Positions 1-49,667 of a stretch of 49,667 nucleotides of DNA are shown in pieces; position 1 is the stretch's first letter, and every line of letters begins with the position of its first letter. Source of the stretch: Spirochaetota bacterium (lineage in GTDB: Bacteria > Spirochaetota > Leptospiria > Turneriellales > Turneriellaceae). Location of the stretch: the NCBI GenBank assembly GCA_018240245.1, contig JAFEGD010000063.1, positions 1 to 49,667 on the forward strand. Direction: 5' to 3'. The notes below the pieces were generated by a model. The model was not told where the DNA came from and made no database searches. It saw nothing but the letters and a program-made list of their open reading frames with translations. Position numbers and translations under genes: made by a program.

Positions 1-1
1 C

Positions 2-424
2 AAAATCGAGCTTATGGCGTTCGCCGAAAAATACCGTGGTCGGCTCGATGCGCGCTTAATTCTCGCACCGATTCACCGTTACAAACCTGAAAAAAATGCC
101 ACCGCAACGGTCTTCAATGCGAGCAATGCGGCCGACCCAAACTTTATGAGCGCAGAAGAATTTGCCGCATTGCGCCAGAACCTATCTCAATCCCCCTCGC
201 CGGTTGTCGCAATCTACCACCAAGCGGAGAGCACGAATTTTGGCGTATACGAATTTAGGGCTGGCGCGCTAAAAAAAATATGCGCCGACGCCTTTGTCGT
301 TGCGCGCGCCGGTAGTTATTCGAAAGACGGTTGCAAATATTTCCCGCCGACAAGTAGCAGCTACAAAAATTATTTCGACGCCGCCGCCGCGAACGCCGCC
401 GACAATTTGCCGTGTAAATTGTGA
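2..424 (+). CDS. C-terminal part of an unidentified protein (5' truncated)
   Basis: The reading frame is open from the window edge, so the first ATG at 14 is probably internal and the gene likely begins outside the window. About 140 residues are visible, ending at a TGA at 422-424. The sequence is mixed alpha/beta in character, has no membrane segment and ends with two separated cysteines and an alanine-rich helix. I do not recognise a family. It is followed after 39 bases by a small membrane-protein gene on the same strand. Confidence 0.55.
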   Translation, partial: KIELMAFAEKYRGRLDARLILAPIHRYKPEKNATATVFNASNAADPNFMSAEEFAALRQNLSQSPSPVVAIYHQAESTNFGVYEFRAGALKKICADAFVVARAGSYSKDGCKYFPPTSSSYKNYFDAAAANAADNLPCKL

Positions 425-463
425 AAAGACTTGCTGACGCCGCGCTGCTCTTAAGCCTGCACT

Positions 464-709
464 ATGTGGCAAAAAATTAAAACATATTTCTTAGCGCACC
501 TCATTGGGCTGTTAATGATCGCCGGTGGTTGGCTGCTCAGCATCGTCAATGTCGGGCTCGATCGGGGTATTTATGGTTTCACGCCGGGTGGCATTGCACA
601 AAAAACGCTTTTTACCGGCCCAACAATCGCGGGTCTAGTTCTTATCGTTCTCGGTGCATACTTTCCTGAAATCTGGATTGCAATAAAAAATCGCGGACAA
701 AGGTCGTAA
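464..709 (+). CDS. Small membrane protein, two transmembrane helices
   Basis: This 81-residue protein has hydrophobic segments at about residues 10-28 and 52-70, separated by a short glycine-rich loop (around GIYGFTPGG). The tail is basic (KNRGQRS), which suggests a cytoplasmic C-terminus. No Shine-Dalgarno sequence is obvious before the ATG. It lies 28 bases upstream of a response-regulator gene and could be co-transcribed with it. No family recognised; the function is unknown. Confidence 0.6.
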   Translation: MWQKIKTYFLAHLIGLLMIAGGWLLSIVNVGLDRGIYGFTPGGIAQKTLFTGPTIAGLVLIVLGAYFPEIWIAIKNRGQRS

Positions 710-737
710 AAATGGATTTTTCTTCGTCTCACAAGGT

Positions 738-1112
738 ATGTCCGATAAGAAAAAAGTACTGATCGTCGATGATTCGGGGTATATGCGCCAAGTGATTCGT
801 CGACACCTCGAATCGAAAGGTTTTGAAATCTCGGGAGAAGCGAGCGACGGCTCAGAGGTCGTCGCGCTCGCCGAATCGCTCAAACCCGACCTAATTACGA
901 TGGATTTATCCATGAAGAATTTGGGCGGCATCGAAGCGACAAAACTCGTGAAGCAAGCCGCACCCGAAACAAAAGTAATCGTCGTTTCAGCGTTGGGCGA
1001 AAGCCGCTTTATAAAAGAAGCCGTCGCTGCCGGTGCGCACGATTTCATCATCAAACCTTTTACCGAAGACCGTTTGATTTCGTCTGTGAAAAGCGCACTG
1101 AAGATGGCTTAG
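738..1112 (+). CDS. Single-domain CheY-like response regulator
   Basis: The 124 residues form one complete receiver domain and nothing else. The acidic pair D11-D12, phospho-acceptor D56, switch residue S84 and K106 are all in place (VDDSG, MDLSM, VVSALG, KPF), so it should be phosphorylated by a histidine kinase that is not in this window. With no output domain it should act by protein contact, as CheY does at the flagellar switch, but another partner is possible. An ACAAGG-type ribosome site precedes the ATG. A strong hairpin begins at the stop codon and separates it from the PilZ gene downstream. Confidence 0.9.
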   Translation: MSDKKKVLIVDDSGYMRQVIRRHLESKGFEISGEASDGSEVVALAESLKPDLITMDLSMKNLGGIEATKLVKQAAPETKVIVVSALGESRFIKEAVAAGAHDFIIKPFTEDRLISSVKSALKMA

Positions 1113-1168
1113 AGCGCGTCTCAAAACCGAACCCGGCTTGTCGCGAGAGGCGGGTTTTGAGACGCGCT
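1113..1168. repeat. 16-bp inverted repeat with 24-nt loop between receiver and PilZ genes
   Basis: The arm at 1113-1128 (agcgcgtctcaaaacc) is the exact reverse complement of 1153-1168. The structure starts at the stop codon of the receiver gene and ends 4 bases before the ATG of the next gene. No T-run follows, so it is not a classical terminator. It occupies the place of the ribosome site of the PilZ gene and could limit its translation. Confidence 0.75.
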
Positions 1169-1172
1169 ATTA

Positions 1173-2297
1173 ATGACCACAACCGACGCTCCAAAAAACT
1201 CTTTGCAGCAGCAGGGAGCGCCGGTTCTTTTACCGCTTACCGATACGCAATTTTTTATCCACGGCGAGAGCGCACCAGTAGTGCAGGCGATCGAGCGCTT
1301 CATCGCGCATAAAGGCGGTCATGCCGTCGAGTGCCCGCGCCTGGGCGATGTTGTCTTTCTCGACGACGCAGAGAACGTGTTAGTCGTGCATTATCCCGAT
1401 ACGACAGACTTGGCGGCACAACTACAAGCGCTGAAAGTAAAAAATCCGGCGTTGCGCGTTCTCTTGTTGCACGAGTTTGTCGAGCGCGGCAAGATCGACG
1501 CGGGCGTGCTATCGGCAACCGATCATATTCTCGAAAAGCCGTTTACACGCGCAGCGCTCGAAAAGGCGATTCAACAATTTCGTTTTCATCCGCTCGCGAG
1601 TAAACCCATATTTTTCTACGCCGACGGCAAGAGCGGCAACGAACAGGCAACACTCCGCATGCTTGGGGCAACAGTTATTACACGCCTACCCGAAACAAGC
1701 GCAAAAATCGCGTTCGAGGTTGCGGTATTCGCTCCGCAAGCGATCGATATGTCGTTTCGCGAGGCGCTGCAAGAATTTCGTACGCACCACGCCGACGTGC
1801 CGGTGTTTCTCGTATACGATCCGCAGGCGAAAGGCGTGCTCGATTCTACCATACTTGCCGAAACCGCATACTTATTACAACGCCCGCTACCGCGTCTGGC
1901 TTTTCGGCAAAAGATTCTCGCATTCTTCGAACAGCCGCAGCGCGAACGGCGCAAAAACCCGCGCAAGCACGGCATCAGCCAAGTGTGGATTTCAGCCTTT
2001 AATAGCGAACTAGGCACGTCTGAACTTTTTGAATCGCCCTTCTTGATCGATATTTCGCTGAGCGGACTTTCTTTTCAGTCGCATATCGAATATAACGACG
2101 GGCAAACGATGGTCGTTTGGGTCGTCTCCGATGAGCAGCGCGATAAAATTATCGAACTCCATGGGCATATTCGCTGGCAACAACGCGAAGACGCGGCAAA
2201 AAACGGCGTCCCTTATAAGTACGGGGTCGAGTTTTCGCGAGAAACCTCAGAAGAATGGACTGCCTTCGCGCGCATGATTGCGATGCATTCCGGTTAA
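1173..2297 (+). CDS. PilZ-domain protein with two degenerate receiver-like domains
   Basis: The C-terminal third (about residues 255-372) is a PilZ domain. The cyclic-di-GMP signature is intact: R260-KNP-R264, then D293-IS-LSG298 and a late GVEF strand. Upstream, residues 55-138 and 144-253 resemble receiver folds: the first ends in an EKPF motif around K122 and the second in QRPLP. Neither has a clear acidic pocket and phospho-acceptor. It is probably a cyclic-di-GMP effector whose receiver-like parts bind partners rather than phosphate. It follows the CheY-like gene, suggesting a shared motility or adhesion pathway. No ribosome site is visible because a hairpin precedes the start. Confidence 0.8.
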   Translation: MTTTDAPKNSLQQQGAPVLLPLTDTQFFIHGESAPVVQAIERFIAHKGGHAVECPRLGDVVFLDDAENVLVVHYPDTTDLAAQLQALKVKNPALRVLLLHEFVERGKIDAGVLSATDHILEKPFTRAALEKAIQQFRFHPLASKPIFFYADGKSGNEQATLRMLGATVITRLPETSAKIAFEVAVFAPQAIDMSFREALQEFRTHHADVPVFLVYDPQAKGVLDSTILAETAYLLQRPLPRLAFRQKILAFFEQPQRERRKNPRKHGISQVWISAFNSELGTSELFESPFLIDISLSGLSFQSHIEYNDGQTMVVWVVSDEQRDKIIELHGHIRWQQREDAAKNGVPYKYGVEFSRETSEEWTAFARMIAMHSG

Positions 2298-2331
2298 GGC
2301 TGCGCACGCAGGCGGATTACCATCTTAACCG
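2291..2331. terminator. Possible convergent terminator hairpin
   Basis: The eight-base arms cggttaag (2291-2298) and cttaaccg (2324-2331) pair across a 25-base loop between two convergent genes. There is no strong T-run on either side, so this is only a weak candidate for stopping transcription. Confidence 0.3.
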
Positions 2332-3551
2332 CTTACTTTTCGCGAACGGAATAAATCTCTGAAAGAGAATTCCGCTAGACGCCGCGCTGAAAAATAGAGC
2401 GCACCGAGACCTAAGAGTATATTTGCGACATGCGCGGCAAACCACGGCGACAGCGTGCGGCGTTCGACGGCGAGCGTATCGGCGGCAAGAAATAGCGCGA
2501 AATAGGCAAAGATGAAAATAATCGAAACTCCTAAACCCATGCCTTTGCCGCTACGCCGATTGGCAACAGCCAAAGGAAAACCGATCAAAACAAAAAGAAT
2601 AACCGACGACGACAGTGCTAAGCGTTTGTGTATCTCGAGTTTCGCTTTGCGCACGAGTTTTTCGCCCTGCGGATATTTTGCGATACTCTCGAAACTGCTG
2701 ACGAGCTGCGGCAATGTGAGCGAAGCCATATCTTCGATACGTTTAAGTTTTTTTATTTGCTCCGGTTCTTGTATATTGAGGTCGAACATTCCGTTCGAAA
2801 AATCGACGCGCTGAAAGGTGCCGTCTTGACTCGTGCTGAAAAGATAGCCCTGCGTTAGCCGCAAGACCTTAATCCATTCGCCGTTGGGCACGCGCTTCAG
2901 CGCTTTTCGACCGCGCTGCGCGATAATCAGTTCGGTCAATTGCCGAATATTGCCGACGTTACCGATCTTGCGCACCTGAATATTTTCAAGCGTCTCGCCG
3001 GGGGTGTTCTTGTTCTTGATACTTTTTTCGATATAAATTTTGCGCACAAAATTCTCGCGTTTATCGAGCGTAATAAATTGCCCCGGTTGAATCGCCGCGA
3101 TCGGGTCTGTCGTCAAAATATACTGTCGCATATTTTCCATGTTATCGGCGAAGCGCGGAACGATAAAATTAGAAAACCAGATTAGGCCGACACAGCAAAC
3201 GAATGCCACCAACACAAAGGGACGCATAATACGCGGATACGTGATACCTCCGGCGCGCATCGCGATAATTTCCGAGTCGGCGTTTAGGCTGCCGACCGTT
3301 AAAATCGTCGACAGTAAAAATGCCATCGGTATCGTCAGCGTCAGCGTCCAACCGAGCGCGTACCAGCAGAGTTCGAGAATCACGAAAAAGTCGAGATTTT
3401 TTTCTACCGCGTGCCGAATTGTTTCTTTAAGAAAGAAGACGAGAATAATGAATGTAAAAAAAGCGCACGCTACGGCAAGCGACGGCAAAAACTGTCGCAG
3501 CAAATAGACATCGAGCGCATAGATGCGCAAATATTTTTTAATAAATTTCAA
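2325..3551 (-). CDS. LptF/LptG (YjgP/YjgQ) family permease
   Basis: This 408-residue inner-membrane protein has the LptF/LptG layout: three N-terminal transmembrane helices (about 18-42, 58-84 and 112-135), a large periplasmic domain rich in beta strands, and three C-terminal helices from about residue 310. In the family, an LptF-LptG pair with the LptB ATPase extracts lipopolysaccharide from the inner membrane and passes it to LptC/LptA. Only one permease is present here, so the partner must be elsewhere. The ATG overlaps the coaX stop by four bases, and it is the last gene of the long nuo-htrA-coaX operon. I cannot tell LptF from LptG. Confidence 0.9.
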   Translation of the reverse strand: MKFIKKYLRIYALDVYLLRQFLPSLAVACAFFTFIILVFFLKETIRHAVEKNLDFFVILELCWYALGWTLTLTIPMAFLLSTILTVGSLNADSEIIAMRAGGITYPRIMRPFVLVAFVCCVGLIWFSNFIVPRFADNMENMRQYILTTDPIAAIQPGQFITLDKRENFVRKIYIEKSIKNKNTPGETLENIQVRKIGNVGNIRQLTELIIAQRGRKALKRVPNGEWIKVLRLTQGYLFSTSQDGTFQRVDFSNGMFDLNIQEPEQIKKLKRIEDMASLTLPQLVSSFESIAKYPQGEKLVRKAKLEIHKRLALSSSVILFVLIGFPLAVANRRSGKGMGLGVSIIFIFAYFALFLAADTLAVERRTLSPWFAAHVANILLGLGALYFSARRLAEFSFRDLFRSRKVSG

Positions 3552-4336
3552 TTTTGTGCCGCGAGGCGACCTGCCGCAAGTTCACCTGCCAGAAAGAGTC
3601 CTTTGAGTGTCAAATTCTTATCGACGACATCGAAAAAATCGGGAGCGAAATCGAGTGATTCTGAGATACCGCCCGTTGCGATGATTTTATGCGCGCTACC
3701 CTGCTGCGGGAGCGAGCGGCGCAACTCGCTCAAAATTTCGCGTACGACGCCGCGCCAGCCGACATACGCGCCGATCGTGATCGATTCGGCAGTCGATTTA
3801 CCGATAGCATTTTCTACGCGCTGGAAAGCGATCTTCGGCAACTTGGCCGCCGAACTCGATAACGCTTCGAGCGAAGAAATTATTCCCGGAGCAATCACTC
3901 CGCCTTGAAACGCACCGTTCGTCAAAACAGAAAATGTAATCGCCGTACCAAAATCGACGACGATGCAATTGACGCCGAAATAATGCCGCGCTGCGACGAC
4001 ATCAACGATGCGGTCGGTGCCGAGCGTTTGTTTTTGCGGATAATCAAAAGCAAAGTTGAGCTTCTGCTCGCACGACACCCAATGCGGCGCGCTCACGCCC
4101 ATCGTCAGCATCGCTTCGCCAAGCGCCGAGCGCGCAGCTGGCACTACCGATGATAGAATTGCGCGCGAAATTTTTGCGCTACCCGAGACCGACTGTAGCC
4201 ATGTCGTTAAAAATAATCGCCACTCGTCGGCGGTGCGCCGCGCGTCCGAGGCTAAGCGCAGCGTTTCGCCGAGATTTCCTTCGTGCCAGAGGCCGACAAC
4301 CGTATGCGTATTGCCGACATCGGCGGTGAGCGTCAT
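3548..4336 (-). CDS. coaX: Type III pantothenate kinase (CoaX)
   Basis: CoaX phosphorylates pantothenate in the first step of coenzyme A synthesis and belongs to the ASKHA fold. The 262-residue length is normal. The phosphate-binding DVGNTHT motif (D6, G8, N9, T10), the GTDR motif (106-109) and the second acidic loop VDFGTA (about 127-132) are intact. CoaX enzymes are cation-dependent and not feedback-inhibited by CoA, unlike CoaA. The gene starts two bases after htrA ends and overlaps the downstream permease gene by ATGA, so translation is probably coupled along the operon. Confidence 0.95.
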   Translation of the reverse strand: MTLTADVGNTHTVVGLWHEGNLGETLRLASDARRTADEWRLFLTTWLQSVSGSAKISRAILSSVVPAARSALGEAMLTMGVSAPHWVSCEQKLNFAFDYPQKQTLGTDRIVDVVAARHYFGVNCIVVDFGTAITFSVLTNGAFQGGVIAPGIISSLEALSSSAAKLPKIAFQRVENAIGKSTAESITIGAYVGWRGVVREILSELRRSLPQQGSAHKIIATGGISESLDFAPDFFDVVDKNLTLKGLFLAGELAAGRLAAQN

Positions 4337-4338
4337 GC

Positions 4339-5517
4339 TTACCGCTGTTGCTGCGGCGCCTCGGCGATATGCACCGAGACCGTCACTTCTTTGCCGCCAC
4401 GAATGAGTTTCACTTCGATCGAGCCGCCGACGCCTTTTTGCAAGACGGCAGATTTTAGCACCGAAAATTTTTCGGCAACTTTGCCGTCGATATGCGTAAT
4501 GAAGTCGTTTCCAGCTATACCCGCTTTGTATGCGGGCGAGCCGATGACAACCTGCGCGACGATGAGTCCCGTTTTACCCGACACTCCCAAGAGTTGCAGC
4601 TTCTCGTCGGTGACTTCAGGGTCGACCGAAACGCCGATATAACCCTGCCGAATTTTTTTACCCGATTTGAGCTTTTCAACAATCGCCTTCGCGTGGTTAA
4701 TGGGGATTGCAAAACCAATACCGACGCTGCCACCCGATTGCGAGTATATCATCTGATTGATACCGATGACTTCGCCGCGAATGTTGATGAGCGGCCCGCC
4801 CGAGTTACCCGGGTTGATCGAAGCGTCGGTTTGAATGCGGCTGACGCCGTCGGCAGAATTAACGTCTTGCCCTTTCGATGAAATGATTCCCGTGGTGAGC
4901 GTCGACTGCAAACCAAACGGATTACCGATTGCAAGCGCGATATCGCCGACTTCGATTTTATCCGAATCGCCGAGGTGAGCGGTCTTCAAGTTTTTGGCCC
5001 CCTCGATTTTGATTAGTGCAATATCAGAATTGGGGTCAGACCCGATAAGCTTCGCCGCATATTCTTTCCCGTTCGTAAACTTGACCGTGATCTTATCGAC
5101 CTTTTGCACAACGTGGTGATTTGTCACAGCGTAGCCGTCGCTTGAAATTATAAAACCCGAACCTAAACCGGCGCGCTTTTGCTTTTGCTGGCCTTCGGGA
5201 ACTTGAAAGAAGCGACGAAACATCGGGTCGTTAAAAAACGGATGATTCACTTCGACCGTTTGCTCGGTCTCGATGCGAATCACAGCGGGATTCACTTCTT
5301 TATAAATTTCTCGTACCGCTTCTTGAAATTTTACCGCCGCACCGACGGCCTCTGATTTCAGCAGCGGATTGTCGGTCGCCGCGTCGATAACCGAGCTGCC
5401 GCTACATGTACCGGCGAAGGGCGACAGCGCGACACCGATCAAAAAAACAAACATCGTCAAATTTGCAATGCCGATTGTTGAAAATCTATGCTTTCTTTTA
5501 TTCAACTTCTTGAACAT
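4339..5517 (-). CDS. htrA: HtrA/DegP-type periplasmic serine protease with one PDZ domain
   Basis: The protein has an N-terminal membrane segment (about 16-34), a trypsin-like domain with H135 (TNHHVV), D165 (SDIAL) and S239 (NPGNSGGP), and one PDZ domain from about residue 290 to the end. A single PDZ at 392 residues matches DegS/DegQ-short and spirochaete HtrA architectures. It should degrade or chaperone misfolded envelope proteins. A good ribosome site (AGGGGA) lies seven bases before the ATG. It follows nuoN by 15 bases in the same operon, an unusual pairing that may link envelope quality control to membrane-protein assembly. Confidence 0.95.
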   Translation of the reverse strand: MFKKLNKRKHRFSTIGIANLTMFVFLIGVALSPFAGTCSGSSVIDAATDNPLLKSEAVGAAVKFQEAVREIYKEVNPAVIRIETEQTVEVNHPFFNDPMFRRFFQVPEGQQKQKRAGLGSGFIISSDGYAVTNHHVVQKVDKITVKFTNGKEYAAKLIGSDPNSDIALIKIEGAKNLKTAHLGDSDKIEVGDIALAIGNPFGLQSTLTTGIISSKGQDVNSADGVSRIQTDASINPGNSGGPLINIRGEVIGINQMIYSQSGGSVGIGFAIPINHAKAIVEKLKSGKKIRQGYIGVSVDPEVTDEKLQLLGVSGKTGLIVAQVVIGSPAYKAGIAGNDFITHIDGKVAEKFSVLKSAVLQKGVGGSIEVKLIRGGKEVTVSVHIAEAPQQQR

Positions 5518-5532
5518 GGTTTCCCCTAAATT

Positions 5533-7071
5533 TTAATAAATTTTTTGTACCGCAACGATACCGGTATTGTATAAAAACGCCGTCATCGCAGCAAAAAAAG
5601 TAATCGCCACCGAAAGAATTCCAAACGATAACTTCGCCGAGTCGCTACGCAACAGCCCGCCTTCTTGCGTGGAGTGCTCCCCCTCGCCGAAGAGTAACGG
5701 CCGAATGATGCGAATATAACCGTAGACAGAAATGCCGCTCGCCGCCGCCGCAGCAGCCGCTAAGATGAGGTTATTCGAAAATGCCAAATACTTGAAGAGA
5801 AAATATTTTCCGAAAAAACCTGCGAGCGGTGGAATACCGATAAACGAAATCAGCGGTAACGCTAAAAACCATGCCAATTTCGGGTCGCGCTTATGAATAT
5901 CGTTTAAGTTGTGCAACGTCACCGACTCGCGCGTTTCGGAGCGCATCTCGATAAAACCGACTGCCCCAAAAGATAAAAGCGCCGCAAACGTATAACCGAT
6001 CGCATAGATAATGAGACCCGCACCGCCTTCTTGTTTGAGCGCGCCCATGACGCCGATATCGGCGGTCGCCGGTATCGTAAAAAAACAGAGCATGAAACCG
6101 ACGTGTGCAATCGACGAATAGGCTAAAATACGTTTCACGTTCTGTGTCGCGAGCATCGCAAACGCGCCAAAGAGCATCGACCCAATCGCAGCAAACGTTA
6201 ACACCGGTGCGATATAGGCGCGATAGCCGTCGTTGATATTCATACTGATTTTGAAAAGCAAAAGCAACCCCGCCACTTTCGAGAGCGACGACAAGACCGC
6301 GGTAAAAATCGTCGCGCTACCTTCGTAAACGTCGGCGACATAGCTGTGCAACGGAAACGCCGAGACCTTAAATAGAAAACCGATGAAAACGCACGCATAG
6401 CCTAAAAGTACCATTTGCGTTTTAAGATAGTGCGGCGGCTGGCTGCGAATCTCCGACAACCGCAACGTGCCGTGCGCGCCATAGAGCAACGCGATTCCCA
6501 AAAGCAAAAAAGCCATCGAGAACGACGAGAGTAATAAATATTTGATTGCCGCTTCGTTCGAAGACGGGTCGCGACGATTCATGCCAACCAGCACGACCAC
6601 GGGCAATGAACCCAATTCGAGACCGACAAAAAGCGTGACGAAATCCTCGGCGCAGACGGCGTACGCATACCCCACGACCGACATGAGTAGCAGAAAATAA
6701 TTTTCAGCGAATTCAATCTTATTCGCCTGCGTGAGCGTACGCATCATGAGCAGCGTTAAGAACGTTAAGACTAAAAAAAACAAAAGTGCATTCGCGCTAA
6801 ACGCCGAATAACGATACGTACCGCCCACGGTCGCCGCGACGTCTTGCCCATAAAACGCACGCGGCAAAAATGTCGTCGCACCCCGCGCATCGCTGAGCCC
6901 GAAGACGACCGTAATCAGCGCAAGCAACACCGTTAAGATCGAAAGCTGCCACGCGACCGCGACGCGATTCTTCTTTAAGATAAGCTGACTGACGAGAACA
7001 CCTAAACCACCGACAACCAATATCAGTTGCGGAGTCATCGAGAGCCAGTCTTTGAATTCGAGATGAATCAT
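5533..7071 (-). CDS. nuoN: NADH-quinone oxidoreductase subunit N
   Basis: NuoN is one of the three antiporter-like proton-pumping subunits of complex I. About 14 transmembrane helices are predicted across 512 residues, with conserved glutamate/lysine/proline segments such as the LGSLPVVVLVG and KVSAFPLHSYVADVYEG stretches. I start at 7071, not at the upstream 7152 candidate, because ATGA overlaps the nuoM stop and GGGGGAGAG stands just before it; the extra upstream residues are the nuoM end read in another frame. It is the last nuo gene; htrA follows after 15 bases. Confidence 0.95.
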   Translation of the reverse strand: MIHLEFKDWLSMTPQLILVVGGLGVLVSQLILKKNRVAVAWQLSILTVLLALITVVFGLSDARGATTFLPRAFYGQDVAATVGGTYRYSAFSANALLFFLVLTFLTLLMMRTLTQANKIEFAENYFLLLMSVVGYAYAVCAEDFVTLFVGLELGSLPVVVLVGMNRRDPSSNEAAIKYLLLSSFSMAFLLLGIALLYGAHGTLRLSEIRSQPPHYLKTQMVLLGYACVFIGFLFKVSAFPLHSYVADVYEGSATIFTAVLSSLSKVAGLLLLFKISMNINDGYRAYIAPVLTFAAIGSMLFGAFAMLATQNVKRILAYSSIAHVGFMLCFFTIPATADIGVMGALKQEGGAGLIIYAIGYTFAALLSFGAVGFIEMRSETRESVTLHNLNDIHKRDPKLAWFLALPLISFIGIPPLAGFFGKYFLFKYLAFSNNLILAAAAAAASGISVYGYIRIIRPLLFGEGEHSTQEGGLLRSDSAKLSFGILSVAITFFAAMTAFLYNTGIVAVQKIY

Positions 7072-8558
7072 CGGCTCTCTCCCCCGGCGACGATGACCTT
7101 CGCCGTCGCTTTCGCATAAACCCCAAGATACGAAGGATGTACCCCGAACCAAATGATAGTGAACGAAAGCAAAATTATGCAGAGCTTCTCAATCCAATTG
7201 GGCCGCCACGAAGTATCGGCGTTCTGCGCGCGTACTTTGTGAAATAGTCGCAGCATATAAACCGCCCCGACGATAAGCGTTGTAATCGCAAGAAAAGTAA
7301 GCGGCCACGAGCGAAACGAAAGACCGTAGAGCATAAAAAATTCGCCGACAAACGCGACCGAGCCCGGCACGCCGATTGCCGCGAACATCGCAACGGATAA
7401 TCCCACCCAATAGATAAAACTTTTCGGCGGTTGCATCGTGCCGAATTCGTCGGATTTATTGCGCGCTAAATGCATACACACAACGACAAAAAGCAGTGCG
7501 TTGACTAAACTATGCGCGACATTTTGGATAATTGCACCCGTGACCGCCGCTTCGCTGCGCACCATCGTCGCCGCAAGCAGAAGCCCCATGTGCGCGAGCG
7601 ACGAGTACGCAATTACGAACCGAAACGATTTTTGTCGGTACGCGACAAACGAGCCGTAGAGCATCGAAAAAAGACCCAAGACTATAAACGCATTGCCCCA
7701 ATCGGCGATGACTCCGGTGAAATGCGGAGTAACAAAACGCAAAACGCCGTACGTGCCGAGCTTCAGAAAAAGCCCCGATAAAAGCAATGTGCCGATCGGC
7801 GCTTGTGTGTGCGTGAGCGGCAACCACGCATGCAACGGAAAGACCGGCATCTTTACCAAAAAGGCCGCCATGAAAAATAAGAAAATCAGGCGCTGGTTAA
7901 AGACGGGCATCGTGTGCATCTCGTTTGTCAGATTCGCGCGAAAATCAAAGTCGATACCGATACGCGGAGTATAATAGACGATCGCGGCAAACGCCGTCAT
8001 CATGAACGCCGACGAAACGAACGTGTAAATAAAAAACTTGAGCGCTGCGCGGCGCCGGCCTTCGAGACCGAAACGCCACATCAAGATAACGAGCGGAATT
8101 AAAAAAAGCTCCCAGAAGATAAAAAAGACGATATAGTTATACGCGCTGAAAACCGCCAAGACCGCAGCTTCGAGCATGAGCAAGAGCGCCCAAAATAATT
8201 TCGGTCGATCTGCCGTGTGCCCCAACGCCGCTTGCAAGCGCATCGAGTTCGCCGCAAACAAATATGCGATGAAAAACAAAAATGCCGTTGTGATAAAGAG
8301 CGGCAACGAAAGACCGTCGAGCGCGAACGCAAAGTTGATTCCCGTGCCGGGTAAAATCCACCAGACTTCGCGGAGTTGCGCCTCGCCATAGTTGCCGGTG
8401 AAGCGCAGCGCCGCGACGAGGCTCGTTACTAAAGACGCCGCGCCAGCAATCGTCGCGATGAGCGCGTTGCGCTTTGCTTTGAGCGAATCTTTTTCTTCGC
8501 CGAGCGCGAGAATGACGATGCTCGCAATAAACGGGATAACTATCGCAGCGAAAATCAT
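7068..8558 (-). CDS. nuoM: NADH-quinone oxidoreductase subunit M
   Basis: NuoM is the middle antiporter-like subunit of the complex I membrane arm. The 496 residues contain about 14 helices and hallmark stretches: the EAAVLAVFSA segment, FPLHAWLPLTHTQAP in the discontinuous helix region, and a SLAHMGLL stretch. An AAGG-like ribosome site precedes the ATG, which lies one base after the nuoL stop. The gene ends in an ATGA overlap with nuoN. All length and motif signs are normal for an active subunit. Confidence 0.95.
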   Translation of the reverse strand: MIFAAIVIPFIASIVILALGEEKDSLKAKRNALIATIAGAASLVTSLVAALRFTGNYGEAQLREVWWILPGTGINFAFALDGLSLPLFITTAFLFFIAYLFAANSMRLQAALGHTADRPKLFWALLLMLEAAVLAVFSAYNYIVFFIFWELFLIPLVILMWRFGLEGRRRAALKFFIYTFVSSAFMMTAFAAIVYYTPRIGIDFDFRANLTNEMHTMPVFNQRLIFLFFMAAFLVKMPVFPLHAWLPLTHTQAPIGTLLLSGLFLKLGTYGVLRFVTPHFTGVIADWGNAFIVLGLFSMLYGSFVAYRQKSFRFVIAYSSLAHMGLLLAATMVRSEAAVTGAIIQNVAHSLVNALLFVVVCMHLARNKSDEFGTMQPPKSFIYWVGLSVAMFAAIGVPGSVAFVGEFFMLYGLSFRSWPLTFLAITTLIVGAVYMLRLFHKVRAQNADTSWRPNWIEKLCIILLSFTIIWFGVHPSYLGVYAKATAKVIVAGGESR

Positions 8559-8559
8559 A

Positions 8560-10539
8560 TCAGCCTTTGCCTACCAATAAAAATAATATCGCGAGCACAC
8601 CGGCGACAAAGTACATCGCGTAGTGCGCGATAACACCGTCTTGCAAACGCGCAAAATAGGCGCCGACAGTTTCGGCGAATTCGGCGAGCCCGTCGGAAAT
8701 CGCCGGCAATGTACGCGCATCGAACGCCGCCAAGCGATCAGAAATCTTGCGATAGGGCGTTGCAAAAATAAAATCGTAGATTTCATCGACATAAAGTTTC
8801 ATGAAGCTGAGCTTTGTAAGCGCCGCGTGGTATGCACCCTCGGCAACCGGGCGCCGTCCGCGAATACCGTAATAATATATTGCCGCGCCCGCGCCGACTA
8901 CCGCCACCGCGATACCGCCCGCAACCACTTGTAGCTCCATCGCGTGCGTCAAACGGTGCTGCATCGAATTCACAAATGCCGCAAACGCCGCCGGTAAATT
9001 ACGCCCGATGAATTCCATGAAGGCAGGTTCGCTCTCGGTGAAAATCGCGGGCACGCCAACCCAGCCGGCGACGACCGAAGGTATCGCGAGTAAAATTAGC
9101 GGCAGATAAAAGCTGACGCTCGGCTGTGGATTGTCTTCGGTGCTGTGGGTATGCGCCGATTCGGCAGGTTTGCCGTGAAAGACGATAATCCCCAAGCGGA
9201 AACTATAAAATGCGGTAAGAAGCGACGCCGCTAGCGCAAGCGCGCCTGCAATGCCACCGCCGCTTTTCAGCGCGAACGCAGCCGCAAGAATATGGTCTTT
9301 CGAGAAAAATCCCGAAAGACCCGGCAGTCCCGAAAGCGCGGCGAGCGCCACCCAAAACAGCAACGCGAGCAGCGGATATTTTTTAGCAAGACCGCCCATG
9401 CGGCGAATATTCTGCTCGTGGTGTTGGTACGTAATGACCGCACCCGCAGAGAGAAAGAGCATCGCTTTAAAAAATGCGTGTGTGAAAAGATGAAAGAACG
9501 CCGCCGAGTACGCACCGGTACCGACGGCAAGCACCATAAGCCCCAATTGCGAAACCGTCGAATATGCCAGAACCTTCTTAATATCGGTTTGTGCCACCGC
9601 GATAAACGCGGCGACGAACGCAGTGAGCGCACCGACATGCGCGACAATCAGCGAGGCATCGGGAGCCAAAATAAATATCGGTTCAAGGCGCAGCATTAAA
9701 AAGATACCTGCCGTCACCATCGTCGCCGCATGAATGAGCGCCGACACAGGTGTCGGCCCCGTCATCGCATCGGGTAGCCATGTATAAAGAGGAATCTGCG
9801 CCGACTTGGCCGCTGCAGCAATGAAGACCATGAGACCGATAAAATTCGCATGCGTAGCGGCAACGCTTCCGGGCGCGAACGCCTTTGCCAACTCGCGAAA
9901 ATCGAGGGTATTCGCGACGCGCATAATCGCAAACATCGCGATGAGCAACGCCGCGTCACCGATGCGATTGATGATAAACGCTTTTTTGCCCGCACGCTGC
10001 GCCGCATCTTTTTCGATGTAGAATGAAATAAGTTTATAAGAAGAAACGCCGACTAACTCCCAACCGACGAAGAAGACGAGCATGTTCGCCGCCGTAACCA
10101 GCAGCAGCATACTAAAGAGAAAAAAGCTAATCAGCGAAAAATAGCGCGCATAGTCGTGCTTGCGATCGGCGAGATAGCCGACGCTGAAGACCTGCACCAT
10201 AAGGCCGACGAAAAGCACAACCGCCGCCATGATCGAGGTGAGCGCGTCGTAGCGAAACGCCCATTCGAGCCGCAGCGAGCTGTTTATCAGAAACCAATCG
10301 CTGGGGGTAATTACCGTCGCGCTCGATTCGCCGATGAGCGGCGGATGCGCAAAAACGATAACCAAGTGCGCCGTGAGCGCCACCGCTGTACCGAAGAGCG
10401 AAACAATAATCGCCCAGTATTGTAAGCGCATGGTATTTGCGCGCTCCGCCGAGGCGTAGACAACCGCAGCGACCAGCGACGCGATGAGCGGCGCCATCGG
10501 CACTAAGAATAATAAATAGTTCAATTGCTCGGCTTTCAT
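8560..10539 (-). CDS. nuoL: NADH-quinone oxidoreductase subunit L
   Basis: NuoL is the distal proton pump of complex I and carries the long lateral helix at its C-terminus. This 659-residue copy has the expected FFVGWELVGVSSYKLISF segment, PLYTWLPDAMTGPTPVSAL, the HATMVTAG stretch and a TVSQLGLM segment. The C-terminal ~130 residues hold the amphipathic helix and final membrane anchor. The ATG overlaps the nuoK stop (ATGA), and nuoM begins one base after its stop. Nothing suggests an Mrp-type antiporter instead, because nuoJ and nuoK stand in normal order. Confidence 0.95.
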   Translation of the reverse strand: MKAEQLNYLLFLVPMAPLIASLVAAVVYASAERANTMRLQYWAIIVSLFGTAVALTAHLVIVFAHPPLIGESSATVITPSDWFLINSSLRLEWAFRYDALTSIMAAVVLFVGLMVQVFSVGYLADRKHDYARYFSLISFFLFSMLLLVTAANMLVFFVGWELVGVSSYKLISFYIEKDAAQRAGKKAFIINRIGDAALLIAMFAIMRVANTLDFRELAKAFAPGSVAATHANFIGLMVFIAAAAKSAQIPLYTWLPDAMTGPTPVSALIHAATMVTAGIFLMLRLEPIFILAPDASLIVAHVGALTAFVAAFIAVAQTDIKKVLAYSTVSQLGLMVLAVGTGAYSAAFFHLFTHAFFKAMLFLSAGAVITYQHHEQNIRRMGGLAKKYPLLALLFWVALAALSGLPGLSGFFSKDHILAAAFALKSGGGIAGALALAASLLTAFYSFRLGIIVFHGKPAESAHTHSTEDNPQPSVSFYLPLILLAIPSVVAGWVGVPAIFTESEPAFMEFIGRNLPAAFAAFVNSMQHRLTHAMELQVVAGGIAVAVVGAGAAIYYYGIRGRRPVAEGAYHAALTKLSFMKLYVDEIYDFIFATPYRKISDRLAAFDARTLPAISDGLAEFAETVGAYFARLQDGVIAHYAMYFVAGVLAILFLLVGKG

Positions 10540-10850
10540 GTGTCTTTCAAGTTTTGTATCGAATCGGCCATGATATTGCGCCGGTTACGGTAAAGCACAA
10601 TCACGAGCGCAAGCCCAATCGCGGCCTCGGCGGCGGCAATCGCCATCACAAAGAGCACCATAATCTGCCCGGTATTTTCGTTGAAACTGCGCGCAAAGGT
10701 GACAAAAAGTAGATTCACAGAATTGAGCATAATCTCAACCGACATCAAGACAACGATCAAATTGCGGCGCGTGATTACGCCGACGATACCGATCGAAAAG
10801 AGCACAAAGCCCAAAACGATAATCGCGTGCATCGAGATAAAATCGGGCAT
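10536..10850 (-). CDS. nuoK: NADH-quinone oxidoreductase subunit K
   Basis: This 104-residue, three-helix subunit is homologous to MrpC. The two conserved membrane glutamates of NuoK are visible, in MSVEIMLNSVNLL and in AAAEAAIGLALVI. They form part of the hydrophilic axis that passes conformational or charge signals from the quinone site. The ATG directly abuts the nuoJ stop codon, and the gene ends in an ATGA overlap with nuoL. Confidence 0.95.
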   Translation of the reverse strand: MPDFISMHAIIVLGFVLFSIGIVGVITRRNLIVVLMSVEIMLNSVNLLFVTFARSFNENTGQIMVLFVMAIAAAEAAIGLALVIVLYRNRRNIMADSIQNLKDT

Positions 10851-11432
10851 CTATTCTAACTCGCGACGATTTTTTTTCGCAATCATCACCGCCCCCACAA
10901 CCGCGACCAAGAGCAATAACGAAATTAACTCGAACGCGATGAGATAATCTTTGAAAAGGCCAATCGCCAAAATTTGCGTCGCGTCGGTCACCGGTTTGCC
11001 GCCCGGAAAACTCACCTGCGGCTGAAAAATAGGATTGAGATCTGACTTGCCAGAACGTACTTGAAAGAGCATCAATAATTGGATTAAAAACGCAAGCGCT
11101 AACGTCACCGTGATAGCGGCACGCCCGATGTTACTGAGCGGCGATTCGAGGTTTTCTTCGCGGAGCGCAATCAGCATTATGACAAAAAGAAAGAGAACCA
11201 TGATCGCACCGACATAGACCAACACCTGCAACGTGGCCAAAATTTCGGCGCCAACCAGCGCGTACGTCGCCGCCAAAGAAACAAAAAAGCTGATGAGAAA
11301 AAGCGCCGACTTTATGGGATTGCGATGAAAGACCACGCCGAGGGCAGAACCGGTCAGCAGAAATGCGAAACAGTAAAAGAGGGTTTGCCTGAGGCTGAGA
11401 TCCTCCACACGTGCGGTGTTTATAAACGCCAT
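10851..11432 (-). CDS. nuoJ: NADH-quinone oxidoreductase subunit J
   Basis: The 193 residues hold five hydrophobic helices and the family signature around VGAEILATLQVLVYVGAIMVLFLF, where helix 3 forms the pi-bulge hinge in complex I. A longer polar loop precedes the last helix (about 128-150). It is the first gene of the nuo block. nuoA to nuoI are not upstream; the neighbour is a divergent gene. No ribosome site is obvious before the chosen ATG, so the start could be slightly different. Confidence 0.93.
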   Translation of the reverse strand: MAFINTARVEDLSLRQTLFYCFAFLLTGSALGVVFHRNPIKSALFLISFFVSLAATYALVGAEILATLQVLVYVGAIMVLFLFVIMLIALREENLESPLSNIGRAAITVTLALAFLIQLLMLFQVRSGKSDLNPIFQPQVSFPGGKPVTDATQILAIGLFKDYLIAFELISLLLLVAVVGAVMIAKKNRRELE

Positions 11433-11554
11433 TCGGCGGAAAGCAAAAAGTACTCGCTCTTTGGCGTAACTGCTTCGCAGTTTTGCAATAATAGAAGAGG
11501 ATAGAGTATACCTTGACGGTCAGTCTAAAACCCCGTATTCGTCTAAAATAAGCA
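11433..11554. promoter_or_regulatory. Divergent promoter region of nuoJ operon and outer-membrane gene pair
   Basis: This 122-base gap must hold both divergent promoters. On the minus strand a TATACT -10-like box reads at about 11505-11510, with only a weak -35. On the plus strand TTGACG at 11513-11518 could be a -35, with TATTCG at 11536-11541 as a poor -10. A small perfect hairpin with six-base arms and a TTC loop lies at 11468-11482 in the nuoJ leader. Confidence 0.4.
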
Positions 11555-12160
11555 ATGCGGCGGGTAGTTTCGTGTAAGGGATTACTCCCACTCATCTTGC
11601 TATGGTTTTCCATAGCCACGAGCACACACGCGCAGGTTGAAAGCGAATCGTGGTCGCTCAAAACCCAACTCGGCATCTGGTTCGGCCCCGTCACTCCCGT
11701 ACCCGGCAGCGCACTCTCAAACGTACTCTCGACCAGTCTCGGCGGCGGTATGTTCATGCGCGTAAACATACCGACCAATTGGCTACGTTTCGAGGTCGGC
11801 GGGTCGTATAGTTACTACACCGCCAAAACTTTGTTGCGCCTGCACTCGATACCCGTTTACGGCGCGCTGAGTTATACGCTACCGATTAACCTGCCGCTGT
11901 CGTTTCAAATCAAAGCGGGCGCTGGCGGTAATTTCTTGCGCAACTGGCCCGATGGCTCGCGCAACTGGCTACCTTTGGGCTATGGCGGTTTTGAAGCGTC
12001 GTTTCCCGCAGGGCGTCTTATCAACATCGGAGTGCGCGCCGATTACTATTTCGTCTACGAAAAGTGGCTCAGCGCTCCTGCAAACTACCCGGGCTATGTC
12101 GTTTACAACGGTAATTTTTTTAATTTCGGATTGATGGTGAATTTTAACTTAGGCAGCTGA
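11555..12160 (+). CDS. Probable small outer-membrane beta-barrel protein
   Basis: The protein has a signal peptide ending near THAQ (about residue 26) and then alternating amphipathic strands rich in aromatic residues and glycine, such as WLRFEVGGSYSYY, IPVYGALSYTL and FNFGLMVNFNLGS. The final strand ends close to the C-terminus, as in eight-stranded OmpA/OmpX-like barrels of about 175 mature residues. No catalytic motif is seen. It is followed one base later by a lipoprotein gene on the same strand, so the two products probably work together at the outer membrane. Exact family not recognised. Confidence 0.65.
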   Translation: MRRVVSCKGLLPLILLWFSIATSTHAQVESESWSLKTQLGIWFGPVTPVPGSALSNVLSTSLGGGMFMRVNIPTNWLRFEVGGSYSYYTAKTLLRLHSIPVYGALSYTLPINLPLSFQIKAGAGGNFLRNWPDGSRNWLPLGYGGFEASFPAGRLINIGVRADYYFVYEKWLSAPANYPGYVVYNGNFFNFGLMVNFNLGS

Positions 12161-12161
12161 A

Positions 12162-13631
12162 ATGTATAGGCTTAGACTCGTTATACTACTGCTATTATCG
12201 TTTGTTGTGAATTGCACAAACGAGCTACCGATTTCAGACCTGCTCAACAGCACGATTTCGTTAAAATTCTTAGGCACGTACGAAAGTAACGACCCCAACC
12301 CACAACAGACCTTACCGCTCGACGATATTTTTGTCGCGGGCTCGGGGATTACCAACGCGAGCCCTGCGATCAGCAACACGACTCAGGCGTTTCTATACGG
12401 CTCGAATAACGACGCGGCGTCGCAGGGCGCAGGCCTTACCGCAGGCATCTCCGGCTCGCGTTTGGTGTATTACATGGATATCGCCGAAATCCGCATCGCG
12501 CAGGGGCAAGGGCAATCGTCGGGGCAATCGATCAGTTCGTACTGGAACCAGTTCGCCATCACGCGCGAGCTTTTAGCGTCGAATTATACGACGACCGACG
12601 GGCAGGCGATGATGAACGCGAAGGCCAATAACGCGACACAAAATTTGTACGACTTCTTTAACGGCGGCTTCAAATATCCCGCTGTCGATTTGCCGAGCGG
12701 CACCTATAACAACTTGGGCATCTACTTTCGCCGCCTCAACATCGGCCCGGGCGCCGTGTTCAACGGCGACGGTAGTTATTACGGCGGCACGCAAAGCAGC
12801 GCCGAAAGTTCGGCGACAGCGGTATTCGATAATCGCGCCGTCTACGCGGTCGATGTCGAAAGTTATTTACAAAGCCCCTATAACCAAACGCCAGCGACGC
12901 CGCTTCTGTTTCCGCTGCAGCGATTCGATTTAGCGGTGAGCGTGCAAAACGATCACGAGCCGTACGTACTCGAAGTGCGCGTGTTCTTACAAAACGCCTT
13001 GCAGGTCTTTTTCAAACAGTTGACAAACAACGCCTCGGTACCCACAGACCCCTCGAACGCCGCCGCTATCTTCGCCGCACCCGGCGACTGGAATACCAAC
13101 TACGCTTATGCCGATGTTAACAACAACGGTAAAATGGGCGGCTCGCTCATGATGACCGCACGCACGTACCAGCCGCGTTATGTGGGCTCAATCCAAATGA
13201 GTGCGACGGTCGGCTCGGGCTCCGATTATTTTGCCGTCGTACCAACGGGCACACCCTTTGGCATTTACAACGGCGGCGTGCAGTGGAACAATACCCCTTC
13301 GGCGGTATCGAACGCGACGCTACCGCTCATCGCGACACGGGGGAGTAATACGTTAATCACAAATATTCCTCCGGGTACGTACGACGTTTACAGAACGTGC
13401 GATATTTATAAATGCACTATTTCATCGACACCGGGCTACTGCGACGGAACCACGGGAAAAACAATATTCTTGGGCGGGCCAATAGCTCCCGATGGCTATC
13501 CCGAAACGGCCGTACTATGCCAGAGCGGTGTCACGATAACTTCAAGCACCACAACCCCTGTACTGATTACTGCGTGTTCTAGCGCAGTGGCGACGGCGAC
13601 TAATCCCTGTTTTTCCACAGGGTATAATTAG
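12162..13631 (+). CDS. Large surface/outer-membrane lipoprotein of unknown function
   Basis: A short basic N-terminus and hydrophobic core end in the lipobox-like VVNC, so C18 is the likely lipidated residue. The mature ~470 residues are rich in N, S, T, Y and G with many predicted beta strands, typical of secreted beta-sandwich domains. Six cysteines cluster in the last ~90 residues and could form disulfides. It starts one base after the barrel-protein gene, suggesting a two-gene unit. I do not recognise a named family. Confidence 0.75.
   Translation: MYRLRLVILLLLSFVVNCTNELPISDLLNSTISLKFLGTYESNDPNPQQTLPLDDIFVAGSGITNASPAISNTTQAFLYGSNNDAASQGAGLTAGISGSRLVYYMDIAEIRIAQGQGQSSGQSISSYWNQFAITRELLASNYTTTDGQAMMNAKANNATQNLYDFFNGGFKYPAVDLPSGTYNNLGIYFRRLNIGPGAVFNGDGSYYGGTQSSAESSATAVFDNRAVYAVDVESYLQSPYNQTPATPLLFPLQRFDLAVSVQNDHEPYVLEVRVFLQNALQVFFKQLTNNASVPTDPSNAAAIFAAPGDWNTNYAYADVNNNGKMGGSLMMTARTYQPRYVGSIQMSATVGSGSDYFAVVPTGTPFGIYNGGVQWNNTPSAVSNATLPLIATRGSNTLITNIPPGTYDVYRTCDIYKCTISSTPGYCDGTTGKTIFLGGPIAPDGYPETAVLCQSGVTITSSTTTPVLITACSSAVATATNPCFSTGYN
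13600..13631. terminator. Imperfect hairpin over the lipoprotein stop codon
   Basis: ctaatccctg (13600-13609) can pair with caggg and attag (13618-13631) with a short bulge. It covers the stop codon, which would suit an end-of-operon structure. There is no clear T-run, so the call is weak. Confidence 0.3.
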
Positions 13632-13705
13632 CGCATCCCCATACGAATTACCCTTAAATTACAAAACGCTTGCGCGGCCTCGCGGCTTGTTCGACTCGGC
13701 ATGCC

Positions 13706-14674
13706 ATGCGCGTTAAATGCTTAATCCCCGCCGCCGGCAAGGGCACCCGTATGCGCCCGCTCACGCATACGCTGCCGAAGGCGATGCTACCCGTCGCGGG
13801 TAAGCCGACAATTTTTCACATCATCGACCGCGCGGCTGCGGCGGGCGTTACCGATTTCGTCATCATCACCGGCTATTTGCGCGAACTCATGGAGAGCGAG
13901 ATTCTCGCGGCGTACCCGCGCCTCAAGATCGAGTTCGTCGAACAAAAAGAACAACTCGGCTTGGGGCATGCGATCTATACCGCGCGCGATAAATTTTCAC
14001 CAGAAGACGGCATGCTCTTGATTTACGGCGATACGCTGTTCGAGGGCGACATCGAAACGATGATGCAAGCCGCGCACCCCGTGATCGGCGTTTTCGAGGT
14101 CGCCGACCCGCGCCGCTTCGGCGTCATCGAAAAAGGCGAAGCACAGACGATCACGAACCTTGTCGAAAAACCCGAAAAATTTGTTTCCAATTTGGCAATC
14201 CCCGGGGTGAATTATTTTCCCAGCGCGGTGGAGTTATTTAGTGCGCTCGACCATATCGTAAAAAACGATATTCGTACGAAAAACGAATATCAGGCGACCG
14301 ATGCGTTTCAGTATATGCTCCGCGAGAAAAGGATAAAGTTTACCTGGCAGATCTTGACCGCCTGGGACGACGCGGGCACACTCGAAGCGATTCTCGACAC
14401 GAATAAGCTGATTCTTTCGCGCCGTGGCAAGGGCAAAACGTTCGCCGTCGCTGCCGACGCGAAAGTGACAGCGTCGCACATCGAAGAATATGCGAGCATC
14501 TCCGAGGGCGCAGAGGTCGAGAATTCGACGCTCATCAACTGCATCGTTGATCGCGGCGCGACGATTCGTAACTGCAAACTCGAGAATTCGCTCGTCGGTC
14601 GCGCGGCGCATCTCGAAAATATTACGGGTTCGGTCGTTGTCGGCGACGATACGCAGGTACGCGCTCGCGCATAA
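13706..14674 (+). CDS. Sugar-1-phosphate nucleotidyltransferase
   Basis: This is a GT-A-like nucleotidyl transferase of the RmlA/GalU/GlmU superfamily, which makes NDP-sugars for polysaccharides. From the ATG at 13706 the signature PAAGKGTRMRPLT covers residues 8-20, followed by KAMLPVAGKP, a LLIYGD metal/uridine motif and the LVEKPEK motif. The C-terminal ~60 residues look like short left-handed helix repeats (hexapeptide-like, around AEVENSTLINCIVDRG). An upstream TTG at 13670 is possible, but the ATG places the motif at the usual distance from the N-terminus. The substrate cannot be decided. A polymerase gene follows after six bases. Confidence 0.88.
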   Translation: MRVKCLIPAAGKGTRMRPLTHTLPKAMLPVAGKPTIFHIIDRAAAAGVTDFVIITGYLRELMESEILAAYPRLKIEFVEQKEQLGLGHAIYTARDKFSPEDGMLLIYGDTLFEGDIETMMQAAHPVIGVFEVADPRRFGVIEKGEAQTITNLVEKPEKFVSNLAIPGVNYFPSAVELFSALDHIVKNDIRTKNEYQATDAFQYMLREKRIKFTWQILTAWDDAGTLEAILDTNKLILSRRGKGKTFAVAADAKVTASHIEEYASISEGAEVENSTLINCIVDRGATIRNCKLENSLVGRAAHLENITGSVVVGDDTQVRARA

Positions 14675-14680
14675 TCGAAT

Positions 14681-15979
14681 TTGAACGCGCAACCGATCGT
14701 CTCGAAAAAAATTTTTATCGCCGAGCCCTATTTCTCGGTCTGCCGTTATATCGAAGAGACGCTCGCGCAGCACGGCTTCGAGGCGTGGCTGGTCGGCGGC
14801 AGCGTGCGCGATCTTTTGATCGCCGGACGCCTCAGCGACCTCGATTACACGACGAACGCGACGCCCGAACAAGTGCAAAAAATTTTCCCGCGCACGGTGC
14901 CGATTGGCATCAAATTTGGTACCATTTTGGTACTTCACAAAAAGCAAAAAGTAGAAATCACGACGTACCGCGCCGACGCCGATTACGAAGACGGCCGTCG
15001 CCCCAACAAAGTCGAATACGCAAAAGAGCTATCGACCGACATCAAGCGCCGCGACTTCACCGTAAACGGGCTTGCGTACAGCGTTACGCGCCAAGAAATC
15101 GCCGATTACTGCGGCGGTGTGGGCGACCTCAATAAAAAAATCTTAGGTACAATCAGCGCCCCGATGGCTCGCTTTAGCGAAGACGGGTTGCGCCCGATTC
15201 GCGGCTGCAGAATTGCGGCGAAGCTCGACTTTACCATCGACCTAGCGACGCTCGCCGCGATGCGCGCCTGCGTTAAAATTACCGCGAAAGTCGCGCCCGA
15301 ACGTTTTTTCGACGAGTGGCGCAAAACGCTGCGCATGAAAAACCGCCGCGCGTATTGGCAACATCTACTCGACGCGCAGATTTTGCCCGCGTTCTTACCG
15401 CACATCGCCGCGGCGTTTGTCGGCAGCGCGCGCGAACAATTTTTGCGCGAAATCGACGCACTACACTTGGTCACGATGGCCGATTATGCCGCCGCTATTT
15501 TTTATTTGTTGCAGATCACCGACACGGCAGTGATTCAGAGCACGCTCACAGAAACAAAGTTTCCGACAAGCGACGCGCGTTTGTGTGTGGCACTGCTATC
15601 ATCGCCGCTTTTTACGCTCGACGAAAATTTTACTCGCCAAGAATTCAAAGATCAACTGGCGGATGTACTGCGGCGCGACCGCCTTGCGCATACGCGGTTT
15701 TTCACCGCGATGCACGCGGCGACACACCGTAGCGCGGGTATTTCCGACGAACGCATTCGACAATTCAATGAAAAAGTTTTGCTTCTTTATAAATCCATAC
15801 GTTATGCAAAAGAACCGCTCGATTTGGCCGACCTTGCCGTTACGGGCAACGACATACAAGCGCTCGGCATAAAAGGCCGCGCGGTGGGTGAGGCATTGGA
15901 GAAGCTGTTGCGCGCGGTTATCAAAGACCCGACGCTCAACGACACTACAGTATTGCGCAAGATGGCGCGAGAAAATTAG
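14681..15979 (+). CDS. CCA tRNA nucleotidyltransferase / poly(A) polymerase family protein
   Basis: This class II nucleotidyltransferase starts with TTG. It shows GGSVRD (39-44), the catalytic DLD pair D53/D55 in SDLDYTTNA, the RRDFTVNG motif (123-130) and a neck domain with the RFSEDGLRPIRGCRIAAKL helix. The 432-residue length fits bacterial CCA-adding enzymes, with a helical C-terminal body. It either repairs tRNA 3' CCA ends or adds A tails; motif-level reading cannot separate the two, and many spirochaetes have both. It follows the sugar nucleotidyltransferase by six bases and its end is convergent with the lipoprotein gene downstream. Confidence 0.9.
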   Translation: MNAQPIVSKKIFIAEPYFSVCRYIEETLAQHGFEAWLVGGSVRDLLIAGRLSDLDYTTNATPEQVQKIFPRTVPIGIKFGTILVLHKKQKVEITTYRADADYEDGRRPNKVEYAKELSTDIKRRDFTVNGLAYSVTRQEIADYCGGVGDLNKKILGTISAPMARFSEDGLRPIRGCRIAAKLDFTIDLATLAAMRACVKITAKVAPERFFDEWRKTLRMKNRRAYWQHLLDAQILPAFLPHIAAAFVGSAREQFLREIDALHLVTMADYAAAIFYLLQITDTAVIQSTLTETKFPTSDARLCVALLSSPLFTLDENFTRQEFKDQLADVLRRDRLAHTRFFTAMHAATHRSAGISDERIRQFNEKVLLLYKSIRYAKEPLDLADLAVTGNDIQALGIKGRAVGEALEKLLRAVIKDPTLNDTTVLRKMAREN

Positions 15980-16004
15980 CGTCTTTTTTAATTCTAAAAA
16001 TCGG

Positions 16005-17048
16005 CTAAATTGTTTCTAACCATTCTAAGAGTTCGCTCAGCGGTCGCGAAGATACGACTGTATGATAAACGCCTTTTTCTAAAAAATACACCGAACGAAA
16101 TGCGCCAGAAAAATTCACGCGGTAGCTGCGTTTGCCCTGTAGCGTAAGACCACGCTGCGGCGCCAAGTTTAACCCATAATCGCGCACCTGCGTATAATAG
16201 GTCTGGTACGGTAAATTCTCGTAATAAAGCGTAAAAGCCGGGATAAACCCCTGCACGCGGATAATTTTTTTCAAGGTAAAGTTCGGCGTTTCGTTCGGTA
16301 AGGCAAGCGCGAAGTTGGCGGTGCCGCGTGCGGCGGCGGCGGTAAAATTGCGGCTCCCGAGATCGTATTCTGCGATGGTCGACCCCGCAGGAAAGCGAAA
16401 TGTCTTTTCGTCGGCGGCAAGCGGTTTCTGAAAATCGATTTGCTTGAATTCGATTTGGTATTTTACCGCGTCGTTCTTTTTCATCTGTGTCTTCAGCGCA
16501 AAGGCGAAGTTGGGTTCGACATCCACTTCCCAAGTGAAGCTAAAAGGCGAAGCGGCAAACGCCGCGTTGGGGGTGTAGAGGATGCCTTTCGTTTCATAGC
16601 CTGCAACCTTGCCGTCGGGTATGCGCCGAATATTGTAATGCGCGATATGCCAATCGTATTCGGCTTCGAGCCACTGCGATTGCTGCGCCGCCGTCAATTC
16701 GGGCACATTGCGATAACGAATACCGAAATGCGATTGCGGAAAATAAATCGCGAGCGTGCCCGCCGCGTAATGAAGCACGCTACCTTTTGCAGGCCCCGCC
16801 GAGACCGTTTCAGCCTTCACAACCCACGGCGACGTTTGCGCGGCGATGCGCGTTTGCTGCTCGCCCTGCGCGACGCCGATTTCGCCGTAGGTGCCGGTAA
16901 ACGAATGCAACGACGCCATGCGTTGCAAAATTGTATCTTTTTCGAGTTTGCGAATCGGGTTTGAACACGCTATCACCAGCAGCGCGAGCAAGGCGACAGC
17001 GCCTGTGCTCTTTCTATTGCAAAGAAAAAACTTTCGAATACGATTCAT
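16005..17048 (-). CDS. Outer-membrane-type lipoprotein with LolA/RseB-like fold
   Basis: The start at 17048 is supported by an AAGGTGG ribosome site eight bases upstream, an ATGA overlap with the hydroxylase stop, and a proper lipoprotein signal ending in VIAC (about residue 25). The longer frame upstream of 17048 is hydroxylase DNA read out of frame. The mature protein (about 320 residues) is beta-rich with segments such as LAIYFPQSHFGIRYRNV and KVAGYETKGILYTP, resembling the LolA/LolB/RseB hydrophobic-cavity fold. It may bind a lipid made by the coupled hydroxylase. The family is a judgement from pattern, not a firm match. Confidence 0.7.
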   Translation of the reverse strand: MNRIRKFFLCNRKSTGAVALLALLVIACSNPIRKLEKDTILQRMASLHSFTGTYGEIGVAQGEQQTRIAAQTSPWVVKAETVSAGPAKGSVLHYAAGTLAIYFPQSHFGIRYRNVPELTAAQQSQWLEAEYDWHIAHYNIRRIPDGKVAGYETKGILYTPNAAFAASPFSFTWEVDVEPNFAFALKTQMKKNDAVKYQIEFKQIDFQKPLAADEKTFRFPAGSTIAEYDLGSRNFTAAAARGTANFALALPNETPNFTLKKIIRVQGFIPAFTLYYENLPYQTYYTQVRDYGLNLAPQRGLTLQGKRSYRVNFSGAFRSVYFLEKGVYHTVVSSRPLSELLEWLETI

Positions 17049-17968
17049 AAAAACCACCTTGGATTTTTTATTGCAGCAAAGAAGATGGCGAGCGCGAAGC
17101 ATAATAAGAAAAACGCCAGTAGGGTAGATGTCTTTTGGTTCGCATACGGGTTTTGGAGTGCGGCGGTATCGCGTCTGACGATGAAACCTTTCAGAAATTG
17201 TGCGGGGCCATTGAGTTGCGCAAAAATAACTTCGCCGCGCATCGGCGGCTCGGGCACACCATATTGCACCGGCGCTGTCTCCGGCGTAAAAGTACCGAAC
17301 AGGCGATCCCAAATAATGAGCAGGCCGGCGAAATTGCGGTCGATATATTCTGCGTTCATGCCGTGGTGTACGCGGTGGTGCGACGGTGTATTAAAAATAT
17401 AGCCCCATAACTTGCCGATAAAGCGCAAGGGCTGAATGAGCTGCTCTCGCCAATTTTCTGTGAGGCGCGTATGCATGAGAAACTGGTAACCGAGCGAGAA
17501 CGCCTGTACGATTAAAATATGCTCGGGGTTAAAACCGACAAGCGCCAACGGTAGCCAGAAGATAAGCCCTAAAAACGGTAGCCAAGTTTGCCGCAAACCG
17601 ACCGAGTAATTAAATTCATGCGCCGAATGGTGTACGACGTGGGACATCCACAAGATACCAAATTTATGGCTAAAGCGATGAAACCAGTAGAAAGAAAAAT
17701 CTTCGCCGATAACCAGCGCTACCCAATACCACCACGTTACCTTGAGCGGCGTTATGTGCAGCGCTAACTGCAAATACACCATGATAAGATACGTTAAGTA
17801 ACCGTAAATCGCCGCGATGATGAGATAGATGGTATACGCGGCAACGTTGGTGAGCGTGCCCGATAGACTATAAACCTTGCGCCCGACGAGGCGCATCAAT
17901 ATCCATTCGAGTAAAACAAAAATATTGACCGCAGCAAAAGTAATCAGTACCGAAGTCGACCACGCCAT
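17045..17968 (-). CDS. Sterol desaturase / fatty acid hydroxylase family membrane enzyme
   Basis: This di-iron membrane oxygenase of the FAH superfamily has all three histidine boxes: HRFSH (97-101), HVVHHSAHE (110-118) and HHRVHHG (197-203). Four to five hydrophobic helices surround them, and a C-terminal helix (about 280-303) adds another anchor. Family members hydroxylate or desaturate sterols, carotenoids, alkylglycerols or fatty acids; the substrate here is unknown. The stop overlaps the start of a lipoprotein gene (ATGA), so the two are translated together. Confidence 0.93.
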   Translation of the reverse strand: MAWSTSVLITFAAVNIFVLLEWILMRLVGRKVYSLSGTLTNVAAYTIYLIIAAIYGYLTYLIMVYLQLALHITPLKVTWWYWVALVIGEDFSFYWFHRFSHKFGILWMSHVVHHSAHEFNYSVGLRQTWLPFLGLIFWLPLALVGFNPEHILIVQAFSLGYQFLMHTRLTENWREQLIQPLRFIGKLWGYIFNTPSHHRVHHGMNAEYIDRNFAGLLIIWDRLFGTFTPETAPVQYGVPEPPMRGEVIFAQLNGPAQFLKGFIVRRDTAALQNPYANQKTSTLLAFFLLCFALAIFFAAIKNPRWFL

Positions 17969-18038
17969 CGAAAAGTAAGTAATCTCTGGCCTGACGCGGG
18001 AGCAAGCATATTCGGTAGAGACCCTAACCTGAAAAAGT

Positions 18039-18227
18039 TTGCAGGTATTCTGTCAAAAGAGAAGAAATGGAGGCGTTCATTCAAGAATCACCTCTCATAC
18101 CCACTCGACAGGGCGCACCGAAGCCGCGATGGCATTTTACGATGCGCTCAAAGCCAATGGTTCAGCCGTCAAAGTCCTTGGCGACAAAGTACTCGGTGAG
18201 ACGATTTTATCTACGCGGGGCGAATGA
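18039..18227 (+). pseudogene. Remnant of a type I restriction endonuclease subunit R (hsdR) C-terminal region
   Basis: In a 309-base stretch without an intact gene (17969-18277), an open frame encodes AFYDALKANGSAVKVLGD at about 18132-18185. This matches, as I know the family, the conserved C-terminal AFYDAL...SAVKVLGDE motif of HsdR, just before the RELVETVR helix. The helix that should follow is lost after about 18195 and the frame stops at 18227. No start-proximal restriction sequence and no hsdM or hsdS is nearby. I read it as a relic of a deleted restriction locus. The rest of the gap shows nothing I can assign. Confidence 0.5.
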
Positions 18228-18277
18228 TATTTTGGTTGGCGGGCCGTAATTTTTCTACACTCTAAACAGGGGGCGTT

Positions 18278-18631
18278 ATGAAATACGGTATTTTAGGAAT
18301 CCTGCTTATTTTTTCATTATCATGCGGCAAAAAAGCCGAGCTGCACAGACAGCTCACGCCTGCACAAATCGAAATTAAAACATTGCTAGAAGGCACGGCG
18401 TTGGTTGTCGACGTGCGTAATCCCGACGAATTTGCGGCAGGGCACTATCGTCGCGCGATCAATGTGCCGGTCGATGAAATTTTACAGCGTCTCAAAGATT
18501 TTGGCGATAAAGACCACCCAATTGTTGTTTACGCCGCGAAAGGAGTGCGTAGTTGGCAAGCGAAGCGAATTTTGAACGCAGAAGGTTTCACACAGGTCGC
18601 CGACGCCGGTAGCTTGAGTGAGTTACCTTAG
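18278..18631 (+). CDS. Rhodanese-fold lipoprotein lacking the catalytic cysteine
   Basis: A lipoprotein signal ends in FSLSC (C16). The mature part is a single rhodanese domain with the VVDVRNPDEFAAGH motif and the entry to the active-site loop VVY, but the loop reads Y85-A86-A87-K-G-V-R-S. The sulfur-carrying cysteine expected at position 86 is alanine, so sulfurtransfer is not possible. Non-catalytic rhodaneses usually bind partners or phosphoproteins. A purine-rich GGGGG ribosome site lies just upstream of the ATG. It stands alone between the hsdR remnant and a STAS gene, followed by a hairpin. Confidence 0.88.
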   Translation: MKYGILGILLIFSLSCGKKAELHRQLTPAQIEIKTLLEGTALVVDVRNPDEFAAGHYRRAINVPVDEILQRLKDFGDKDHPIVVYAAKGVRSWQAKRILNAEGFTQVADAGSLSELP

Positions 18632-18640
18632 GCGGATGTA

Positions 18641-18667
18641 GTCTCGGCGCAAAAACATCGCCGAGAC
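18641..18667 (+). terminator. Hairpin after the rhodanese-like gene
   Basis: gtctcggcg (18641-18649) and cgccgagac (18659-18667) form a perfect nine-base stem with a nine-base loop, 10 bases after the stop codon. Only a short cttttac run follows, so it is a plausible but weak factor-independent terminator. Confidence 0.5.
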
Positions 18668-18703
18668 AACGGCTTTTACCTACCTTCTACAGGTTAATCT
18701 ACC

Positions 18704-19045
18704 ATGCAAATAACTACCCGCTCTGAAAAATCTATCGTCGTCGTCGAACCCGTGGGCGACATGGGGCTATATAATTTGGGCGAGCTCAAAACTCTCTTAC
18801 AAAATTTGCGCAACGAAGGTAAATTAAAGATCGTACTCGACATGGCAAAGGTGCCGGGCATCGATTCGATTAGCATCGGTTTTCTCATTCAAGAAACGAC
18901 GCTCTTTCACGACCAATTCGGCGAGCTCAAGATCGCGCGCCTCTCGCGCAGCGTGCATAAATCGCTTTCAGTCACCGAAACGCTGTCGCAAATGAATATC
19001 TACGACGATTTAGCCGAGGCGCTCGGTTCGTTTCAGCCGTTGTGA
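18704..19045 (+). CDS. STAS-domain protein (anti-sigma factor antagonist-like)
   Basis: The 113 residues form one STAS domain of the SpoIIAA/RsbV type: a first strand IVVVEPVGDM, LKIVLDMAKV and the loop PGIDSISIGFLI, followed by the KSLSVTETL region. In SpoIIAA the phosphorylated serine is the second serine of DSSG. Here the loop reads D54-S55-I56-S57, so the canonical position is isoleucine, though S55 or S57 could still serve. It may act in partner switching or as a structural STAS. The stop overlaps the GTG start of hrpB by four bases, an unusual translational coupling to a helicase. Confidence 0.85.
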   Translation: MQITTRSEKSIVVVEPVGDMGLYNLGELKTLLQNLRNEGKLKIVLDMAKVPGIDSISIGFLIQETTLFHDQFGELKIARLSRSVHKSLSVTETLSQMNIYDDLAEALGSFQPL

Positions 19046-21543
19046 AAAACTTACCTGTCGCAGCGGCGCTACCCGAACTCAAGGCCGCCCTCGCTGCGGC
19101 ACCCGCAACGATTTTGACCGCCGACACCGGCTCGGGCAAAACGACGTGGCTGCCGCTCGAACTTCTCGTCGAACCTTGGCTCAATGGAAAGAAAATAGTT
19201 ATGCTCGAACCGCGCCGCGTCGCTGCGCGGGCAGCCGCTGCTCGGCTTGCGCACCATTTGGGCGAAAAGCCCGGCTCGCGCGTCGGCTATTCGGTGCGCT
19301 TCGATAGCAAAACGAGCAGCGCAACGCGACTTGAAGTCGTCACTGAAGGCATTCTCGCGCGCCGCATCGTTGCCGACCCCGAGCTGACCGATGTGGGGCT
19401 TGTCATCTTCGACGAGTTTCACGAGCGCCACGTTGAAACCGATTTAGCGCTTGCGCTCACGCTCGAGGCGATGAAAGTTTTTCGCCCCGATCTCAAAATT
19501 CTTATTATGTCGGCAACCATCGATACGTCGGCGATTCAACATTTTCTAAAAAACTTTTTCTCCGCCGCAGACAATCCACCGCCGGTGCCGGTTATCGCAT
19601 CGACGGGCACCAACTTTCCCGTGGCGATTAAATATCATGATGCAAATAAAGATGCCCGCTTGTCGAGCGGCCAGGCAGCGAGTAGCGCGGTGCAATTTAC
19701 GCTCGCGTGTGCACGCAAGGCGATCGAAGCGCACAAAGAGCATGGGGGGGATTTACTCCTGTTCTTGCCGGGCGTCGGTGAAATTTTCACGGCTGTCGAA
19801 TTTATCGAAGACTTTCGCTTGAAAGACACAGCGGTGCTGCCACTCTACGGCGAATTGACGGCGGTCGAACAAGACCGGGTGCTCGCGCCACCCAAACCGG
19901 GCGAACGGCGTATTATCGTCGCGACGCCGATCGCCGAATCGAGTCTCACAATCGACGGCTTAACCGTGGTGATCGATTCGGGTCTCGTGCGGCAACCGGC
20001 GCTCGACATCGGCGCGGGTATCTCGTATCTCGAAACGGTAACGATTACGCAAGACTCGGCGACGCAGCGTGCGGGGCGCGCAGGCCGTTTGGGGCCAGGC
20101 GTGTGCTATCGCATGTACAGCGAAGCCGATTTTCGCCGCCGCCCGAAGACGCGCTCGCCCGAAATTTTGCGCACCGATCTGGCCGAGGCGTCGCTGCGCA
20201 CACTCGCGTTCGGTTCGCCGCTCAAGGCGTTGGCACTGCCCGACATGCCGCCGCCATCGATGCTCGCGGCAGCGGAGAAGCTGCTTTTTGATTTAGGCTG
20301 CCTTACGAGCGACGGCCGCCTCACTCCTTTAGGCGAAAAAGCGGCTAAGCTACCACTCAGCCCGCGTTTGGCGGTGATGCTCGCTGCCGCTCCGTCTGAT
20401 GACACTGCGCTTCTCGCGGCGTTGCTTTCTGAGCGCCCAATGCATAGCGACTTAGAAGAATCATTTCGAACCGCAAAACATTATGTAACAACAAAGCAAT
20501 CACCAGCAGTTTTTGATAGACATATCCTAGAAGCGATCTTGCGTACTTACGAGCATTTGCCCAAGACGGGCGTTAGCCCGTCTTGGGCAAATGCGCTACT
20601 CTATGCGTATCCCGACCGCGTCGCTATCAAGCGCGAAACGGGTTCGTTTCTCACGCGCGGCGGACGGGGTGTGAGCGTTGAAAAGGCATCGCCGCTCGCC
20701 GATGCCGAGTTCATCGTCGCGGTCGATATTGCCGGGCAAGGCACGAACGCCAAGTTGCGCACGGGAATAGTTATTACATTCGAGACAGTTGTGAGGCATT
20801 TTGCGGATGCAATCGTGAGTCGGCAAGAGTTGCACGAACTTGACGGTAAGCCGCGCATGGTCGAGCAGCGGCGCTTGGGTGCGATTGTTCTCGGTGAAAA
20901 AGAAATACCGCTCGCCGCCGATTTTGCAGAAAAATTTGTTTTGCAAAGATTGCGCAGCGCAAGTTTAGAAACAATTTTTAGCGACGAAGCAAAAGATTTG
21001 TGCGCACGCATCGAAAATTTACGTAGCCTCGGTGCCGATTTGCCCGACAGTAGCGATCCCACACTGCTGGCGACGCTCGACGATTGGCTCGTGCCGTTTC
21101 TCGCAGGCGTACGTTCGTTAGCGCAAGTCGACGACGCACTCATGGCGCAAGCGCTTGCGGCACGCCTCACGTATGCGCAGCAGCAGACACTTGAGGATAA
21201 ATTGCCGCAACGCCTTACGGTACCGAGCGGCGCCTCGCATCGCATTTGGTATTCGCCGGGTAAAGCGCAGGTGAGCGTGCGCATTCAAGAGGTGTTTGGC
21301 TTGAACGCACACCCGCGCATCGCCGACGGGCAAGTGCCGCTATTTATAGAATTGCTTTCGCCGAAAAAACAGCCGATTGCCGTTACGAAAGATTTACCGG
21401 CATTTTGGCAATCCACCTACGCCGCCGTTCGTAAAGAGATGCGCGGGCGTTACCCGAAGCATTTTTGGCCCGAAGACCCGTTGTCGATGCAGGGTACGAC
21501 GGGCACGAAGAAGGCGTTTGATCGCAAAAATGCCGCAAAATAA
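19042..21543 (+). CDS. hrpB: ATP-dependent RNA helicase HrpB
   Basis: An 833-residue DEAH-type helicase that starts with GTG. Walker A is TADTGSGKTT (27-36), motif II is DEFHER (124-129, the usual HrpB variant), motif III is SATID (157-161) and motif VI is QRAGRAGRLGPG. HrpB-specific C-terminal regions are present, including AYPDRVA and a late HFWPEDP block. The frame contains a perfect 19-bp palindrome at 20553-20594 that encodes an extra ~14 residues just before AYPDRVA; it keeps the frame, so the gene looks intact. HrpB acts on RNA in the cytoplasm, but its substrate is not settled in most bacteria. Confidence 0.93.
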   Translation: MKNLPVAAALPELKAALAAAPATILTADTGSGKTTWLPLELLVEPWLNGKKIVMLEPRRVAARAAAARLAHHLGEKPGSRVGYSVRFDSKTSSATRLEVVTEGILARRIVADPELTDVGLVIFDEFHERHVETDLALALTLEAMKVFRPDLKILIMSATIDTSAIQHFLKNFFSAADNPPPVPVIASTGTNFPVAIKYHDANKDARLSSGQAASSAVQFTLACARKAIEAHKEHGGDLLLFLPGVGEIFTAVEFIEDFRLKDTAVLPLYGELTAVEQDRVLAPPKPGERRIIVATPIAESSLTIDGLTVVIDSGLVRQPALDIGAGISYLETVTITQDSATQRAGRAGRLGPGVCYRMYSEADFRRRPKTRSPEILRTDLAEASLRTLAFGSPLKALALPDMPPPSMLAAAEKLLFDLGCLTSDGRLTPLGEKAAKLPLSPRLAVMLAAAPSDDTALLAALLSERPMHSDLEESFRTAKHYVTTKQSPAVFDRHILEAILRTYEHLPKTGVSPSWANALLYAYPDRVAIKRETGSFLTRGGRGVSVEKASPLADAEFIVAVDIAGQGTNAKLRTGIVITFETVVRHFADAIVSRQELHELDGKPRMVEQRRLGAIVLGEKEIPLAADFAEKFVLQRLRSASLETIFSDEAKDLCARIENLRSLGADLPDSSDPTLLATLDDWLVPFLAGVRSLAQVDDALMAQALAARLTYAQQQTLEDKLPQRLTVPSGASHRIWYSPGKAQVSVRIQEVFGLNAHPRIADGQVPLFIELLSPKKQPIAVTKDLPAFWQSTYAAVRKEMRGRYPKHFWPEDPLSMQGTTGTKKAFDRKNAAK
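20553..20594. repeat. Perfect 19-bp palindrome with 4-nt loop inside hrpB
   Basis: The left arm 20553-20571 and right arm 20576-20594 are exact reverse complements around gtta; the core is gacgggc / gcccgtc. The total is 42 bases, a multiple of three, so the reading frame passes through and encodes LPKTGVSPSWANA. This is a typical form for an inserted palindromic unit. Confidence 0.9.
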
Positions 21544-21727
21544 AATAATCTCGCTTGAAAACCTGGTGCCGTTGCGCCTCGCGGCGCAGCATCTTTTACC
21601 TACGCAAAAACGCGACGCTGTTGCTATCGTCGAACACCTGGGCGCAATGCAAGCGCAAGATTTGCCGATGGCGTTCGAGAAAGCCTGCCAGCGTTACGCG
21701 CGGTTTATGGGGCTACCGTTGCGTTAA
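21530..21727 (+). pseudogene. N-terminal fragment of a winged-helix DNA-binding-domain protein (HTH_42/YcaQ-like)
   Basis: From an ATG overlapping the end of hrpB, 65 residues read LENLVPLRLAAQHLL then AIVEHLGAMQAQDLPMAFEKAC, the opening signature (RLxxQHLL ... LGxxQAQD) of the winged-helix family that includes YcaQ DNA glycosylases. Full members have 350-400 residues. Here the frame stops at 21727 and no continuation of the family is visible downstream. It is therefore most likely a truncated relic, although a short expressed peptide cannot be excluded. Confidence 0.55.
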
Positions 21728-22000
21728 CTTTGCACGAAAACCGATTTCTCTTGATGATTTGGCACGACCAATCTCCGTTGTAGCGTGTTTGCAACACCGC
21801 AATGGGCGTATTGCGTGGGGCCATTTCTGGGAAGTAAATAATGACAGCAGCGCAAGTATCTCTGCTTGTGCCAAAGCGGTAGCCTCTGACCCCTTGGCTA
21901 TGGTTTGCGTGCCCGCGAACACGACAGAGTTCGTGATGGGTGATGACCATAGATCGTCAGGGGTAGGTTTAAACCTACCCCTACGTGATCAGGAAATGTC
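21728..22000. other. Gene-free stretch with one unassigned open frame and a perfect palindrome
   Basis: These bases sit between the winged-helix relic and the desaturase promoter. An open plus-strand frame continues to 22004 without a recognisable start or family, and minus-strand frames are also open, so no coding call is safe. The composition is less C/G-biased at codon third positions than in the neighbours. The stretch looks like decayed or foreign DNA. Confidence 0.35.
21959..21982. repeat. Perfect 24-bp palindrome
   Basis: aggggtaggttt (21959-21970) is followed at once by its exact reverse complement (21971-21982), so it can form a hairpin or cruciform. It lies 19 bases upstream of the TTGACA box for the desaturase gene. 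Confidence 0.85.
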
Positions 22001-22043
22001 TTGACAGAATGACCAATCCGTTTTACTGACCGAATGGTCGGTC
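22001..22043 (+). promoter_or_regulatory. Desaturase promoter with TetR-type operator
   Basis: TTGACA at 22001-22006 is a consensus -35. A weak -10 (TTTACT, 22022-22027) follows. The perfect inverted repeat gaccga-atgg-tcggtc at 22028-22043 resembles operators of TetR-family fatty-acid regulators, with a related half site (aatgacc) at about 22008-22014. A TetR gene lies two genes along in the same direction, so autoregulated control of the unit is likely. Confidence 0.6.
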
Positions 22044-22071
22044 TGTAGATGCCGCCGAGCGGCGAGATAAC

Positions 22072-23055
22072 ATGAAGCCAAAAGACATACTGAGCGCCGA
22101 TGAAATGGCGCGATTCTTAAAAAAATCCGACTTCAGGGGTTTTATCGAAGTCGCGACAAGCTGGGGTCTGATCGCCGCTTCGTTTGCAATCGTCGCGCTG
22201 TGGCCGCACCTGCCGACGATTTTCGTGCCGATTATTGTCGCGCTTGTTGTGCTCGGCAACCGTCACCTCGCGCTCGCGATTCTCGTGCATGACGCCTGCC
22301 ATCACGCGCTCTTCAAAACCAAGTGGCTCAACGAGTTTATGGCAAAATGGTTTTGCGCGGCGCCGGTTTTGCAAGATCTCGAAGGCTATCGCAAATACCA
22401 TCTACAGCACCATAAATATACCGGCGAAGATTATCAAGGCGACAAGGGCGACCCGGATATTATTCTCACGCGCAACTATCCCATTTCAAAAAAAAGTCTG
22501 CGCAAGTGGCTCTTCAAAGATTTAAGCGGGCGTTCGGCGCCGCGCCTTTATCTCGGCCTCATCGCGATGAATCTGGGGCTCATGCGTTTCGACCTCAGCG
22601 GGCGCATTCAAATGCTCAAGCAGCCCCGGCGCAATTTTTTCGGGTGGATGTATCTCGTAACGACAAAACTGTTTCCGTTTTTGTTGGTTCAAGCTCTCCT
22701 ATTTACCGCGCTTTATCTCGTGGGGCAGCCATGGCTTTATCTGCTTTGGATTGCTTCTGGTTTTACAACCTTTCAATTTTTTACGCGCATTCGTTCGATC
22801 GCCGAGCACGGCATGTTGCCGCGCGTGAGCAATATGCTGCAAAACACGCGCACGACCGAAGTCAGCTGGTGGGAGCGCCTCACCTTCGCGCCCTGCCATG
22901 TGAATTACCATCTCGAACACCACTTTCTCATGGCGGTGCCGTCATACCGTCTGCCCGAACTCCACCGTATCATGAAAGAGCGCGGCGTATTGGATAACTC
23001 ATCTGTGGCGCACGGTTACGGCGAGATACTGCGCTTGGCGACGACGAAAGCGTGA
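22072..23055 (+). CDS. Membrane fatty acid desaturase
   Basis: This di-iron desaturase of the DesA family has the three histidine boxes HDACHH (73-78), HLQHH (110-114) and HLEHH (280-284), plus four or more hydrophobic helices in 327 residues. It should introduce a double bond into membrane acyl chains or a related lipid. The preceding operator-like inverted repeat and the TetR gene 22 bases downstream suggest control by membrane fluidity or acyl ligands. The ATG is preceded by a GGCGAGAT stretch that may be the ribosome site. Confidence 0.92.
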   Translation: MKPKDILSADEMARFLKKSDFRGFIEVATSWGLIAASFAIVALWPHLPTIFVPIIVALVVLGNRHLALAILVHDACHHALFKTKWLNEFMAKWFCAAPVLQDLEGYRKYHLQHHKYTGEDYQGDKGDPDIILTRNYPISKKSLRKWLFKDLSGRSAPRLYLGLIAMNLGLMRFDLSGRIQMLKQPRRNFFGWMYLVTTKLFPFLLVQALLFTALYLVGQPWLYLLWIASGFTTFQFFTRIRSIAEHGMLPRVSNMLQNTRTTEVSWWERLTFAPCHVNYHLEHHFLMAVPSYRLPELHRIMKERGVLDNSSVAHGYGEILRLATTKA

Positions 23056-23077
23056 AGGTGTTATCACCGCTCGATCT

Positions 23078-23617
23078 ATGGCAGCGATGACTGAAAACAA
23101 AGAGTCGATCTACACGGTCGCGCAGAATCTTTTTGCGTTGCATGGTTTTGAAGGCGTCAGTATCAACGATATTGCTAAGCGAGCCGACGTGGCGAAGGCA
23201 ACGGTGCTGCACCATTATCCGACGAAAAAGAAACTTTATGAAGCCGTGTTGAAGCAGAGCCTCGACCATTTTTTTTTGCAAGAGACAGAGCACGCACAGC
23301 CGAACAAGAATTTGAAAAAAATGCTGCATTGGTTTATCGCCGAGCCGATACACGCGAAACTCTTGAACCGCATTTTTATGGATAACCCGCGCGCCGCCGG
23401 TTTCGCCGCCAAAAAATACTGGCTACCGCTTCTCGAACGCCTCGCCGGGGTAGACGCAACGGCGACCTACAAAGCGCGCATTCTCTTCGTCGTGAACTCT
23501 ATGTTTCAAATGGCGTTCAGTATCGAGTTGCAGCAACGCATCGCCGACGATCTCGACAAATCAAAACTCGTCGCCGAGTACGAAAGTTTGATCGATGAGT
23601 TGACAGCGCATTTGTAA
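23078..23617 (+). CDS. TetR/AcrR-family transcriptional regulator
   Basis: The N-terminal ~55 residues form a TetR helix-turn-helix: AQNLFALHGFEGVSINDIAKRADVAKATVLHHYPTKKKLYEAV, read in pieces. A ligand-binding helical domain with no recognisable motif fills the rest of the 179 residues. It stands between the desaturase and an LTA-synthase-like gene, all on one strand with short gaps (22 and 3 bases). The likely target is the inverted repeat at 22028-22043. An alternative ATG three codons in gives the same protein core. Confidence 0.88.
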   Translation: MAAMTENKESIYTVAQNLFALHGFEGVSINDIAKRADVAKATVLHHYPTKKKLYEAVLKQSLDHFFLQETEHAQPNKNLKKMLHWFIAEPIHAKLLNRIFMDNPRAAGFAAKKYWLPLLERLAGVDATATYKARILFVVNSMFQMAFSIELQQRIADDLDKSKLVAEYESLIDELTAHL

Positions 23618-23620
23618 TAC

Positions 23621-25537
23621 GTGCAGTCGCGCGATAGAGCGTTCGCTGGTAACATTTTGAACTTACTCGTCGTCTACCTTGTCTTCTTTTTTTTGCTTTT
23701 GTTCTCGCATACCGCTTTCCATTTTGCATATCTCGCCACCCCTGCGCCGGCGATGGCATGGCTCGTGGCGCTGCGCTATATGCTGGCGACGCTTGCACCG
23801 GCGCTCGCATTGCCCGCACTGCTTTATATTGCAACCTATCGCAGCCGTATATGGCGTAAGGTGGCGCTGTGGTTTGCGGGTGCGATTAGTTATTACGCGG
23901 CGACGGTTTTAATCTCCGATCTTTTTTACTACGGCCACGCGGGCAAACATTCGACCGTCGAGCTGATGCTCTTCTACCAAAATTTTACCGACATTGCGCT
24001 CATGGGCTTGCGCGAATATGGGTACATACCGGCGATTTATATTGCGCTTGGTGTCGGCTTTTTTTTCGTGTGGCGGCATCTCGTGCGACGCGAGGATGCA
24101 CACCGTCACGCTCCGGCGGCCTATTCGTGGTGGCGGCATGTCGTCACAATCGTTCTTTTCGTGTTCGTGAATATTATCGCGTTTCGCGGCGGCTTGCAAG
24201 GGCGGCCGCTGCGCCCCGCCGATGCGTTTCAACACCTGACGCAGGCGCAGGGTGATTTTGCGTTGAACGGCGTCTATACGTCGTTTTACGCGCTGTTTCA
24301 CCGCACGAATTTTCCCGTGCGCGGCGATAGAGAAAGTATTGTGAGCGCGCAACAACTTATCGGCGGTGCGCACGAAAAATTTGCGAGTGCCGAATACCCG
24401 TTTTTGCGCACGACGCAGCCCATAGCGCCACCGCTCAAGAAAAATGTCGTGTTCATAATTCTCGAATCGTGGTCGGCTGCGCGTGTGGGCATTTTGGGCG
24501 ACAAAACGGGAGCAACGTCGTTCTTTGATTCGATAGCGAGCACGGGTTGGCTGTTTACGAATGCCTTTGCGACGGGGCGACGTTCGATCGCGTCTCTGCC
24601 CTCGACGTTGAGTAGCATTCCGACGCTTTACGGTTCGCTCTACATCACGTCGCCGTACGAGCAAAATTTTCAGCGCGGCATGGGCACGATCTTTTGCGAG
24701 CAGGGTTACTCCACGGCGTTTACGTACGCAGCTAAAGCGGGGTCGATGGGCTTCAACGCCTTCGCGCGGCTTGCGGGGTTCGAGAAGATTTTAACGCGCG
24801 AAAGCTTCGCCGCCGACGCACCCAACGACGGCACGTGGGGCGTTTACGATCACGTCATGTTTGCGCGTGCGCTCGCCGATCTCGACGCGGCGAAAAAGCC
24901 GACGCTCTCGGTGCTTTATACGTTGCACCCACACCCACCGTTCACGTTGCCGCCCGGTAATAACTATTACAATCCGCCGCTGGCGCGTTCTGAATATTAC
25001 AACGCACTGCGTTATAGCGACGGCACGTTACGCGATTTTTTTGCCGAGGCGCGTAAAAAGCCGTGGTTCAAAGATACCGTGTTTGTGCTCATGGCCGACC
25101 ATGCGTACGAAGACACGCAAGGCCTTGCCGCGTTTCGTATTCCGCTCTTGATTTATGCGCCGGGCTTTGTCGCACCGCGTGTCGATGCGCGCGTCGCCTC
25201 TGAACTCGACGTGTTGCCGACGCTCGTCGAACTTTTGCATCTTAACACAGAGCACGCGGCGATGGGTAAATCGCTGTTGGGTTCAGATCGCGACGAGCAT
25301 TTTGCGTTCATCGACGTCGAACATGCGGCAGGCATAATTCGGCGGATCGATAACGAACTTGTCGCGCTCTTTTTCGGCGCCGAAAAATTTAACGGCTATT
25401 ACCGCGCGACCGACACCGAATGGAAATCGCTAGTTCGGCAAGAACCGCTTGCGCATGAGGCAATCCAAATGCTACAAAATTACATCGGCGCGATGGGGTA
25501 TGCCGTGGCGAAGAATAAGATTGCTACAGTACGCTAA
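23621..25537 (+). CDS. LTA synthase-like membrane phosphoethanolamine/phosphoglycerol transferase (sulfatase fold)
   Basis: Five N-terminal transmembrane helices (about 12-35, 45-70, 82-102, 135-152 and 172-188) lead to a periplasmic alkaline-phosphatase-fold domain. NVVFIILESWS (E282) and the TGRRSI loop (S322 at the nucleophile position) mark its start; LHPHPPF and MADHAY are the later metal motifs. The family moves phospho-head groups from phospholipids to glycans or lipids. Without teichoic acids in a diderm, the acceptor may be lipid A, periplasmic glucans or a polysaccharide. It starts with GTG three bases after the TetR stop. The exact donor and acceptor are unknown. Confidence 0.82.
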   Translation: MQSRDRAFAGNILNLLVVYLVFFFLLLFSHTAFHFAYLATPAPAMAWLVALRYMLATLAPALALPALLYIATYRSRIWRKVALWFAGAISYYAATVLISDLFYYGHAGKHSTVELMLFYQNFTDIALMGLREYGYIPAIYIALGVGFFFVWRHLVRREDAHRHAPAAYSWWRHVVTIVLFVFVNIIAFRGGLQGRPLRPADAFQHLTQAQGDFALNGVYTSFYALFHRTNFPVRGDRESIVSAQQLIGGAHEKFASAEYPFLRTTQPIAPPLKKNVVFIILESWSAARVGILGDKTGATSFFDSIASTGWLFTNAFATGRRSIASLPSTLSSIPTLYGSLYITSPYEQNFQRGMGTIFCEQGYSTAFTYAAKAGSMGFNAFARLAGFEKILTRESFAADAPNDGTWGVYDHVMFARALADLDAAKKPTLSVLYTLHPHPPFTLPPGNNYYNPPLARSEYYNALRYSDGTLRDFFAEARKKPWFKDTVFVLMADHAYEDTQGLAAFRIPLLIYAPGFVAPRVDARVASELDVLPTLVELLHLNTEHAAMGKSLLGSDRDEHFAFIDVEHAAGIIRRIDNELVALFFGAEKFNGYYRATDTEWKSLVRQEPLAHEAIQMLQNYIGAMGYAVAKNKIATVR

Positions 25538-25555
25538 CTTTCAATAATTGCGACT

Positions 25556-25831
25556 ATGGTTTTTTTCGGCATCTTGTTCTTTGTGCTCGGTTGTTGGTTG
25601 GTAATAATTTCGGGTCGACTGTCGGGCAAGACGATCGAAGTAGAATCATTGCTCGAAGACCGCGGTATGACGCGCGTTTTGAAATTTATTTTTACGCACA
25701 ACCCGTTCACGGGGTTTAGAAAAAATATTCGTATACTAATATACGGAATGGCGGGTCTTTTGTTGATGCTGTTGGGTGTTATGACAGCGCTCTATTTCTT
25801 ACTGATTGCAGCAGGGAGCGATAGTCGTTAG
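25556..25831 (+). CDS. Small membrane protein
   Basis: The 91 residues form two hydrophobic helices (about 2-20 and 61-86) flanking a basic amphipathic linker that includes FTHNPFTGFRKNIR. No family recognised. It follows the LTA-synthase-like gene by 18 bases on the same strand and may belong to that operon. An imperfect inverted repeat overlaps its stop codon. Confidence 0.55.
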   Translation: MVFFGILFFVLGCWLVIISGRLSGKTIEVESLLEDRGMTRVLKFIFTHNPFTGFRKNIRILIYGMAGLLLMLLGVMTALYFLLIAAGSDSR

Positions 25832-25859
25832 GCGTAAAAAGGCCAAGTATCGCTCCTGC
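25811..25859. repeat. Imperfect inverted repeat at a gene end
   Basis: gcagggagcgata (25811-25823) pairs with tatcgctcctgc (25848-25859) with one bulged base across a 24-base loop. It lies over the stop codon of the small membrane protein. No T-run follows on the plus strand, so terminator function is uncertain. Confidence 0.4.
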
Positions 25860-26019
25860 ATCGCTCGTTCAATGCGACCGAAACCCGCACCTCACAATCC
25901 ATTCGAAGACACGGCATTCCCGTTCGCCGCGTACCCACAAAACGCGCCCGCACCCCGCACTACAAAAATATATTCAAAACTGTTTGACCGCTGCGTCTCG
26001 CGCATAAAAACTGACACCG

Positions 26020-26613
26020 ATGGCCACCAACAAATTCGACACGGGCAAAAAACCCTATTTTTGGCAACGTAAATACTTCATCGATAAGCGTTTTCAGAGT
26101 AAATTTATTTTACGCTACTCGATTGTGGTTGCGATTTCGGCGGTCTTGGTTTTGGGCGCACTCTTTGTCTTGAAGAACAGAGCATATAGCCTTTTGCCCG
26201 ACGGTGCCTCTGTGCTCGCGCAAATGGATGTCAATAACCATAAAACGCTCAATAAAGATAAAGACGGTAAGTGGCAAATAGTCGGCGACGGCGAAGGCGA
26301 AGAATTCTTTCCGTTAAAAATAGCAAACGGCAATTTCAAATTCTATAATGCGTTCGATCTATACTTGTGGCCGGTTCTTGCGGTAACAATTCTCAATATC
26401 TTAATTATCATGATTTATAGCGTATTTTTTTCTCATAAAGTCGCGGGCCCAGTCTTCAAGATAAAGAAGATTCTAAACCATTATCTGGCGAGCGGCGAAT
26501 TTCAGGACATTAAATTACGCCGTGGGGATAATTTCGACGAACTCGCGCGTCTCATAAACCACGCGATTCATCGCCACGAGCATAAACGCGACGAGCCGAA
26601 AAATCCTAGTTAA
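26020..26613 (+). CDS. Membrane protein with HAMP-like domain
   Basis: This 197-residue protein has two transmembrane helices (about 29-50 and 110-133) that flank a ~60-residue periplasmic loop rich in lysine and aspartate. After the second helix comes SHKVAGPVFKIKK and a HAMP-like two-helix segment ending in DNFDELARLINHAI. No kinase, cyclase or methyl-accepting output follows, so it resembles a stand-alone sensor or adaptor. It is followed three bases later by a HEAT-repeat protein gene, a probable partner. Confidence 0.72.
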   Translation: MATNKFDTGKKPYFWQRKYFIDKRFQSKFILRYSIVVAISAVLVLGALFVLKNRAYSLLPDGASVLAQMDVNNHKTLNKDKDGKWQIVGDGEGEEFFPLKIANGNFKFYNAFDLYLWPVLAVTILNILIIMIYSVFFSHKVAGPVFKIKKILNHYLASGEFQDIKLRRGDNFDELARLINHAIHRHEHKRDEPKNPS

Positions 26614-26616
26614 GCC

Positions 26617-27273
26617 ATGTTTGTTAGAATTATTATTCCATTGCTACTTGTAACCGCTTCGACACTTTTCGCCGAAAAGCGGCCAGAAATTCTCGATCGT
26701 ATTCGCGATTACGATATGCGCCACAGCGATCTCTTAGTGAAGATTGTGCGCGACGCTGAGACATTGCGTTATGCAAAAGTTCGCGCACTCGAGAAGATGT
26801 CGGTCATCTATAGGCAATCGAAGACCGAGGGTGAAACCGTCGCGTCGCGCTACCTCGAAGGTATTAAAAGCGGCCTTGCGAATAAATCGCCCGATGTGCG
26901 CGAAGCCGCCTGCGCCGCGAGTATCGTATTCAAAGAATCGCACATCGCACCGCAACTCGCCGCACAAGTGTCGGCTACGTTAAAAGAAGAAAATCACCCG
27001 CTCGTGATTTATGCGTGCGCGCATTCGCTTGCGGTTTACCCAAAAGAAGTTGAGGTTATGGCGCCCGCATTACTCGCGAAAGTCGACAAATATTTACAAG
27101 ATTTTCAAGACTCGTCCGACGACGAGAAAGCGTTGCGCGAAGTTTGCCACACGATTGGTCTCATGCGCATTCGCAAAGCATTTATTCCGTTGCTCAAGGT
27201 TTTGCAATCTCGCTATAGCGAAGACGTAAAAAGTGTCGCACAAGAGGCGATCCACTCGCTGCGCGCCAAATAA
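26617..27273 (+). CDS. Secreted HEAT-repeat protein
   Basis: A signal peptide (residues 1-19, ending LFAEK) precedes about 200 residues of paired amphipathic helices. Repeat-like units are spaced by about 35-40 residues (SPDVREAACAAS, HPLVIYACAHSL and so on). HEAT solenoids are protein-binding scaffolds. It directly follows the HAMP-like membrane gene by three bases and may act on that sensor's periplasmic side. No catalytic residues are seen. Confidence 0.75.
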   Translation: MFVRIIIPLLLVTASTLFAEKRPEILDRIRDYDMRHSDLLVKIVRDAETLRYAKVRALEKMSVIYRQSKTEGETVASRYLEGIKSGLANKSPDVREAACAASIVFKESHIAPQLAAQVSATLKEENHPLVIYACAHSLAVYPKEVEVMAPALLAKVDKYLQDFQDSSDDEKALREVCHTIGLMRIRKAFIPLLKVLQSRYSEDVKSVAQEAIHSLRAK

Positions 27274-27281
27274 GTTGTGAG

Positions 27282-27980
27282 TTAATTGGCGGCGACGCGC
27301 TCGTAGATGCGGTGCGCACGATTGCGGCGTAAAATTGCCTCGGTCTTTTTCACCATTTTGAGTCGTTGCCATTCGTCGTCGTTAAAATAGGCCAAGGGCA
27401 GCGGATTAACCCCTGTGCAGCGCGCGGCTGCAACGAGCGCAAACATGTGGTTCCAACTGCGCGTCTCGAAACAAAATGGCGATGCGGGGTTCTGCACCGC
27501 TTTCGCTTCGTGCCGCACAGAAAACGATTTAGGATTATAATTCTTAGCGTCTTCATAATGCAGCTCAAGCACAATACCTGCGTTCGATAAAATAACTTCG
27601 ATCAGCTCTACATCCGCCGGGCCGAAGATAAACCGTTGTAGCTTGAGCCCGCCTGTGTAAAGATAGCGACTTGCTGCCGCGCCAAAACCCGCATGCGGAT
27701 TTTCTTCGTTCGCATAGTATGGGTGGTAGGCAATATGGATTGCGCCCGTTGCATCACGCGCCATGCGATAGAGTATGCGCTCGGGAGCGCCGTAGAGCGC
27801 GTGCGGCAGAATAATCGGTAGATATTTTTTTGCCAGTACGTCGTTTCTGAGCGGCGTGAATTTTTCTGTGGTGAAAATAGTCTCACGAATCGGACGCAAG
27901 ACCCAAAAAGCGACGACGCCTAAAATTATAAAAAGAATACCAAAGAAACGTAGTAATGGAAATTTGAGACGTACCGCCAT
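27282..27980 (-). CDS. Membrane-anchored protein of unknown function
   Basis: The 232 residues begin with one hydrophobic helix (about 9-28) that could be an anchor or uncleaved signal. The rest is a soluble domain with conserved-looking stretches (HALYGAPERILYRMA, IHIAYHPYYANEENPH and SPFCFETRSWNHMF). I do not recognise a family. Its start lies seven bases after the stop of the YceI gene on the same strand, so the two are probably co-transcribed. It converges with the HEAT gene, with no clear terminator between. Confidence 0.65.
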   Translation of the reverse strand: MAVRLKFPLLRFFGILFIILGVVAFWVLRPIRETIFTTEKFTPLRNDVLAKKYLPIILPHALYGAPERILYRMARDATGAIHIAYHPYYANEENPHAGFGAAASRYLYTGGLKLQRFIFGPADVELIEVILSNAGIVLELHYEDAKNYNPKSFSVRHEAKAVQNPASPFCFETRSWNHMFALVAAARCTGVNPLPLAYFNDDEWQRLKMVKKTEAILRRNRAHRIYERVAAN

Positions 27981-27987
27981 CGTTTTG

Positions 27988-28566
27988 CTATCGGTCGAAC
28001 CGCCGAATTAAATAGATTTTGAAATTGAGCCGCACTTCTTTTTCGATTGGATTGAGCGCGCTATTATATGTAATACTGAATTTTTCTCGGTCGATGATGG
28101 CCGTGCCGCTGAGTACGAATTCATTATCTTTACCGTCTTTTTGCAAAGTTATTGCAAGCGGTTGTTTGATGCCGTGCATCGTCAACTCGCCCGCGATCTC
28201 GAAGCGCGTTGCTTTTGTAGAAATTTTTTGGTCGGGTTGAACCGAGCGAATACGAAAGCTGTGTTCGGGAAATTTATTGCAATCGAAAAAATCGGCGCTC
28301 TGCAAATGGGTGTCGCGCCGTTCGTTATCGGTATCGATCGAAGCGCATTCGATAACGACATCGCCGACGACGCGAAAACTATCGCTAATTTTGCCCTTGA
28401 AGAGCCACTTGCGAAATAACCCGTTGGCGTTAATAATACGCGACTTCGCAAGAAAGCCGATTTGCGAGCGCGTATAGTCGATCTCATACCAATATGTGCG
28501 CGCATGTGCGGGTAAAACCAACGCGAATACAAACAATAGCAGTGAGTACGATTTTTTCAGTCTCAT
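27988..28566 (-). CDS. YceI-family periplasmic lipocalin-like protein
   Basis: A signal peptide ends near AHA (about residue 22), followed by a YceI-like beta-barrel with the typical opening YWYEIDYTRSQIGFLAKS and later FPEHSFRIRSV, GELTMHGIKQPLAI and GTAIIDREKFSITYN motifs. YceI proteins bind isoprenoid or polyprenyl lipids in the periplasm. The start at 28566 is preferred to an ATG at 28593 because it gives a standard signal peptide. The structured element 28571-28705 begins five bases upstream of this start, so it is the leader of the mRNA. Confidence 0.88.
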   Translation of the reverse strand: MRLKKSYSLLLFVFALVLPAHARTYWYEIDYTRSQIGFLAKSRIINANGLFRKWLFKGKISDSFRVVGDVVIECASIDTDNERRDTHLQSADFFDCNKFPEHSFRIRSVQPDQKISTKATRFEIAGELTMHGIKQPLAITLQKDGKDNEFVLSGTAIIDREKFSITYNSALNPIEKEVRLNFKIYLIRRFDR

Positions 28567-28570
28567 AAGG

Positions 28571-28705
28571 GCATCTCTAAAAAAGCCGCGCATTCGGCCT
28601 GAACTGCCGAACAGAAAATCGGAAACCGGCTATTTTGGCCGTTTGCGCGCGGATTGTCTTCAAACCGCAGCGTTTCCGATTTTCTGGCGGCTTTATTAGA
28701 GGTGC
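28571..28705. repeat. 135-nt nested inverted-repeat element between yceI-like and rhomboid-like genes
   Basis: Outer arms 28571-28589 and 28687-28705 pair over 19 bases with two mismatches. Inner arms 28612-28626 and 28672-28686 pair perfectly over 15 bases (cagaaaatcggaaac). The left bulge holds ttcggc/gccgaa and the apical loop holds gcggattg/caaaccgc as smaller hairpins. The whole stretch between the two genes is used. It could be a structured leader RNA, a small mobile inverted-repeat element or an attC-like site; no integrase core sites (GTTRRRY) are clear. Confidence 0.75.
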
Positions 28706-28712
28706 TCATGAT

Positions 28713-29351
28713 TTATGCGCGCCAGTTACGCCGCCGCCACCAAGCATGAATTTGGCCATAGTGGTGCAGACCAAAAAATAAAAAGTAGTTCACATAGACG
28801 ATCAAATAATAGCCGCGTTGCAGCCAATTGCTCGACCACATGAGGTATGCGATGAAAACTGCTTGTAGAACAGCTAGCACCCACATCGGCACTGGAATAA
28901 AAAAGAACAGCAACACTTGGTTTGTCGGGTAGAGCGCGGCGACGGCGAAGAAAAGCGACATTTCGAGCGGCATAAACGTATTGATTGTCAAACCCGTTGC
29001 GAGCGAATAAATTACCGAAAGCACGATGCCGACGAATAAGTAGAGTGTCGTCTTGAAAGGGCCCCATGCCTGCTCGATAATTTGCATAATCGAATAAAGA
29101 AAGAAAAGGATGATAATAATCCAAAAGCCGGTATTGAGAGGCAACGCAATAAAAGTAATCACACGCCAAATTTCGCCTTGAATTACGAGTTGAGGCACCA
29201 ACGCAAATTTGTATTGCGCCGCCGGAGAAATCTGGAAAGCAAAAAAACCGAACGCCTGCATGACAACGAGTATGAGCCCCAAGTTCTCGATACCGAGTTT
29301 ATAGTAGCGGCGTTCGAGCTTGTCGATAAAACGAGGCGTCTGAATAGGCAT
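28713..29351 (-). CDS. Rhomboid-like membrane protein lacking the serine protease motif
   Basis: Six hydrophobic helices in 212 residues and the loop-1 motif GEIWRVITF match rhomboid folds. The catalytic GxSG on helix 4 is absent: that region reads EMSLFFAVAALYPTNQ. No intramembrane histidine on the last helix is evident. It thus resembles Derlin-type or other pseudo-rhomboids, which bind membrane proteins without cutting them. The gene is divergent from a HEAT lipoprotein and sits upstream of the structured element. Rhomboid assignment rests on topology plus the WR motif. Confidence 0.68.
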   Translation of the reverse strand: MPIQTPRFIDKLERRYYKLGIENLGLILVVMQAFGFFAFQISPAAQYKFALVPQLVIQGEIWRVITFIALPLNTGFWIIIILFFLYSIMQIIEQAWGPFKTTLYLFVGIVLSVIYSLATGLTINTFMPLEMSLFFAVAALYPTNQVLLFFFIPVPMWVLAVLQAVFIAYLMWSSNWLQRGYYLIVYVNYFLFFGLHHYGQIHAWWRRRNWRA

Positions 29352-29436
29352 TACAGAGGAAAATCCGCTAAACGCGACGCGCCGAACACCAAATTCTGCG
29401 TTGACCGGGGGTGCGCGCGTGTTTTGTGGGCATACG

Positions 29437-30186
29437 GTGCGATTGCGGCTTTCTCTATTCGGCGCTATTTTGTTCTTTATAGCGGCTTGCCAATCGCACG
29501 AAACAAAACAGTCGACCGAGCCGCACAGAACAACGCTCGAAGAATTTCATACTCTCGACTGGCAGCGGCAAGTCGAGACAGTCGAGAAGATGACGCTCAA
29601 TTCGCTCGACAATATCGAACTGTCGATCTTGAGTGCCGCCGTGAGCGACGACGATAGCGCGGTAGTCGTTGCGGCGCTCGAAGCGATTTTGCGTTTGGAT
29701 CGAGAAGACTTTCTCGATAGGGTGTTGCCGCTATTGAGCAGCACCGACCCGTTTATTCGCTGGTGCGCTCTGCGCGTCGTCGAAAAATTTGGCCGCGACG
29801 ATAGCCTGATTCCGAAAATAGCGGCGCTTACCGCCGACCGCGAATGGATGGTACGCGAAGTCGCATACCGCACGCTACGCAACTTCAAGAGCGAGCGCAA
29901 GACGCGCACGTATTTTTATCCGGTCTTGCTCCGCTTGAGCGAGAAAAACCCGCAGGTCGTCGCCGAAATCTATCGCACGTTGATATGGTACGACGACGAC
30001 TCGGCGTGGCCCTATTTAATGAAGCGCAGTTATCATTGTAAGTCGGTTTCTGAACTTGTGCTCGTGATGCGCGAGCTCGCTCGCCTTAAAACACGCGACG
30101 CACAAGTGCGCATCAAGACGCTCGCGCGCAGCCAAAGCGTTTTGATTCGCGAAGAAGCTAGACGACTGTTAGACCAATATTTTTAA
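29437..30186 (+). CDS. HEAT-repeat lipoprotein
   Basis: The GTG at 29437 gives a short basic N-terminus, a hydrophobic core and lipobox FFIAAC, so the first mature residue is the cysteine before QSHETK. An upstream TTG at 29401 would only add twelve residues. The mature ~230 residues form repeated helical pairs (for instance DSAVVVAALEAILRL, FIRWCALRVVEKFG and EWMVREVAYRTLRNF). It is one of two secreted HEAT scaffolds in the window. The next gene, a C45-like hydrolase, follows closely. Confidence 0.75.
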   Translation: MRLRLSLFGAILFFIAACQSHETKQSTEPHRTTLEEFHTLDWQRQVETVEKMTLNSLDNIELSILSAAVSDDDSAVVVAALEAILRLDREDFLDRVLPLLSSTDPFIRWCALRVVEKFGRDDSLIPKIAALTADREWMVREVAYRTLRNFKSERKTRTYFYPVLLRLSEKNPQVVAEIYRTLIWYDDDSAWPYLMKRSYHCKSVSELVLVMRELARLKTRDAQVRIKTLARSQSVLIREEARRLLDQYF

Positions 30187-30219
30187 TTGACGCGCCGCAC
30201 ACACGCGCGGGGGTTGCGC

Positions 30220-31941
30220 ATGCAAAACCGACCCACTATCGTAAACCCCCTTCTTGAAATTCGGCTCAAAGGTACGCAGGCGCAAATGGGAGCGCAATAC
30301 GGCGAAATCATGGCCGCCGAAGGCGGCTACCGCGAACTGCTCGAATTCTATCCGCGCATGGCCGAAGCGATGCTGTTGGGCGGTTTGCCGCGCCGCATGC
30401 GCAAAGGGCCCGCGCGCCGCATCGCCGAAGGCCTTTTGGGACTTGCAGTGAAGTCGCTTCTAAAGAATCGTAACGACGAATATACAGCGCGTATGCAAGC
30501 GATGCTCCACACCGCAAATCTTGCGCCCGATTTGGAACGCCACATGTTGGTGATGGATGTCTTGCAGAACAGTATCGGCGTGCTCGGGCAAATCGGCATT
30601 CTGCACGGTCACACGAATCGGCCGCTCGTGCACGCACTCGGCGCTTGCACCTCGGCGGTTGTTTTTAATTCGATGAGCGCCGACGGCGAGCTCATGCACG
30701 CGCGCAACTTCGATTTTCCCGGCGTCGGCATCTGGGATAAATCCCCCACCGTCGTTTATTGCACGCCCGACAAAGGTATTCCATACGGTTATATCGGGGC
30801 ACGCGGGGCGGATGTACCCGGTATCACCGCGTTCAACGCCGAGGGGTTGACTGTCACTTTTCATACGCGCTTTCATAAAGATGTCGACTTCAACGCTGCG
30901 GGAGTTATCGATTTGGGGCACGACATTATTCGCCGCTCGCGCACAATTAAAGATGCGATCGATATTGTCGCTAACTGCCGCGTTGCTTCGACGTGGGGCA
31001 TTATGGTCACGTCGGCACGCGAGAAGAACGCGGCGGTCATTGAAACGACTGCGAAGAAATGCCGCGTGACCTGGGCGACAGCCGACTGCCACGCCCAGAC
31101 GAACCACTATCTACACGAAGATTTGCGCGAGGGCGAAATCGCCACGAGCAACGCTTGGACATCGTATACCGTCGATCGACTGCGGCTGGTGAATAGTTAT
31201 TACAAATCTATGCGCGACAAGGGTGGGGCGACGCTCTTTGACATGCAACAGCTCTTAGGCGCCGATGTTGAAGCCGACGCGCCCGAACAACATCGCGCGA
31301 TGGGTTCGCTCATTGGGCACGTACTTTCGGTCAAATCGGTCGTGTTCAAATTACAATCGGGACTCATTTCGCTTTCGGTGGGCGAAGCGCCGACGGGTTA
31401 CGGCCCCTTCTACAACCACCGCATCGACTGGAACGGCGCGGCACTCAAGCGCATCGATGTTGCGAAAGAAAAACTCACAGAGATGCCCGCGCACTATGGT
31501 AGCGGCAAAAGCGCCGAGGCATATGCGCATTTCAAAAAAGGCTACTTACTCGATTTTGACGGTGCTCCGCTTTCGGCAATCCGCCAAGAGATGACCGATG
31601 GCGCACACCTTGCCCCGCAAGACCCATCGCTCCATTTTCTCTTAGGTGCGCTCGCGCTTGAGAGCCGCGACAACCGCGCGGGGCTCGATCATTTTGCGAT
31701 GTGCGCGCGCATCGAGAAATCGGCCTTCCGTAAAGGACAGGCGCTTTTTTGGGCGGCGCGGGCAGCAGCGGCGTTGGGGCAAAAGAGCGATGCGGCAGAA
31801 TATCGCCGCGAACTCTATGCGCTCGAACACCATAATTTGGGTGAAATTAAGCAAATCGCCGCGCGCGATGCCGCACGACTATTGCCACGGCGCAATTTTA
31901 GCGATATTGTCGTCAACATGGCCGTGCTCGACGCGGCCTAA
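30220..31941 (+). CDS. C45/acid-ceramidase-like Ntn hydrolase with helical C-terminal extension
   Basis: The core shows the N-terminal-nucleophile pattern ALGACTSAVVFN, with C143 as the likely nucleophile exposed by autocleavage, then GELMHARNFDF and GITAFNAEGLTVTFH. These are signatures of the C45/NAAA/choloylglycine-hydrolase clan, which cleaves amide bonds of acyl-amino compounds or beta-lactam side chains. From about residue 445 the C-terminus looks like TPR-type helical repeats (AHFKKGYLLDFDG, HFLLGALALESRD and so on). The ATG at 30220 is preferred to a TTG at 30187 because a GGGGG ribosome site precedes it. No signal peptide is clear, so it may be cytoplasmic. Confidence 0.75.
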   Translation: MQNRPTIVNPLLEIRLKGTQAQMGAQYGEIMAAEGGYRELLEFYPRMAEAMLLGGLPRRMRKGPARRIAEGLLGLAVKSLLKNRNDEYTARMQAMLHTANLAPDLERHMLVMDVLQNSIGVLGQIGILHGHTNRPLVHALGACTSAVVFNSMSADGELMHARNFDFPGVGIWDKSPTVVYCTPDKGIPYGYIGARGADVPGITAFNAEGLTVTFHTRFHKDVDFNAAGVIDLGHDIIRRSRTIKDAIDIVANCRVASTWGIMVTSAREKNAAVIETTAKKCRVTWATADCHAQTNHYLHEDLREGEIATSNAWTSYTVDRLRLVNSYYKSMRDKGGATLFDMQQLLGADVEADAPEQHRAMGSLIGHVLSVKSVVFKLQSGLISLSVGEAPTGYGPFYNHRIDWNGAALKRIDVAKEKLTEMPAHYGSGKSAEAYAHFKKGYLLDFDGAPLSAIRQEMTDGAHLAPQDPSLHFLLGALALESRDNRAGLDHFAMCARIEKSAFRKGQALFWAARAAAALGQKSDAAEYRRELYALEHHNLGEIKQIAARDAARLLPRRNFSDIVVNMAVLDAA

Positions 31942-31945
31942 AATA

Positions 31946-31977
31946 TTAACTTCGGGTGGCCTGCCACCCGGAGTTAA
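31946..31977. repeat. Near-perfect 15-bp palindrome after the C45-like gene
   Basis: ttaacttcgggtggc (31946-31960) pairs with 31963-31977 with one G-T pair and a two-base spacer. It begins four bases after the stop codon and no T-run follows. Its core GGGTGGC/GCCACCC is shared with the palindrome in carB at 42888-42920, which argues for a related repeat rather than a chance terminator. Confidence 0.8.
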
Positions 31978-31990
31978 CGGCGAAAAAAAC

Positions 31991-32020
31991 TTGCCGAGGT
32001 GAGTGAGTACTTACTATACT
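31991..32020 (+). promoter_or_regulatory. Promoter with TetR-type operator for the exporter operon
   Basis: TTGCCG (31991-31996) and TATACT (32015-32020) with an 18-base spacer form a good promoter. Between them agtgagtacttact (32002-32015) is nearly palindromic; the arms differ at one symmetric position. GAGTGAGTACTCACT-like boxes are typical of TetR regulators of HlyD/ABC exporters. The TetR gene starts 13 bases downstream, so autorepression is likely. Confidence 0.7.
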
Positions 32021-32033
32021 CTTCCTGTTCATT

Positions 32034-32747
32034 ATGCGTACGCAAAAATCAAAGCTACCGGCTCCAAAAAAGCCGCCCTTGCCGGGTGACCCGCTACCCA
32101 CAATGCCCGAGGGACAGCGCAAGATTGTCTACGCCGCAATCGACGAATTTGCCGAACACGGCTATGCGGCGACCTCGACCTTCGCCATCGCCAAACGTGC
32201 GGGAGTCTCCGAAGCGCTCATCTTCAAGTATTTCAAGAATAAAGCGATGCTCTTGAAGCAAGCGTTGTTTCCCGTCTTGGCGGCGACGCTCATGCCGATT
32301 GCAATTCGCGGCATGAAGAACGTCGCCAAAGTTCGCCACGAAACCTTTGCCGCTTTTGTACGCGAATTTCTGAAAGATCGTCTCGACTTTGCGCGCCGGC
32401 ATAAGAAACACCTACGCATCTTGCTACAAGAGTTGCCGCTCAACGACGAGTTGCGCGCGAAGGCAGTGGCCGTTCTGAAAAGCGAACTTTTCCCCGTAAT
32501 GCGGCAGAAAATTTTAGAGTTTCAAAAAACGGGCGAGTTGCGCGCGATGCCGCCCGAGACAGTGCTGAAGCTTTTAGCGCCACAAGTTATTGCGCTTGTC
32601 TTGGGGCGCACGGTGTTTGCAAGCGAGGCAAGCGTACCCGACGAAGAGATTGCGATTGCCGAGCTTATCGAAACGATGCTGTGCGGCGTCGGACAAACGG
32701 CATCACGTACAAAAAACGCATCGCGCAAGCGTGAGGTAAACAAATGA
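32034..32747 (+). CDS. TetR/AcrR-family regulator of the exporter operon
   Basis: After a proline- and lysine-rich start of about 25 residues, a standard TetR helix-turn-helix follows (AAIDEFAEHGYAATSTFAIAKRAGVSEALIFKYFKNK, read in pieces), then about 150 residues of ligand domain and a basic tail. The operator overlaps its own promoter. It overlaps the adaptor gene downstream by ATGA, so regulator and exporter are one transcript. The context mirrors CecR with the ybhGFSR exporter in enterobacteria. Confidence 0.88.
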   Translation: MRTQKSKLPAPKKPPLPGDPLPTMPEGQRKIVYAAIDEFAEHGYAATSTFAIAKRAGVSEALIFKYFKNKAMLLKQALFPVLAATLMPIAIRGMKNVAKVRHETFAAFVREFLKDRLDFARRHKKHLRILLQELPLNDELRAKAVAVLKSELFPVMRQKILEFQKTGELRAMPPETVLKLLAPQVIALVLGRTVFASEASVPDEEIAIAELIETMLCGVGQTASRTKNASRKREVNK

Positions 32748-33862
32748 AGCGAAAGAATGCGCTACTCTGGGCGATTGTGCTGCCGCTCGTAGGGCTTTTT
32801 CTTTTTGTCGCGTTGCGTACCGGCCCGCTCGCAAGTGTCGCGGTAACTGTCGCGGCAGTCGAAGTGCGTAGTTTGACGCCCGCGATCTTCGGCGTCGGCA
32901 CCGTCGAAGCGCAATCAGTCTTCAAAATCGGCCCGAACGCACCGGGGCGCGTGCGGCAAGTTTACGTTCACGTCGGCGACAAGGTTAAGCCTCGGCAACT
33001 CTTGGCTGAAATGGAACGCCCCGATCTCGACATCTTGAATAGCAGCGACGCCGAGCGCGATTTTATTAAAAAGGCGTTGCAGCAAGAAGAGAGCGATGCG
33101 CGCGCTCGTGTGCGTGCGGCCGAGGTAACACTCGCCGAAGTCGACGCGCGTCACGACAAGAGCGAGCGCGGTCTGCAACGTGCGCGCGAGGCATTGCGCG
33201 ATGCGCGCGAAGACTTGGCGCGCGTATCGGGTAACGCAAAAAATCCATTGCGGGTGAGCGCAAACTTGCGTTTGGTTTCACCCGTATACGGGCTTGTCAC
33301 GCAGCGCAGCGCCGAACCCGGCACGACGCTGGTTGCGGGGCAAGCGGCGGTCGAAGTCATCGACCCCAAATCGTTGTGGGTCAACGTGCGCCTCGACCAA
33401 TCGCAGACGCCGGGGCTTCAGCCCGGGCTGTCTGCGAAAATACAGTTGCGTTCGCAAACCGAGCCACTCGCGGGGCGCGTGCTACGCATCGAGCCTGTCG
33501 CCGATGCGGTGACCGAAGAGACGCTCGCGAAAATTGTTTTCGCTACGCTCCCTACGGTGTTGCCGCCTTTGGGAGAAATAGCCGAGGTCACGTTAGCGCT
33601 CCCCCCGAGCGAAGCCAAGCCTACGATCTTGAACGCCAGTCTCGTGCGCATTGCGGGAGAGCTCGGTGTTTGGGTCGTCGATCATAAGACGCATAAGCTC
33701 CGCTTTGCGCCGGTGAAGACGGGCACCGCTGACTTAGAAGGTCATGTACAAATTCTCGAAGGGCTTGCCGCGCACGAAAAAGTTGTCGTCTATAGTCGCA
33801 CTCCGCTCGTAAAATCGAGTCGCATCAAAATTGTCGAGCGCCTCATGGGGGTCGACGGTTGA
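32744..33862 (+). CDS. HlyD-type membrane fusion protein of an ABC exporter
   Basis: One N-terminal transmembrane helix (about 7-28) anchors a periplasmic adaptor. A first barrel/lipoyl half (NAPGRVRQVYVHVGDKV), a long coiled-coil hairpin (about 98-155, rich in R, E, D and A), a second lipoyl half and a beta-barrel domain follow in HlyD/RND-adaptor order over 372 residues. It should link the permease to an outer-membrane channel that is not in this window. Gene overlaps of four bases join it to the regulator before and the permease after. Confidence 0.9.
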   Translation: MKRKNALLWAIVLPLVGLFLFVALRTGPLASVAVTVAAVEVRSLTPAIFGVGTVEAQSVFKIGPNAPGRVRQVYVHVGDKVKPRQLLAEMERPDLDILNSSDAERDFIKKALQQEESDARARVRAAEVTLAEVDARHDKSERGLQRAREALRDAREDLARVSGNAKNPLRVSANLRLVSPVYGLVTQRSAEPGTTLVAGQAAVEVIDPKSLWVNVRLDQSQTPGLQPGLSAKIQLRSQTEPLAGRVLRIEPVADAVTEETLAKIVFATLPTVLPPLGEIAEVTLALPPSEAKPTILNASLVRIAGELGVWVVDHKTHKLRFAPVKTGTADLEGHVQILEGLAAHEKVVVYSRTPLVKSSRIKIVERLMGVDG

Positions 33863-35061
33863 TCTCACTCGCGGGTCGCGATATTTTGCACTCGTGGGGC
33901 AAGTTCGTCTTTACGGGAATGGGCTTAGGGCTGCTCATTGGCGTTACGCTCACAATGGCGGGCGTCTATCGCGGCATGATCGACGATGCGGTAACGCTGC
34001 TCGATAATAGCGGCGCCGATTTATGGGTCGTGCAGAAAGATACGCTCGGCCCCTACGCCGAACCGTCGAGCATCTACGACGACACGTACCGCAGCATCTT
34101 AAGCGTGCCGGGCGTCGCGCGTGCGGCGAACGTCACGTACCTCAACATGCAGGTCAAGGCGAGCAGCGTCGAATCGCGCGTCATGGTCGTCGGCGTCGTA
34201 CCCGGCGGGCCGGGCGAACCGGGACAACCGTTGCATCTACTCGCGGGGCGGCATATTACACGCGGGCATTTCGAGGCGGTCGCCGATCTTGCGACGGGGT
34301 TTGCGTTGGGCGACAGCATCGAGCTGCGCCGCAATCGCTACCGCGTCGTCGGCCTCACGCGGCGCATGGTCTCGTCGGGCGGCGACCCGATGCTTTTTAT
34401 TCCGCTCAAAGACGCGCAAGAGGCCCAGTTTTTGAAAGACAACGACGCGATCTATTCGCAGCGCCGACGCACGACCATGAACCCCGCATTCAATCGGCCG
34501 GGTGTGCCGGGCTTACTGTCGGGCGTCATCGCCTCGCAAAGCGTGAACCCGTACGTCAACGCCGTGCTCGTAAAAATAAAAGGGGGATTTACCCCCGAAC
34601 AAATTGCTGCGCCGATTCGCCGCTGGAAACGCCTACAAGTTTTCACGCGCGCGCAGATGGAAGAAATCTTAGTCGGTAAACTCATCGCCACAGCGGCGAA
34701 ACAAATCGGCATGTTTCTCGTGATTTTGGCGATTGTGAGCGCAGCGGTCGTCGCATTCATTATCTACACGCTCACGCTGGGTAAAATTCGCGAAATCGCG
34801 GTCTTGAAACTCATCGGCACCCGCAACGCGACGATCGCAGCGATGATTTTGCAGCAGGCATTGGGCTTAGGCCTCATCGGATTTATCGTCGGTAAAATCG
34901 CTGCGTCTTTTTGGGCTCCGGTTTTTCCGAAATACGTGTTGCTCTTACCCGCCGATTCGCTGCGCGGATTTATCGCGGTACTAGTGATTTGCTCGCTTGC
35001 AAGTCTCATTGCGATTCGCGTCGCTCTCAAGGTCGACCCCGGGGAGGCGATCAGTGGCTGA
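33859..35061 (+). CDS. FtsX/MacB-type ABC exporter permease
   Basis: A 400-residue permease starting with TTG that overlaps the adaptor stop. One N-terminal helix (about 15-38) is followed by a ~230-residue periplasmic MacB-like core domain, then three C-terminal helices (about 280-305, 328-350 and 372-390). The loop KIREIAVLKLIGTRNATI matches the FtsX-type coupling segment. DevC- or MacB-like permeases act with an ATPase and HlyD adaptor to move substrate from periplasm or membrane outwards. Confidence 0.92.
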   Translation: MISLAGRDILHSWGKFVFTGMGLGLLIGVTLTMAGVYRGMIDDAVTLLDNSGADLWVVQKDTLGPYAEPSSIYDDTYRSILSVPGVARAANVTYLNMQVKASSVESRVMVVGVVPGGPGEPGQPLHLLAGRHITRGHFEAVADLATGFALGDSIELRRNRYRVVGLTRRMVSSGGDPMLFIPLKDAQEAQFLKDNDAIYSQRRRTTMNPAFNRPGVPGLLSGVIASQSVNPYVNAVLVKIKGGFTPEQIAAPIRRWKRLQVFTRAQMEEILVGKLIATAAKQIGMFLVILAIVSAAVVAFIIYTLTLGKIREIAVLKLIGTRNATIAAMILQQALGLGLIGFIVGKIAASFWAPVFPKYVLLLPADSLRGFIAVLVICSLASLIAIRVALKVDPGEAISG

Positions 35062-35821
35062 CGGCATAACTATTACCCACCTCAAGAAGCGCTACGGTTC
35101 GGGCGACACCGCCGTCGATGCGTTGAAAGGCGTCGATATGCACGTCACTCCCGGCGAGGTCGTGGGGCTTATCGGACCATCGGGGTCGGGCAAGAGTACA
35201 CTCTTGAAATGTCTCGGCGCGATTATCGAGCCGACGAGCGGTACGATGCAACTGGGCAACGCAGTAATCTACGATAACGGTTGGAAAATTAGCGACTTGC
35301 GCGCGCTGCGTCGCGATAAGATCGGCTTTGTCTTTCAAGCGCCGTATCTTATACCGTTTTTGAGTATCGTCGATAACGTCGCGCTGATACCGATGCTGGC
35401 GGGCGTCGCCAACGGCGAAGCGCGCCGCCGCGCGCTAGAGCTTCTCACCGCGCTCGATGTCGCGCACCGCGCGCAGGCGATGCCGTCGCAGCTTTCGGGC
35501 GGCGAGCAGCAGCGCGTTTCGATTGCGCGCGCGCTCATCAGTAAACCGCCGGTGATTCTCGCCGACGAACCGACGGCGCCCTTAGATAGCGTGCGCGCGC
35601 TTTCGGTCGTGCGCATCTTAAACGAAATGGCGGCGCGCTACGAAACGGCGATTATCGTCGTCACGCACGACGAGAAGATTATCCCGACATTTAAGCGTAT
35701 CTATAATATTCGCGACGGGCGTACTTACGAAGAAAAAGGCGAAGGGAGAGATTTTTCTCCGCCACAGGGTGAGGTATTGACTCACCCTGTGGCAACGAAG
35801 AAAGCAAGGAGACAAAAATGA
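35054..35821 (+). CDS. ABC transporter ATP-binding protein (LolD/MacB/DevA type)
   Basis: Walker A GPSGSGKST, Q-loop VFQAPYL, signature LSGGEQQR, Walker B ILADEPT and switch histidine VVTHDE are all present in 255 residues. I start at the GTG at 35054 because GGGGAGG stands just before it and the encoded start MADGITITHLKKRYG is standard; the upstream frame is permease sequence. The last ~20 residues arise from a palindrome (35761-35793) after the normal end at RDGRTYEE, giving an atypical basic tail. The stop overlaps the next gene by ATGA. Confidence 0.94.
   Translation: MADGITITHLKKRYGSGDTAVDALKGVDMHVTPGEVVGLIGPSGSGKSTLLKCLGAIIEPTSGTMQLGNAVIYDNGWKISDLRALRRDKIGFVFQAPYLIPFLSIVDNVALIPMLAGVANGEARRRALELLTALDVAHRAQAMPSQLSGGEQQRVSIARALISKPPVILADEPTAPLDSVRALSVVRILNEMAARYETAIIVVTHDEKIIPTFKRIYNIRDGRTYEEKGEGRDFSPPQGEVLTHPVATKKARRQK
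35761..35793. repeat. Perfect 13-bp palindrome inside the 3' end of the ATPase gene
   Basis: gccacagggtgag (35761-35773) is the reverse complement of 35781-35793, with a seven-base loop. Its 33 bases are read in frame as PPQGEVLTHPVA and lie past the conserved end of the ATPase fold. Confidence 0.85.
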
Positions 35822-36204
35822 CAACTGATAGAAAAAAAAAGCCGGTGCTGCGGTACATCCTCACTGGGGTTACGCTGGTCTTCGGCATTGCGACGATCAA
35901 ATCGGGGGGCGACGTGCTGTTTTGGAATAGCGCCGCACGACAGAGCGCCGGGCATTTCGTACCGTTCGTCGTCTGGGCAAATTTTTTCTTGGGCTTTTTT
36001 TATATAGTGTGCGCGATATTGATCGTACTGCAACTCGCGGCAGCGCCGAAACTCGCTACTGCGATTCTTATCGCAACGCTCGCCGTATTCGCCGCGTTAG
36101 GTATCCACATTCTCATCGGTGGCGAATATGAGGCGCGCACTATTGCTGCAATGGCGTTTCGCACGGTCGTTTGGGGTGTGGTGGTAATGTTGCTCAGAAG
36201 GTGA
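35818..36204 (+). CDS. Small four-helix membrane protein linked to the exporter
   Basis: The 128 residues hold four predicted helices (about 12-30, 46-70, 79-100 and 108-124) and no polar domain. The start overlaps the ATPase stop by four bases, so it is translated with the exporter, and it is the last gene of the TetR-HlyD-permease-ATPase unit. No family recognised; it could be an accessory subunit. The 140 bases downstream before the next gene contain TTGACA at 36250-36255 with only a poor -10. Confidence 0.7.
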   Translation: MTTDRKKKPVLRYILTGVTLVFGIATIKSGGDVLFWNSAARQSAGHFVPFVVWANFFLGFFYIVCAILIVLQLAAAPKLATAILIATLAVFAALGIHILIGGEYEARTIAAMAFRTVVWGVVVMLLRR

Positions 36205-36344
36205 AGTGTCCGCACCCGTGCTCGCTTGAAGTGGTCGACACAAAAAATATTGACACATTGTTCGAGTTCTGACGATGTTGCGCTGCACTACGCCATGAGG
36301 CCTTCTCGTGGCTGGGCAACCTTTCTGCATTTTAGGAGGATAAA

Positions 36345-37214
36345 ATGAGTACAGAAAACTTGATTAAAATGAACATGCCGCAGGTTCGGCGGCCCAATTT
36401 TGGATTAGAAAACAATTTCAGTAAGTATTATGCTGACGGTAACCCGCTGTTATCGCACATTCTGAACAGCTTGCACATTGTTTTTCCCGAAGGTGAAAAA
36501 TTATTTATCCGTTCGGTGAAATATTTTCAAGACCAAATCGAAGACCCGCAACTGAAAGCACGCGTCAAAGGTTTTATCGGTCAAGAAACGCAGCACATGG
36601 CGCAGCATGAAAAAATTTGGGACACGCTCGAAAGCCAAGGCGTCACCGCGCACGAATTCGATAAATGGTATTCGAAAAACGCCTATGAAACTGTCGAAGG
36701 GACTATTCGCAATGTGTTCGGCGAAGAAATTTACAAGCGCCTCGCACTTGCCGTCACCTGCGGTCTCGAACATTATACGGCGACGCTCGCCGAAGTTGCG
36801 ATCGATCCCGAAATCAATGCATTACAGGGCTTCGATGAAAAAATGAAAGCGCTGCTCATGTGGCACGCCGCCGAAGAGATCGAGCACAAGGCCGTCGCGT
36901 TCGACGTCATGCAGGCGGTCGACGGTAGCCCGGTGACAAAAAGTGCGGGGATGCTCCTCGCGACATGGGCATTGCTCTATTACGGGGCGATTGGTTCGGT
37001 GAAATTTTTGCTCGAAGATAAAGAAGTCAAGCTGGCGGATCTCCCGCAGATATTCGCGCAGAAAGCGCCGCTATTGGCAAAGGCCGTCGGCACGATGCTG
37101 CCGAAGCTGTTGCAATATTTTCGCCCTGACTTTCACCCCAATCAGATGAACAACGATCATCTGGCGACCGAGTATTTTGACGCGAATCAAAAATATTTTC
37201 AGAAAGCGGGATAA
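36345..37214 (+). CDS. PF10118-type metal-dependent hydrolase (di-iron helical protein)
   Basis: The 289 residues match the family often named predicted metal-dependent hydrolase. FPEGEKLFIRSVKYF, GFIGQETQHMAQHEK, LEHYTATLAE and WHAAEEIEHKAVAFDV carry the E/H ligands of a ferritin-like four-helix di-iron site. The true reaction is not firmly known; members occur near lipid and hydrocarbon genes. An excellent ribosome site (AGGAGG) precedes the ATG. An esterase gene and an acyltransferase gene follow, which suggests lipid metabolism. Confidence 0.9.
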   Translation: MSTENLIKMNMPQVRRPNFGLENNFSKYYADGNPLLSHILNSLHIVFPEGEKLFIRSVKYFQDQIEDPQLKARVKGFIGQETQHMAQHEKIWDTLESQGVTAHEFDKWYSKNAYETVEGTIRNVFGEEIYKRLALAVTCGLEHYTATLAEVAIDPEINALQGFDEKMKALLMWHAAEEIEHKAVAFDVMQAVDGSPVTKSAGMLLATWALLYYGAIGSVKFLLEDKEVKLADLPQIFAQKAPLLAKAVGTMLPKLLQYFRPDFHPNQMNNDHLATEYFDANQKYFQKAG

Positions 37215-37222
37215 TCGAGGCA

Positions 37223-37255
37223 ACCACCGATAGCGGTATAACCGCTTTCGGTGGT
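37223..37255. repeat. 15-bp palindrome between the di-iron protein and esterase genes
   Basis: accaccgatagcggt (37223-37237) pairs with 37241-37255 with one mismatch and a three-base loop. It ends seven bases before the esterase ATG and includes the GGTGG that would be its ribosome site. Confidence 0.8.
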
Positions 37256-37262
37256 ATTCGTT

Positions 37263-38186
37263 ATGGAAATAGATAAGCGCGCTGCGAAGCTATTAAAGCT
37301 GCTCAAACGGCAAGCGCCGATGTGGAAACAGTCGCCGCAGCAGGTGCGCGCAATACTGCGTACGAATAAAAATCCGTTTGCGCCGCCGGCGCCCGAACTC
37401 AATTATACTTTCGATCATGTTGTCGTAACCGGCGACGCGCAATTATTGTTGCGCGAATATTCGTCCGTCGAAGCCGATGCGGTTTCGCCGTGTATTCTTT
37501 TTTTTCACGGCGGCGGATTCGTGATAGGCAGCGTCGATGAATACGACACAATCGCGGCTCAACTCGCGCACATGACCGGCGCGCGCGTTTTTTCGCTCGA
37601 ATATCGGCTCGCGCCCGAAGTCAAATACCCGACGATGCACCGCGACGCTTATGCAGCGTACGAGTGGCTGCTCGAACACCGCTTCAGGTTGCATCTAACG
37701 AAAGTTGCGGTTTGTGGCGATAGCGCGGGCGGTAATCTCGCTGCGTCGCTTTGTCTTTATGCGCGCGACCACGGCATCGAGTCGCCGGCGCTACAAATGC
37801 TTTGGTACCCGATGACACACGGCGATAAAGAATTTCCATCGCGCGTCGAATTTGCAGACGATTACTATATCACCGCCGCAGACATGCGTTGGTTTGCCGA
37901 ACAATTCTTAGAGAGTCCCGAGCAGATAAGCGATAAATATTTTGCGCCCGGGCTTGCGGCCGATTTAGGCGCTTTGCCGACAGCGCTGCTTTTAACGGCG
38001 GGGTTCGACGTGTTGCACGACGAAGGCGAGAGTTATGCGCGGCAACTCGAACAGGCGGCGGTTCGTGTCGAATACGAGTGCTACGCCGATATGTTTCACG
38101 GGTTTATTTCATTCGGCGGCGGCCTTCAACAAGGCATGGCTGCAATCGCCCACACCGCGTCTTTTTTCAGACACCATATTAAATAA
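37263..38186 (+). CDS. HSL-family alpha/beta hydrolase (esterase/lipase)
   Basis: The oxyanion-hole HGGGFVIG and nucleophile elbow GDSAGG of the hormone-sensitive-lipase (family IV) group are present. Counting from the ATG at 37263, the triad is S154, D249 (GFDVLHD) and H279 (MFHGF). The protein has 307 residues and no signal peptide, so it acts on small acyl esters in the cytoplasm. A GTG four codons upstream at 37251 lies inside the palindrome and is less likely. It converges with plsC with one base between the stop codons. Confidence 0.92.
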   Translation: MEIDKRAAKLLKLLKRQAPMWKQSPQQVRAILRTNKNPFAPPAPELNYTFDHVVVTGDAQLLLREYSSVEADAVSPCILFFHGGGFVIGSVDEYDTIAAQLAHMTGARVFSLEYRLAPEVKYPTMHRDAYAAYEWLLEHRFRLHLTKVAVCGDSAGGNLAASLCLYARDHGIESPALQMLWYPMTHGDKEFPSRVEFADDYYITAADMRWFAEQFLESPEQISDKYFAPGLAADLGALPTALLLTAGFDVLHDEGESYARQLEQAAVRVEYECYADMFHGFISFGGGLQQGMAAIAHTASFFRHHIK

Positions 38187-38187
38187 T

Positions 38188-39003
38188 TTAAAAATTTGCT
38201 AACTCGTGCTCGAACTGCGCGCGCACGCTCGCCATGAGCAAATCGATGTCGCGAAATTTCAACCCTTCGGTCGAAATCGCCGGGAGAATTTTTATGTGGT
38301 GCTTGCCGCCTTTGAGTATTCGCTTCTGCGTATCGAGCACGTGCTCCATCTGTTGGTTGACGATCGGTACAATCGGCGCACCGGCGGCGATTGCCATCGC
38401 AAACGCGCCCTTTTTAAATTCACCCAAACCTTCGCCCTTGCTGCGCGTGCCTTCGGGAAAAATCCAAATATTATTCTTATCGTCTTTAATTGCGCTGATC
38501 GCAGCTTTGAGAGCGCGTTTGGCGTCCGCGCTATCTTCGCGATCGACGAAAATTGTTCGCGAGGCTTTGAGCGTTATGCCAAAAAGCGGGACTTTCAGCA
38601 TTTCTTTTTTTGCGACGACGACGCTTTTCCACGGGAAAATACCGCCGAGAAAAAATGCGTCTAAGTTGGATTGATGGTTGACGAGCAAGATTGCCGGCTG
38701 TTTCGGTAGATTCTCGCGGCCTGCGACTTTGATTTTGACGCCGAGAATGGGCATTCCCAGAATATTTAATCCACGCGCATAGAGCCAACCGCTGACGACG
38801 TGCCCCCAAGTAAAGAGGCTCACGATAAATGAAGTAACGGTGACGCATGCCGCCCATACAGAGAGTAACGCCATGCGCGATCGGTAGTTGAGTGCTGCAA
38901 AAAATGTCGCTTTTTTTTCTACGGTCGCCGTGGCGGCGCGTTGTGCTGCGCTCATGAGCGGAGGTACGCGGTGTGTTGCTGCTTGCATAGCTGTTGGATG
39001 CAA
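38188..39003 (-). CDS. plsC: 1-acyl-sn-glycerol-3-phosphate acyltransferase (PlsC family)
   Basis: The acyltransferase motifs are NHQSNLD (H110 and D115, the HX4D catalytic pair), SRTIFVDRE and FPEGTRS (182-188). A hydrophobic N-terminal helix (about 44-66) anchors it to the inner membrane. It transfers an acyl chain to lysophosphatidic acid in phospholipid synthesis. At 271 residues it has about 30 extra N-terminal residues, so an internal ATG (residue 6 or 17) may be the real start. It lies 21 bases after the pseudo-beta-lactamase gene on the same strand. Confidence 0.9.
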   Translation of the reverse strand: MHPTAMQAATHRVPPLMSAAQRAATATVEKKATFFAALNYRSRMALLSVWAACVTVTSFIVSLFTWGHVVSGWLYARGLNILGMPILGVKIKVAGRENLPKQPAILLVNHQSNLDAFFLGGIFPWKSVVVAKKEMLKVPLFGITLKASRTIFVDREDSADAKRALKAAISAIKDDKNNIWIFPEGTRSKGEGLGEFKKGAFAMAIAAGAPIVPIVNQQMEHVLDTQKRILKGGKHHIKILPAISTEGLKFRDIDLLMASVRAQFEHELANF

Positions 39004-39024
39004 TTATAGTAAATTCGGTTGCAA

Positions 39025-40089
39025 TTATTTCGCCAGAAAAGCCGCATACAGCATTTCATTCAGCGTTGCCGAATCAAAATCGGCGCTGTTCGCCATGACG
39101 ACAATCCAAGCCGACTGCTCGGGAAAAAAAGTTACCGCAGCGGTGAATCCCCCCCAAGTGCCTTCTTGATAATATTGCACGACGCCGTCGTCTTCGTAAC
39201 GCTCGAAACCCAAGGCATACTGCGCGCTGCCGAGCGCATTATTGGCGGTAAAAATTTTTTCGCGCAGCGCGGGTGCCAGCAACGAGCCCTGCGAGAGCGC
39301 CGTGAACCAGCGGTCGAAATCGAGAATGCTCGCCATCACGCTACCGTCGCCCGCAATCGTATCGCATGCAGAAAACTCGACGAGCGTTGTCGCTTCGTTC
39401 GCGCCGTAGCCGAGCGTCGGTGAAGCGTCAAACTTTGCGCGCGTGGCAGGGGAAAGCACAAACGCCGACTGCATACCGAAAGGTTTAAATATTTTTTGTT
39501 CGACAAAATCGGCGAAGGGCATCGATGCCGCACGACTCACAATTGTGGCAAGCAACGCATAGTTCGTATTTGTAAAACGAAAGCGTTTACCGGGTGCAAA
39601 GAGCGGTGTCTTCGTTGTTTTCAAAAAATCGACGATGGCGGCGTTATCGAGCGGTTGTTCGCGATCGTCGCAAATTTGCTCGTAATCGGGCAGGCCGCTT
39701 TCATGATAGAGCAAATGGTGGATTGAGATACGCGACGTATACGGCGGTAGTTCGGGAATATATTTTCGAATAGAATCTGCCGCGCTCAACTTATTCGCGT
39801 CGATGAGCATGAGTACTGCGAGCGCGGTCGTCTGCTGTGCGACGATACCGATATTGAAAAGCGCTTCTTTTGTTAAAGGCGTACGAGTTTCGACAGCGGC
39901 AAAACCCGCAACGTCGTTATAGATAATTTTCCCAGAGCGCGAAACGAGCACGGCGATGCCGGGGCCCTCGGCGACAATAAACTTCTTGAGGGGAAACCCG
40001 GCATGGGGTGGGGCAATCTTGCGTGCAGGCGGGGCTGAAACGAGAGCAGTTGTCGAGAACGACCAAAAAATTATGCGCCATCGCGACAC
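39025..40089 (-). CDS. Beta-lactamase-fold (serine hydrolase-like) protein with missing active-site residues
   Basis: The fold and order match class C beta-lactamase/esterase family members: [25 protein letters not shown] and [14 protein letters not shown]. The SxxK motif that should follow FNIG reads I82-V-A-Q85, so both the nucleophile and the base lysine are gone. The YxN motif is F-T-N (172-174), and the late HxGG-type motif is E-G-T-W-G-G. All three active-site elements are altered, so it should be a pseudoenzyme. The GTG at 40089 gives a plausible signal peptide ending near VSA. It is divergent from carB. Confidence 0.8.
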
Positions 40090-40137
40090 GCTGTACGCAG
40101 TTCTTTTTGTACTCAATCGGCAAAGTCGGTTATGCGG

Positions 40138-40173
40138 CAAATCGGGAACTCGCACTCGTGAGTTCTCGATTTG
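40138..40173. repeat. 14-bp inverted repeat in the carB leader
   Basis: caaatcgggaactc (40138-40151) pairs with 40160-40173 with one mismatch and an eight-base loop. It lies between the divergent pseudo-beta-lactamase and carB starts, 59 bases before the chosen carB GTG. It could be a dispersed palindrome or a leader structure. Confidence 0.7.
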
Positions 40174-40232
40174 TCGTTTTCTGTAATTTTCCACTCTTTT
40201 TGACCGCCTGTCTCAAAACCGCATTGTGTCGC

Positions 40233-43649
<3,417 letters not shown>

Positions 43650-43676
43650 TTCGGCGCCAAGGTGACTGGGTGGGAA

Positions 43677-43709
43677 CTGCGAAGCAAAATAAACGCAGCA
43701 ACTTTTTTT
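43677..43709 (+). terminator. Possible carB terminator
   Basis: ctgcg (43677-43681) and cgcag (43694-43698) can pair, and a run of seven T follows at 43703-43709. The stem is short, so confidence is modest. Confidence 0.4.
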
Positions 43710-43825
43710 GACGCATGTTGCGCACAGCAGTTCACGGCAGTCACCAAACGCCTATAAAGATATAAATATCTACTATTCGGCATAGCCGGTGTTCGCAATT
43801 TGACGAAAATCATTTTTGGTGGATT

Positions 43826-45355
43826 ATGCATGCTATATTAAAGAGGCTTCTCAATGCCTCAATTGCGACAAAATTTATCGGCTTTTCGGCGACGCTGTTG
43901 CTGATTGTCGTTTCTGGCGGTAGCCTTGGTTTGATGTTGCTGCAAAAAAAGGCTGCGGTTCATGAAGCGAGCCTCTTTGCCGATGGCATAGAAAAAATGG
44001 CGTTGAGCGGGTTAACGACATTGATGATGACCGGGCAAATGCAGCATCGCGCGCTTTTGCTCGACCAAATTAACGAGTCGGGTATTGTCAGCGATTTGCG
44101 GATAATTCGCGGCCCGAAAGTTGTATCCGTTTTTGGCGAGGGTCGAGTTCATGAAAAAATTAGCACAGATATAGAACGAAAAGTTTTGGAATCAGGCGAA
44201 GCGTATTTTAACGAGGGCAATAATTCCGCATTGCGTATCGTCAAGCCGATACGCGCGCAGAGTAATTATTTAGGAAAAAATTGCCTAGGTTGTCATCAAG
44301 CGAGCGAGAACGAGATTTTAGGCGCCATCACGATGAAAATTTCGCTTTCTGAAATAGAAAAAGAATCTCGCACGCTTTCGTTCAATATTTTTGCGGTTGG
44401 TATGTTTCTCGTTTTTTTCTTGATTGCAGCGCTTTTTCTGCTTTCACGTTTCATAATTCATAATCCGCTCGAAAAACTACTCGAATTGTTTCAACGCTTA
44501 CAGAATAAAGATTACACGCATAAAATCGTTCCGCAATATCGCGATGAAGTTGGCAGGCTGAGCGAAGGAGTAACCGCTTTCTTACAGCACTCGATTGAGT
44601 TATTGACTAAATTGAGTAAGATTGGCGGTCAATTGTCGTTGCTGGCGGGAAAAAACCGTGAGGCTTCGGAGACATTCGTGCAATTGGCACAAAACCAATC
44701 ATTGGTTATTGCTACGACTTCGGCTGCCGTACAAGAAATGAATGCGTCGCTTAAGTTAGAAAAAGAAGAGCTCACAGAATTTATGGATCGAGTCGTGCGC
44801 GTGTCGGTATATGCCGACGCATGGGGCGCCACTTACAAGCACTCTTATCAATCCGAAACGGCGTTTGTAAACGAATTAGAAACTAACGGTCGTAAACTGC
44901 GCAAAGCGTACAAAGTACTATTAGAAACATCGACGGACTTAAGTAATCTACTCGAAGAAAAAATTACCGATCGCGAAAAACGATCAGCGTTGGGCGTTCA
45001 TGCTGCGTTGATAAAGTTGAAAGAAGTTCGCTTGTATCTGCACGACGGAATTCTCGGCTATATCCGCTCGAAAGAATCGATTGGAAAATCGCGCGAAATT
45101 TTGCAAAGTGTCAGCGAAAAGATTGAAGATAATGAGACCGATATCCAGAAAATCGAGGAAATACACGGACAAATAATCGCGCAATTTGCGACGCAGACAG
45201 ACACAAGCGGGGAAATTAGCGATGCGCTCAGCAAATTAGCTGGCGAGGCGACAAGCGTATCGGCATCGGCGGCAGAGCTTGCTCAGGTTTCGCACGAAGC
45301 TTCGCGCTTAGCCGTACTCTTAAAAGATTTGCTCAACGAATTCAAACTGCCGTGA
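43826..45355 (+). CDS. Membrane sensor with periplasmic c-type heme motif, HAMP and coiled-coil output
   Basis: A first helix (about 18-40), a ~140-residue periplasmic domain and a second helix (about 187-210) lead into a HAMP domain and a long coiled coil (about 255-505). The periplasmic domain ends with C153-LG-C156-H157, a CxxCH heme-attachment site like those of Tll0287/DUF3365 sensors, so it may sense redox state or a gas. The cytoplasmic part resembles a methyl-accepting protein, but the conserved hairpin-tip sequence that binds CheA/CheW is not visible. An adenylate cyclase gene starts seven bases after its stop, a likely output partner. A GGTGG ribosome site precedes the ATG. Confidence 0.82.
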   Translation: MHAILKRLLNASIATKFIGFSATLLLIVVSGGSLGLMLLQKKAAVHEASLFADGIEKMALSGLTTLMMTGQMQHRALLLDQINESGIVSDLRIIRGPKVVSVFGEGRVHEKISTDIERKVLESGEAYFNEGNNSALRIVKPIRAQSNYLGKNCLGCHQASENEILGAITMKISLSEIEKESRTLSFNIFAVGMFLVFFLIAALFLLSRFIIHNPLEKLLELFQRLQNKDYTHKIVPQYRDEVGRLSEGVTAFLQHSIELLTKLSKIGGQLSLLAGKNREASETFVQLAQNQSLVIATTSAAVQEMNASLKLEKEELTEFMDRVVRVSVYADAWGATYKHSYQSETAFVNELETNGRKLRKAYKVLLETSTDLSNLLEEKITDREKRSALGVHAALIKLKEVRLYLHDGILGYIRSKESIGKSREILQSVSEKIEDNETDIQKIEEIHGQIIAQFATQTDTSGEISDALSKLAGEATSVSASAAELAQVSHEASRLAVLLKDLLNEFKLP

Positions 45356-45362
45356 CATAGCG

Positions 45363-46526
45363 ATGCGCGTAACTATAAAAATAATTTTTTTTGCGCTATT
45401 GCAAATTGTACCAATTATTTTATATTCCGAGCAGCTTTTTGGCCAACGACCTATAGGACTATTTGTTTTATTGGGCTTTGCTACGTGCATAACTGCGGCA
45501 TATACTACATTCATCATAACTTTTTTTCTGCAGGCACTCGGTAGCGGTGTCGTATTGTTGCTGTACGCTTATCAAATAAAATTCTTAACGCTCGATCTAT
45601 GGCTACACGGCGGCACCGAATTCTTGATTTTTCTCTGCAGCGTCTACATAACTTCAATACGCACCGAACGCGCTGACATCAGAAACGAGTTAAAAATCAC
45701 CGATACGTTACTAAAAAATCTCGAAGGTGAAAAATTAAATCAAGTAAAGAAGATGTTGGAAATCAAACGGCCTGCATACTATGAAGAATTGACAATCCTA
45801 TTCTCCGATATTCGTAATTTCACTTCTCTATCCGAAGTGTTGCCCGCCGATAAAGTTTATTCACTTCTCAACGAATATTATGCCGGAATCGTGGACATCG
45901 TTGCCGAATGCGGCGGTGTTATCGACAAATTTCTCGGCGATGGCATTATGGTCGTCTTCGGTCTGAACGGTCAGAGCGATATTGCGCCCGAAGCGGCGAT
46001 TCGTTGCGCCGTTAAGATGCGACAGTATCAACAGCTCGCGCAAAAAAACGATTTGCCGGGGGGGATTACTCTCTCTGCCGGTATCGGCATCGCTACGGGG
46101 AGAGTAATGGTCGGGTTAGTCGGTTCTTCCGAGCGTTTCGAGTGGACGGTGCTCGGCGACCCCGTCAACTTGGCGGCACGACTTGAGCGAATGACGCGCA
46201 CGATTCCAACGAACATTCTAATCTCCGAAAGCACGTGGGTGCAGGTTCGCGAAAAACCGGGAATGCTAACCCGCATAGTTGCCTATCTTGCGGTGCGCGG
46301 GCGTTTTACAGAAGAGGCAGTTATTGAAGTATTTAACGCCGACACGCCGAGTTTAGCAGCACAAAAGTTAAAAAATCTCTACCGGTTTGAAAATGCGCTA
46401 CGAATGTACAAGCTCGGCTATGAAGACGCGACCGACAGCGTCTTTCGTCAAATTACAAAGGAGTGCCCCGAAGACGCAGTCGCGCACTTTTACGCCGAAC
46501 AGAAGATAATCGATTTTTCTCATTAG
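45363..46526 (+). CDS. Membrane class III adenylate cyclase
   Basis: Three or four N-terminal hydrophobic helices (to about residue 97) and a short coiled linker lead to a class III catalytic domain (about 138-275). The metal-binding aspartates D149 (FSDIRNFT) and D193 (DKFLGDG), the adenine-specifying pair K189/D266 (LGDPVN) and the transition-state N269/R273 (VNLAARLE) are present, so it should make cAMP from ATP. A ~100-residue helical tail follows. It is seven bases downstream of the heme-sensor gene and no receiver or other input domain is fused to it, so the sensor may control it through the membrane. Confidence 0.92.
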   Translation: MRVTIKIIFFALLQIVPIILYSEQLFGQRPIGLFVLLGFATCITAAYTTFIITFFLQALGSGVVLLLYAYQIKFLTLDLWLHGGTEFLIFLCSVYITSIRTERADIRNELKITDTLLKNLEGEKLNQVKKMLEIKRPAYYEELTILFSDIRNFTSLSEVLPADKVYSLLNEYYAGIVDIVAECGGVIDKFLGDGIMVVFGLNGQSDIAPEAAIRCAVKMRQYQQLAQKNDLPGGITLSAGIGIATGRVMVGLVGSSERFEWTVLGDPVNLAARLERMTRTIPTNILISESTWVQVREKPGMLTRIVAYLAVRGRFTEEAVIEVFNADTPSLAAQKLKNLYRFENALRMYKLGYEDATDSVFRQITKECPEDAVAHFYAEQKIIDFSH

Positions 46527-46567
46527 TAGAAGTGGAAGCGCGTTCGCAAATTTCAAAAAACTGAGGC

Positions 46568-48199
46568 TCACCGCGTGGCGCGGTGCCATTCTTTTTCGTA
46601 GTAGTGCACGAGATTTTGCGTCATCAAGGTTTGTATCTCGGTTTTAATCGGCGCCATATCGCTTGGGAAATACGCCATACTCTGCAAAATATCGCGGTTC
46701 AAAAATCGTAGCCGATTACCGATACGGAGTTGACTCGGCATGCTAAGCGGATAATCCGCAAATGCAACAAACCCCCATTCGCCAAAGCTCGGCACGTATG
46801 TGTGGTACGGCAGCGTCTTGAAGCCCTGCGCGGCAATCGTGTTGTGAATGCACCAGAATGCCGAACGCGCGACGAAGGGCGACGTCGATTGCGTCACCGC
46901 CACCGCGCCGGGTGCCATCGCGCGGCGCAGGCGGCTGAAAAAAATATCAGAGTATAACTTGCCGATCGCAAAATTTCCCGGATCGGGAAAATCTAAGACG
47001 ACGACATCGTATTGGAGCTTTGGTTTTTGAATGTAAAGAAAAGCGTCTTCATGGTACACGTACACGCGCGGGTCGTGCAGAGCATTGGCGTTCAATGTTC
47101 TGAGCCAAACGTGATTTTTTGCGAGCGCCGTCACTGCCGGGTCGATGTCGACCAAATCGATGCGTTCGATATTTTCATAGCGCAAGAACTCGCGTACCGC
47201 CAAGCCATCCCCGCCGCCCATAATAAGAATTTTGAGTGCGTGCTCGGCAGTATGATTTTTATCGAAGTGCAATTGTGTCGGCACATGCACGAGCGCCTCG
47301 TGGTATCGATATTCGTCGAAGCTGTTAAATTGTAGGTTATTGTTTAAGAATAACGAAAAATATTCGTGCCACGATGTAATAACTATTTTCTGGTAATGCG
47401 ATTGCTCCGAATAAACGACGGGGTCGGTATGCAGTTCGTGGTCGAGATACGATTGTAGGGGCTTCGAATAAACAAGCGCTAACGTAAGAGCGCAGAGAAC
47501 CGCGCAAGCCTTGAGCAAACTCGCTCGTACCCGAATTTGCTTCTGGAAAATATAGATTGCAACGAACGCGACGACGACGTTGAAAAAACCGGCGATAAGC
47601 GACGCGCGCACGAGTCCCACTTCGGGTCGCAACAATAAAATCGGAAAACTCACCGCCGCGACAAGGCCGCCGATATAGTCTAAAGAAAGCACGCGCGCGA
47701 CTAAGTCGCGAAAGTGCATGCGGTCTTTCAAAATTCTGAGCAGTAGCGGAATTTCTAAACCCACCAACGTACCGATCGCAATGAGAAGCGTATAGAGCAG
47801 GTATTCGTAATGCTCGGTAAACGTGAACAAAAAGAAAAGCAAAGGCGCAGACATGCCGCCGAAAAATGCCAGCGCAACTTCGAGTTCGATAAATTTTTCG
47901 ATCAACTTGCTGTGTGTGCCGCCCGTAGCTGCGGCGTCGAGCATGCGCGCTTTTCCTGTCGGCGCATCGGCGACGATAAATTTACTGAGGTACGAACCGA
48001 TACCCATCGCGAACAGATACACGCCAATCGTACGCGAAAACTGCGTCACGCTATCGCCTAATAGATAGCTCGAAACAGTGCCGGCAATCAGTTCGTAAAC
48101 GAGACCGCACGCCGCAATAATAAAGGCAGAAAAAAGTAAGAGCGAACTTTTTAACCGCGCGCCTTTTTCTGCAGGGCTAATTCTAATGACACTCGCCAT
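46568..48199 (-). CDS. Membrane-fused polyamine aminopropyltransferase (spermidine synthase-like)
   Basis: Six or seven transmembrane helices occupy residues 18-240. The C-terminal half is a spermidine-synthase-type Rossmann domain with GGGDGLAVRE (328-337), DLVDIDPAV (348-356) and LDFPDPGN, where the second aspartate of the gate motif lies. SYLLGDSVTQFS near the N-terminus and YSEQSHYQKIV are typical of the membrane-bound branch. It should join an aminopropyl group to an amine, but whether the product is spermidine is not shown. It follows the coiled-coil gene by three bases. Confidence 0.9.
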   Translation of the reverse strand: MASVIRISPAEKGARLKSSLLLFSAFIIAACGLVYELIAGTVSSYLLGDSVTQFSRTIGVYLFAMGIGSYLSKFIVADAPTGKARMLDAAATGGTHSKLIEKFIELEVALAFFGGMSAPLLFFLFTFTEHYEYLLYTLLIAIGTLVGLEIPLLLRILKDRMHFRDLVARVLSLDYIGGLVAAVSFPILLLRPEVGLVRASLIAGFFNVVVAFVAIYIFQKQIRVRASLLKACAVLCALTLALVYSKPLQSYLDHELHTDPVVYSEQSHYQKIVITSWHEYFSLFLNNNLQFNSFDEYRYHEALVHVPTQLHFDKNHTAEHALKILIMGGGDGLAVREFLRYENIERIDLVDIDPAVTALAKNHVWLRTLNANALHDPRVYVYHEDAFLYIQKPKLQYDVVVLDFPDPGNFAIGKLYSDIFFSRLRRAMAPGAVAVTQSTSPFVARSAFWCIHNTIAAQGFKTLPYHTYVPSFGEWGFVAFADYPLSMPSQLRIGNRLRFLNRDILQSMAYFPSDMAPIKTEIQTLMTQNLVHYYEKEWHRATR

Positions 48200-48202
48200 G
48201 CG

Positions 48203-49414
48203 TTAGAAGCGACCCAATTGCCGCATCAATTCGAGTTCACCGATATCGATTTTGCTGCGGCGCGCGATTTCGTCGAGCGGAATATTATTTTCTGTGAGAG
48301 TACGCAACGCTTGTTTGCGAAAATTGACGTCGGTTGTGAGCGAGTCGATCAAGAAATTCACCATTTGTTTATCCAATTCTTTCACAGCGAGCGTGTTGCG
48401 CGTCACTGTTGCAGCGCCGATCGACACAGCGTCGCCGGTGCGATAAAATTCGGCGCGCGCCTCGACTTCGGCCCTTTCGCGCTCGGCCTTTTTTTCGGCC
48501 TTGATTTGTTCGGCGCGGCGCAATACTTCGGCAAAATCGGCAACGCCCTTGGGCGGGGTTGCAGGCGGCACGGTTTGTATTTTTTGTACCGGAGCCTCTG
48601 GCGGTTTTTGTGCGGCCGTTTCGCCTCCGAAAAGTACACGACTCGCAGACTTACCCAAGTTCGCGAGAAGCTTACTCACCGCAGATTCGGTTTCAGCATT
48701 TTTTAGCCCTCCTTGCTCGACCGATTTCGGGGTAACGCTCGCCGCAGTTGTGGTGCGTGAAAGATTGACTTGATCTTGCAGAAAAATATCTTTCATCAAT
48801 TCTTCGGCGATGGCAACGTCGTTATCGATTTCAATTACAGCGTCGGTGACAACTTGCGTATTGCTCTCGGCGATAATTTTAATCGGCGTAGCCGGGGTAG
48901 GATTGACTGCGTGCTGAATCGGCCTTTGCTGCAGTGTAATATTTTTTCGATTCACTTGTGTTTTTGCGCCAGAGGGGAGCACTATTTTTTTTGAACTCGA
49001 CGCAGTACTCGTGCGTTTTCTATTCTGGTCGACCACGGGAATAGCCTTGGAGTTATTTTTTAATCCACCTTTTTGCTTTTGAGTGCTGCTCGAAGTCGAT
49101 TTGCTCTTGCTTTCTAAAATCGCAGGGTCGGTCGCTTTCAAGCTTTCGAGCAATTCGCGCTCGCTCGCTGCGTCGTACGATTTTGTCGCCGCTTCGTTGC
49201 GCTCGACGAGCACGCGAAAGCGTTGGATACGATTCTCGAAGAGCGCGGCGTAGCCTTCCATCTCGCGGTAAAATTCTTGCATGTCGGCGTGGATGCGTGT
49301 CTTGTAAAACTCTTTGATCTGTAAGTCGACTTGTCGAGAAATCTTCAGCGACAAGAGCACGTATAAGAGCGCCGTCATGCAGACGAAGAGCAAAATCGCG
49401 AGGCCGATTTCCAT
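48203..49414 (-). CDS. Membrane-anchored coiled-coil protein with C-terminal helix-turn-helix-like motif
   Basis: Starting at the ATG at 49414 gives one N-terminal transmembrane helix (about 3-22), a coiled coil (about 25-80), a long low-complexity S/T/K/P/Q-rich linker (about 95-300), a charged helix (KAEKKAERERAEVEARAEF) and a final segment whose IPLDEIARRSKIDIGELELM resembles a helix-turn-helix. This layout is seen in unnamed spirochaete and other proteins linking the membrane to a DNA or protein partner. Eleven extra residues from an upstream start at 49447 are possible but would spoil the membrane anchor. No enzyme motif is seen. Confidence 0.65.
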   Translation of the reverse strand: MEIGLAILLFVCMTALLYVLLSLKISRQVDLQIKEFYKTRIHADMQEFYREMEGYAALFENRIQRFRVLVERNEAATKSYDAASERELLESLKATDPAILESKSKSTSSSTQKQKGGLKNNSKAIPVVDQNRKRTSTASSSKKIVLPSGAKTQVNRKNITLQQRPIQHAVNPTPATPIKIIAESNTQVVTDAVIEIDNDVAIAEELMKDIFLQDQVNLSRTTTAASVTPKSVEQGGLKNAETESAVSKLLANLGKSASRVLFGGETAAQKPPEAPVQKIQTVPPATPPKGVADFAEVLRRAEQIKAEKKAERERAEVEARAEFYRTGDAVSIGAATVTRNTLAVKELDKQMVNFLIDSLTTDVNFRKQALRTLTENNIPLDEIARRSKIDIGELELMRQLGRF

Positions 49415-49506
49415 GGATGCGCATGCCAGAGCGCAGCACGCCGTCAAGAATTATGTCGCATCAAGGTGGTCTATTGATACGCCCATGACTATCTTTTGCT
49501 GGACCG

Positions 49507-49667
49507 TCACCAATAACTCTCGATCGCAAAGCGATGGCAGGCCACGTCGCGCGCGAACGGCCACGGGCCGCCGTTGGTCGCGAAGATTTGGATTTGTTCG
49601 ATAAAGCGTATGCCTTCCCACGTCAGTTGCGTATTCGTGATTGGGCGGTAGCTACGGTATCCCATAG
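49507..49667 (-). CDS. C-terminal part of an unidentified protein at the window edge
   Basis: On the minus strand, codons are open from the edge to a TGA at 49507-49509, giving about 52 residues that contain the stretches SYRPITNTQL and WPFARDVACHRFAIESYW. The ATG at 49665 may be internal, because the frame can continue outside. The stretch has a protein-like residue mix, but I do not recognise a family. It is followed after 92 bases by the coiled-coil gene on the same strand. Confidence 0.4.
   Translation of the reverse strand, partial: MGYRSYRPITNTQLTWEGIRFIEQIQIFATNGGPWPFARDVACHRFAIESYW

Follow-up and report, generated by a model that had tools for sequence, protein, structure and literature searches.

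A chemoreceptor with a periplasmic c-type-heme sensor domain, whose CheA/CheW-contacting tip has been lost, is encoded directly ahead of a membrane-anchored class III adenylate cyclase in the 49,667-nucleotide stretch of Spirochaetota DNA analysed here (the window; Table 1). The best explanation of this arrangement is that the tipless heme receptor (gene 1) has left chemotaxis and controls the adjoining cyclase (gene 2) as a separate subunit, to which we assign a probability of roughly 0.4. The anatomy of the two proteins is well supported. Heme-Cache receptors, membrane cyclases and fusions of the two are already known; a tipless chemoreceptor next to a cyclase that is a gene of its own appears to be new, with one genome as the source. 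No relevant paper came up when the literature was searched for chemoreceptors that are tipless or truncated; as subscription papers were mostly outside the coverage of this search, it counts as weak evidence that the variant is new.

The genes lie on the same strand in different frames, with exactly 7 bases between the stop codon of gene 1 (45353-45355) and the ATG of gene 2; the sensor and the cyclase are separate polypeptides, not one chain. This confirms the coordinates and frames of the original prediction, in which a membrane cyclase starts 7 bases after the sensor. The G+C content of both genes (0.448 for gene 1 and 0.460 for gene 2) is below that of the window (0.524) and of the neighbouring carB (0.56). 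A promoter and terminator scan of the window was near background. On the opposite strand, at 46568-48199, is a membrane protein with a spermidine-synthase-like methyltransferase domain that has 72-79% identity in five congeners. This neighbour is kept in the congeners but is followed there by other genes, so that the junction beside the gene pair is rearranged.

Table 1. Features of the gene pair (window positions) and of two fused relatives (positions within their own loci).
Feature	Position	Strand	Basis
Gene 1, tipless heme chemoreceptor-like protein, 509 aa	43826..45355	+	ORF
TM1, residues 21-39	43886..43942	+	Hydropathy; helix 13-68 in predicted model
Met67, candidate distal heme ligand	44024..44026	+	Invariant in 17 homologues; ligand role by comparison with Met60 of GSU0935
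CxxCH c-heme attachment motif, C153/C156/H157	44282..44296	+	Invariant in 17 homologues; between TM1 and TM2
TM2, residues 188-206	44387..44443	+	Hydropathy
HAMP, residues 211-254	44456..44587	+	Pfam E 1.5e-4, 22.5 bits, cut-off 25
N-terminal arm of chemoreceptor hairpin, residues 256-322	44591..44791	+	Profile weak, 8.6 bits; predicted model
SAAVQEMNAS, residues 299-308	44720..44749	+	Fits chemoreceptor methylation-site consensus; compare SAAVEEMSAS in homologue L048
Distal segment in place of CheA/CheW tip, residues 323-414	44792..45067	+	Like no tip; profile, shuffles, model
C-terminal arm of chemoreceptor hairpin, residues 415-508	45068..45349	+	Profile 35.5 bits, E 3e-10
Gene 2, membrane-anchored class III adenylate cyclase, 387 aa	45363..46526	+	ORF, Pfam, PDB matches
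Membrane anchor, residues 3-99	45369..45659	+	Hydropathy: TM segments, three of them clear and a fourth weaker; lacks a periplasmic domain
Putative linker helix, anchor to catalytic domain, residues 100-138	45660..45776	+	Sequence
Class III catalytic domain, D149/D193, K189/D266, N269/R273	45780..46301	+	Pfam, PDB, alignment
C-terminal tail common to fused heme-sensor cyclase L133	46350..46502	+	Alignment
Terminator-like hairpin 3' of gene 2	46569..46585	+	Scan; weak, 8 such sites against 4.4 in shuffles
Fusion Tll0287-like (c-heme Cache)-HAMP-class III cyclase, single chain, same order	L133 364-2220	-	
Fusion Tll0287-like (c-heme Cache)-HAMP-class III cyclase, single chain, same order	L146 1147-3009	+	

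The heme sensor domain of gene 1

The CxxCH motif of gene 1 is found between two transmembrane segments and is followed by a HAMP domain scoring just under the Pfam cut-off, as expected from the original prediction of a transmembrane protein with a periplasmic CxxCH and HAMP. This HAMP aligns with those of relatives, most of which clear the cut-off. C153, C156, H157 and M67 are invariant in an alignment of 17 homologues, and the motif and M67 are thus more than chance occurrences. Pfam sensor models match only faintly (Mcp40H-20_sensor, PF21563, 14.6 bits against a threshold of 27; Tll0287-like, PF11845, 14.1 against 24.1). Gene 1 misses both gathering scores, and even at E<=0.1 the models match only 4-5 of the 17 aligned homologues.

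As a single sequence, the gene 1 protein has no match in the PDB. With a profile made from an alignment of seven sensors, a search of 177,635 PDB sequences places 3B47 first (E 0.0023) and 3B42 next (E 0.0062), these being the periplasmic c-heme domains of the Geobacter chemoreceptors GSU0582 and GSU0935. Foldseek with the gene 1 model also matches 3b47 (E 3.8e-3), ranked after chemoreceptor entries. The sensor of gene 1 belongs with the c-type-heme Cache domains (GSU0582/GSU0935; sCache_heme). The sCache_heme family was defined in a preprint, where a signalling-type member is reported to be a slow-off NO binder (PMC12889525). M67 stands where GSU0582 and GSU0935 have 'MM', and Met60 is the distal heme ligand in GSU0935 (PMC8396549); M67 is therefore a candidate ligand. 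Cytochrome c assembly proteins are encoded in the source genome, and gene 1 presumably carries covalent heme and takes NO or redox state as its input.

Gene 1 resembles the Geobacter receptors and sCache_heme (PF11845/PF21563) in its two transmembrane segments, periplasmic Cache/PAS-like CxxCH domain, Met in the distal-ligand region, HAMP and chemoreceptor arms. It differs from them in lacking the CheA/CheW tip, in having a cyclase gene directly downstream, and in reaching only 14 bits with the Pfam sensor models.

The cytoplasmic hairpin and its distal segment

Gene 1 had been described as having a coiled coil that is receptor-like and has no visible CheA/CheW hairpin tip. The hairpin is confirmed, and the description can be sharpened. 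A profile built from the cytoplasmic regions of 16 relatives aligns with the C-terminal arm and, weakly, with the N-terminal arm, leaving the tip positions unmatched. The tail of gene 1 scores 39.3 bits with this profile; the maximum is 9.1 bits among 297 shuffles and 12.9 among 300 block shuffles of seven residues, and the tail read in reverse gives 16.0. AlphaFold2 predicts a long symmetrical hairpin (241-380/388-504, with the turn at 381-387 and a tip pLDDT of 40-55). One methylation-site motif is present; several true relatives give none by the same pattern.

In the relatives, the distal ~90 residues, which make up the CheA/CheW tip, are the best-conserved part: the tips have a mean identity of 76% among themselves. 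A recognisable tip, one of the two findings that would have counted against the original prediction, was looked for in gene 1 and not found. When residues 331-425 are compared with the tips of the 16 relatives, 100-191 of 200 shuffles of the segment score equally well or higher, whereas the gene 1 sensor has 29-40% identity to these relatives. Pfam MCPsignal (PF00015) does not match gene 1 even at E<=1, and gene 1 is not among the matches of an MCPsignal search of its own genome. As the arms are homologous to those of MCPs and the tip is absent, the protein is derived from a chemoreceptor yet is not one by the defining feature. These comparisons mark gene 1 as more than receptor-like: it is a chemoreceptor from which the tip has gone, and it is probably uncoupled from control of the CheA/CheW kinase system. 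The source genome does encode CheW-domain proteins and MCPs with tips. Three CheW-type domain matches are found in tandem near an MCP gene in a genome of the genus (G000:C90:6457-7751), two of the three in 812-aa frames.

Gene 2 and the recurrence of the pair

Gene 2 matches Pfam Guanylate_cyc (E 1.4e-19) and, among solved structures, adenylate cyclases (best E 1.5e-25). D149, D193, K189, D266, N269 and R273 are all present and are invariant in a small comparison set. From general knowledge of class III enzymes, we take D149/D193 to serve the metals, K189/D266 the adenine and N269/R273 the transition state, and the set as a whole to be a complete, adenylate-specific site. With its transmembrane anchor, gene 2 is on this evidence a class III adenylate cyclase, predicted to make cAMP, as originally proposed. 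It carries no HAMP or sensor domain. A transmembrane anchor, linker helix and catalytic residues of the same type are also seen in membrane class III cyclases such as Rv1625c, but gene 2 has about four transmembrane segments rather than six, and no orthologue of its anchor was found in the class.

The pairing of sensor with cyclase finds no counterpart elsewhere, which is the second of the findings that would have counted against the original prediction. None of the six closest heme-receptor relatives has a cyclase neighbour, and gene 1 is absent from all six congeneric genomes searched, as is a matching neighbourhood. The pair is known as a single copy. The betaproteobacterial locus L088 does have a cyclase, on the opposite strand. 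This lack of recurrence does not sink the idea of a sensor-cyclase link, because the relatives keep intact tips and should still signal via CheA, and because the searches turned up no other tipless receptor against which to compare the pairing. With 22 class III cyclase matches, cyclases are common in the source genome, and chance adjacency is therefore not negligible (roughly 0.5-1% by our own post hoc estimate). Within one genus (G000-G006) the number of cyclase matches ranges from 12 to 46 per genome.

Outputs of related sensors and of gene 1

A first scan of contigs with the single gene 1 sequence gave no relative; sensor relatives were found in the phylum, and an alignment-profile search of genome contigs gave 25 loci. 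Twenty relatives carry a normal chemoreceptor tip, with Pfam MCPsignal in every one scanned, and others carry GGDEF/EAL outputs. On plasmids there is one distant match only. In Betaproteobacteria, L081, L082, L084, L086, L087 and L088 combine the same sensor type with HAMP-PAS-GGDEF, mostly with EAL, and two Accumulibacter heme-Cache chemoreceptors (L089 5809-8001, L092 5896-7965) carry a c-di-GMP-binding PilZ domain at the C-terminus, beyond the MCP domain.

Of thirty proteins fetched when the phylum was searched with PF11845, two (L133 and L146) are heme-Cache-HAMP-cyclase fusions from the order to which the window belongs; at the other loci, 17 have the tip motif, five more have MCPsignal and four are histidine kinases. 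The cyclase of L133 is 33% identical to gene 2 across 241 aa, a stretch that takes in the C-terminal tail, and Guanylate_cyc is listed among the partner domains of sCache_heme (PMC12889525). As two genomes of this order encode the fusions, the lineage does contain this combination of input and output. The fusions share with the gene pair the sensor class, the HAMP, and a homologous cyclase with its C-terminal tail. The pair differs in being two polypeptides, in its long tipless hairpin after the HAMP, and in the membrane anchor of its cyclase.

Sequence comparison shows that an ancestral heme chemoreceptor lost the tip that contacts CheA and CheW while keeping its sensor, HAMP and methylation-type arms, and tip loss would leave the chemotaxis kinase no longer driven. 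A change in heme redox state or binding of NO may then shift the TM2-HAMP-coil unit, and the most likely output would be the gene 2 cyclase, with cAMP raised or lowered through membrane-helix and coiled-coil contacts. On this reading the pair would do with two genes what the fusions of the same order do with one. Such a link is suggested by the 7-base spacing, the shared strand, the equally low G+C, and the same-order fusions with a homologous cyclase. Against it stand the occurrence of the pair in a single genome, the lack of a cyclase beside any of the six closest heme receptors, the abundance of cyclases, the weak model of the tip, and the direct joining of HAMP to cyclase in L133/L146-type fusions, with no long hairpin between. 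Tentatively, a sensorless cyclase may have captured a tipless heme chemoreceptor as a separate subunit, so that redox state or NO is read as cAMP, and the methylation-type motif would allow CheR/CheB-style adaptation.

That gene 1 is instead a decaying or output-less heme receptor, followed by an independent cyclase by chance, seems rather unlikely. In its favour, the part lost is the best-conserved one, the pair is in one genome, cyclases are abundant, and acquisition or relaxation could account for the lower G+C. There is also a precedent in the HAMP-bearing membrane c-heme Cache protein of Pseudomonas azotoformans, a reported slow-off NO binder described with no downstream or catalytic output domain (PMC12889525), from which gene 1 differs in its roughly 250 aa of chemoreceptor-derived coil after the HAMP. 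However, the frame stays open for all 509 codons, about 92 of them within the replaced segment (a chance of about 0.5% without selection, by our own estimate), and the protein retains its arms, the methylation-type motif and the heme site in intact form. Residues 326-380 also keep a hydrophobic heptad-like periodicity that is reached by 15 of 1000 shuffles, although this is absent from 388-414.

It is improbable that a rebuilt tip signals to a partner other than CheA/CheW or gene 2, or that the protein modifies receptor arrays. The length of gene 1 (509 aa, as against 496-513 aa in same-family relatives), the symmetrical hairpin and the retained methylation-type motif would fit such a role, but a search of 393 genomes of the phylum with the distal segment found only gene 1 itself, so no partner family is suggested, and from general knowledge of chemoreceptors, entry into an array is unlikely without the tip residues. 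An assembly or frameshift artefact masking an ordinary tip is hardly credible even in a draft genome (3.3 Mb, 243 contigs), as the reading frame is continuous and the other two frames across the region are stop-ridden or unlike a tip, and a frameshift-hidden tip is nearly refuted by this inspection together with local alignment against shuffles.

The tip is the part of a chemoreceptor that normally cannot change, and a tipless natural receptor is a test case for leaving the chemotaxis system. If gene 1 drives gene 2, the swap of outputs would have taken place without gene fusion, between two proteins that stay separate, and cAMP would gain a c-heme (NO/redox) input. As rapid control of swimming by cAMP has been reported for Leptospira (PMC9043183), signalling from the rewired receptor could still end at motility.
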